A stretch of DNA of 49,716 nt, from the NCBI GenBank assembly GCA_031273325.1, contig JAISSB010000048.1, positions 1 to 49,716 on the forward strand, in the 5' to 3' direction. This document shows, piece after piece, positions 1 through 49,716 of the stretch. Made by a program: the position numbers and the translations under genes. Every line of letters begins with the position of its first letter. The first letter of the stretch is position 1. Origin of the DNA: Treponema sp. (GTDB lineage Bacteria; Spirochaetota; Spirochaetia; Treponematales; Breznakiellaceae). Below the pieces are notes generated by a model, which worked only from the letters and a program-made list of their open reading frames with translations, was not told the DNA's origin and did not search any database.

Positions 1-633
1 TATACCGAGCAAGAACTGATCGATAAAATCTTGCAGATCGGGGCAGGGTTGACCCGTTCCGACGTCGTCAGTGTGCTGGAAGCGATAAAACAGGTAATAG
101 CCGATATCCTCGCCGATGGGGGTACAGTGCATTGTGATCTGTTTAACATCTCCTTCAGTATTCAGGGGGTATTCCACTCACCCGATGAAACGTTTGATCC
201 TGCCAAGCACAAGATCAAGATCAACTTCCACATCGGTTCCGGCCTTAGAAAGGCTGTCTCTGACGTCAAAGTTAAGAAAGTAGCTGCCGTATTAAGCGGC
301 ACGATCATCACTAGCGTCACAGACATCAAAACCGGCAGTGTGAACGGCACATTGACCCCCGGTCGTGACCTCAAAATAGCCGGAGTGAAAATCAAGATAG
401 TGGGGGACAACCCCGACGTTGGGCTGTACTTTGTTCCCGCAAGCGGAACTCCCGTGAAAGCCGACCCCAGCGACTTTGTAATCAACAACCCCAGTGAATT
501 GATCGTTTTAATTCCCGCCTTGACCCCCGGCGTATGGCACGTACGCATCGTTACCCAATATTCCAGCAGCAAAATCATCAAGACCCCCCGCACTGTCACC
601 TTCGATAAAGAGCTCACCGTTACTGCACCTTAA
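1..633 (+). CDS. HU-like DNA-binding domain / DUF4469-type protein, 5' truncated by window edge
   Basis: Frame 1 is open from base 1 (YTEQELIDKILQIGAGLTRSDVV...), so the gene starts upstream of the window. HU-like core 'CDLFNISFSIQGVF...FDPAKHKIKINFHIGSGLR' followed by an Ig-like region. Confidence 0.65.
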   Translation, partial: YTEQELIDKILQIGAGLTRSDVVSVLEAIKQVIADILADGGTVHCDLFNISFSIQGVFHSPDETFDPAKHKIKINFHIGSGLRKAVSDVKVKKVAAVLSGTIITSVTDIKTGSVNGTLTPGRDLKIAGVKIKIVGDNPDVGLYFVPASGTPVKADPSDFVINNPSELIVLIPALTPGVWHVRIVTQYSSSKIIKTPRTVTFDKELTVTAP

Positions 634-678
634 CCCAAATCATTGATCCCTCGTAAGGGTTACCGCTCCTTAGGCGGG

Positions 679-745
679 AGATCATCTCTCACCTATAGGG
701 AAGATCGTCTCTCACCTACGCGGGAGATCGTCTCTCACCTATAAG
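679..745. repeat. Short tandem repeat, ~23-bp unit (AGATCGTCTCTCACCTAyr.. x3)
   Basis: 'agatc(a/g)tctctcaccta' at 679, 702 and 725, spaced exactly 23 bp. Confidence 0.8.
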
Positions 746-960
746 GGACAGACCTCTGAACTAAACGGGGACAGACCCCAAACTAAACGGGGACAGACCT
801 CGAACTAAAACGGGGACAGACCCCAGACTAAATGGGCAGACCTCAAGCTAAAACAGGAACAGACCTCTAAGCTAAACGGGGACAGACCTCAAGCTAAAAC
901 GGGCAGACCTCTGAGCTAAACAGGGACAGACCCCAAGCAAACAGGGACAGACCCAGACCT
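745..960. repeat. Tandem array of GGGGACAGACC(C/T)C-x-CTAAAC units (20-23 bp)
   Basis: About 9-10 imperfect copies of 'ggggacagacctcaagctaaaac' between two CDSs. Confidence 0.9.
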
Positions 961-1008
961 CCTGCAACAACCTTAACATGCATAGAGAACTGTGTTACAC
1001 TGCCCGTT

Positions 1009-2460
1009 ATGAAAACATTTGTTGATAAAGTCGCATTGAACAACGCAATCAGCACTGCTCAAGCAGATCATGATTCGGTTGTCAGTCAGGCTGTGAAAGA
1101 TGCATATCAAAGTGCTATCAATGCAGCGAGGGCTGTGCTAAACGATGCACAAGCAACCCAAACCGCTGCTGATTCGGCGTTGTCTGTCTTGAACACAGCA
1201 ACAGCGACCTTTACTGCTGCGAAGGAGTCTGGGTCAAAAACGATTATCACATTGAGCGGCACGATAACAGCTACATGTGGCGACAGCCTTGATGCGTTCG
1301 TCAACACGATAGTCGTATGCGCTGGAAATACCCCGCTGGGACAAAGATATCTGAGATCGGTCAATTCGAATACTACCGCGTGGTCTGTAGAAGTTCCGGC
1401 GGTAACCGAAGCGACAGAGCTGACCTTCAAAGTAACTATTCGCGACGGTAACAACTCGTACTACCAGGATATTGATGCTATTCCCGATCAACCAGTGATA
1501 CTCACGCCCACCGATAAGGTCATACCAGATATTAACCTCACTGCTGCCGTCACCTTCGTTACATTGAGCGGAACGTTAGACGCCAGTATTAACGATGAAA
1601 CTATCGACACCGTCGTGATAACTGCATCAACTGGTATATATGATATCGGTTCTATTGAATACAATTCAGTATCAACACCGAACTCAATGGAATGGGAATT
1701 ATCCGTTCCCTCCTCTCCTACGGATCGGACAGTAAGGTTTGAAATCATGTTGAATACTGGATCTGGCAAGCACTATAGGGCTAATGTAGCAACAGTAACC
1801 GTACCGGCGGGACAAAACAAGAACGACATTGCATTGACCGCACGAGGGTTGACCGTGAGCGGAACATTCGGGACAGTGAGCCTTGATGGAAATCCACCTT
1901 CAATGATATATCTGGATGCTTACTATGTTGATGGGCTTACGTATGCTGGAGGTTGGAGCTGGAGTTTTACTAATAACGGTGCATATACCGACAATCTTGC
2001 GTGGTCTCTACCTATTCTCACTTCCGGAAGTTCAATAACCCTCTCGTATACGGTACAGATCAGAGACGAAAATAGCAGAGGACCTACCTATGTACTCCCA
2101 ACTACAACAGACGTTTCTACGAGCAATGTTTCTGACATTCAGTTAGGAGATGCTATTAAGACAACCAAAACTGTAACTGGAACCATTGTCGGTCTCACCA
2201 CAGCTAAAATAAATATACTTTCCAGATCGATGAACAGGTTTAGTGACCTTGCACTCTCAGACATACTTGCTTATAGCCGGATGTCTGATGGTAATACGGT
2301 TAGCTTTAAAATTGATGAAGCGATTGACAGTTTCTATCTTCTCATAACCGATAGTAGTGAAATGGTCTATAGAATTAGTGATCTCATAGATATTTCAGGA
2401 CAGAACCGAAGTTTCAGTCTTAACTGGGCAACGATGACACCCGTTCAGACTAATTTTTAG
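1009..2460 (+). CDS. Hypothetical protein with N-terminal FIVAR-like helical segment and repeated beta-rich 'LSGT' modules
   Basis: 483-aa ORF; N-terminus 'DKVALNNAISTAQADHDSV...YQSAINAARAVLNDAQATQ' is FIVAR-like; 'TLSGTITA/TLSGTLDA/TVSGTFGT/TVTGTIVG' recur. Confidence 0.65.
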   Translation: MKTFVDKVALNNAISTAQADHDSVVSQAVKDAYQSAINAARAVLNDAQATQTAADSALSVLNTATATFTAAKESGSKTIITLSGTITATCGDSLDAFVNTIVVCAGNTPLGQRYLRSVNSNTTAWSVEVPAVTEATELTFKVTIRDGNNSYYQDIDAIPDQPVILTPTDKVIPDINLTAAVTFVTLSGTLDASINDETIDTVVITASTGIYDIGSIEYNSVSTPNSMEWELSVPSSPTDRTVRFEIMLNTGSGKHYRANVATVTVPAGQNKNDIALTARGLTVSGTFGTVSLDGNPPSMIYLDAYYVDGLTYAGGWSWSFTNNGAYTDNLAWSLPILTSGSSITLSYTVQIRDENSRGPTYVLPTTTDVSTSNVSDIQLGDAIKTTKTVTGTIVGLTTAKINILSRSMNRFSDLALSDILAYSRMSDGNTVSFKIDEAIDSFYLLITDSSEMVYRISDLIDISGQNRSFSLNWATMTPVQTNF

Positions 2461-2467
2461 TATGAGC

Positions 2468-2492
2468 AAAGCCCGGAAAGCCGGGTTTTGCT
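2468..2492 (+). terminator. Rho-independent-like terminator after the 1009-2460 CDS
   Basis: AAAGCCCGG-AAAG-CCGGGTTTT hairpin just after the stop codon. Confidence 0.7.
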
Positions 2493-2539
2493 TTCTCAAG
2501 GGGGACAGACCTCATGGGGACAGTCCCCTGAATCATTAA

Positions 2540-2568
2540 TAAAGAGGCGCATAGATTTGCGCCTCTTC
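2540..2568. terminator. Strong hairpin, AGAGGCGCA-loop-TGCGCCTCT, probable terminator
   Basis: Perfect inverted repeat 'aagaggcgcatagatttgcgcctctt'. Confidence 0.55.
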
Positions 2569-2762
2569 TTGTGTAAAGAGAGCATTAGGACAAACCCACT
2601 GGGGACAGACCACGAAATCAAGAATCTCTGTGCTATAGTGGCAATCATCTTGCGCAAGCACCATGTCCTTAGGAGGGCAAGCACCTTACCTACGGGGACA
2701 GACTTTAGGGGGACAGACCTCGACCGCAAGACTCTCCATACTTATAGCACCGTCTTTCCGCG

Positions 2763-4619
2763 TTACGCCGGTTTAACCGGACTGTCAGGCGCTTCTTTCC
2801 TGCTTATACTCCAGTTCTGACCGGCGCTGTAATGGTCCCACATCCGGCTGTAACGGCCTCCGGCTTTCACGAGTGCGTTGTGGGTTCCCTCCTCGACGAG
2901 CCGCCCCTTGTCCAGCACGACGATCTTATCTGCACCGCGCACCGTTGACAGGCGGTGCGCGATAATCAGCACGGTCTTGTTCTTCATCAGTGTTTCAAAG
3001 GCTTTCTGTATGTTCCGCTCGTTCTCCGGATCAGCAAAGGCAGTCGCTTCGTCAAGTACGATAATCGGGGCATTCTTGAGTATCGCACGGGCAATGACGA
3101 GACGCTGCCGCTCACCGCCGGAAAGATGGACATTCTTCGTGCCGATCACCGTGTCGTAGCCATCGGGGAGTCTCATAATAAACTCGTGGCACTGTGCAGC
3201 TTGAGCCGCCTCGACCGCTGCCGCACGGCCTGCATGCCGATCCCCGATCAGGATATTGTCTGCCACCGTCTGTTTAAACAGGAATACGTCTTGAAAGACA
3301 AAACTCACAATCGACAGAAGGTATTCGCTTGACATATCCCGAATATCCACCCCGCCTATCCGGACTGCTCCGGCGCTCACCTCGTAAAAACGGGGGATAA
3401 GGTGGGCAAGCGTGGATTTACCGCTCCCCGACGGTCCTACAAGGGCGGTAATTGCTCCTTGCCGGGCGCTGAAACTTACGTCCTGCACCGCAGCAATTTC
3501 TTTTTGATCGTGATACGTGAAACTCACCCGGTCGAAACACACCGAGTATTCGCTCACCGTCTGCGGTGCGGCGGTTTCAAGAAGCGGCGGTGTGTTCAGT
3601 ACCGTGTCCATCCGCTCAATGCCGTTCAGGATCATCCTGCCGTTTTGAGCAACATACAGAAGCTTAATAAACGGTGTTGCAAGGGACAGAGAGAACACAA
3701 GGTAAAAACACGAGGCAAGGGCAAAGGTGCCGTAATCGCTCACGCCGCCGGAAAGGACGATGATGACCGGAATAAGAAAGAGATACACATGGTTGATGAT
3801 AAGGAGGAACACTTCCATATAAGTTTCAAATTCCATCGTGTAATTAAGGCAGAATGTCCCGTATGTTTTGATTGTCTGGTGAAATCTGCGGAAGCTGTAG
3901 ATCGTTTGATTGAAAGCTTTGATAACCGGAATCCCCCGCACATATTCCACCGCAGCGTTGTTCATTTCCTCAAGGGAATCCTGATACTTGTTCAAGAATG
4001 TCTGGGCGTTTTTAGCTCCGAAGGCGGTCATTTGAAGGAGATAACTCAGAATAATAGGGATAAAGCTTGCAAGTCCCAACCGCCAATCAAAGAGAAACAG
4101 TACGGCAAGGGTGCATACCGGCATAGCGATTGAACCGACAAGGTCGGGGAGTTGGTGAGCGATGAAGCCTTCTAATTTCTCGATGTTATCGTCTACTATC
4201 TTCCGCAATTTTCCGGTGGAGTTTTCACTGTGGAAGCCCAGCGGCAAGGCGGCAACATGGCGGGTAAAGTCAAGCTTGAGCTGATAGATCGTGGTAAACG
4301 CTGCTATATGAGAACACATAAGAGCCACAAAGTTCAGCAGAATTGCTGTTGCTGCTCCCCCGCAGGCAAGCCATCCAAGCTTCGTCATAAACACTGGGTC
4401 AAGTCCGCTCAGGTCGGCACTGTGCGTGACCAATTCCCGGATAAGGGAGTATATAGCAATAAAAGGGCTGAACGAGATCGCTACACTGAACACAGACAGT
4501 GTGCAGGATGTGATCACGAGCAGCTTCTTCCGCAACGCAAGCTCCCAGAGCCGTGCCATACCGGTTTTACGAGGTTTATTTCCGGACGTGCCGACGTCCG
4601 GTGCGGTTATTGTATTCAT
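2763..4619 (-). CDS. ABC transporter, fused permease/ATP-binding protein
   Basis: Walker A GPSGSGKST, signature LSGGERQR, Walker B IIVLDEATA, H-loop AHRLST; N-terminal TM domain. Start moved to the ATG at 4619 (MNTITAPD..) behind the aaaggaggcata SD. Confidence 0.93.
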   Translation of the reverse strand: MNTITAPDVGTSGNKPRKTGMARLWELALRKKLLVITSCTLSVFSVAISFSPFIAIYSLIRELVTHSADLSGLDPVFMTKLGWLACGGAATAILLNFVALMCSHIAAFTTIYQLKLDFTRHVAALPLGFHSENSTGKLRKIVDDNIEKLEGFIAHQLPDLVGSIAMPVCTLAVLFLFDWRLGLASFIPIILSYLLQMTAFGAKNAQTFLNKYQDSLEEMNNAAVEYVRGIPVIKAFNQTIYSFRRFHQTIKTYGTFCLNYTMEFETYMEVFLLIINHVYLFLIPVIIVLSGGVSDYGTFALASCFYLVFSLSLATPFIKLLYVAQNGRMILNGIERMDTVLNTPPLLETAAPQTVSEYSVCFDRVSFTYHDQKEIAAVQDVSFSARQGAITALVGPSGSGKSTLAHLIPRFYEVSAGAVRIGGVDIRDMSSEYLLSIVSFVFQDVFLFKQTVADNILIGDRHAGRAAAVEAAQAAQCHEFIMRLPDGYDTVIGTKNVHLSGGERQRLVIARAILKNAPIIVLDEATAFADPENERNIQKAFETLMKNKTVLIIAHRLSTVRGADKIVVLDKGRLVEEGTHNALVKAGGRYSRMWDHYSAGQNWSISRKEAPDSPVKPA

Positions 4620-5248
4620 TATGCCTCCTTTTGTGCGCGGGCGCTTACGCATATTCCGTTTTTGCCTTTAACCTGAATGACGATACCGGTGAAACCGGTG
4701 TCTGTGAGAATTCGGTGGAAGTCCCGCGCCGTATAAGTTTTTAAGTCGAGCGCCCGTATCCAGAATTGATAGGGTTGCTTTCCCTTTTCAGGGATATTTA
4801 TTTCGTTACAAATAAAAAAAAGCCCGTCCGGTTTTAATACGCGCCGGACTTCCCGGACATCGTGAGCAAAATCAGGCCAGAAATAGACAGTCTCAAAAGC
4901 AGTAACCAGATCAAACGTGCCGTCTTGCCATGGGTTGCGCGACACAGTCCCCAGCCTGATGTCAGCCCTTCCGGTAAGAACGGCTTTCCGGTTAAGGCTT
5001 TTGCTTTTTTCCACACTCGCCTTTGCGTAATCGAGTCCGCAGACCGTCCCGGTGTAGGCTCTCTTCAGCATACGGCTGATGTTTTTTCCCCCGCCGCACC
5101 CGATATCCAAAATGCTGTCCCCCGGTTTTATTTCAAGTTGTTTGAGTCCCCACTTCGATAAGGCGCTATGCCCGATATTCATAGAAGTAAGCATGAGCCA
5201 CCCGCCTAATCCTTCAGGTTTGCGTAAATTGGAAAGAAAATTATTCAT
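4619..5248 (-). CDS. Class I SAM-dependent methyltransferase
   Basis: Motif I 'ILDIGCGGGKN', followed by 'EVRRVLKPDGLFFI'. Confidence 0.92.
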   Translation of the reverse strand: MNNFLSNLRKPEGLGGWLMLTSMNIGHSALSKWGLKQLEIKPGDSILDIGCGGGKNISRMLKRAYTGTVCGLDYAKASVEKSKSLNRKAVLTGRADIRLGTVSRNPWQDGTFDLVTAFETVYFWPDFAHDVREVRRVLKPDGLFFICNEINIPEKGKQPYQFWIRALDLKTYTARDFHRILTDTGFTGIVIQVKGKNGICVSARAQKEA

Positions 5249-5343
5249 CCGTCAGCCTCCAGTTAAAATGGATTGTTTTTTTATTAAGGCACCAATGTTC
5301 CGCCAAAGACAACGGAGGGTGTTGAAATATTCTACGAACTTTT

Positions 5344-5967
5344 TTACGGCAGCATTAAATCCCATGGTAATTCCCGAATTACTTCCTTTAATGATGCCGC
5401 AAGCTGAGCAATAGTTGTGCCTTTTAGCATTACTGTTGCCATCCATGATGGATTCGCTTCAAGAGCGTCAAAGCCGTCAGCCCCGTAGCGGAAATGGAAA
5501 TGTTCCGCCGTATTGCCGGTGCTGTCCCGTTCAGGAAGATAGGCAGCCAAATATTTATACCGGCCGCTTTGATTCCCTTCAAACCTGTGCCATCCCTCGG
5601 ACTCGCCTTTGTAGGTATACGTTATGTGGGTAGCCGTACCTTGCAAGTCAGTTTCGGTATACACGGTGAAGGTATCGCCTTCAATCTTGCAGGATTTGAA
5701 ATCTGTCCGCAGCATAGGAGCAAACACCTGCTTTAATCCGTCAGCCGTGATTGTTTTGGAATGGACATATTGAATATATGCCGCACCCTCCACAAAAGTT
5801 TTGTTTAACCCCGGATCGTCCAATACATTGGTCATAGCGTTCCACGTTCCGGCCCATTGAGCCAGTTCGGTTTTCCCGCCGCTTCTGTTGCTGACACACC
5901 CGGTAAGCGCCGTTGCGAATATCAGCCCTGTACTGAATATCGCCGTTAAAAATCTCTTCCTCTTCAT
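5344..5967 (-). CDS. ZinT/YodA-like metal-binding lipoprotein
   Basis: Signal peptide with lipobox (MKRKRFLTAIFSTGLIFATALTGC); 'WAGTWNAMTNVLDDP..', 'EHFHFRYGADGFDAL' typical of the ZinT family. Start chosen at 5967. Confidence 0.8.
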   Translation of the reverse strand: MKRKRFLTAIFSTGLIFATALTGCVSNRSGGKTELAQWAGTWNAMTNVLDDPGLNKTFVEGAAYIQYVHSKTITADGLKQVFAPMLRTDFKSCKIEGDTFTVYTETDLQGTATHITYTYKGESEGWHRFEGNQSGRYKYLAAYLPERDSTGNTAEHFHFRYGADGFDALEANPSWMATVMLKGTTIAQLAASLKEVIRELPWDLMLP

Positions 5968-5999
5968 AATATCCTCCTGTAAGTAAAAATTATTCCCTG

Positions 6000-6548
6000 T
6001 TATATATGGATTACTCTTTTTAAAAGAGTTCGCATACATTCCCGGCACAAGTCATACTGTCTGAAACATTGTTTCGCCTTCTTCACATCGTTGTATACCT
6101 TCCATACACCGCAAAGTTTGTAGTTGTATCCCTTGTACTTAATAAAATCGCGCACATCGTCCAGCGGATAACCCAGAAAAAGCCCAACCTCGTGCGGAAA
6201 CTGTCCGCTTCCAAACCGTGCTTTCAGATGAGCGAGAAAACTCGGCAACGAATATCGGATGGGATAGCCCATTTCGATGAGTGCCGAGCGGATTGGATTG
6301 TTCAAAACAGTTTCTTCAAGCAACGCAGTATTGAAAACAAGCAAGAGCGCTCTCCCGTTATGCTCCCGAATTACCAACGAAGCTATATACGACGGTAGTA
6401 AGCAGAGCAGCAAAGAGCGATCGTGCATGTTAAACAGACAGGCGGGCTTACAGCCCAACAAAACTGGACTGCAATACCGTATGAGCGCCTCTTCAGCTTC
6501 GCCTGTACTACTACGGTTTTTAACGTGCAAGCCGTTTACCCAAGTCAT
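6000..6548 (-). CDS. DUF3793 family protein
   Basis: 'EEALIRYCSPVLLGCKPACLFNM...FGSGQFPHEVGLFLGYPLDDVRDFIKYKG..YKLCGVWKVY' is characteristic of DUF3793. Start uncertain; the supplied ORF runs to 6608. Confidence 0.85.
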   Translation of the reverse strand: MTWVNGLHVKNRSSTGEAEEALIRYCSPVLLGCKPACLFNMHDRSLLLCLLPSYIASLVIREHNGRALLLVFNTALLEETVLNNPIRSALIEMGYPIRYSLPSFLAHLKARFGSGQFPHEVGLFLGYPLDDVRDFIKYKGYNYKLCGVWKVYNDVKKAKQCFRQYDLCRECMRTLLKRVIHI

Positions 6549-6948
6549 AGCATTGTGTAAGCGCATCGTCATTCGGTTCAAGTTGGGCAATAAGTCCTTC
6601 ACCGTCAACGGTTGCGTCCAAACCCTTCATGCGCTCTACCCAATCCCGCATCCACTGCCCGTCGCCCCAATCGTAAGACCCAAAGAGTCCCAAAGGCTTG
6701 CCTCCCACTTCTGCCTTGGAAAGCCCGTTTATAAACGGTTCCATCTCGCTTTCTTCCAATATCTCGGCACCCATAGCCGGACAACCGAAAGCCAACGCAT
6801 CCGCCGCTTTTACCGTGTCAGCCGTTACTTCTCCGACTGATTTAAGGGTCACGTCCGCTCCGCCTTCACTGGCGCCTTTGGCAACCCTCTCTGCCATAAT
6901 CTTGGTGTTTCCTGAACCGCTCCAGTAGACAATCAATACCTTCTTCAT
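6520..6948 (-). CDS. Flavodoxin
   Basis: 142 aa; 'VLIVYWSGSGNTKIMAE' FMN phosphate loop, 'FGSYDWGDGQWMRDW'. Confidence 0.93.
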   Translation of the reverse strand: MKKVLIVYWSGSGNTKIMAERVAKGASEGGADVTLKSVGEVTADTVKAADALAFGCPAMGAEILEESEMEPFINGLSKAEVGGKPLGLFGSYDWGDGQWMRDWVERMKGLDATVDGEGLIAQLEPNDDALTQCYDLGKRLAR

Positions 6949-6970
6949 GTATTCTTCTCCTGCAATATTA

Positions 6971-6988
6971 TGTTAGAAAATACTAACA
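6971..6988. promoter_or_regulatory. 18-bp palindrome TGTTAG-N6-CTAACA upstream of the flavodoxin operon, candidate operator
   Basis: tgttagaaaatactaaca lies 22 bp upstream of the flavodoxin start; a further TGTTAGAATA half-site is at 7031. Confidence 0.5.
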
Positions 6989-7064
6989 GATAAATCATAA
7001 ACGGGAAGCAACGGGTATGTCAAGTGTTCTTGTTAGAATAGAGTAACTTAAATATTCACTATCC

Positions 7065-7826
7065 ACAGTCGACGGTTGCCCTTTTATGCATCATAAGAGA
7101 GGCTAACTACTGTAGAGCAACGGTATGGGCATAAGGTGTTGGTATTACATCTTTTCTGGAGCATAACGTTTTGGTATACGCGGTTTTTTCTTTTATGAGT
7201 TATTATTGGATGGACACATTATTACTTTTTTATTAATATATTTTAGATATAATTCTTCTCATGATTTTATATTTTTTGCTTTTTGTTCCTTTGTAATATT
7301 CCTATTTTGTATGACAATATAATAATCAATAAAATCATTCAAAAATTCTATAACATGACATGATATCAATACAGTCAGTTTTTTACTTTTATAATACTGT
7401 AATAAATTTTTTATCTTGATATTTGAAATAATATCAAGACCATCATTCAGCTCGTCCCAGATTATGGTATTAATTCCACCTATCAGACTAATAATTATCT
7501 GTATCTTTTTTTTCATGCCCGTAGAACAATCGCAAAAATTTTTCTTTAAATAATCCGTAACCTCAAAATAATGAGAAAATAATTACTATACTGCCAATTG
7601 TCACAGCAAAGGAAAGTTTTATAATACAAATATCCGTTTGAGTAGTATTCTTAACTAAAATCGTGACAAATTCATATATAGTAACACACTATCGTATTTT
7701 ATACAATTGGTCAATACTGTTTTTGTTTTATGGGAATTACACATCATGATGATGCTGCGGTATTACTCAGAAGAGTCTTGTAAAAACAAAAAATATGTGC
7801 TCGAATGCGAGTGAACCGTCGACTGT
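7065..7826. other. Segment bounded by 13-bp inverted repeats (ACAGTCGACGGTT / AACCGTCGACTGT)
   Basis: Exact 13-bp inverted copies at 7065-7077 and 7814-7826 flank a degraded ABC ATPase fragment. Confidence 0.55.
7259..7586 (-). pseudogene. Fragment of an ABC transporter ATP-binding protein (C-terminal half)
   Basis: Conceptual translation SHYFEVTDYLKKNFCDCSTGMKKKIQIIISLIGGINTIIWDELNDGLDIISNIKIKNLLQYYKSKKLTVLISCHVIEF: signature-like STGMKKK, Walker B IIWDE, D-loop and H-loop; no N-terminal half or Walker A. Confidence 0.75.
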
Positions 7827-7915
7827 AACTATTTTCTACTAAATCCGGTTTTTTGCATTTGTTTTGAATAGGGTAGAAGCTACCCTATCTTTATAGATTG
7901 TACTGTTATTGTTTT

Positions 7916-8767
7916 TTATTTTTTAAGAGATATATATTCTTTAATATATTCAGTAATTTTTTCCTCATATTGAGGACAATGGTAACCTAAAGCGTTTGAG
8001 ACAAAAATAGTCATTTCATGAAATATAGTGCAACATAAAATCAAAGAATTCCATGTCTCATCTATTGAGTCATTTCGAAACGTTTTAGTAATACTTGCCC
8101 ATAAATCTTTAGATACATATTTATTCAGATATTTATAGGCTTTTCCAATATTTAATGAGAATGCATTATCAATTCCTATCTTCCATGAAATCATGGTAAG
8201 CATTTGTTCTCTCATTAAATCTAAATGTTTTATAGCATATAATAATTCATCTCTATATAACCCCTTGATTGTATATATTAAAAGTAACCAGAATTCATTG
8301 CAGCAATCGTCAATAAATTCAGGACTTGGTTTTTTTACACGGAAATCAATATCTGAGGGATTATTTAATACCGGACATATTTTATCTTTATCTATCAATA
8401 TTTTTGTTAAAGAATCAGATTCATTAAAATATTTTTCTAACTCATGCAACGGTATCAATTTAAGATCCATTTTATTTCCATCTTCAAAGAGTATGATATA
8501 ACTGTACCAATTACCAAGTGTTGATGGAAACATTGCCATAGCTTCTGGTTTTTGCATAATAACACGTTTTCCAAATACGTCAAGCCAATTATCGTTATCT
8601 TTATAAGATTCTATATCTGTTACAATAAAAGAAATATCAAAATCCTGAAATTTATCTTTATATATATTTTCATTTAACCTTGATCCTTCAATTGTGACAA
8701 CACGAATACGTTTATCATCTACCGCATACTTTAATATTATACTCAACATTTCTTGATCAGTTCTCAT
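7916..8767 (-). CDS. Aminoglycoside 6-adenylyltransferase (ANT(6)/AadE-AadK-like)
   Basis: 283 aa; 'MRTDQEMLSIIL..VVTIEGSRLNENIYKDKFQDFDISFIVTDIESY..WLDVFGKRVIMQKPEAM', the typical ANT(6) N-terminal nucleotidyltransferase region; SD ggaggg upstream. Confidence 0.93.
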   Translation of the reverse strand: MRTDQEMLSIILKYAVDDKRIRVVTIEGSRLNENIYKDKFQDFDISFIVTDIESYKDNDNWLDVFGKRVIMQKPEAMAMFPSTLGNWYSYIILFEDGNKMDLKLIPLHELEKYFNESDSLTKILIDKDKICPVLNNPSDIDFRVKKPSPEFIDDCCNEFWLLLIYTIKGLYRDELLYAIKHLDLMREQMLTMISWKIGIDNAFSLNIGKAYKYLNKYVSKDLWASITKTFRNDSIDETWNSLILCCTIFHEMTIFVSNALGYHCPQYEEKITEYIKEYISLKK

Positions 8768-9167
8768 AAAACCCTCCTCTTTACTTCTTCATTTAAATGG
8801 TTTACCTGTTCATTGAGATACTCAAACAGTAATCATTTTTTAAATTTCAGCAAGTAAGTATTTAACATATCCAAATTAAAATGACCAATTACTATAAAAT
8901 AATATCGATATTTCCTATGTAATACCCTATTTATAATAATAATAAATTTTTAAATATTAGTCAAACTAAGTTTAATGATTATTCCGTCTAATATTCCAGT
9001 TATATACTTTATTGTATTTTTTACACAATAAAATATACATAATTTTATTCTATGAAGACAAATGTACCACTTATATACGAGAATATCAGATAGTATTGAG
9101 AAAAAACTCTTGACTTTTAAAAAAAACAGCGTAGTATATACATATATCAATTAAAGGAGATAAAATA

Positions 9168-10634
9168 ATGAAAAAGTTGTTTCTTGTATGGTGGTTTATT
9201 ATGATAATTGGTACTTATGTATTTGCTGCTGGTTCTGCGGAAGGAGGCGGATCAAATCGAGGTACATTTTTGTCCCGCGGAGGATATATTATTCTTCCCG
9301 AAGACATTAAAATTGAAAATTATATTGCTCAGAATGATTATAATTATCCACTGCCTCATCAAGATAATTTAAATGTTATAACTGCGGCTGGACTTAAAGA
9401 TGAAAATGCCTATATCCAAATAGGACTCAAAGGGAAAAAGACAATGTTTTCTGAACTTCCTCCTTTAAATATAACATTTTGCATAGACAGAAGCGGTTCA
9501 ATGTCAGAAATAATGGTATGGGTAAAAGATTGTTTTTATATATTCATTGATCAACTTCGTGACGGTGATTTTATATCTTTGGTTGATATGAATACAAATG
9601 CTCAAGTATTAATACCGTCTACTCACATTAAAAGTCAAGCAGATAGAACAGTATTTAAAAGGACAGTCGATAAAATTATTGCAAATGGCGGAACAGATAT
9701 TTATGCAGGAATGCTTGAAAGTTATAAAGAAAATGAAAAAAATTATAATCACGGTTATATAAATCGTGTTGTAATACTTACTGATGGAATGCATAATTTT
9801 GGAGAAAAGATTAATAAAGATATTTTAGATTTAGCCCGTACCTATAATAAAAAAGGTATAGATATTTCAACTATATTATTAGGTATTAATACTGCTACAG
9901 GATTAATGGTAGATGTTGCTATCGAGGGCGGCGGTAGTTCGCGTTTTATTTCGGATCATGATGAAATGGTAAAAATATTTCAAACAGAATTAGATCGTAT
10001 GCTAGTACCTGCTGCTCGTGATTTAAAAATAACATTAATCTTACCGGATGGAGTATTATTTAAAGAAGCATGGGGATATAAGCATTACAAAGAAGAAAAT
10101 ACCATACATTATTATGTACCAACACTTCATAATGGTGATTATGAAACAATACTTGCAGAATTATCATATAATCCTCTCCGTTTAAATAATAATCTTTTAG
10201 GAAATTTATATCTTGAATATAAAGATTTAAATAACAATCAAAAAAATCTTGGTCCATACTCAATAGAAATAGAAAATAGCGTAGTTCCTGCTAATCAATT
10301 AATTAAAGATAGACGGGTTCGTGAAGCAGAGGGATTTTTAACGATTGCCCGCGGTCTTATTGATATTGCACATAAAACTATAAAAATTAATACGTTAGAA
10401 AGAGATTTACAGCAATACCGTAATCCATCGCCTCAAAGAGATGATATAATACAGCAGATTACTGTTGCATTAAGACAAAATATTCAAATAGGAAAAGATT
10501 TAACTCATTACTTAACAACTATTAGTGATAGCTTGGGCGGAAATAAATACGAAAAAGAATTGGAAATACTTCAAAATTATGATGCTACATTCAATGATGT
10601 ATATGGTATGTATGAAAATAATAGTATACAGTAA
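9168..10634 (+). CDS. VWA-domain protein, exported
   Basis: Signal peptide; MIDAS 'CIDRSGSMSE', 'NGGTDIYAGM', 'LTDGMHNFG'; aaaggag SD. Confidence 0.92.
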   Translation: MKKLFLVWWFIMIIGTYVFAAGSAEGGGSNRGTFLSRGGYIILPEDIKIENYIAQNDYNYPLPHQDNLNVITAAGLKDENAYIQIGLKGKKTMFSELPPLNITFCIDRSGSMSEIMVWVKDCFYIFIDQLRDGDFISLVDMNTNAQVLIPSTHIKSQADRTVFKRTVDKIIANGGTDIYAGMLESYKENEKNYNHGYINRVVILTDGMHNFGEKINKDILDLARTYNKKGIDISTILLGINTATGLMVDVAIEGGGSSRFISDHDEMVKIFQTELDRMLVPAARDLKITLILPDGVLFKEAWGYKHYKEENTIHYYVPTLHNGDYETILAELSYNPLRLNNNLLGNLYLEYKDLNNNQKNLGPYSIEIENSVVPANQLIKDRRVREAEGFLTIARGLIDIAHKTIKINTLERDLQQYRNPSPQRDDIIQQITVALRQNIQIGKDLTHYLTTISDSLGGNKYEKELEILQNYDATFNDVYGMYENNSIQ

Positions 10635-10707
10635 AAAAATAAAAAAGACATACAACAAAAGGTATATTGAAATAAAATACGTTAATGTATAACAACTTGT
10701 TTTTATA

Positions 10708-10727
10708 TACTCAGCCGCTGTAAGGCG
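10708..10727 (+). terminator. Hairpin AGCCGC-tgtaag-GCGGCT, probable terminator
   Basis: Inverted repeat shortly downstream of the VWA gene stop. Confidence 0.45.
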
Positions 10728-10737
10728 GCTAAATCTT

Positions 10738-10776
10738 ATATATACTGTTTCATATATAGTTAACTGAAACAGTATA
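10738..10776. promoter_or_regulatory. 13-bp inverted repeat ATATACTGTTTCA-N12-TGAAACAGTATAT
   Basis: Perfect arms in the region upstream of the CDP-alcohol phosphatidyltransferase. Confidence 0.5.
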
Positions 10777-10868
10777 TGGGATTATCTCAATGGCTCTCTC
10801 TCTTGACAATGCGGGGAGCATGCACTACTATTTACAGAATATTTTGAATACTAGTACGGAGATACATA

Positions 10869-11435
10869 ATGTGTAGTACATGGAACAAATATATTCCAAA
10901 TAGTATTACCATATTTAGATTATTGCTTATTTTTCCATTTTTATTATCTATTCATGATATATTTGTTTATAATTGCTCAAATCTATTACCATTACTAATA
11001 TTTTTTGTAATTATACTGTCTGATATAATTGACGGCCGATTAGCACGGAAGTGGAACTGCACCACAGTTATAGGATCACAATTAGATATTATCGCTGATT
11101 CAGCATATTCAATACTATCAATGATGATTTTTGTATATTTTAATGTTATACCGTTATGGTTTCCTATTATCATGTTAATAAAATTATGTGAATTTGTTAT
11201 AACATCAACAATAGTAATACACAAAAAAAACATGACTGTAAGTATACTTTTTGACAGCATGGGAAAATGGGCAGCTCGTATCACAATGGTATTACCGGGA
11301 ATATTTGTATTAAGATGTATAGTCATTAATTATATTTTGATAATGCAGATCGGCATGTATATTGTAACAGTTTTATTTGCATTTTCTCTTATTAAGAGAA
11401 GTATAGTATTGCATAAAATATTATACCATACATAG
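10869..11435 (+). CDS. CDP-alcohol phosphatidyltransferase family membrane protein
   Basis: Signature 'SDIIDGRLARKWNCTTVIGSQLDIIADS' fits DxxDGxxAR..GxxxDxxxD; multiple TM segments. Confidence 0.9.
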   Translation: MCSTWNKYIPNSITIFRLLLIFPFLLSIHDIFVYNCSNLLPLLIFFVIILSDIIDGRLARKWNCTTVIGSQLDIIADSAYSILSMMIFVYFNVIPLWFPIIMLIKLCEFVITSTIVIHKKNMTVSILFDSMGKWAARITMVLPGIFVLRCIVINYILIMQIGMYIVTVLFAFSLIKRSIVLHKILYHT

Positions 11436-11655
11436 AGCATGTTGGGTATACTAAAAAAGATTATCCGCAGGTTATTCTTCTTAAAAAGCATAGCTCTCAT
11501 ACAATTTTTATTAATAAAGTAAAACAATGGTGTCTCACCGGCTATACTCGGCACTCTATAGAGCCAAAATGGTGTATGTACTCTTTGCTTATCATTGTTC
11601 AATAAGAATATATATGACTATTGACTCGTGTTGGAAGATGCTTTATAAAAATAGT

Positions 11656-12291
11656 ATGGAAATTATGCTAAGATTAGAAGAAGAAAAAGATTACAGTATC
11701 GTTGAAACATTAACAAGAGAGGCCTTTTGGAATATATATGTTCCCGGATGTAGCGAACATGTAGTCATTCATAACTTAAGAAAAACAAAAGAATTTATTC
11801 CCGCATTAGATTTTGTTGCAATACAAGATAATAAAATTATTGGGAATATCGTGTATGTACAATCAAAAATAGTACATGGTGATAAAGAATACCCGGTATT
11901 AACATTCGGACCAATAAGTGTTTCAGCTCAATACCAAAAAATGGGCGTTGGAAGCGCTTTAATAAAGCATACGATAAAATTATCAAAAGAAATGGGATAT
12001 AAAGCAATACTCATATACGGCGATCCAGCATATTATGAAAGATTTGGATTTAAAGTTTCAAAAGAATATAATATAACTGACAAAGAAGGCAAATATCCAG
12101 CAGCATTATTAGTGTTAGAATTATATCCCCATGCTTTAAAGGGAATAATAGGAATATATGATTACGGAAATATATATGAAGTCAATGAAGAGGAATTAGA
12201 AGAATATGAAAAAAAATTTATAAAGAAAGAAAAACAAATAACAAAAGAACAAGATAGATTTAAGGAATTATCACATAAATATTATGAATAG
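11656..12291 (+). CDS. GNAT family N-acetyltransferase
   Basis: 'FGPISVSAQYQKMGVGSALIKHTI..LIYGDPAYYERFGFK'. Start chosen at 11656 (MEIMLRLEEEKDY); the supplied ORF starts at 11527. Confidence 0.9.
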   Translation: MEIMLRLEEEKDYSIVETLTREAFWNIYVPGCSEHVVIHNLRKTKEFIPALDFVAIQDNKIIGNIVYVQSKIVHGDKEYPVLTFGPISVSAQYQKMGVGSALIKHTIKLSKEMGYKAILIYGDPAYYERFGFKVSKEYNITDKEGKYPAALLVLELYPHALKGIIGIYDYGNIYEVNEEELEEYEKKFIKKEKQITKEQDRFKELSHKYYE

Positions 12292-12301
12292 GAATATTAC
12301 C

Positions 12302-13024
12302 ATGAAGCTATTATTGATTATATGGTTGTTTTCCCTTTTGTTCTTGGGGTGTACGAAAGAAAATACTCCCAGTACGTTATCGGTTATTGGAATAGGTACT
12401 GTGCTGGCGCAACCGGATATGATTCAAATAACTATCTCCCTAAGTGAACTCGCGCACACAACCCGTCAGGCTCAAGAAGAAGTTAACAAAAAAGTTAAAC
12501 AGATATTAAGTCTATTAAAAAAAGAAAATGTTGAAGAGAAAAGTATTAGCACCCCTTCTTTAAGGTTTAATCAAGAATATGAATGGAGAAATCAAAGAAA
12601 GCACTTAGTTGGGCAAAGAGTTGAACAAATAATAACTTTTTCGCTCTATGATATACAAAAAGATGCTGAAAAAACTCCCCGGATACTCGATAAGATAGCA
12701 CAAATTGATAATATTACGTTAAATACTATCAATCTTAGTATTAAGGATAATAAAGATTTTTTTGTGCGGTCGCGAGAACTTGCCTATCAAAAGGCATTAG
12801 AAAAGGCAATGCAGTATGCAAAACTTTCGGGTCTTAAGATCATTAAAGCACTCGATATTTCTGAACGAGAAGTTCCGCATATTTCAGCAATAAGCAATAG
12901 CATGATGAACATGCAGCTTAATGTTCTTCGTGACGGTCTTACCGAAGAAACAGGATCGACCATATTACCAACCGGCGAGTTAGAAATCAGCAGTCACATC
13001 TCGGTAACCTTTCTCTTAAAATAA
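12302..13024 (+). CDS. SIMPL (DUF541) domain lipoprotein
   Basis: Lipoprotein signal MKLLLIIWLFSLLFLGC; 'VIGIGTVLAQPDMIQITISLSE..T..QAQEEVNKKVKQILSLLKK'. Confidence 0.88.
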   Translation: MKLLLIIWLFSLLFLGCTKENTPSTLSVIGIGTVLAQPDMIQITISLSELAHTTRQAQEEVNKKVKQILSLLKKENVEEKSISTPSLRFNQEYEWRNQRKHLVGQRVEQIITFSLYDIQKDAEKTPRILDKIAQIDNITLNTINLSIKDNKDFFVRSRELAYQKALEKAMQYAKLSGLKIIKALDISEREVPHISAISNSMMNMQLNVLRDGLTEETGSTILPTGELEISSHISVTFLLK

Positions 13025-13151
13025 AAGCTATATACAATGTAGTATAGCCATGTACTGTGAGCGATGATTTAAAAACAAAAGTACATTGACGAGTATAGCG
13101 CGTATATTTTATATTAAATAATCAAAAACGATTCTTAAAGGAAAACGAGCT

Positions 13152-14105
13152 ATGATTGTGTCACTGATTCATTGGAAAAATACTTATATTCCTGCACTTG
13201 AAACGTTGCTTGAACAGAAAATTTATGAGTGTCATGACAAACAAGAAGCACTTAAAGCATTTGCAGAAGCAGATATTGTCATTACGATTGGGGGCGGGGA
13301 CGGAGAATATGCAATACCGCTTGACGAAGAACTTTTATCGGCCGCTAAAACGTTGCGTTTAGTACTCAGTTTAAGCGCAGGTATTGAAAAATTGCCGCTC
13401 CAAAGCTTAGTTAATAGGGGCATTAAAGTGTGTAATACGCGAGGGGCGCATGGCAGCTCCATTGCAGAATATGTACTTGGGGGAATGCTGGTACTGAGTC
13501 ATCACTATCACACATTTATACGCCGTCAAGAACGGCGTGAATGGCGGTTAATGCTCCACGGTGAAGATATTGAAGGTAAAACATTGTGTGTAATCGGCGC
13601 AGGAAGTATTGGACAAACAATAGGAAGAAAAGCAAAAGCACTCGATATGCGGGTAATCGGCATAAAGCGGCACCCTGAACCTCTTTCTGGTTTTGATGAC
13701 GTATTCGGTATAGACAAGCTCCATGCAGTACTGCGTGAATCAGATTATGTTGTGGTAGCAACCCCCTTAAATAAAGAAACGTACCATTTAATGGGGGCAG
13801 AAGAATTTAAAAACATGCGAAGCAGTGCAGTATTTATCAACATTTCCCGGGGAAACACCGTTGATGAATTAGCATTAGTGCAAGCTCTGGAACAAAAACA
13901 AATTGCAGGCGCTGTTTTAGATGTATTTCAAGTTGAACCATTACCAACAGACAGTCCGTTATGGAGCATGGAAAACGTTTTAATAACTCCGCACAGTGCA
14001 GGTCCGACAAGTAATACCGAAAGAAAAACTATTAAAATACTCTTCGATAATATTATTAACTACACTCACGGACAGGCATTAATAAACGAGATCACAGAAC
14101 TATAA
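13152..14105 (+). CDS. D-isomer specific 2-hydroxyacid dehydrogenase
   Basis: 'GKTLCVIGAGSIGQTIGRKAKALDMRVIG', 'FINISRGNTVDELAL', 'VLDVFQVEPLPTDSPLW', 'ITPHSAG'. Confidence 0.93.
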   Translation: MIVSLIHWKNTYIPALETLLEQKIYECHDKQEALKAFAEADIVITIGGGDGEYAIPLDEELLSAAKTLRLVLSLSAGIEKLPLQSLVNRGIKVCNTRGAHGSSIAEYVLGGMLVLSHHYHTFIRRQERREWRLMLHGEDIEGKTLCVIGAGSIGQTIGRKAKALDMRVIGIKRHPEPLSGFDDVFGIDKLHAVLRESDYVVVATPLNKETYHLMGAEEFKNMRSSAVFINISRGNTVDELALVQALEQKQIAGAVLDVFQVEPLPTDSPLWSMENVLITPHSAGPTSNTERKTIKILFDNIINYTHGQALINEITEL

Positions 14106-14426
14106 AGCAGCACAGGAGCCGTTTAAAATAAGATCACAGAACTATAAAGCAGCATAGGAGACGTTTAAAATAAGATCACAGCATTATAAAGCGGCACAAG
14201 AGACTGTATAACCGAAATCACAGAACTATAAAGCGGTACAAGAGACTCTTAAAATAAAATCATAGTATTATAAAGCGGTACAAAAGACTGTATAAACGAA
14301 ATCACAGAACTATAAAACAGCACAAGAGACGTTTAAAATGAAATCATAGTATTATAAAGTGGCACAAAAGACTGTATAACCAAAATCACAGAACTATAAA
14401 ATAGTACAAGAGCCTTTTAAGAATCT
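14091..14426. repeat. Tandem array, 8 units x exactly 42 bp with an alternating A/B variant pattern
   Basis: Unit starts (atca[c/t]ag...) at 14091, 14133, 14175, 14217, 14259, 14301, 14343, 14385. The first unit includes the stop codon of the 13152-14105 CDS. Confidence 0.97.
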
Positions 14427-14493
14427 TGTAGCATGTGATTGACAAAATAATACAGCTATTGATACTACTGTACTACATGAATAGGAGGCGTTT

Positions 14494-16116
14494 ATGGAAT
14501 ATGGTTTTATCGTGCAGTGGATTATTTTAGCTGTAATAATTATTCTATGCATGGTGATAACGATATGGTTATTAAAGAACTACCAAAAATCTTTACAACA
14601 TTCTCTTTTAAAGAGATTGGACGAATACGATCAGTGGTTTGACAAAAATGAAAAGAAACTGAACGAATACAATCAGCGGTTTGATAAAAATGAATCGAAT
14701 ATACGCGATGAATTTTTTAAAAACAGAGAGGAAACAAGTAAAGCTGCCAAGGAATCACGAGCAGAACTCTCGTCGTCACTCACATCAGTAGAGGAAAAGT
14801 TAATGACGACGATAACGAATTTTACGGGATTGATAGAGAATAAAATGCAGAATATTCAAGGATTTCTTGATAGCGGATTAAAAGTTAATCGGGACGAATT
14901 AAATACATCGATTGCCACGTTTGAAAAACAAGTAACAAACAGCATAAACGGCTTTTCAGACATTTTAAATAAAGAATTAAAGGATGTGCAAAACCGAGTA
15001 AATAGTGCCACAAAAGAAAGCCGTGAAGAACTTGCTGCCTCTTTGAAATCTTTTGAAGAGAAATCATCGGCACGAATCGAGGCATTAACAAAAGATACAA
15101 AAGACGGCCTGGATAAAAACCGGGACACGGTGGAAAAAAAGTTGAGCGATATTCAACGGGAGAATGGGGAAAAATTAGAACAAATGCGCATCACTGTTGA
15201 TGAAAAGTTACATGATACCCTTGAAAAACGCCTTAATGAATCATTTCAATTGGTAACGACCCATTTAGAATCCGTACAAAAAGGACTAGGAGAGATGCAA
15301 GCTCTTGCTTCAGGCGTTGGAGACCTGAAAAAAGTACTCAGTAATGTAAAGACACGCGGAAATCTTGGCGAAATACAACTCGGCGCAATACTTGAAGAGA
15401 TTTTGTCGCATGAACAATTCGCAAAAAATGTGACGATAAAAGAACATTCTTCAGAACGGGTCGATTATGTTATAAAATTACCCAACAAAAATGATAAAAA
15501 TGACGCATTATTTCTTCCCGTTGATTCAAAATTTCCCAACGAAAGTTACATGAAGGTGCTGGAATCCTATGAACAAGCAACGACACTCCCCAAGAATGAA
15601 ATCGATAAAATAGCAAAAGCATTTGAAGACACGGTAAAAAAATGTGCAAAAGACATTCGGGATAAATATATCGATCCTCCTCGGACGACTGACTTTGCCT
15701 TTATGTTTGTTCCAACAGAAGGATTATTCGCAGAAATAGCACGAAGAACTGAACTTCTTGAACAGTTAAGGCGTGAATACAAGGTAACGGTCGTTGGACC
15801 GACAAATTTTGTAGCTGTATTACACAGTTTGCAGATGGGCTTTCAAACGTTAGCAATTGAAAAACGTTCCAGCGAGGTATGGAAAACCTTAAGTGTCGTG
15901 AAAACAAGTTTTCATAATTTTGGTGAAGCTTTAATAAATGCTCAAAAAAAACTTGAAGCAGCCACAAAAGAAATTAACAACGTTAAGACAAAGTCTCAAA
16001 CGATAGAAAGAAAATTAAAATCGGTTGAAGAATTGCCTCTGTCTGAATCCGCTCCGTTAATAGCTGAGTCAGAGAGCAGATCGAGTGAGTTAGATTTGTA
16101 TGAAGAAGAAACCTAA
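14494..16116 (+). CDS. rmuC: DNA recombination protein RmuC homolog
   Basis: N-terminal TM, long coiled coil, then 'VKTRGNLGEIQLGAILEEIL..FLPVDSKFPNESY..DFAFMFVPTEGLFAEI'. Confidence 0.93.
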   Translation: MEYGFIVQWIILAVIIILCMVITIWLLKNYQKSLQHSLLKRLDEYDQWFDKNEKKLNEYNQRFDKNESNIRDEFFKNREETSKAAKESRAELSSSLTSVEEKLMTTITNFTGLIENKMQNIQGFLDSGLKVNRDELNTSIATFEKQVTNSINGFSDILNKELKDVQNRVNSATKESREELAASLKSFEEKSSARIEALTKDTKDGLDKNRDTVEKKLSDIQRENGEKLEQMRITVDEKLHDTLEKRLNESFQLVTTHLESVQKGLGEMQALASGVGDLKKVLSNVKTRGNLGEIQLGAILEEILSHEQFAKNVTIKEHSSERVDYVIKLPNKNDKNDALFLPVDSKFPNESYMKVLESYEQATTLPKNEIDKIAKAFEDTVKKCAKDIRDKYIDPPRTTDFAFMFVPTEGLFAEIARRTELLEQLRREYKVTVVGPTNFVAVLHSLQMGFQTLAIEKRSSEVWKTLSVVKTSFHNFGEALINAQKKLEAATKEINNVKTKSQTIERKLKSVEELPLSESAPLIAESESRSSELDLYEEET

Positions 16117-16275
16117 CAGGGTATCCGGGTAAGCAGCTTGTTTAAATGCCGACTCCCATGCTTAAAAAATTTTCTCAACGATAAAAAAAATTTTTTAAAA
16201 AACACAATCAAACTATTCGTTCGATCTGTTAATAGTATAGAGGTGATAACAGTATGATCGTTTAATATATATGTG

Positions 16276-16470
16276 GTATACTTCTAAAGATTGGTGGTAT
16301 ACTCTTAAAGTCTAGGAGTATACTCCCAAAGATTAGGGGTATACTTTTAAAGTCTAGGAGTATACTCCCAAAGGTTTGGGGTATACTTTTAAAGTCTAGG
16401 AGTATACTCCTAAAGATTGGGGGTATACTTTTAAAAGTTGGTTGTATACTCCCAAGCATTGAGAGTATAC
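16276..16470. repeat. Tandem array with GTATAC recurring 10 times at exactly 21-bp spacing
   Basis: GTATAC at 16276, 16297, 16318, 16339, 16360, 16381, 16402, 16423, 16444, 16465; ends 25 bp before the next start codon. Confidence 0.97.
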
Positions 16471-16495
16471 TATAAAAACGAAGGAGGATAATAGT

Positions 16496-17158
16496 ATGAG
16501 TAATAAGGATTATATCCCGCGGGGTGATGGTCAGTTTTTAGAATGGGCGAGAATTTTAATTGCCTATGTTCTTGCCCATTTAATCGAATTTAAGATTGAT
16601 CAAGCTGCCTTGACCGCTATTCAAACGTTATTCGCTGCGTATGAATCTGCGTATGAGGCAGCAGAAAATCCTAATCGGGGAAAAGTCGATGTGTTGAATA
16701 AGAATGAAACACGGGATGCCTTAAAAACAGCATTGCGGGCTTTTAATAAAGGATTTTTGCTCTATAATCCCGCAGTAACTGATGCAGATAAGAAAAGTAT
16801 GGATTTGCCGCTTCACGATAAGAAGCCGACTCCTCATCCGGCACCAGATACTCACCCTATCATTAGCACAGAAAGTAAAAATCCCTTTGAATTAATACTG
16901 CATATTCATGATTCTGAAAGTGAAAAGCGGGGAAAACCAGATTTTGCGAGCGGTGCGGTACTTTTTTATGTCGTCAGCGATACACCGATTAGCAATCCTG
17001 AAGATTTGCAAAAAACCGAACTGATAACGCGTATGTCCCATACGCTGAATTTTTCTCCTACCGATAGGGGAAAGACGGTCTATATGGCAGGGCGGTGGCA
17101 GAATGCTAAGGGGGATAAGGGCCCCTGGAGCGAAGTATACAGCGCCATTATTCCTTAG
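16496..17158 (+). CDS. Conserved hypothetical protein
   Basis: 220 aa with SD aaggagg; 'YIPRGDGQFLEWARILIAYV..FLLYNPAVTDADKKSMDLPLHD' followed by a Pro-rich linker and a beta-rich C-terminal domain. Confidence 0.8.
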   Translation: MSNKDYIPRGDGQFLEWARILIAYVLAHLIEFKIDQAALTAIQTLFAAYESAYEAAENPNRGKVDVLNKNETRDALKTALRAFNKGFLLYNPAVTDADKKSMDLPLHDKKPTPHPAPDTHPIISTESKNPFELILHIHDSESEKRGKPDFASGAVLFYVVSDTPISNPEDLQKTELITRMSHTLNFSPTDRGKTVYMAGRWQNAKGDKGPWSEVYSAIIP

Positions 17159-17187
17159 TATACACAAAAGAAAAAAACGTTTAAAAG

Positions 17188-17225
17188 GGCGTATCCTGTG
17201 CTTTATGCGGCACAGAATACGCTCT
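17188..17225 (+). terminator. Long hairpin GCGTATcCTGTGC...GCACAGaATACGC, probable terminator
   Basis: Inverted repeat downstream of the 16496-17158 CDS. Confidence 0.6.
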
Positions 17226-17413
17226 CCCCTGTCTCCGATACGGAGTATATGGTGCGTTAAACACACTATACATTATAAATATTCCCGCCGATAGTGACTA
17301 TATATTGACAAAAAACAGCATGAGAGCTACTCTTTTTAATACAAAAGAGACACATACGAAGCTAGTAGTATGCGTGCTTTATGATCTTGCAGCAGTATCA
17401 TACAGGATAGATT

Positions 17414-18718
17414 ATGGATAAATTCCTTATGCTGAATGAACGGATATTCTTTCGCTCTCCGAATATTAATGTTTGTTTTAAAATACGATTTAATGGTACG
17501 TGTACGCACGATGATTTTAAAACAGCACTTGCACAGGTTGCAGAAAAACATGCGCTCTTGAAGTGTACGATTCAAAATGATAACGCAAATAATTATTGGT
17601 ATATTCCGAATACCGGATCTATTAGTATTGAATTTCACAGCAAAGAAGAACAATTTTCTTGGGAACAATGGTATCAAGAAATGGATAATATTCCCTTTAA
17701 TTTCTCTCAAGGACCTTTAATAAAGCTTTGTATACTATATACCGGTACTGCAATAGACATGATAATCTTTGGACATCATATTATCGGCGATGGAAAAGCA
17801 TATATGCATGTGGCAAAAGATATTCTTGCGGTACTTGATGGCAGTTTTGACAGCACGCCGCAAACAGCACACATTAAAAATAATTTTTTTAACACGATAA
17901 AATTAAATTTTTTTGAAAAAATATATGCAAAAACGTTAAATAATCAATGGTTAGCGAGCCGTCACCGGTTTTCTGAGGAAGAATACCATGCTTTTTTTAA
18001 CACCTACCGCGCTGCATTACCATCAAGTTTATATTATGCTTCATTAAATACCGAAGAATTTTCAACACTGTGTGCATGCAGCAAGTCCCATGGATTAACC
18101 GTCAATGAACTTTTATCTTCAGCGTTTTCGGGCGCATTATTAGCATTAAAAGAATATTATCCGAAGAATAAGATTCAATTGGGAATAGTGATTGATATCC
18201 GTAATGAGATCACGACTCCAATGCCCCATAGTATGGGAAATTTTGTAAGCGGGACATTTATAGAAGTTCAGTATAATACGAAAGAAAATTTTATAAAGAA
18301 TAGTCATCATATTGCAAAGAAATTAAGAAAAAAGATAAAAAATAATAAGACGCGGGCATTACCAATAATTTTTTTAGATCAAATCGATAAAGATTTTATA
18401 GAATCTATACCATTTGCTATCTATGGTAATTATGCAAACCCTCCGTCAAAACAGTTGGGCAGAAAAATCGGAGAACAAAAGTATAACCGGGGAATGGGTG
18501 TCTCAAATATGGGCATACAATATTTTAATACTTATCAATCATTTAAGGTTCTCGATGTATTATTTATTCCACCGGCCTTTCCTTCACAGCTTTTAACAGT
18601 GGGAATAATAACGGTTAATAATACGCTTAATATCTGTCTCCGCTATGAAAAAACAACGATTAGTGACGAACTGGCAAAAGAACTCTATCACAATGCCATT
18701 AAATTAATCCATGCATAA
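17414..18718 (+). CDS. Stand-alone condensation-domain / acyltransferase-like protein (CAT superfamily)
   Basis: 434 aa with an intact HHxxxDG motif (FGHHIIGDGKAY) and an N-terminal condensation-like layout. Confidence 0.75.
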   Translation: MDKFLMLNERIFFRSPNINVCFKIRFNGTCTHDDFKTALAQVAEKHALLKCTIQNDNANNYWYIPNTGSISIEFHSKEEQFSWEQWYQEMDNIPFNFSQGPLIKLCILYTGTAIDMIIFGHHIIGDGKAYMHVAKDILAVLDGSFDSTPQTAHIKNNFFNTIKLNFFEKIYAKTLNNQWLASRHRFSEEEYHAFFNTYRAALPSSLYYASLNTEEFSTLCACSKSHGLTVNELLSSAFSGALLALKEYYPKNKIQLGIVIDIRNEITTPMPHSMGNFVSGTFIEVQYNTKENFIKNSHHIAKKLRKKIKNNKTRALPIIFLDQIDKDFIESIPFAIYGNYANPPSKQLGRKIGEQKYNRGMGVSNMGIQYFNTYQSFKVLDVLFIPPAFPSQLLTVGIITVNNTLNICLRYEKTTISDELAKELYHNAIKLIHA

Positions 18719-18811
18719 CGTATCTATGAGCATATTGAGTATGTAGTTCTTGGGTATACGGCACAAGATCAACTTAATACGGCAGATGAACATAACAGCT
18801 ATACGAGAAAA

Positions 18812-19316
18812 ATGATCGACGCACAGTGTATACTCTTTGATGATTTTTAAATATGTGCCCTCTGCGGTCCGATTAAAATATTCTGAAACATTAATAAATA
18901 TACCATACAATGGTATGCACGGCATGGGGAAATAATCAACAGTATTTAGCTTATTAACAGAGGAACTGAAGCGACAAAAAAAATAAATAATGCCGACATG
19001 CTATTGATGCCGCGAGGAAAAAAAACGAGGGCATTGGTATATGACGGGTAGTGTTTAACAATATGTCCGTGATCTGCTTTGTTAGCAAAAACCGAATTAA
19101 CTGATAACATTAAAACAACTTTAAATAAAAGAGCTTTTAATATAGGTTAAAAGCAGGGGAAAAAACGGAGATTGGAAACAAAAAGCAGCTAAATAGCAGA
19201 AAAAAAATAATATACGCCTTCAGGAATTTCTGCCGGAATAGATATGGCGCTCGGATGTATTGCAGATCGCTTTAATAGAAACCGTATGGAATATCAGTTG
19301 TGATGTTTAACAGTAT
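18812..19316 (+). pseudogene. Degraded DJ-1/PfpI family gene (copy 1, near full length)
   Basis: Conceptual translation with stops and frameshifts: MIDAQCILFDDF*ICALCGPIKIF*NINKYTIQWYARHGEIINS..NNADMLLMPRGKKTRALV..ALLAKTELTDNIKTTLNKRAFN/VKSRGKNGDWKQKA/YTPSGISAGIDMALGCIADRFNRN. Confidence 0.85.
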
Positions 19317-19615
19317 GTCCGTGATCTGCTTTGCTAACAAAAACCGAATTAATTGATAAGAGTAACGCAACTTCAAATAAAAGAGCTTTTAATGTGGATT
19401 AAAAGCAGGGGAAAAAACAGAGATTGGAAACAAAAAGCAGCTGGATAGCAGAAAAAAAATAATATACGCCTTCAGAAATTTCTGCCGGAATAGATATGGC
19501 ATTTGAATGTATTGCAGATCACTTTAATAGAAAACATACAGAAGAAATTACACAAATAATGGAACAGCATGGGAATACTGATAACGATAATGATATATAT
19601 TCTTATAATCTTTAG
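19305..19615 (+). pseudogene. Second tandem copy of the DJ-1/PfpI C-terminal half
   Basis: 252-bp offset with no indel relative to copy 1: ALLTKTELIDKSNATSNKRAFN/VKSRGKNRDWKQKA/WIAEKK*YTPSEISAGIDMAFECIADHFNRKHTEEITQIMEQHGN. Confidence 0.85.
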
Positions 19616-19736
19616 CTATTAAAGGATCACGGTGTGCAAGAATATATTAACAAAACGATCAATTAAGTACTGATATTAAGCTATATATATATGTTAATAT
19701 ATACTGTTATTGAGAAAAAGTATTATAATAATATGT

Positions 19737-20990
19737 ATGGAAACAAAGTGGAAAAAGAATGTGGCACTTTTTTTAAGCGGGCAAGCAGTAACACTCTTCG
19801 GTTCATCACTCGTTCAATATGCAATATCGTGGCACATCACGCTTCAAACACAATCAGGCGCTATGATGACCATTGCGGTGCTTGTGGGATTTCTCCCAAC
19901 CTTTTTTATGTCGCCGTTTGGCGGTGTTCTTGCAGACCGATATAATCGGAAATATCTTATCAACGGTGCCGACGCACTTATCGCCCTTGCGACTCTTGCA
20001 CTTGCTATTCTTTTTATGCTTGGCTATCAAGCTCTGTGGCTATTATTTGTCTGCTCCGCTATCCGCGCATTAGGTACGGGCGTGCAAACACCTGCGGTAC
20101 AGGCGCTTATCCCTCAAATAGTGCCGGCAGAACATTTGGTGCGGGTAAATGGCATACAAAGTACGCTCCAATCAATTGCGCTCTTGGCAGCTCCCGCACT
20201 TAGTGGGGTACTCCTTACTGTTTCATCACTTGAAACACTATTCTTTATTGACGTTATTACCGCAGCAATAGGAATAACGATTGTGTTCTTTTTTGTACAG
20301 GTTCCCGCCCCTGTTAAAACATATAGCGGTTCTGAAAAACCATTAACTTATGTGCATGATCTTAAAGAAGGTTTTAAATACATTAAGAAACATGGATACG
20401 TCAAGCGGATTTGTCTTTTGAGCGCTTGTTTTCTCTTTGCCGCAGCACCGATGGCATTTCTTACCCCGCTTCAGGTAACACGAAATTTCGGTGCCGATAT
20501 TTGGCGGCTGAGTGCGGTTGAAATTGTTTTTATTATTGGTATGAGTGCGGGCGGAATTTTAATGAGTACGTGGGGCGGATTTAAGAATAAGATTCATTCT
20601 ATGGCACTTTCATGCGCGCTCACTGGTCTATGCGCGGCGTTGCTTGGTGTTTTAAGTAATTTTATACTGTACTTAATCTGTATGGGCGCACTCGGTGCAA
20701 TCATGGCTCTGTACAATGCACCGTCAATGGCACTGCTTCAATCAACGGTAGAAGAAGCATTTATGGGAAGAGTTTTCGGCGTTTTCACGATGATATCTAC
20801 GATAATGATGCCATTAGGAATGGCGGTCTTTGGTCCTTTGGGCGATATTATAAATATAGATATTTTGCTTATTGGAACCGGCATCTTTATATTTCTATTA
20901 AGTTTTATGTTTATCATCAGTAAAACAATGCGGGATTATGGAGCCGTACAAAAAACTATTCCTGAATCCGAAATCCCCGAAACGCTCTAG
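19737..20990 (+). CDS. MFS transporter (drug/macrolide-efflux-like)
   Basis: 12-TM-like hydrophobic pattern, 'GGVLADRYNRKYLINGAD' loop 2-3 motif; start chosen at METKWKK. Confidence 0.9.
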   Translation: METKWKKNVALFLSGQAVTLFGSSLVQYAISWHITLQTQSGAMMTIAVLVGFLPTFFMSPFGGVLADRYNRKYLINGADALIALATLALAILFMLGYQALWLLFVCSAIRALGTGVQTPAVQALIPQIVPAEHLVRVNGIQSTLQSIALLAAPALSGVLLTVSSLETLFFIDVITAAIGITIVFFFVQVPAPVKTYSGSEKPLTYVHDLKEGFKYIKKHGYVKRICLLSACFLFAAAPMAFLTPLQVTRNFGADIWRLSAVEIVFIIGMSAGGILMSTWGGFKNKIHSMALSCALTGLCAALLGVLSNFILYLICMGALGAIMALYNAPSMALLQSTVEEAFMGRVFGVFTMISTIMMPLGMAVFGPLGDIINIDILLIGTGIFIFLLSFMFIISKTMRDYGAVQKTIPESEIPETL

Positions 20991-21174
20991 TGTGTTAAAG
21001 GTGCACAGTTATACCACAGTTGTTAACACTTGTTCACGAGCAGCATTGCTCCAAGCGCTCCGCTTGGCATTTTTTGTACGCTATTCATACTCATATCTTT
21101 CTAAAAGACAGCATATTCCGCATTAAATACCCATATTTCTTCATGCAGGAGCAGATAGTACGCAATTTCTTCTC

Positions 21175-21951
21175 TCTAAAATGCTTTCACGATTCTCTAA
21201 AGCTCTTTTGCGATTCTCTAAAACTTTTTCATGGTTCTCTAAAGCTCTTTTATGATTCTCTAAGACTTTTTCAGGATTCCCTAAGACTTTTTCAGGATTC
21301 CCTAAAACATTTTTATGATTCCTTAAGACTTTTTCAGGATTCCCTAAGACTTTTTCAGGATTCCCTAAGACTTTTTCAGAACTCCCTAATACTTTTTCAG
21401 GATTCCCTAAAACATTTTCAGGATTCCCTAAGAATTTTTCAGAACTCCCTAAAACATTTTCAGAACTCCCTAAAACATTTTCAGGATTCCCTAAAACATT
21501 TTCAGGATTCCTTAAGACTTTTTCAGGATTCCCTAAAACATTTTCAGGATTCCCTAAGATATTTTCAGGATTCCTTAAGACTTTTTCAGAACTCCCTAAA
21601 ACATTTTTAGGATTCCCTAAAACATTTTCAGGATTCTCTAAAACATTTTAAGGATTCCCTAAGACTTTTTCAGGATTCCCTAAGACTTTTTCAGGATTCC
21701 CTAAGACTTTTTCAGGATTCCCTAAAACATTTTCAGGATTCCCTAAGACTTTTTCAGGATTCCCTAAAGTTTTTTCAGGATTCCCTAAAGTTTTTTCAGG
21801 ATTCCCTAATACTTTTTCAGGATTCCCTAAAACATTTTCAGGATTCCCTAAAACATTTTAAGGATTCCCTAAAACATTTTCATAGCTCTCTAAAATACTT
21901 TCATAATTCTCTAAAGCTCTTTTATGACTCTCTAAAATTCTTTCACCCTTC
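21175..21951. repeat. Tandem array of 37 x 21-bp units (CCTAAGACTTTTTCAGGATTC consensus)
   Basis: First unit starts at 21175 and the last at 21931, exactly 36 x 21 apart; variants include CCTAAAACATTTTCAGGATTC and ..AGAACTC. Confidence 0.97.
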
Positions 21952-21964
21952 TTTTTTATTCTAT

Positions 21965-22258
21965 GGGATCTGTCTCCAAGTTGTAGGGATTTATTCCTAA
22001 TCTGTCAGGGTCTGTTCCTAAGTTATTGGGGTCTGTTTCTAAATTGTCAAGGTCTGTTTCTAAATTGTCAAGGTCTGTTCTTAAGCTGTCAGGGTCTGTC
22101 CCTAAGTTATCAAGGTCTGTCACTAAGTTGTCGGGATCCATCTTTAAGCTGTCGAGGGCTGTTCATAGTTTGTCAGGGTCTGTCACCAAGTTATCGATGT
22201 CTTTCCCTAATATATCGATGTCTGTTCCCAATATGTTGAGGTCTGTCCCTAAGCTTAA
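21965..22258. repeat. Tandem array of 14 x 21-bp units ((A/G)AGGTCTGTTTCTAAATTGTC-like)
   Basis: 14 consecutive 21-bp units can be read without indels; the last unit (22238-22258) contains the stop codon of the minus-strand CDS at 22255. Confidence 0.97.
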
Positions 22259-23364
22259 GACCATTCCGGAAAAGGGCTGTACCATGCACCGCTCTTTAAA
22301 TCATGTCGGGTGGGGTCCTTTTTAAAAGATATACACGAACCGGAATCATACTGTTTCATGAGCGACGGCTGCGCCCCGATAAGCACAAGACCGCACGCCG
22401 AACACGCATACCGTCCGCATAAGCTATATGACAAGGGAAACATGTCAGACAACACCCGTCCGCCATGCTGAGTTTGCGGTGCCTTCGAGCGTGTATATAT
22501 AAAACTTAAGGTCGCCCGTTTTTTCGGAATACCCGCAGCTTGAGAAAGTTTCTGTAAGGCAACGGGGGCGTCTGCTGTATCAAAAGCAAAATGGCACCAC
22601 TTTTGACTATTAAAGGGAAGCGGACAGCGCTCCCTGTGGCAACACGGACTGTGCGGCATTATACGCTTTTCAAGAAGTGCCTGCCGAAGACTGCTGATAA
22701 AATGTCCCGCTTGAGGGATGCCAGGCTCAACAACAAGAATGCCGTCACTCGTCCGCGCCGAAAGGAGATCTGCAAGCGGGTATGCTGTCTGCAACAGATC
22801 TGCCCGGTGCGGAATATGCTCATACTGTTCATTAAACAGATTAATTGCCGACACAAGGCGCGCCCGATTCCCAAATATCGGACCGTGTACTGAGCTATGA
22901 ATCCCGCTCACCGTCCACGTTGAGTCCGTATACACCTTAAAAAGTTTTTTTCCTGCTTCAAGCGCTGCTCCCGCATGATCAACACAGCGAATCTCTATAC
23001 GCCGCTTCCGGAGATCGGGGCGCGAAATCCACAGTGCAAGGGCAAAGGTTAACGGTCCGGAACCAAGATCGGTTATCGAGTCTCCGTCTGCTATGTCTAA
23101 CGAAAGATTGGGAAGCAGTTTGACGAGTTTATAGCAATTCCATGGGAGAAAATACCGTATATACGCAGAAAGATGCTGGCGGTTGTTTAAATAGATCACC
23201 GTGCGCGCACCCCGTTCTGCCGTCAGAAGCCGGGAAAGGGTTGCAACCGTCTGCGGTACCTGCGCCTGAAGCCGCAGCGGGAGCGGAAACACTTTTTCTA
23301 TCACATAGAGCAGATCAGACAGTAACTGCTGCGTATCCCGCGTCAAAGGACTGCTAATACGCAT
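22255..23364 (-). CDS. Rsm22-like small ribosomal subunit methyltransferase family protein
   Basis: 'SITDLGSGPLTFALAL', 'LVVEPGIPQAG..', 'MPHSPCCHRERCPLPFNSQKWCHF' Cys-rich motif. Confidence 0.88.
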   Translation of the reverse strand: MRISSPLTRDTQQLLSDLLYVIEKVFPLPLRLQAQVPQTVATLSRLLTAERGARTVIYLNNRQHLSAYIRYFLPWNCYKLVKLLPNLSLDIADGDSITDLGSGPLTFALALWISRPDLRKRRIEIRCVDHAGAALEAGKKLFKVYTDSTWTVSGIHSSVHGPIFGNRARLVSAINLFNEQYEHIPHRADLLQTAYPLADLLSARTSDGILVVEPGIPQAGHFISSLRQALLEKRIMPHSPCCHRERCPLPFNSQKWCHFAFDTADAPVALQKLSQAAGIPKKRATLSFIYTRSKAPQTQHGGRVLSDMFPLSYSLCGRYACSACGLVLIGAQPSLMKQYDSGSCISFKKDPTRHDLKSGAWYSPFPEWS

Positions 23365-24151
23365 ACATGGTTAAGTCACCGGAACACAGCGCCGCGTACG
23401 TATGCCACCGGGGTTCTATCGGAGCAGTTCCCGTCACGAGCAACTGAGGACGGCGGGCTACCGTTGCACGACCAACCGAATCAACAACTTCCGCTATGCG
23501 GCGGCTGACGCCCGCAACCGAGTCGTAGACAGTAATATCGGGCTTTCCCGCAGTAACGAATACTTCTTTTAAGAGTACAAAATGGGTACAGCCAAGAACT
23601 AACGAATCGGCGTGCAAGTCGCGGGCTTGAGCTATAAACGGTTGGACGATTGCTTCTTTTTCTGCTTCGGTTGCATGAAACAGATCGTATTCAATGAAGT
23701 TCACGAGTTCGGGAGCTTTAATGCCTATGAGTTGTGCGGAAGGATTGTAGCGTTGCGCGCACGCACTGTCGGAGGAATCGCGTACGGTTAATGCGGTTCC
23801 CAGCACGGCAACAGTGTTCGTGCGGCTTGCTAATACTGCCGGTTTGATAGCCGGGACAGTTCCCACTATGGGAATCGAGGGGAACGCAGCGCGGATCTGA
23901 TTCAGCGCGGACACTGAAGCGGTATTACACGCAAGTACGATGATCTTGGGATCATACTGTGCGACAGCACTACGCACGAGTTTGAGTATTATCTGCTGTA
24001 CACTGTCTTTTGATCTGCTGCCGTAGGGAAAATTATCCCGATCTGCAATATAGAGGAGCGGTTCTTGAGGATTCGTTTTGTGAAAATGGAAGCAGTAGGT
24101 TAATCCGCCGATTCCGGAATCAATACACAGTATCGGCTTATTGTTTACCAC
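23354..24151 (-). CDS. murI: Glutamate racemase
   Basis: 'ILCIDSGIGGLTYC', 'IIVLACNTASVSAL', 'LVLGCTHFVLLKE'. Confidence 0.95.
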   Translation of the reverse strand: MVNNKPILCIDSGIGGLTYCFHFHKTNPQEPLLYIADRDNFPYGSRSKDSVQQIILKLVRSAVAQYDPKIIVLACNTASVSALNQIRAAFPSIPIVGTVPAIKPAVLASRTNTVAVLGTALTVRDSSDSACAQRYNPSAQLIGIKAPELVNFIEYDLFHATEAEKEAIVQPFIAQARDLHADSLVLGCTHFVLLKEVFVTAGKPDITVYDSVAGVSRRIAEVVDSVGRATVARRPQLLVTGTAPIEPRWHTYAALCSGDLTMYAY

Positions 24152-24744
24152 GTCAGTTCTGCCTGCACGCCGGAAAGCATATCGAGCAGCGGCAGCGTAA
24201 AAGAAACGTTTGTCCCGGTTGTTACCGTTTCCGGCGTATCTGCACCGCGTACGAGCCGTAATGTTGCAGACGCCGGGAGAGAAAAGCTCATCGTTACCGT
24301 ATACCCGTCGCTTACCGTGCGGAGCGCTTCGTACAATTCCGGATCAATAGGGTTAATTCCTTCGGTAAACAGCAGATTCAATTGATTATTTTCTGTGAAA
24401 TACGCACGGCTTCCCTGTGCATTGAAAAAATTTATGAATGCTTCACGGTTTTTAAATGCTAAACGCACAGTGGTAATAACGTCCCGTGCCGTTGTTTTTG
24501 TCTTAAACGACTGAAGCTTTAATCCGGGAATACGGCTCACAGTGCGTTGGAAATCCCTTTTGGCGATAGCGATTGGCGGTTGCGACGCATTACCGTCTTG
24601 TCTTCCTAATGACTCGACAGATTTTCCCACAGTATATTCAAGAACCATGGTTCCCGAACCGTCAGCTTTAATAACGACATGAGCATTCACCCCGATACAA
24701 CCATAGAGAATAGATATGACCAACAGTAACGCAATCCGTTGCAC
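24145..24744 (-). CDS. Conserved lipoprotein/exported protein
   Basis: Signal with lipobox-like ISILYGC; 'VVIKADGSGTMVLEYTVGK'. Confidence 0.7.
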   Translation of the reverse strand: MQRIALLLVISILYGCIGVNAHVVIKADGSGTMVLEYTVGKSVESLGRQDGNASQPPIAIAKRDFQRTVSRIPGLKLQSFKTKTTARDVITTVRLAFKNREAFINFFNAQGSRAYFTENNQLNLLFTEGINPIDPELYEALRTVSDGYTVTMSFSLPASATLRLVRGADTPETVTTGTNVSFTLPLLDMLSGVQAELTW

Positions 24745-25028
24745 TAGAATTCCTCCGAATAAATACTCACATCGTAAATACGCACCGGTTCTTCTTCAAC
24801 CATAGCGAGCGCTTTATTAAGCACTGACTCTCCAAAATTTTTTGCATTAGAAACTAACGCACAGCCGATTTGAGCAAAAGACAGTGAATCTTGAAGGTCG
24901 ACTTCTGCAGCGCTCACATGAAACCGTTTATACAAGCGCTCTTTAATAGAATTAACGATGCGCCGTTTATCTTTAATAGAACCAACATCAGGAATCTCAA
25001 TGATAATTTGCATTAATGATACAATCAT
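24744..25028 (-). CDS. DUF503 (YlxP-like) family protein
   Basis: 94 aa; 'IPDVGSIKDKRRIVNSIKERLYKRFHVSAAEVDLQDSLSFAQIGCALVSN'. Confidence 0.92.
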   Translation of the reverse strand: MIVSLMQIIIEIPDVGSIKDKRRIVNSIKERLYKRFHVSAAEVDLQDSLSFAQIGCALVSNAKNFGESVLNKALAMVEEEPVRIYDVSIYSEEF

Positions 25029-25930
25029 ACACGGTCCTCCTCAGTATTTTCTCCTCTTAGAACGTGGTTAATAACAGAGCGAGCTGTTTCATCCATCTGA
25101 GAATCCTCAAGGAGTGCTTCAACTGTTGCACGTTCTATCCCTCGCTCAAGCGCAGCTTTGAGAGCTGTCGCCGTTTCTTCGTTTGAGGGATCTGCTTTAA
25201 GGAGCGTTCGGGCAAGAGCAAACTGTATGTTCCCATCTTTCGACTGTGAATCACTATTAAGGAGCTTACGGTATTCTTCAAGCGCACGAGCGTACATTTC
25301 AAATTCCTCAAAAGTTTCTGCGTATTCAAAGTGTACTGTAGGGTCGCTCTTTGATTCTAGATAGAGTGCGTAGTAATTGAGCGCTTCAGGTTTCTGCTGT
25401 TTTTGCAAGACCCGCGCGCACAGTAATTGAATAGCTTCGTTTGTGCGAATTGCATGCGGATAACGCGCCAACACTCCTTCTGCCTCCCGATAGTAACCAA
25501 CGGCATACAGTACGAGCGCATAATTATAACCGTCGTCAGCACTTTCCGGTTCTTTTGCAAGGACTCGACGGTAATATTCAAGCGCTCCTTCACTGTCCCC
25601 AAGCTCGATATTCGTATACGCTGCTGCTCGCAACGCCATCACATTGTCCGGATCAGAGGCTAGGATAGATTCAAAATAGTGCAACGCCTCACTGTAACGT
25701 TTTGCGTCAAAGGAGATCCGTCCCAATTGATATTCTGAAGCATGTTTCGTCTTCTGCACCGTGCGGGCGCGTGCAAGCCACCGTTCTGCCTCAGTATATT
25801 TCCCTAAATCGTAATAAGCCATACCAATACTGTAGTATTCTTCGGCGGAAGCAACGCCAACACATGCAGAGCATATCCCCGAACTCACAGCAATCAACAG
25901 TGCTGTCACGATCGTAGTCCACCGTCTCAT
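25025..25930 (-). CDS. TPR repeat protein, exported
   Basis: Signal peptide and several TPR units ('YYSIGMAYYDLGKYTEAERWLARA', 'ALHYFESILASDPDNVMALRAAAYTNIELGDSEGALEYYRRVL'). Confidence 0.9.
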   Translation of the reverse strand: MRRWTTIVTALLIAVSSGICSACVGVASAEEYYSIGMAYYDLGKYTEAERWLARARTVQKTKHASEYQLGRISFDAKRYSEALHYFESILASDPDNVMALRAAAYTNIELGDSEGALEYYRRVLAKEPESADDGYNYALVLYAVGYYREAEGVLARYPHAIRTNEAIQLLCARVLQKQQKPEALNYYALYLESKSDPTVHFEYAETFEEFEMYARALEEYRKLLNSDSQSKDGNIQFALARTLLKADPSNEETATALKAALERGIERATVEALLEDSQMDETARSVINHVLRGENTEEDRV

Positions 25931-26014
25931 ACGTTCACAGTATGAAACATTCCGGAGATCCGGTTACCATCAGAGTACCATCCTTGATTCCGGTAATATT
26001 GATGGGTCTGTGTA

Positions 26015-27097
26015 CTATTGTACATGGTTGTTCCGTTTTACATTGAGTACCGTGTTTTCAATTTCCCGTAACTGTTCACGGTATAAATTCGCAATACCAA
26101 CGCCATAATCAGCAATGAGTTGAATAATGTTCCGGGGAGTTTCTGTGTCTGCACCGTTGAGACGGTCGCCAGCATCTCCCAGACCCGGCATAATATAAGC
26201 TAATTCATTGAGCGCCGGATCCATCCACAACGTAAATACTTTACAGTGTTCCAAAGCACGCACAACGCGAAGCGAACCTTTGAGTGCGGCTATCACATTG
26301 AAAAATTGAATTGAACGCGGTTGTACGCCTGAATCAAGCAAGTATTTTACCACTGTGACAAGACTGCCACCCGTAGCATTCATCGGATCTGCAAAAATTA
26401 AATCTTTATCTTGTAATAATTCTATATCAAAAAAAGAACGATCAAGATCAAGGAGGTACTCCATATCATTTTCGTGTTTACTTTCGTCACGTTTAATACG
26501 GAATAAAGCAAAAGGAGTTACATAATCATGAGAAGAATATTCTTGAATTTCCTTTGACAAAATCATTGACGGTAAGAGTGCCCCCCGGAGCATAACGCAT
26601 ATAACCGTATTTTCTATTTTATCGTCGATGTTGGTAATTTTATGTACTGCATAATTTTGAACCGGCATTGTAACCGGCGTTTTTATAAAACGGTATGTTT
26701 TTGTGGTACCCGTTGTCCCGCCGTAGGCAAGTTGAAAGAGTAATTCATACGCACGCTGCATATAATAAACAAATTCTTGTTGTTCTGTGTTTTGATTACG
26801 CAACTTTGCAATAACTCTCGAAGTCTCAGCGTGCGTTTCAGAAGGAGTGCAGAATGAATATACCTGAATTCCCGATTCGTACTGACAAATTTCTTGCATC
26901 ACCGCACCCATTTCATTATAAAGTTTAATGAGATTTTGTTTTTCACGTTCGACGGCATAACTTCTTGTCGTGGTTGCTAAAATGCCAAAAGAAACCATAG
27001 CTTGACGGTACAAAATGTCCATTCTTTCAAGATAAAGTTTATCATTTTCTGTTAAATAACCGTCTAAGTCCTCAGCTTTGAGAATGATATGACTCAT
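26015..27097 (-). CDS. Uracil phosphoribosyltransferase with ~150-aa N-terminal extension
   Basis: C-terminal half has UPRT features: '[26 protein letters not shown]', '[20 protein letters not shown]', '[15 protein letters not shown]'. Confidence 0.88.
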
Positions 27098-27116
27098 ACT
27101 ACCTCCCTACTGCTTT

Positions 27117-27578
27117 TTACAACCAGATTCTCAAACCAATATTCCCGCTGAGAAAGTTTTCCCATAAACCGGTACTTGAACCTATTTGCACACCAAGCGA
27201 TGGGACCGCTTGAACAAATACTTCAATTAAATCTATTGGCTGCCAAGACAGTCCAGCGACTCCACGGACACCAACTCCAACAGTAAATGCAGAATTCCAA
27301 AGTCCAAGTCCGGCAAATGCGCCGGCTCCCACGAAGTATAACAGTGTTGGAATGATTGAGCCATTAAGGAAATGCATATCTCCGGCTACATAGAGTCCCG
27401 AACTTCCACCGTTAATCGTCCAATAAATTGGGACTGAAGGAATTTTAAGTGATAAGCCTCCACCGTAGTTGCTGGGAACCCCAATGTCTCCAACTATCCC
27501 AATACCAAGACCGGAATTCTGAGCAAAAGCTCCGGTAATTCCTACTGTAAACATACATACTAACACAATTTTTCTCAT
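27117..27578 (-). CDS. DUF3996-like spirochaetal exported protein
   Basis: 153 aa, signal peptide, Gly-rich short beta-strand pattern typical of the family. Confidence 0.7.
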   Translation of the reverse strand: MRKIVLVCMFTVGITGAFAQNSGLGIGIVGDIGVPSNYGGGLSLKIPSVPIYWTINGGSSGLYVAGDMHFLNGSIIPTLLYFVGAGAFAGLGLWNSAFTVGVGVRGVAGLSWQPIDLIEVFVQAVPSLGVQIGSSTGLWENFLSGNIGLRIWL

Positions 27579-27604
27579 ACAAACTCCTTAAAAATATTTG
27601 CACA

Positions 27605-28336
27605 CTATTTCTTTCGCCGGAACAGTTTGAAAAACTGTTCGGTAAGTGTTGGATTTTGTTCTGGTGATTCTTTTGTCGTTGAACCGGGTATAAAACCTGC
27701 AAAAGCATTAAGTTCCTCGTCAGTGCCGGAAAACAAGCCAATATCTCCTTCTTGGAACACATAGTTGGGGGTACAGGAAGTAAATTCTTGATCTTCTCTC
27801 CTGATAGAAATCAAGTTTAAATGGTACTTTTTACGCAGATCCGATTCTATAACTGTTTTACCGATGAGTGCAGAAGGCAAAGTTAATTCCGCCAAACTTA
27901 ATGAGGCACTAACCGGCAGATAATTGAGCAACGTAGACGAAAGGAGCAATGGAGTAATACGTTTTGCTGCTTCTCTGTTCGGAAACACTACCTTCGTTGC
28001 TCCAACCAGTTCAAGAATTTCTCCCAGTGCTTCGGTCTCGGTACGTACAATAATTGTTTTTATATGTAATTTTGCACAGTAGCTTGTTGCAAGAATCGAA
28101 GCTTCAACTTTATCTCCCATATCAATAATTACCGAGTCAACAGATTCAGGCAGGATTTTACGAAGATTTTCTACCGTTAGGATATCCAACACAACAGAAT
28201 GTACCGACACATCTTTGTATGTATCGATAACATCTCGATCTTTATCCACGATGAATACATCAACTTTAAGTTCCAACAGTTCGTCAAGTATACTTTTGCC
28301 GAAATGCCCTAATCCAAGTATAGCAATTTGTTTCAT
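27605..28336 (-). CDS. TrkA/KtrA-type potassium channel regulatory subunit
   Basis: 'IAILGLGHFGKSILDELLELKVDVFIVDKDRDVI' Rossmann fold plus C-terminal RCK_C-like domain. Confidence 0.93.
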   Translation of the reverse strand: MKQIAILGLGHFGKSILDELLELKVDVFIVDKDRDVIDTYKDVSVHSVVLDILTVENLRKILPESVDSVIIDMGDKVEASILATSYCAKLHIKTIIVRTETEALGEILELVGATKVVFPNREAAKRITPLLLSSTLLNYLPVSASLSLAELTLPSALIGKTVIESDLRKKYHLNLISIRREDQEFTSCTPNYVFQEGDIGLFSGTDEELNAFAGFIPGSTTKESPEQNPTLTEQFFKLFRRKK

Positions 28337-28389
28337 ACAATTCTATTGCAATTAGACCATACCATTGAGTATATTTATAACAGTTATTC

Positions 28390-29208
28390 ATGAATATTCT
28401 TGTTACGGTGATACTCTTCATTATGCTATCATGTATTAGAACTGAAGCCAATACTGCTCCGAAAGTTGATCAAAGCGAGTCTGACAGTATGCCGCAGGAA
28501 GAACTGCTATACACACAGAGAAATATTCAAACAGTATTAGAACATGCAAAAATTCCGCAGAATATACAGCATGTTATTCTTAACGACAGTGATTTTGCTC
28601 CAACGCTCCAGTGTATTCTTAATGGTGACTCTTCATTGCGGCAATTGATCGACAAACAACACCCTTTTGCCCCTATTGATTATGAACCTGACGATCTCGT
28701 CTCGTTATCTGTGCAGAAGGATTATCAGATCAACCGTCATTTGTTGTTGAGAAAAGAAGCAGAAGAGGCTCTCCAAACTATGGCACACGCTGCCCGTAAT
28801 GCGGGAATTACTCTTGTTGTTTCTTCTGCATACCGTTCATATCAGTATCAAATTGAAGTGTATAACCGGAATGTACGATTGTTAGGGAAAGAACAAGCCG
28901 ACCGTGAATCTGCACAGCCAGGATACAGTCAACATCAAACAGGATTAGTTGTTGATTTTGGTTCTATTACTCAAGCTTTTGCCGAAACTTATGCAGGAAA
29001 GTGGCTACAGTTGCATGCAAATACTTTTGGTTGGAGTCTATCGTTTCCGGACGGTTATGAAACTGTCACCGGGTATATGTGGGAAAGTTGGCATTATCGC
29101 TATGTAGGTGTAGAAATGTGTGGGTTTATTAACCGGTATTTTGAAGGTATTCAACAGTATGGTTTAAGTTTTTTGTATGCATGGGAAAAACACTTGACAA
29201 AATTTTGA
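28390..29208 (+). CDS. M15 family D-alanyl-D-alanine carboxypeptidase (VanY-like)
   Basis: 'VVSSAYRSYQYQIEVYNR', 'SQHQTGLVVDFGS', 'WHYRYVG'. Confidence 0.92.
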   Translation: MNILVTVILFIMLSCIRTEANTAPKVDQSESDSMPQEELLYTQRNIQTVLEHAKIPQNIQHVILNDSDFAPTLQCILNGDSSLRQLIDKQHPFAPIDYEPDDLVSLSVQKDYQINRHLLLRKEAEEALQTMAHAARNAGITLVVSSAYRSYQYQIEVYNRNVRLLGKEQADRESAQPGYSQHQTGLVVDFGSITQAFAETYAGKWLQLHANTFGWSLSFPDGYETVTGYMWESWHYRYVGVEMCGFINRYFEGIQQYGLSFLYAWEKHLTKF

Positions 29209-29233
29209 AAAGTCATTAGCATAATGAGATATT

Positions 29234-29306
29234 GCCCTTGTAGCTCAGTTGGCAGAGCATATCCATGGTAAGGATAAGGTCAACAGTTCAATTCTGTTCG
29301 AGGGCT
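29234..29306 (+). tRNA. tRNA-Thr (GGT)
   Basis: Cloverleaf readable: acceptor GCCCTTG/CGAGGGC, D-arm GCTCAGTTGGCAGAGC, anticodon loop ATGGTAA, T-arm AACAGTTCAATTCTGTT. Confidence 0.93.
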
Positions 29307-29320
29307 TATGTGGAGGAACT

Positions 29321-29494
29321 ATGGCAAGTAAAAAAACTGTTGTTGAACTTGTTGCGTTGCAGTGTACAGAATGTAAACGAAGAAACTATACGACAAAAAA
29401 AAATAGACGAAATACACAGGAAAAGTTAGAATTTAAGAAATATTGTCCTTTTGACCGGAAACACACGGTACATAAAGAAACAAAGATAAAGTAA
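29321..29494 (+). CDS. rpmG: 50S ribosomal protein L33
   Basis: [57 protein letters not shown]. Confidence 0.96.
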
Positions 29495-29500
29495 TATTGT

Positions 29501-29573
29501 AGGCCAGTAGCTCAATTGGCAGAGTATCGGTCTCCAAAACCGAATGTTGTGGGTTCAATTCCTACCTGGCCTG
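29501..29573 (+). tRNA. tRNA-Trp (CCA)
   Basis: Acceptor AGGCCAG/CTGGCCT, anticodon loop CTCCAAA, T-loop GTGGGTTCAATTCCTAC. Confidence 0.95.
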
Positions 29574-29626
29574 AGAAAAATTATTGGTGGAAATTAACAA
29601 CGTTCTAAAGGAAATGCAATTTTGTA

Positions 29627-29818
29627 ATGAATACATTAATACGAAAGATAGTACAGTTTACAAGAGAATCTTACACTGAACTCAAAAAAGTTGTGTGGCC
29701 GACCTTTGAAGATGTTGTAAGTTCGGTCAAAGTTGTGATCATCTCTACTCTTATCATCGCTGCGGCGCTTGGATTAGTTGATGTGATCTTCCTATTGGGT
29801 ATTCAAGCTATTTTTTAA
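29627..29818 (+). CDS. secE: Preprotein translocase subunit SecE
   Basis: 63 aa, 'FTRESYTELKKVVWPTFEDVVSSVKVVIIST', directly upstream of nusG. Confidence 0.95.
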   Translation: MNTLIRKIVQFTRESYTELKKVVWPTFEDVVSSVKVVIISTLIIAAALGLVDVIFLLGIQAIF

Positions 29819-29830
29819 TAAAGGCGTTCA

Positions 29831-30391
29831 ATGGCGGCAAGTTGGTATGTTATCCATGTATATTCGGGGTATGAGGGTAGAATAGAAAAGACAATAAACC
29901 GAATGCTTAAATCTGGTGAGTTGGATAAGAATATTGTACGGTCTGTGAAGATTCCTTCCGAAGAGATAACTGAAATAAAAGACGGTAAAAAACATGCTTT
30001 AACACGGAAAATGCTTCCCGGTTATATGTTAGTAGAATTAGATCTTCCAGAAAAAGGATGGAAAATTGTTTGTTCTTCGATCCGGAACATTCAAGGAGTG
30101 ACCGGATTCGTTGGAAATATTGATACGGAACTACGACCACGTCCTTTAAGTAGTGACGAAGCACGCGACATTCTACAAAAATCTGGGGATATCAAAGGAG
30201 AACGTGCGTTTCGCTCCCGTCAAACGTTTATAGCGGGAGAAGCTGTCAAAATTATAGACGGTCCTTTTGAATCGTTTACCGGTACTGTTGAAGAAATAAA
30301 TCAAGAAAAAAACAAACTTAAGGTTATGGTTGGAATTTTTGGACGCAATACGCCAGTTGAAGTTGATATCGTACAAGTAGAAAAGCTATAA
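29831..30391 (+). CDS. nusG: Transcription termination/antitermination protein NusG
   Basis: 'WYVIHVYSGYEGRIEKTI..MLPGYMLVELD..VTGFVG..GEAVKIIDGPFESFTGTVEEIN' (KOW). Confidence 0.96.
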   Translation: MAASWYVIHVYSGYEGRIEKTINRMLKSGELDKNIVRSVKIPSEEITEIKDGKKHALTRKMLPGYMLVELDLPEKGWKIVCSSIRNIQGVTGFVGNIDTELRPRPLSSDEARDILQKSGDIKGERAFRSRQTFIAGEAVKIIDGPFESFTGTVEEINQEKNKLKVMVGIFGRNTPVEVDIVQVEKL

Positions 30392-30435
30392 CTGTGGGAG
30401 TCTTAAAAAGACAATAATACCACAAAGGGGTTTGT

Positions 30436-30867
30436 ATGGCAAAAAAAAGGATCACTGCTGTCGTCAAGCTGCAGTGTCCGGCAGGAAAAGCGACTCCTGC
30501 TCCTCCTGTTGGTCCGGCGCTCGGTCCTCATGGAGTGTCTGCTCCACAATTTGTGCAGCAGTTCAATGAGCGTACTAAAACGATGGAAACCGGTCTCATT
30601 ATTCCGGTTGTTGTTACTGTGTATGTCGATAAAACATTTACATTTATACTTCGTACTCCACCAGCATCGGTGTTAATTAAAAAAGCTGTGGGTATTGAAA
30701 AGGGCTCCGGTACCTCGCATAAAGTAAAAGTAGGTACACTACCCAAAGCAAAATTGGAAGAAATAGCGAAGATGAAACTGCCAGATCTTTCAGCGAATGA
30801 TGTTCAAGGAGCTATGAATATTATTGCTGGAACAGCACGCTCAATGGGTGTTGAGGTGGAACGATGA
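30436..30867 (+). CDS. rplK: 50S ribosomal protein L11
   Basis: '[33 protein letters not shown]'. Confidence 0.97.
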
Positions 30868-31538
30868 AACATGGAAAAAAATACCGTGCTGCATTGAAAA
30901 AGTATGATAAAAATGTATTGGTTGATTCGAAAACGGCAATTGATGTAATCAAGTCATTGGCTTTTGCAAAATTTGATGAAACTGTTGAGATTGCGGTAAA
31001 ATTGAATCTCAAAAAGAGTCAGTCAGTTCGTGATACAGTGGTATTGCCGCATCAGTTTAAAGCTGAGAAACGTATTCTTGTGTTCTGCAAGCCGGAGAAA
31101 GAAAAAGAGGCACAAGAAGCAGGGGCAACGTACATTGGGGCAGACGATTTGATTGAAAAGATTAAAGGTGGTTGGCTTGATTTTGATATTGCAGTTGCAA
31201 GCCCTGATATGATGAGGGATGTCGGTAAACTCGGTATGATACTTGGTCGCCGAGGGCTTATGCCAAATCCTAAAACAGGTACTGTAACCTTTGATTTAAA
31301 AGGGGCACTTGCCGAATTGAAAAAAGGACGGACTGAATTTCGTGCGGATAAAACTGGCGTTGTGCATCTTGCAATTGGAAAACTTTCTATGCCAAGCGAA
31401 AAGATAGCTGAAAATGCAGAAACGGTACTTGCTGAAATACGTCGAAAGCGACCGGTCGATACAAAAGGAATCTTTGTGCAAACTGTGTCACTTGCATCAA
31501 CTATGGGACCAGGTATCTGGGTAAAAAGTGAGGGATAA
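30864..31538 (+). CDS. rplA: 50S ribosomal protein L1
   Basis: '[24 protein letters not shown]'; ATGA overlap with rplK. Confidence 0.97.
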
Positions 31539-31540
31539 CA

Positions 31541-32074
31541 ATGGCAATAGTTGCAAAAAAACTTCAAAAAGTTAAAACAGATTCGATACAGAACTTAAAA
31601 GGGGTATTTGAGGCGGGAAGCGATTATATTTTTGCTGAATATCGCGGTATGACCGTTGAAAAAATTACTGCCTTACGCAAACAGTTAAGGGCAAAAGGTG
31701 CACAGTTTAAAGTAGTAAAAAATAATTTTGCGCGAATTGCATTTCAGGAACTTGGTATATCTAGTGTCTCTCAGTACCTAACGGGACCAACAGCAGTTGC
31801 CATTGCTTCAAAGGATCCAAACGAAGTAACAAAGCTGCTCTTTGATTTTGCTAAAGAAGAACAAATGCTCAAAATAAAAGGGGGTTTAATTGGAACAATT
31901 CCCTATGATGTAGAACAAATCGAAGCATTTTCAAAATTACCCGGCCGTTTGGAACTTATTGCTATGCTTATGTCTGTTATGAACGGACCCATACGTAATG
32001 TTACTGTTGCACTCAATGATATTCCGGGACGATTAGTCCGGACCCTTAAAGCAATAGCTGATAAAGCGTCATGA
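31541..32074 (+). CDS. rplJ: 50S ribosomal protein L10
   Basis: 'FAEYRGMTVEKITALRKQLRAKGAQFKVVKN'. Confidence 0.96.
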   Translation: MAIVAKKLQKVKTDSIQNLKGVFEAGSDYIFAEYRGMTVEKITALRKQLRAKGAQFKVVKNNFARIAFQELGISSVSQYLTGPTAVAIASKDPNEVTKLLFDFAKEEQMLKIKGGLIGTIPYDVEQIEAFSKLPGRLELIAMLMSVMNGPIRNVTVALNDIPGRLVRTLKAIADKAS

Positions 32075-32161
32075 ACCTTCAGGCTTCAGATGCTGTCGTT
32101 CCTGTTGGTTTTCACGTATGTCGTCGACATATATACATTTTTTAAGAAGAGGAAAGTTAAT

Positions 32162-32545
32162 ATGACAGCTACAAAAGAAGAAATTTTAGAAGCAATAGCT
32201 TCGTTACCAGTGTTAGAAGTTGCCGAGTTGGTAAAACTTATGGAGGCAAAATTTGGAGTTTCTGCCGCTGCCCCAGTTGCAGTAGCAATTGCAGGAGGAG
32301 CTGCAGCCCCGGCAGAACCTGTTGAAGAAAAAACAGAATTTAATGTTATTCTTAAATCATTTGATGCAGCCAAGAAAATCGGTGTCATCAAAGAAGTCCG
32401 CGCCGTCACTGGACTTGGTCTCAAAGAAGCGAAAGATCTTGTTGAAGGGGCTCCAAAACCACTTAAGGAAAATGTTTCTAAAGAAGAAGCAGCAAAAATT
32501 AAAGAACAAATTACCGCTGCCGGTGCAGTTGTTGATATCCAATAA
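32162..32545 (+). CDS. rplL: 50S ribosomal protein L7/L12
   Basis: '[45 protein letters not shown]'. Start chosen at MTATKEEI (32162). Confidence 0.97.
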
Positions 32546-32565
32546 TTTTCTATGCAATTTTAAGG

Positions 32566-32587
32566 TACCACCCTCAATAGGGTGGTA
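32566..32587 (+). promoter_or_regulatory. rplL-rpoB intergenic hairpin (TACCACCCT-caat-AGGGTGGTA), attenuator or processing site
   Basis: Perfect 9-bp stem, 4-nt loop, no poly-T tail. Confidence 0.6.
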
Positions 32588-32788
32588 TGTTCAATAAATT
32601 AATCTTAACAACTAGAGGAGGGAATGTGCTTTAAACAAAGCATGTCACGAGAGACTCAAACGTTGTTTGAGCTTATGGAGCAGAAATTCTGGAGGAGCAT
32701 ACTGTGAGTATATTACTGAATCGCCAGTAATATTCCCAATTCTACAGCATGCTAGCATACTATGGAAAACGGTGCAAGTAGTAAACAT

Positions 32789-35700
32789 ATGGCAAATAAA
32801 AGGCAATATATTGGAAAAGATATTCAGGACATTATGGATGTTCCGAATTTGATCGATATTCAGATAAATTCTTATGAACGGTTTTTGCAACGTGAACGTT
32901 TAAAAAATAATGAAAAACCGCTTGATCAAGGGCTTGAAGAAATTTTACGTTCCACTTTTCCGATTGCAAGTCCAAATGGTGACATTGTTTTGGAATATGA
33001 ATATTATTCCCTTGATGAAGAAACTGTGAAAAGTGAAATAGAATGTAAACAAAAAGGTTTAAGTTATTCTGTTGCGCTTAAAGCACGAGTAAATTTGGTA
33101 TTTCAGCAAACGGGAGAGATCCGACAAAAAGATATTTACCTCGGTGATATTCCGCTTATGACAGAGCGTGGTACTTTTATTATCAACGGTGCGGAACGAG
33201 TAGTAGTTTCACAAATTCATCGTTCACCGGGAGTTATTTTTGGTCATGAAGAGAAAACGGATAGCTTTTCGTCACGTATTATTCCGTACCGTGGGTCATG
33301 GTTAGAGTTCGAGATTGACAAAAAACGAGAGCTTATTTATGCGAAAATTGACCGTAAAAAACGTATACTCGGAAGTATTTTCCTCCGTGCATTGGGACTC
33401 AATAGCCGTGAAGAACTTATTCGTGCATTTTATACTGTGGAAGAGCTTACAGTACAAGCAGAACCTGCATCGAAAGAACATATTGCAGGAAAAATTCTTG
33501 CACAAGCAGTTCGGATTAAAGACGAAAGCGGTACCGAAAAAATTTTATACCGTGCAGGAGAAAAACTTCATCTTCACGATATTGAAGAGCTTTTAACTTT
33601 TGGGATTTCATCTATAACAGTCATTAATTTCGAAGCAGCACATTCTCTTAAATCAACGATGATTCTTCGCTGTCTTGAACGTGAAGAAATTAAATTCGCC
33701 TATGGAGAGATAAATGAACCGTCAAAAGAAAGCGTTTTTTCGGCAGTATATTCGGTATTAACTCCAGGTGAATCAATAACAGTTGATAATGCAGAGAAGA
33801 ATTTGCAAGCTATGTTTTTTAGTTCAAGTCGTTATGACCTTGGACGTGTTGGACGGTACAAATTAAATAAAAAATTGGAGCATAATCCGCCTCTCGAAGA
33901 ACATATACTGACTCTTCAAGACATTATTGCGACGATGAAATTCTTAATCAAAGTTTTCATTGAAGAAGAAAAAGATGATGAAATTGATCATCTTGGGAAT
34001 CGAAGAGTGAGATCTGTCGGAGAATTGATGACCAACCAACTTAAAATTGCGTTCTCTCGTATGGAACGGACTGCTAAAGAACGTATGTCGCTTAAAGACA
34101 CTGATACAACAAAACCTCAAGATCTTATCTCACTAAAACCAATTGTTGCAACGATCAAAGAATTTTTTGGTTCAAGTCAACTGTCACAGTTTATGGATCA
34201 GGTTAATCCGCTTGCTGAAATTACTCATAAACGTCGTCTCAATGCACTTGGTCCTGGTGGTCTTGCTCGTGATAGAGCGGGCATAGATGTCCGTGACGTT
34301 CACTATACCCATTACGGTAGAATGTGTCCTATTGAGACTCCTGAGGGACAAAATATTGGACTTATTGTGTCCCTAGCAAACTACACGCGGGTTAATGAAT
34401 ACGGTTTCTTGGAAACACCTTTTCGGAAAGTGCAAGACGGTAAAGCTACAACTGAAGTTGAATATCTTTCGGCTATAGATGAGGATAAATATTACGTCGC
34501 TCAAGCTTCAGCAAAAATTAATAAAAAAGGAGAATTTGCAGACAAACAAATTTCCTGTCGTAAACAGGGAGATTATACAACTCGCTCTCCGAAAGATATT
34601 CAGTATATGGATGTTTCTCCAAAACAAATTATCTCAATTTCTGCTTCTCTTATTCCATTTCTTGAACACGACGACGCAAATCGTGCACTTATGGGTTCTA
34701 ATATGCAGCGTCAAGCTGTCCCTCTTGTGTTCCCGGAATCTCCTCGTGTGGGAACCGGCATGGAAGGACGTTGTGCTTACGATTCAGGAGTTTTGGTAAA
34801 AGCGAGGCGTGCAGGTACCGTCGTTTATGTTAGTGCAAGTACTATTCAAATTCACAGTACAGAAGGAGACGTAGATAACTATGCGTTGATTAAATATCAA
34901 CGTACTAATCAAGACACCTGCTGCAATCAACGACCAATTGTTCAACTTGGTGAGTATGTTGAATCTGGACAAGTCATTGCCGATGGTCCGGCAACTCAAA
35001 ACGGAGAACTTGCTTTAGGACGGAATATTCTTGTTGGTTTTATGCCGTGGAACGGGTATAATTATGAAGATTCAATTCTCATTTCACAACGTGTTGTAAA
35101 AGAAGATATGTTTACTTCAATTCATATAAAAGAATTTTCTGTTGAAGTGCGAGAAACAAAACTGGGACCTGAAAAAATTACCCGTGATATTCCGAATATC
35201 GGTGATCGCAGCTTAGATCATTTGGATTCACGAGGCATCATCCGGATTGGAGCAAAAGTACATTCAAATAATATCTTAGTTGGTAAAGTGACTCCGAAGA
35301 GCGAAGTTGAAACAACTCCAGAGTTTAAGTTACTTAATTCTATTTTTGGAGAGAAATCAAAAGATGTTCGTGACACATCTCTTCGTGTCCCGCACGGTGT
35401 TGATGGAACGGTTATTGATGTACAGTATATCACCCGGAACAGTGGTAATGAATTGAATCCCGGAGTTAATGAAGTAGTAAAAGTACTTATTGCAACGAAA
35501 CGTAAGCTTCGTGAAGGAGATAAAATGGCGGGGCGACACGGTAACAAGGGAGTTGTTGCTCGTGTTCTTCCTGAAGAAGATATGCCATATATGGAAGACG
35601 GTACGCCACTTGATCTTTGTTTGACGCCGTTGGGAGTTCCGTCGCGTATGAACATCGGGCAACTTCTGGAGACGGAATTAGGTTGGGCAGGTTCAACACT

Positions 35701-36283
35701 TGACGAGTGGTATTCGGCTCCGGTTTTTCAGTCTCCTTCAACAGAACAAATCGAAGAAAAATTGAAAGAAGCAGGTTTGCCGGTCAATTCAAAAGTGCGG
35801 CTTCGTGACGGCCGGACGGGAGATTTTTTTGTCAACCCCATTTTTTGTGGCATTATTTATTTTTTGAAATTGCACCACCTTGTGGACGACAAAATGCATG
35901 CACGGTCAACCGGTCCCTATTCTCTTGTAACACAACAACCGCTTGGTGGTAAAGCTCAGTTTGGAGGTCAACGGCTTGGAGAAATGGAAGTATGGGCGCT
36001 TGAAGCTTACGGTGCTTCTAACACACTCCAAGAATTGCTCACTATTAAATCTGATGATATGACCGGACGCTCTAAAATTTACGAAGCAATTGTTAAAGGA
36101 GAACCTTCAATAACCGCAGGTATTCCTGAATCATTTAATGTACTTGTACAAGAATTGCGTGGATTAGCATTGGATCTCACCGTATATGACGCAAAAGGTA
36201 AACAAATTCCTCTTACTGAACGTGACGGCGAGCTGATTAAGAAAGCAGGTTCAAACTTTTATAAGGAGGAAAACCATGCGTGA
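32789..36283 (+). CDS. rpoB: DNA-directed RNA polymerase subunit beta
   Basis: '[40 protein letters not shown]'. Start could be 32762 or 32789. Confidence 0.97.
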
Positions 36284-39200
36284 TATACAGGATTTTGATT
36301 CTATTAAAATCCGTTTAGCTTCTCCGGATATGATCCGTTCATGGTCCTATGGGGAAGTTAAAAAGCCGGAAACAATCAATTATCGTACCTTTCGCCCAGA
36401 AAAAGAAGGGCTTTTCTGTGAACGTATTTTTGGTACAACTAAAGAATGGGAATGTTACTGTGGAAAATTTAAATCGATACGGTATAAAGGGGTAATTTGC
36501 GATCGTTGCGGCGTTGAAGTGACACACTTCAAAGTACGCCGTGAACGTATGGGGCATATTGAATTGTTTGCTCCTGTTGCTCATGTATGGTACTATCGGG
36601 CAGTGCCGAGCCGTATTGGGCTTCTCCTTGATATGACGATGAAAAACTTACGATCAGTACTCTACTATGAGAAGTATATCGTTATGGAACCGGGTGACAC
36701 GGATCTTAAAAAAATGCAATTGCTCACCGAAGATGAATACTATGAAGCTCAAGAACGGTATAGCGGTAGTTTTACCGCAGAAATGGGAGCTGAAGCAATT
36801 CGAACACTTTTAGAAAATCTTAATTTGGATGCTATGGCTACTGAATTGCGGGCAAGGATGATTGAAAAAGGTTCTAAAAGCGACAAGTCACTGCTCAAAC
36901 GTATTCAAATCGTTGAAGATTTTCGTGCTTCGAATAATCTTCCTGAATGGATGATTATGAGTGTAATTCCGGTTATTCCTCCAGATTTGCGGCCTATGGT
37001 ACAATTAGACGGTGGACGCTTTGCCACAAGCGATCTTAATGATCTCTACCGTCGGGTAATCAACCGTAATAATCGACTTAAGCGGCTCATGTTACTCAAT
37101 GCTCCGGATGTCATTGTTCGAAATGAAAAACGGATGCTTCAAGAAGCAGTAGATGCTCTCTTTGACAATTCAAAACGGCGTCGTGTCGTAAAAGGTTCCT
37201 CGAATCGTCCCCTTAAATCTATCTCAGATATGCTTAAAGGTAAACAAGGACGGTTCCGCCAGAATTTGTTGGGAAAACGCGTTGATTATTCAGGACGTTC
37301 TGTTATTACCGTTGGACCAGATTTAAAAATGTGGCAATGCGGTTTACCGACAAAGATGGCACTTGAGTTATTTAAACCGTTTATTATGAAGAAATTGGTT
37401 GCCAAAGATGTTGTTCACAATATCAAGCAGGCAAAAATGCTTGTCGAATCAGAAACTGCCGAAGTTTTTGCGGTGCTTGATGAAGTCGTGCATGAACATC
37501 CAGTATTGCTGAATAGAGCGCCAACATTGCACCGTCTTGGTATTCAAGCCTTTGAACCGGTTCTTGTTGAGGGGAAAGCGATCCGTCTCAATCCGTTGGT
37601 ATGTCGCGCTTTCAATGCTGATTTTGACGGTGATCAGATGGCGGTACACGTCCCTTTAACGCAAGAAGCCCAAATGGAATGTTGGACTCTTATGCTTTCA
37701 GCACGTAATCTCCTCGATCCAGCAAATGGAAAAACGATAGTATTTCCCTCTCAGGATATGGTATTAGGGATAAATTTTTTGACGCGAGTAAAACCGCACG
37801 CAAAAGGTGAAGGACATAGATATTCTTCTCCCGAAGAAGTATTGATGGCTGTTGAGACAAAATCTCTTGAATGGGAAGCTTTAATCTTAGTTAAAGCTCC
37901 CAAAGAACTCGTGTGGGAAGCAATTGGAAAATTATGGGATCCCAGACCGGACGGTTTGATAGAAACAACTGCTGGAAGACTCGTTTTCAATGAAGAGATG
38001 CCGTCGGAACTTCCTTTTATAAACTGCGAACTAAAAGATAAAGAGTTAAAAGCGTTCATTGAGTATGTCTTTACCGAAAAAAATTCATGGCTGACGGTAC
38101 AAATGCTTGATGCAATCAAGGCAACAGGATACAAGTATGCTACTGTCTTTGGGGCAACGATTGGTATTGACGATATTATCGTGCCACAGGAAAAAACAGA
38201 AATGATTGAAAAAGCTAATCATGAAGTTGAAACTATTCACCAGCAATATCAAGAAGGGCTTATTTCAAAAGAGGAACACCATAACCGGGTCATTGAAGTA
38301 TGGTCAAAAACTAACGAAGATCTTACCAGTAAGGTAATGAAAACGTTGGAATCTGACCGTGACGGTTTTAATTCAGTGTTTATGATGGCAAACTCAGGAG
38401 CGCGAGGCAGTAAAACGCAAATTCGTCAATTATCGGGAATGCGCGGTTTAATGTCAAAACCTTCAGGTGATATTATTGAATTGCCAATCCGGTCTAACTT
38501 TAAAGAAGGGCTGTCAGTCATTGAATTTTTTATTTCAACTAACGGCGCCCGTAAGGGACTTGCCGACACTGCTCTTAAAACGTCTGAAGCTGGATATTTA
38601 ACGCGACGGTTAGTTGATATTGCTCAAGATGTCGTTGTTAATGAGGACGATTGCGGTACGATTAACGGTATTGCGTATTCAGCGATAAAAGACGGAGAAG
38701 AGATTATTGAACCACTGCGCGATAGAATTGTTGGTCGATACACATTAGAACGGGTAAAACATCCCATTACCGGTGAGATAATTATTGATGTGAACGAGGA
38801 AATTAACGAATCTATTGCAAGTGCGATAGAAGCGGCTGGAGTTGAAACAGTACGTATCCGTACTGTTCTTACCTGTGAAGCAAAGCATGGTGTATGCCGT
38901 AAATGCTATGGGCGCAATCTTGCAACGAATAAAACGGTTGAAATTGGAGAAGCAGTGGGTACCATTGCAGCTCAATCAATAGGTCAACCGGGAACACAGC
39001 TTACTATGAGGACTTTCCACATCGGAGGGGCAGCAACAAGAGCTAACGAAGAAAACAGAATTACCCTTAAGTATCCGGTATATCTTCGGGAACTTTCCGG
39101 AACGCACGTCATACTGAATAACGGTCATCGGCTTTTTACGCGGAAAGGTTTTGCTATAGTTAATAAAATTATCAAAGAAATTCCGCTTGAAAGTGAAGAC

Positions 39201-40538
39201 GAAGTCTTCGTTGGAAACCGGAAACGGGTTTTTAAAAATGAAGTTGTTGTGCAGCATAAAGGAAAAGAAATATTTTCTACGGAAAATGCTTTTGCTATGA
39301 TCCATAATTCATGCCTCTATCTTATTGGTAATGATCAAAAAATTGAAATCCGCAACGGTTCCGAATGTATAGTAGACGAAGAAAGTATTGTACCGGCAAA
39401 CGAAACTATTGCAATATTTGATCCGTTTAATGATCCAATCCTTGCAGAATTTGACGGTATTGTTGAGTATGAAGATATTATTCCCGGAATGACCTTTAAG
39501 GAGGAAGTGAACACTGAGACGGGAAATACTGAAAAGAAAATCATTGAATTTCAGTTAGAAAATAAAGAACCCCGTATCCGTATTCGCGATGATATAGGTA
39601 TTGAAGTAGCTTCATATTTACTTCCTGTTGGTGCGTACATTCAAGTAGCTGAAAATGAACAGATTACGAAAGGGACTATGCTTGCAAAGATACTGAAAGA
39701 ATCGACAAAAGCTATGGATATTACCAGCGGTTTACCACGTGTTGGAGAGCTTTTTGAAGCGCGTAAACCAAAAAATCCAGCAGTACTTGCCCAAGTATCC
39801 GGCACGGTGCATTTCAAAGAAATTTCAAAAGGAAAACGAATCGTCATTGTGAGAGACGGTTTTAACAGAGAATACAAACATCTTATTCCCATAACAAAAC
39901 GGCTTTTGGTGCGTGACGGTGATACGGTTGAAGCGGGGGAAAATCTTTGCTCCGGAGCGGTGAATCCGCATGAAGTGCTGAGTATCCTTGGTGAAGATCA
40001 TTTGCAAAAGTACTTAATGGATGGAATTCAGCAAGTGTACCGTGCTCAGGGAGTTTCTATCAATGATAAACATATTGGGGTTATTATTCGGCAGATGATG
40101 CGGAAAGTTGAAATCGTTGCGGTCGGTGACACTAAGTTTATCTACGGGCAAACGGTTGATCGCTATCGGTTCCGTGACGAAAATAATCGGGTCATAACTG
40201 AAGGTGGACAGCCGGCGGTTGCACGCCCGCTCTTTCAAGGTATTACAAAGGCAAGTCTCAATATTGATTCATTCCTTTCAGCCGCTTCGTTCCAAGAAAC
40301 AACGCGGGTGCTTACGAATGCAGCGATTGCAAGTTCTATTGATAATCTCCACGGTTTGAAAGAAAATATTATCATTGGACATCCAATTCCAGCCGGTACT
40401 GGTATGAAATATTATCGGAAGATTAAATTGCACGACGAAGATGGACAAGATCTTGATGAACAGGTACAGGAACTGTTGGAAGAGCAACGTAAAGCAAAAG
40501 CCGAAGGAAGCAGTGCAAAAATAAGCATACAAGACTGA
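36276..40538 (+). CDS. rpoC: DNA-directed RNA polymerase subunit beta'
   Basis: '[15 protein letters not shown]', zinc-finger Cys residues, 1420 aa. Confidence 0.97.
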
Positions 40539-40626
40539 CAATTTCTCTTGGATGTGTGCGAGTTTAAAAAAGGCTTACGAAGAAAGCCATTGTTTGAGTA
40601 TTTGGTAGGTCATTATAATGTGAGTT

Positions 40627-42432
40627 GTGAAATGGAACAACAACGTTAAACAACAACCGCCGAGCAACCGTAATCGCTATGACGTTGACGAATATTTAGA
40701 CGAAAAGATTAGTCTCGCACACTTTCGTCACTGTATTAAATATATTAAACGGGTAAAAACCCCGATGATCGCCGCATTACTGTTGAGTTTAACGGGAAGT
40801 GTTATCGGACTTGCCGGCCCGTTAATTATTCAACATGCACTTGATGTGGCGGTGCCGGCTAAAGATATACGGCTTTTATTAAGTATGGCGGCACTTTTAA
40901 GTCTGAGTATCATTATAAGTATTGGGTTTGGAGCAATTCGGAATATCTTAGTGGCACGTGCGGGACAAACAATCATCCACGACATCCGCTATGATTTATT
41001 TGCACATTTGCAACAGTTGCCGTTTTCTTTTTATGACAGCCGTCCGCATGGGAAAATCTTTGTACGCGTTGTTCCCTACGTTAACGGGGTATCCGAAGCG
41101 CTTTCCAATGGAATTCTTAACTTTATTATTGAAATTCTTAACATACTATTCATTATATTTTTTATGTTTCAGGTCAGCCCTCACCTAAGCACCGTAACAA
41201 TTTCTGGTTTACCCATTTTAGCTTTATTTATCTGGATTATAAAAACACGCCAGCGCCGTGCATGGCAGAAAGTTTCTAATAAAAACTCCAATTTAAACGC
41301 ATACATTCAAGAATCAATTGACGGTGTACGGGTTACCCAAGTTTTTGACCGTCAAAAGACAAATGGAACTATCCTTGACCGTCTTGCTGCGGAACGGAAT
41401 AACGCATGGATGGGGGCAATTTATATATCAAATACGGTATGGTTCACGACAGAAACGATTAGTCAAATTGTTTTCTCTTTTATATACGTTATGGGAGCCT
41501 ATTGGATGAATCCGCATGCAACCTTCGGTATGTTGTTAGCAATGGGAAATTATGCGTGGCGGTTTTGGCAGCCGATTATTAATCTCGGCAATATTTACAA
41601 TACGTTTGTCACCGGTATGAGTTATCTCGACCGAATTTTTGATACCATTGCAGAGCCGGTATTAACGGCAGACATTCCGGAAGCTCAAGAGTTACCGCCA
41701 ATTCGCGGGCATGTGAGCTTTGAGCATGTAACGTTTCGATATAGCAGCGAAAAAACAATTCTTAATGATATTTCTTTTATCATTGAACCAAGCAATAGCG
41801 TTGCTATTGTCGGTCCAACAGGAGCCGGAAAGACGACTATTGTCAATTTACTCAGTCGGTTTTATAGCATTGAACAGGGAAGAGTTCTCGTTGACGGTTT
41901 TGATATTATGAAGCTTAAACTTTCTTCGTTAAGACGGCAAATGGGCATTATGCTTCAAGACAGTTTTATTTTTTCCGGTACTATTGCTGACAATATCCGT
42001 TACGGGAAGCTGGACGCGACGGACGAAGAGATTCATGCTGCTGCTGAATTGATCGGCGCCCATACATTTATTGAAAAACTCCCCAAAGGTTATCATACAT
42101 GGGTTACCGAGCGCGGCGGCGGAATATCCCACGGTGAAAAACAGTTGATCGCATTTGCCCGCACGCTGCTTTCCGATCCGCGGATTCTCATTTTAGACGA
42201 AGCAACCAGTAGTATCGATACGGGAACAGAGCAGCTTGTCCAAGAAGGGATTAAGATATTAATGAAAGGACGAACTTCTTTTTTAATTGCCCACCGTCTT
42301 TCAACTATTCGGGACTGTTCAAAAATTTTCTTTATCAGCAATGGGACGATTGCCGAAAGCGGGACCCATGAATCGCTTATGGCGCTCAAAGGACAGTATT
42401 ACCGGCTCTATACGGCACAGTACACCGAGTAG
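40627..42432 (+). CDS. ABC transporter, fused permease/ATP-binding protein (MsbA/YheI-like)
   Basis: Walker A GPTGAGKTT, signature-region ISHGEKQL, Walker B ILILDEATSS, H-loop AHRLST. Confidence 0.93.
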   Translation: MKWNNNVKQQPPSNRNRYDVDEYLDEKISLAHFRHCIKYIKRVKTPMIAALLLSLTGSVIGLAGPLIIQHALDVAVPAKDIRLLLSMAALLSLSIIISIGFGAIRNILVARAGQTIIHDIRYDLFAHLQQLPFSFYDSRPHGKIFVRVVPYVNGVSEALSNGILNFIIEILNILFIIFFMFQVSPHLSTVTISGLPILALFIWIIKTRQRRAWQKVSNKNSNLNAYIQESIDGVRVTQVFDRQKTNGTILDRLAAERNNAWMGAIYISNTVWFTTETISQIVFSFIYVMGAYWMNPHATFGMLLAMGNYAWRFWQPIINLGNIYNTFVTGMSYLDRIFDTIAEPVLTADIPEAQELPPIRGHVSFEHVTFRYSSEKTILNDISFIIEPSNSVAIVGPTGAGKTTIVNLLSRFYSIEQGRVLVDGFDIMKLKLSSLRRQMGIMLQDSFIFSGTIADNIRYGKLDATDEEIHAAAELIGAHTFIEKLPKGYHTWVTERGGGISHGEKQLIAFARTLLSDPRILILDEATSSIDTGTEQLVQEGIKILMKGRTSFLIAHRLSTIRDCSKIFFISNGTIAESGTHESLMALKGQYYRLYTAQYTE

Positions 42433-42720
42433 GCAGACCTCTGAATAAAAGCCGACCAGTGGGGACAGACTTCTGGAATCAAGACTAGCGGGGACAGACC
42501 TCTGATAAAAAAGGAACCGGTATCTCCTCTAATTAGGAATTGGGTACTTCCTCTACCTTAGAGGAGGTACCCTAATTCAATGTGGAATCGCTACCTCCTC
42601 TAATCAGGAACTGGTACCTTACATGCATTAAACAGATACCCGCGGAGGTTACGGTAATTCTGCGTGTAATCAATCTAGTTCGAAGCTTAGCGTGAGAGGT
42701 CTGTCCTTATTTTTATGTGA
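42433..42720. repeat. Intergenic region with several GGGGACAGACC-family copies plus imperfect direct/inverted 'CTCCTCTAAT' repeats
   Basis: GCAGACCTCTGAATAAAA, GGGGACAGACTTCTGG, GGGGACAGACCTCTGATAAAA and, inverted, GAGAGGTCTGTCC. Confidence 0.7.
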
Positions 42721-42762
42721 AGGGTTATTGCAGGCGTAATTGAAAAAATTGAAAAAGCACAT

Positions 42763-43038
42763 TCACCGTAACGCGGAGAGGTTCTGCGGTAACGGGGTGC
42801 CGGAAAACGAAGCTTGAGTGTTTAACGGAGAGGACTCCGCCTTAAACGAACGGCTTCGCGGAGGAGGCGGCGACGGTATGGGGCGCGACGGGCGTGAAGG
42901 AGCAGAAGGACGTGAGGGCGACGGTATGGAAGGACGTGATTTTTCATAATTCCGTGAGGAACGTGACGCGGGTATAATAAGGCAACTGGAAAATGTTGCA
43001 GTAGACAGTGCAAGCACTATTAACATTAGTTTAAACAT
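42763..43038 (-). CDS. Small Pro/Ser/Arg-rich putative lipoprotein
   Basis: MFKLMLIVLALSTATFSSC lipobox, low-complexity C-terminus; overlaps the upstream CDS by 13 nt. Confidence 0.5.
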   Translation of the reverse strand: MFKLMLIVLALSTATFSSCLIIPASRSSRNYEKSRPSIPSPSRPSAPSRPSRPIPSPPPPRSRSFKAESSPLNTQASFSGTPLPQNLSALR

Positions 43039-44309
43039 AAAACCTCCACAAGGTTAAGTTTTTGGGCATGTAGGGTAACCGTCTTTTGTTCAGCACTAAT
43101 CAGTTGGCCCCGCTCCCCATAATAATTAATCGTAAACGAATAGGTGCCGGGAGCAAGATTCACCGCACCAACATATACTTTGGCAGGAAAATACCGTGCT
43201 ATTCTGGTATCTGCTCGTTCACTCAATTCGTTAAACAACTGTAAACCAGAAGAAAGTACGTTGTTTTGACCGATTATTTCCTGAAGAGCCTTCGTTCCGG
43301 CCCCCTTTAAGACTGAGCGCGCCACTGATTTTGCATACAATAGATAGGCTTTTTCTTTAAAAGTTTCATGTGCAACTGCTTGTATATCCTCTAAAAGTTC
43401 CATATCTACTGTGTAGCCATTATCGAACACAGCGCTCAGAGACCGGAGCGCAGACGGACGGTTTTGGAGTGTTGGGAGTACTATTTTTATATACTGTTCC
43501 CTGTTATCCGCAAGAGCAATCCTTATCGTGTCTTCCCGCTTTATCGGCGACAAACCGGTAAAAGCAATGATGTTAAGCCGCGCCATTCCTGACGGAACAG
43601 TTAATTCGTCGGCAATTGAGGAAGGAATAGGAAAGGGATAAATATGAGGAGATTGGTTAAACGCAGCCGATAATAACGCACTGTCTATCCGAGCGTCGTC
43701 ATACTTTCCGTTGCTTCGGTACAACAGCATACCCAAATAGCGGGCAAAAGCGGAATTATGAAAGGTATTTGTTCCCTGAGTGAAACGGGGAATTTCCGCG
43801 CCGTTGTCCCGAACCGTTTGTTCGAGCCGTCCTGTCAGTTGTTCGTACTGCTCCGACAGGTGTTCAAGCACATAATTCATTCTCCGCACATCAATTAATG
43901 CCGATTCGACATCGTTTCGGTGATAATAGTTCAGTGCATTAAACGCACTGCTATAGATATTTTCATAATCTTCTCCGTCGTAGTTTCGTACCGTATCGTT
44001 GATAATGTACGAAGCTAGTTCTGTCCGGATACTTTTGGTAAATGCGTCGTCAATAGCTTGGGCGGCGCGTTCCAGCATATCTGACGATTCCCGGTACTTT
44101 CCTGCGTAATGTTCAAGCATACCGCGATCCAAATAGTAGAGGATCAAATCTTCCGCACGGTAGAGCGACTGCCGATGTTGGTTAAGCAATGCCGCCGCAG
44201 TGGAAAAGTTGCCCTGATAGAGTGATTGTTCGATTTGAGGCGGAGGAGCTAGAGTAGTGCAAGAAACACAAACAAACACAACAGCTATACCGCCAATTAT
44301 GATTTTCAT
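43026..44309 (-). CDS. Uncharacterised lipoprotein (COG3014-like)
   Basis: MKIIIGGIAVVFVCVSCTTL lipobox; 'LLNQHRQSLYRAEDLILYYLDRGMLEHYAGKYRESSDMLERAAQAID'. Confidence 0.8.
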   Translation of the reverse strand: MKIIIGGIAVVFVCVSCTTLAPPPQIEQSLYQGNFSTAAALLNQHRQSLYRAEDLILYYLDRGMLEHYAGKYRESSDMLERAAQAIDDAFTKSIRTELASYIINDTVRNYDGEDYENIYSSAFNALNYYHRNDVESALIDVRRMNYVLEHLSEQYEQLTGRLEQTVRDNGAEIPRFTQGTNTFHNSAFARYLGMLLYRSNGKYDDARIDSALLSAAFNQSPHIYPFPIPSSIADELTVPSGMARLNIIAFTGLSPIKREDTIRIALADNREQYIKIVLPTLQNRPSALRSLSAVFDNGYTVDMELLEDIQAVAHETFKEKAYLLYAKSVARSVLKGAGTKALQEIIGQNNVLSSGLQLFNELSERADTRIARYFPAKVYVGAVNLAPGTYSFTINYYGERGQLISAEQKTVTLHAQKLNLVEVLCLN

Positions 44310-44737
44310 ATTGTATATTCTATCATATCCATGGCACGGTATGCATCAGCAAGGTTTTGTAAACTGACCGATTCGGTGTACGAGACAATCGTTTCGTATA
44401 ATTCTGCCCATGTATACCGTGAGCGGCATTCGTCTTTGAAGGGACACACGACAGAATCAACGCAATCAACGGGGGATAAGGGACCTTCGACCGCACGTAA
44501 AATATCAGAAACCTTTACTTCAGCAGGGGATTTTTCAAGCGTATATCCGCCCTGAGGACCGCGGATACCGTGTACTAAATGTGCTTTCCGCAACGGTATA
44601 AATAGTTGTTCAAGATAACCTTCAGAGAGTCTTGTTTCAAGAGCAATCGTTCGGGTGCTTGCATAGTCGCCCGGTTCCAGCAGCGCAAGGTACAGCAAAG
44701 CTTCTAATGAGTACCGTCCTTTTGTAGAAATCCGCAT
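44306..44737 (-). CDS. Rrf2 family transcriptional regulator with IscR-like cysteine spacing
   Basis: 'MRISTKGRYSLEALLYLAL', 'GIRGPQGGYTL', 'CVDSVVCPFKDEC'. Confidence 0.93.
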   Translation of the reverse strand: MRISTKGRYSLEALLYLALLEPGDYASTRTIALETRLSEGYLEQLFIPLRKAHLVHGIRGPQGGYTLEKSPAEVKVSDILRAVEGPLSPVDCVDSVVCPFKDECRSRYTWAELYETIVSYTESVSLQNLADAYRAMDMIEYTI

Positions 44738-44751
44738 AGTTCCTCCTTATA

Positions 44752-47217
44752 TTACACGAGGGTCCGCGCCAAGCGGACAATGTCTGCAAAAACACCGCCG
44801 GCGGTTACATGCGCGCCCGCTCCCGGTCCTTTGATCACCATGGGAAGTGTTGCATAGCGATCAGTCGTTATCACGATGATATTATCGGCATCAACCAACG
44901 ACGCAAAAGGACTTTCGGCTCCCTCTGCCCGGAGGCTCAACGTTACGTGTCCATGCTCAACGGTTGCAACATAACAGAGCTTCTTCTGTGCAGCCGCTGC
45001 GGCTGCACGTTTTTCTTCAAATACTCCATCATATTGTGCTAATGCACGGAAAAATGCTTCGACATTCGGCGCTTCGATACATGCTGGCGGTAAGATCGGT
45101 TCAATGGTCACCGCAGAAAATTCAAGGGCTATGCCGCATTCACGGGCTAATATGAGCGCTTTTCGCGCCGTATCCATCGCATTAAGATCGTCACGCGGGT
45201 CAGGTTCCGTGTATCCTTTTGCTTGTGCTTCACGGACAAGAGCTGAAAACGGTTTAGAGCCGTCAAAATTATTAAAAATAAAGCTCAACGTGCCGGAGGC
45301 GACAGTTTCAATCTTTTGAATCCGGTCGCCGGAAAGGAAGAGGTCCCTTAAGGTTGAAAGCACCGGCAACCCTGCACAGACCGTCGTTTCATACAGATAA
45401 GGGATTCCCCGGTCGCGGGAATAGCGGGTAAGGGTTTGATAATATGCGTACGAACTTGAGTTTGCCCGTTTATTCGGGGTGACGATTGCAATCGCGGACC
45501 GCAATATTTCGGCATAATGGGCGGCGATCTCGTCACTTGCTGTGCAATCACAGAAGGTACTGTTGGGTACATTAAATGACTTCATACGGTCGATAAAGAC
45601 CGTTATATCAAACGGTTCGAGTGATGATTGGGGGTTCCGCACCGTTTCTTTTATCGTGCGGGGGTCTAATCCATGACGGTCAAAGAGCATACCGTAGCGG
45701 TCGCCGGCACCGATAATATTGATTCGGATATGATAATCTTTTTCAAGCGTTTCCTGCTGCGTTGCAATCTGTTCAAGCAACGTTCCTCCAATTAATCCGG
45801 CTCCTACTAAGAAAAGATTTACCGAACGGACCGTTGACCAGAAGAATGCCTCATGAATAGCATTTAATGCTTTTGTTTCATCCCGTTCCGCAACGACTGC
45901 CGATATATTGATTTCTGAAGAACCCTGAGCGATTGCAATGACGCTAATGCCGTTCCGTCCCAACGCATGAAAGACTTTTCCTGAAACTCCTGCATGTTGT
46001 TTCATGCGGGTCCCCACAACAGCAATGATTGACAAATTCCGTTCTACAACCGGCGGATCAATGACTCCGCTCTGTATTTCATAGTTAAATTCTTCTGTTA
46101 TAGCTGTTTCTGCACGATCTATATCTTTTGGCAAAATAGCAATGCAAATAGAATATTCACTCGAACTTTGGGTAATGAGAATAATATTAATATTTTTTCG
46201 TGCGAGTGCGCTAAAAAGCCGCGCCGAAGACCCAACGACTCCAACCATTCCTGAACCTTGGAACCGCACCAGTGCAATGTCCCTTATCGAACTGATCCCG
46301 CGGATAGGATATGTGCTTTCCGGAACTTCCTTAGCAATTATCGTGCCGGGGTGTGAAGGATTAAAGGTATTGCGGATTCGTATGGGTATTCCTTTTTTAA
46401 GGGCTGGCTTTATCGTCGGCGGGTAGATAACCTTTGCGCCGAAGTGCGACAGTTCCATAGCTTCTATATAGGAGATAGCATCGATAGTGAAGGCATTTTT
46501 TACTGCCTGCGGTTCTGCCGTTAATATACCGTCAACATCGGTCCAAATTTCTACTTCTTCAGCTTCAAGAACCGCACCGAATAGTGCTGCGGTAAAATCA
46601 GAGCCTCCCCGGCCGAGTGTGGTCACCGTCGAATCGCTGCTTCGTGCTATAAAACCCGTCGCAACCTGCACCGGAGCCTTCGGCGGCATATCGGCAAAGA
46701 AATGTTTGATATTCTCGTACGTTTGTTCAAAAAGAACCTGTGCATGCCCGTATGTTTTGTCTGTTACAATGAGGGTGCGCGTATCGAGATATGCAGCAGC
46801 GCAGCCGGCACTGTTGAGAATTGCCGTGATCACCTGTGCAGAAAGCTGTTCTCCAAAACTTGCAGCCATATCAAGGGTGCGCGGTGAAAGTTCCCTTAAT
46901 ATTGCAATACCGTCGCAGATACGGTGCAGCTCAGTGCATAAGGCAGTTATGATTGCAACTGTTGATTCCAGATTCTGCCCATTGAGAAAATGGCGGGCTA
47001 TCGTTTGATGGCGGGTGAACAAGAGTTCAAGCGATTCTTTGTAGCTTTTGTCTCCTGCAGCAGCTAACCGTGCGCTCTTGAGTATGTGATCGGTTACGCC
47101 GGAGAGCGCAGAAATGACTATGACCGGGGTATTGCCTTTCCCCTTTACAATATCAATAACACGGGTAATAGCGTCCGGAGTTCCCACCGATGTACCGCCG
47201 AATTTCAAAACGAACAT
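44752..47217 (-). CDS. Bifunctional aspartokinase / homoserine dehydrogenase
   Basis: N-terminal 'MFVLKFGGTSVGTPDAI', ACT domains, C-terminal HSD ('LVGAGLIGGTLLEQI', 'GIPYLYETTVCAGLPVL'). Start chosen at MFVLKFGG. Confidence 0.95.
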   Translation of the reverse strand: MFVLKFGGTSVGTPDAITRVIDIVKGKGNTPVIVISALSGVTDHILKSARLAAAGDKSYKESLELLFTRHQTIARHFLNGQNLESTVAIITALCTELHRICDGIAILRELSPRTLDMAASFGEQLSAQVITAILNSAGCAAAYLDTRTLIVTDKTYGHAQVLFEQTYENIKHFFADMPPKAPVQVATGFIARSSDSTVTTLGRGGSDFTAALFGAVLEAEEVEIWTDVDGILTAEPQAVKNAFTIDAISYIEAMELSHFGAKVIYPPTIKPALKKGIPIRIRNTFNPSHPGTIIAKEVPESTYPIRGISSIRDIALVRFQGSGMVGVVGSSARLFSALARKNINIILITQSSSEYSICIAILPKDIDRAETAITEEFNYEIQSGVIDPPVVERNLSIIAVVGTRMKQHAGVSGKVFHALGRNGISVIAIAQGSSEINISAVVAERDETKALNAIHEAFFWSTVRSVNLFLVGAGLIGGTLLEQIATQQETLEKDYHIRINIIGAGDRYGMLFDRHGLDPRTIKETVRNPQSSLEPFDITVFIDRMKSFNVPNSTFCDCTASDEIAAHYAEILRSAIAIVTPNKRANSSSYAYYQTLTRYSRDRGIPYLYETTVCAGLPVLSTLRDLFLSGDRIQKIETVASGTLSFIFNNFDGSKPFSALVREAQAKGYTEPDPRDDLNAMDTARKALILARECGIALEFSAVTIEPILPPACIEAPNVEAFFRALAQYDGVFEEKRAAAAAAQKKLCYVATVEHGHVTLSLRAEGAESPFASLVDADNIIVITTDRYATLPMVIKGPGAGAHVTAGGVFADIVRLARTLV

Positions 47218-47324
47218 ATATCCTCCTCTTCTTATCATAATAGTACAGCGGCGGCATTTCTTTCTAGCTTCTTAACGGCACTCATTTCTTTGTATATACT
47301 GTTGACCACGGCATGAAAGCCGCA

Positions 47325-47803
47325 CAGACCATGGATTTAATATTCCGGACGTATGGTTTAATATTCCGGACGCATGATTTAATATTCCGGACGTATGATT
47401 TAATATTCCGGACGCATGATTTAATATTCCGGACATACGGTTTAATCTTCCGGACGTATAGTTTATTCTTCCGGACATACAGTTTAATCTTCCGGATGCA
47501 TGGTTTATTCTTCCGGACGTATGGTTTAATATTCCGGACGCATGGTTTATTTTTCCGGACATACGGTTTAATCTTCCGGACATACGGTTTAATCTTCCGG
47601 ACATACAGTTTAATCTTCCGGACATACAGTTTAATCTTCCGGACATACGGTTTAATCTTCCGGACATACAGTTTATTCTTCCGGACATACGGTTTATTCT
47701 TCCGGACATACAGTTTATTCTTCCGGACATACAGTTTATTCTTCCGGACATACAGTTTATTCTTCCGGACATACAGTTTATTCTTGCAGACCATGGATTT
47801 AAT
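47325..47803. repeat. Tandem array, ~23 x 21-bp units (TTCCGGACATACAGTTTATTC consensus)
   Basis: CCGGAC recurs every 21 bp; both end units contain CAGACCATGGATTTAAT, 462 bp (22 x 21) apart. Confidence 0.97.
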
Positions 47804-47827
47804 CCCTGTTGAGGTCTGTCCCCGTGA

Positions 47828-47862
47828 ATAAAAAAAAGGGCTTCCCCATACAGGAGAAGCCC
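47828..47862 (-). terminator. Terminator of the minus-strand 47906-49633 gene
   Basis: Minus-strand GGGCTTCTCC-tgta-tGGGGAAGCCC followed by TTTTTTT. Confidence 0.75.
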
Positions 47863-47905
47863 GCACTTAGAATTCGATTAATTCGTACTTAAGAGATTAG
47901 TCTTA

Positions 47906-49633
47906 TCAGCCAGCGCTTGCTGCATCTTGAGTGATGGTAACGGTTTCACTGCCTTTGATTACTTCACTGTCTTCATGGACACCCACGGTGTACGTTGCTT
48001 GATTTGTATCTGCGTTTACAGGAATGGTTACACTAACCGTGATAACACCAGTATCAGAGTCTATTTCAGTAATAGAAATAGTAGTAGTGACGGTTTCTGA
48101 GCCTTTTTTAACAATGAAGTCAGTTGATGCAAGATCAGTAGCCTTAAGCAGCTTGCTTGCATCCGTAAACTCCACTTCTACGTTCCTTCCTGCAGCATCA
48201 ACGTCGCCAACATCTGACCCAGCAGCTACCTCCAGTCTTTGTTTTTGAGTAATGGTAACGATGTCTTCGTTAGAGGCTGCTTTGATTATGCCGCTGTTTG
48301 AAGCGACTTCCACGGTGTATGTTACTGGACTTGTGTCTGCGTTTGGTGGAATGGGTACACTAACCGTGATAACACCCTCAGCACCTACGCTAACAGAAGG
48401 AGTAATATCGCTGCTTGCTGAGTCTTTTTTAACAATGAAGTCGGCTGCTGTAAGATCATCAGTTGTAAGCAGATCGCTTGCATCCGTAAATTTCGCTACT
48501 ACTGTCTGAGCCTTAGCAAGAACACCAATAGTCTTGTCATTTGTCGCAACACTTAACGGCAATTTTGCTTTTTGAGTAATGGTAACGAGGTCTTGGGCAG
48601 TGGCTGCTTTGACTATTTCGCTGGTTGAAGCGACTTCCACGGTGTATTCTACTTCATTTTCGGTTCCGTTTGCGGGAATGGCTGCACTAACCGTGATAAC
48701 ACCATCAGAGTCTATGTCAGTAATAGAAGGAGTAATAGTGGTGTCTGCTGTTCCGCCTTTTTTAACAATGAAGTTAGCTGCTGTAAGATTAGTAGTTGTA
48801 AGCAGCTCGCTTGCATCATTAAACTTCGCTACTACGGTTTTTTGGGCGGCAAGAATAGTAACAGTCCTGTCACTTGTCGCAACACTTAACGGCAATTTTG
48901 CTTTTTGAGTAATGGTAACTTTTGCGTTACCTTTGATTTTGCCGCTGCCCGAAGCAATGGTCACCTCGTACCTTTTTTCCGTGGTTCCGCTGACATTGCT
49001 TGCAAAAGTTATTGGAACGCTTACGATACCGCTGCTGGCAACTTCTATATTAGCAGTAGTAATTGTGGCTGTTCCACCATCAATAGCGGTAACTGCGAAG
49101 TGAGTACCTGTTCGAAGATCAGCACTTGTAAGAGTGCCTGCATTGTTAAATTGAGCTGTTGCTCCTAATGCATTAGCAAGAACAGTAACATTCCCAACCG
49201 CGCCCAATAACTTTCTTCCATCATCTACTTGTTGAATAACGGTAACGGTTGCAGTGCCTTTGATCTTTGTGCTGTCTGGATTGATTTTTACAGTGAACGT
49301 TTTGTTAGCAGCTGTATCATTTACTGCTGTAATCGCTACCGTAACAGTTACAATATCACCGCTAACATCTGGAGCTGTGGTGGTACTAATAGTGGCTCCA
49401 CTCTCAGTGATGGTGAAGTCATCCTTCGTAAGCTCAAGCCCGGTTGCACCTTTAAATTGAGCTGTTGCTACCAGAGTATCAGCATCAACAGTATTGCCGG
49501 TTTGATCTTCGACTGCGCTCAATGTTTTTCGGTTATCTACGACGGTATCATCGTCATTGTCGGAGCATCCAATAAACGCAAAACTCATTGCCACAACAAG
49601 GGTGACAATTCCAAAATAAAGACTCTTTTTCAT
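47906..49633 (-). CDS. Lipoprotein with about five Ig-like/cadherin-like tandem repeats ending in VTITQ(K/D)
   Basis: MKKSLYFGIVTLVVAMSFAFIGC lipobox; repeats delimited by TVTVIQQ, KVTITQK, LVTITQK, IVTITQK, TVTITQD. Confidence 0.82.
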   Translation of the reverse strand: MKKSLYFGIVTLVVAMSFAFIGCSDNDDDTVVDNRKTLSAVEDQTGNTVDADTLVATAQFKGATGLELTKDDFTITESGATISTTTAPDVSGDIVTVTVAITAVNDTAANKTFTVKINPDSTKIKGTATVTVIQQVDDGRKLLGAVGNVTVLANALGATAQFNNAGTLTSADLRTGTHFAVTAIDGGTATITTANIEVASSGIVSVPITFASNVSGTTEKRYEVTIASGSGKIKGNAKVTITQKAKLPLSVATSDRTVTILAAQKTVVAKFNDASELLTTTNLTAANFIVKKGGTADTTITPSITDIDSDGVITVSAAIPANGTENEVEYTVEVASTSEIVKAATAQDLVTITQKAKLPLSVATNDKTIGVLAKAQTVVAKFTDASDLLTTDDLTAADFIVKKDSASSDITPSVSVGAEGVITVSVPIPPNADTSPVTYTVEVASNSGIIKAASNEDIVTITQKQRLEVAAGSDVGDVDAAGRNVEVEFTDASKLLKATDLASTDFIVKKGSETVTTTISITEIDSDTGVITVSVTIPVNADTNQATYTVGVHEDSEVIKGSETVTITQDAASAG

Positions 49634-49639
49634 AGAGTC
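49621..49639 (-). promoter_or_regulatory. Hairpin enclosing the start codon (GACTCT-ATGAAAA-AGAGTC on the minus strand)
   Basis: 6-bp perfect arms flank ATGAAAA of the Ig-like lipoprotein. Confidence 0.45.
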
Positions 49640-49716
49640 CTCCTCATAAAATATTACCCAAGCACAAGCTTGGATTCTATGTAAAGAGGAGAACACGTAA
49701 TACGTTGACTATAGGG

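Follow-up and report, generated by a model that had tools for sequence, protein, structure and literature searches.

As a rule, regulatory DNA is recognised by its sequence. Plasmid iterons and ParR-type centromere/operator arrays are made of tandem sites about two helical turns apart, which are bound cooperatively and lie beside the gene of their binding protein, REP/RAYT elements are palindromic intergenic repeats, and in Haemophilus the number of 7-bp promoter repeats at hmw1A and hmw2A reportedly tunes transcription like a rheostat. Rheostat-like tuning by upstream repeat number is also reported for the promoter tract of Helicobacter pylori sabA (PMC4081817). The vlhA genes of Mycoplasma gallisepticum form a large paralogous family in which a GAA tract lies just upstream of each promoter, about 40 nt from the start site; the tracts are of different length in different genes and strains, and a trans-acting factor, HAP, has been proposed (PMC6258824).

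These GAA tracts appear to be the closest functional analogue of the arrays described here, which precede the members of a multicopy gene family with a fibronectin-type-III-like (FN3) domain. Both systems comprise a paralogous family with a tandem-repeat tract upstream of each member, the promoters of the FN3 family being predicted ones. They differ in that a single trinucleotide is common to all vlhA genes, whereas the unit of the FN3 family is 21 bp long, often dyad-symmetric and nearly gene-specific, and the host group, the protein family and the repeat itself are unrelated. The hmw1A/hmw2A and sabA repeats are short and simple and occur at one or two loci, unlike the private 21-bp array carried by each FN3 family member across phyla. 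Iterons and ParR-type arrays share the spacing of about two helical turns, but no protein for replication or partition is present at the FN3 loci, the family protein lacks any recognised DNA-binding fold, and many different arrays are found on one chromosome. Searches of an open-access library brought up no prior description of 21-bp arrays before this family.

The window, that is, the whole stretch of 49,716 nucleotides analysed, belongs to a genome of 1.82 Mb in 103 contigs (G000) and carries at 16276-16471, on the forward strand, an array of ten 21-bp units with the consensus GTATACTCCTAAAGATTAGGA, delimited by repeat and palindrome counts and by TRF. Exact GTATAC hexamers start at 16276, 16297 and so on to 16465, ten in all with every step equal to 21 bp, and the window as a whole contains 29, against an expected 9.6 and a maximum of 18 in shuffled sequences. 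A sequence-only reading of this DNA had reported ten such palindromes phased at exactly 21 bp (16276-16470), two alternating unit types and a last unit lying 25 bp before the coding sequence at 16496. All of this is borne out by the position count, by TRF, which gives period 42 (two 21-bp types in alternation) as well as period 21, and by the ATG at 16496, which begins 25 bp past the end of the last unit. That reading placed TATACT in most units, an understatement, as GTATACT, and hence TATACT, is present in 10/10; its description was correct as far as given but missed the dyad around GTATAC that spans the whole unit, of which this hexamer is only the centre. The unit, GTATAC-TCCTAA-AGA-TTAGGA, has two dyad axes, one at GTATAC and one half a unit off, in TCCTAA-AGA-TTAGGA (centre AAAGATT), and its consensus forms nine of ten possible complementary pairs (p=0.003). 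A Shine-Dalgarno-like AAGGAGG stands at 16481-16487 on the same strand, 8 bp 5' of the ATG.

The gene that follows (16496-17158, forward strand) encodes a 220-aa protein of an unnamed multicopy family with no Pfam or NCBIfam match. An AlphaFold2 model built on 47 sequences (mean pLDDT 92) predicts an N-terminal three-helix bundle with an additional short helix (residues 11-101, encoded at 16526-16798) and a C-terminal FN3-like domain (residues 121-218, encoded at 16856-17149). Structural searches with the model also point to the latter, their matches being FN3 domains with no DNA-binding domain among them, and comparison with the sequences of solved structures (PDB) and with PHROG phage and PADLOC defence families gave no convincing match. 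The protein shows no transposase feature, and no partner or neighbouring gene is conserved at the family loci. Sixteen copies, the window gene and 15 paralogues, are present in G000, and genomes hold up to 38; the family occurs in 31/48 genomes of the window's own taxonomic family and in only 3/247 Spirochaetota genomes of an even draw. Lipoprotein or BspA-like leucine-rich-repeat surface protein genes often lie downstream of family genes (L018, L019, L022, L025, L027), hinting at a possible co-expression with surface proteins.

The window array is not unique: the genome contains further GTATAC arrays and numerous other 21-bp arrays, and nearly every paralogue is preceded by one. In G000 all 16 family members have an upstream array whose period is 21 bp or a multiple of it (a 21n period), with a unit that differs between subfamilies, as in the sense-strand units GTCTCTAGCAACAAGACCCTT (L013), GGCTATAGCCCGAAGATAAAG (L014), TCTGGAATGTATTCCAAGACT (L017) and GTCTTAGACTATAGTCTGGAA (L021); the array of L027 is mixed with GGGGACAGACC repeats. 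In the merged and de-duplicated set, 120/138 distinct family genes have a 21-bp array within 700 bp upstream, with a median of 9 copies, the array ending a median of 79 bp before the start codon. The vlhA-like arrangement of a tandem tract 5' of the members of a paralogous family is thus found here too, with a 21-bp unit that varies from gene to gene in place of the GAA trinucleotide. The association is one-sided: in G000 and 14 related genomes a 21n-period array lies upstream (within 600 bp) of 85/96 genes vs downstream of 7/96, and in a sample of named records upstream of 41/48 vs downstream of 5/48; all these fractions, that of the merged set included, refer to the better-scoring family members, not to a random draw. 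The best autocorrelation lag was 21, 42 or 63 in 119/133 upstream regions. Among the 18/138 genes with no 21-bp array, one (L236) has a 22-bp array; period 22 is seen in few arrays (L236, L283) and is still about two helical turns. Arrays are present at both family genes of G031, a genome closed in one contig, and as 3 x 21 bp before a broken family copy in the single-contig genome G041, which rules out an assembly artefact. This conservation of period and symmetry without conservation of sequence is the larger point, and it is not visible from one window.

The named matches comprise Treponema and other Spirochaetia records as well as Prevotellaceae, Tannerellaceae, Dysgonomonadaceae, Planctomycetaceae and Oscillospiraceae bins, and the isolate Geminisphaera colitermitum TAV2 (Opitutaceae) has two family copies; we take all the named records that carry the family to come from termite guts. 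Some bins, above all the Planctomycetaceae and Oscillospiraceae ones, may be contaminated. The array before an FN3-family gene is a recurring design in termite-gut bacteria of at least four phyla, with the association found in Spirochaetota, Bacteroidota, Verrucomicrobiota and Planctomycetota records. In the family tree most groupings follow phylum, and a Bacteroidota clade with arrays of its own stands apart; the association of array and family is therefore older than recent transfer. A phage or plasmid origin was rejected, as the searches matched no viral contig, phage or plasmid.

The arrays appear to adjoin predicted sigma70-like promoters, either at them or just upstream. When the region from array end to start codon was scanned for sigma70-like matches and scored against shuffles, 23% of family genes had a match above shuffles (p<0.05), the -10 in most cases lying 2-79 bp beyond the array, and about 75% of genes had none better than shuffles. 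In the window the best predicted match, TTGTAT-18 bp-TATACT at 16442-16471 on the forward strand (score 8.6, p=0.016 vs shuffles), is formed by the last two units only. The sequence-only reading had offered a multi-promoter or decoy array as one possible function; with TATACT as its basis it would provide several promoters or a decoy for sigma factors, and the presence of this hexamer throughout the window array agrees with it. This idea loses its ground outside the window, where the family arrays are unrelated in sequence and most unit consensuses lack a -10 hexamer, so that a -35 and -10 pair in each unit is not what is seen, and inside it the best match pairs a TTG -35 with the last unit only; we consider such an array very improbable.

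Its other proposal, a possible cooperative operator, is supported as regards a palindromic array at the DNA level with two-helical-turn spacing in a promoter position, with dyad symmetry over 115 arrays and promoter-like hexamers at or just past the array. The conservation-weighted (soft) dyad score had a mean z of 1.88 +- 0.14 over these arrays, compared with 0.01 for a mirror-repeat control; individually, symmetry reached p<0.05 in 52% of them, about half having no significant symmetry, and a strict test on the consensus alone gave a modest enrichment (6.16 vs 5.36 pairs). The arrays thus resemble cooperative operators, in which dyad-symmetric double-stranded sites recur at integral helical spacing. 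Mismatches in the dyads were about equally often G.T (112) and A.C (128), and there is consequently no RNA-type bias, since RNA hairpins would favour G.T. Variation within arrays has no 3-base periodicity, and reading frames stay open as often on the antisense as on the sense strand. A coding heptapeptide repeat was rejected for the lack of third-position variation, and RNA hairpins for the lack of wobble bias. A transcribed leader, in which the array would act as RNA hairpins or as a repeat peptide, could appeal to the at least one open frame of most arrays, which any period divisible by three gives, but these same observations and the position of the predicted promoters after the array make it exceedingly improbable.

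The sequence of the units changes at about the same rate as the rest of the non-coding leader DNA. A unit is common to about 20% of pairs at 60-80% protein identity and to 78% of pairs above 80%, and unit similarity rises with protein identity (Mantel test, 0/300 permutations), somewhat more with that of the N-terminal half. This correlation, together with the adjacency of array and gene, would suit an orthogonal autoregulation in which each family protein binds the dyad sites of its own upstream array. Such autoregulation is disfavoured because the protein is predicted to fold as a bundle of long helices plus FN3, with no DNA-binding domain in structural searches, and because units switch between near-identical proteins: proteins 92-98% identical can carry different units, and at about 70% identity the units are often unrelated. 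We thus judge it improbable. In three Prevotellaceae paralogues (L211, L216, L217), whose proteins are 92-96% and leaders 86-94% identical, the unit cores are GTAAGTCCACTTAC, GTGAACATGTTCAC and GTAAGCATGCTTAC, the second and third being perfect palindromes with symmetric differences; in these cores the letters have changed and the symmetry is kept. Copy number differs as well, being 7.9, 13.1, 12.6, 7.1 and 10.5 in one subfamily of paralogues 91-96% identical, and is nearly equal in a near-identical pair from two species (L189/L190).

The one-sided association with one family across phyla, the fixed two-turn period, the symmetry and the proximity to promoters together point to a cis element that acts at the DNA level and keeps its geometry, not its sequence. 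The explanation that we favour, tentatively and at slightly less than an even chance, is a structure-conserved, sequence-free promoter-proximal element that probably serves as a rheostat, set by the copy number of two-turn dyad sites that are bound cooperatively. The array would be what the members of this multicopy termite-gut gene family normally carry on their 5' side, each unit forming one two-turn, dyad-symmetric double-stranded site, and the sites would be stacked on one face of the helix, with the end of the stack at a sigma70-type promoter or slightly upstream of it. A DNA-binding protein that forms dimers or oligomers, or a DNA structure driven by the symmetry, would act cooperatively on the stack and so set transcription. 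Slippage or recombination would add or remove units, always by whole two-turn steps, changing the length of the stack while keeping its phase, as in repeat-tract contingency loci. We infer binding, cooperativity, an effect on expression and variation within populations; a rheostat would be the most economical function by analogy with the vlhA GAA tracts. Against this explanation stand the arrays with no significant dyad symmetry, the genes with no promoter match above shuffles or with no 21-bp array, the solo arrays described below, and the nearly equal copy number of L189 and L190. A stronger version, which we regard as doubtful, is a class of bacterial cis element that occurs across phyla in one gut ecosystem along with the FN3 family and in which selection acts on geometry alone (the two-turn period and the dyad axis), the letters being free; a factor or DNA structure would sense its symmetry and phase.

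The strongest rival, though an unlikely one, is that the arrays are non-regulatory minisatellites, palindromic 21-bp units that expand by hairpin-promoted slippage and hitchhike with the family or are tolerated before it. Dyads favour slippage, the units turn over at about the pace of the other leader DNA, and arrays without a family gene (solo arrays) exist. Base rates rest on samples of three genomes, G000 (412 kb), G013 (314 kb) and G031 (400 kb). In G000, 38/47 21n-period arrays are not upstream of a family gene, a count that includes GGGGACAGACC-type arrays, and many of the solo arrays have the same unit types as family arrays and reach 1.4 kb; about half of the G013 arrays are solo, and almost none in G031. 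The 22 classifiable G000 solo arrays lie between co-directional (13), divergent (5) or convergent (4) genes, about as random intergenic placement gives; those between convergent genes serve no promoter there. In the window, a solo array of TTTCAGGATTCCCTAAAACTT, the type found before paralogue L016, lies between convergent genes at 21185-21945 (forward strand) with no family gene, and another, on the reverse strand at 47336-47785 (sense about AAACTGTATGTCCGGAAGATT, the type before paralogue L024), lies 98 bp upstream of an aspartokinase-homoserine dehydrogenase gene. The window unit type itself recurs just after an ssb gene (L159:9735-9951); at L159:8900-9951 ssb is duplicated in tandem; after the first copy come two GTATAC units and a T-run resembling a terminator, and after the second an array of ten units of the window type.

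A truncated family gene follows one of the G000 solo arrays, and two in G013 adjoin family-gene remnants, which the minisatellite explanation can also claim. That solo arrays are simple fossils of lost genes fits these cases and was rejected as a general account, most G000 solo arrays being without a gene remnant. Shared borders are likewise the exception, only two solo arrays having leader sequence in common with a gene-linked array (L155 with L017, L146 with L026); in the first (L155:1787-1946) the following leader is homologous to that of L017 with no family gene after it, and the gene was possibly lost with the leader retained. The minisatellite account leaves unexplained the strong one-sided link to a single gene family in four phyla, the period kept at 21 (rarely 22) while the sequence has turned over completely, and the G031 sample, in which the only non-coding-looking 21-bp array is that at the family gene.

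The recurrence of the unit types of several family genes in long G000 solo arrays also suggests a mobile module, in which arrays would be copied like elements, the gene-linked form being autonomous and the solo arrays non-autonomous, and an IS200-like (Y1) transposase gene (PF01797) ends 27 bp from the solo array L152:14728-14964. Solo arrays have no conserved borders or target-site pattern, however, and the family loci offer neither a constant neighbour nor a transposase-like protein. In REP/RAYT systems the repeat is shared with and adjacent to a Y1 transposase, and for the 21-bp arrays such genes are near few loci. A likeness to REP/RAYT does exist in the same genome, which has palindromic intergenic repeats and the Y1 transposase: the GGGGACAGACC/GGTCTGTCCCC repeats, a separate sequence class with irregular spacing, look like REP/RAYT elements, and the Y1 transposases more plausibly belong to them. 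A mobile module is thus quite improbable. The GGGGACAGACC/GGTCTGTCCCC repeats are abundant in G000 and often abut 21-bp arrays (window 679-954 and 21969-22253; L152:14195-14701, near the Y1 transposase gene).

More than 100 arrays keep a 21-bp period and, on average, dyad symmetry before one family while their sequence is replaced, which, if the arrays are functional, would make them a clear natural case of selection for DNA geometry; in that event they would probably also constitute a new way in which termite-gut symbionts switch expression. This is testable in isolates, G. colitermitum TAV2 having two copies and the single-contig G031 two more, and the arrays provide a first handle on a large unannotated family.

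Other repeats are found near family genes and in the window. Poly-C tracts of about 9-14 occur in the leaders of two subfamilies (L018, L020, L023, L025, L026, L027), some inside a short upstream reading frame, suggesting a classical slipped-strand phase variation besides the arrays; at L027 the family protein could gain a hydrophobic N-terminus by fusion when the tract changes length. Perfect 7-bp tandem repeats in 10-17 copies (TCACAAC, ATCAGGA, CGGCTCA, ACAGGCC, CTCACGA) lie near family genes at L019:1-103, L022:1-103, L024:3193-3263, L070, L075 and L076. In the window, a 42-bp array whose two 21-bp halves are weakly alike (lag-21 identity 0.44) extends at 14091-14420 from the end of a 2-hydroxyacid dehydrogenase gene to 74 bp before an RmuC gene, and a 333-bp tandem repeat is present twice at 48238-48919 within a long coding sequence that lies on the minus strand and has no annotation.
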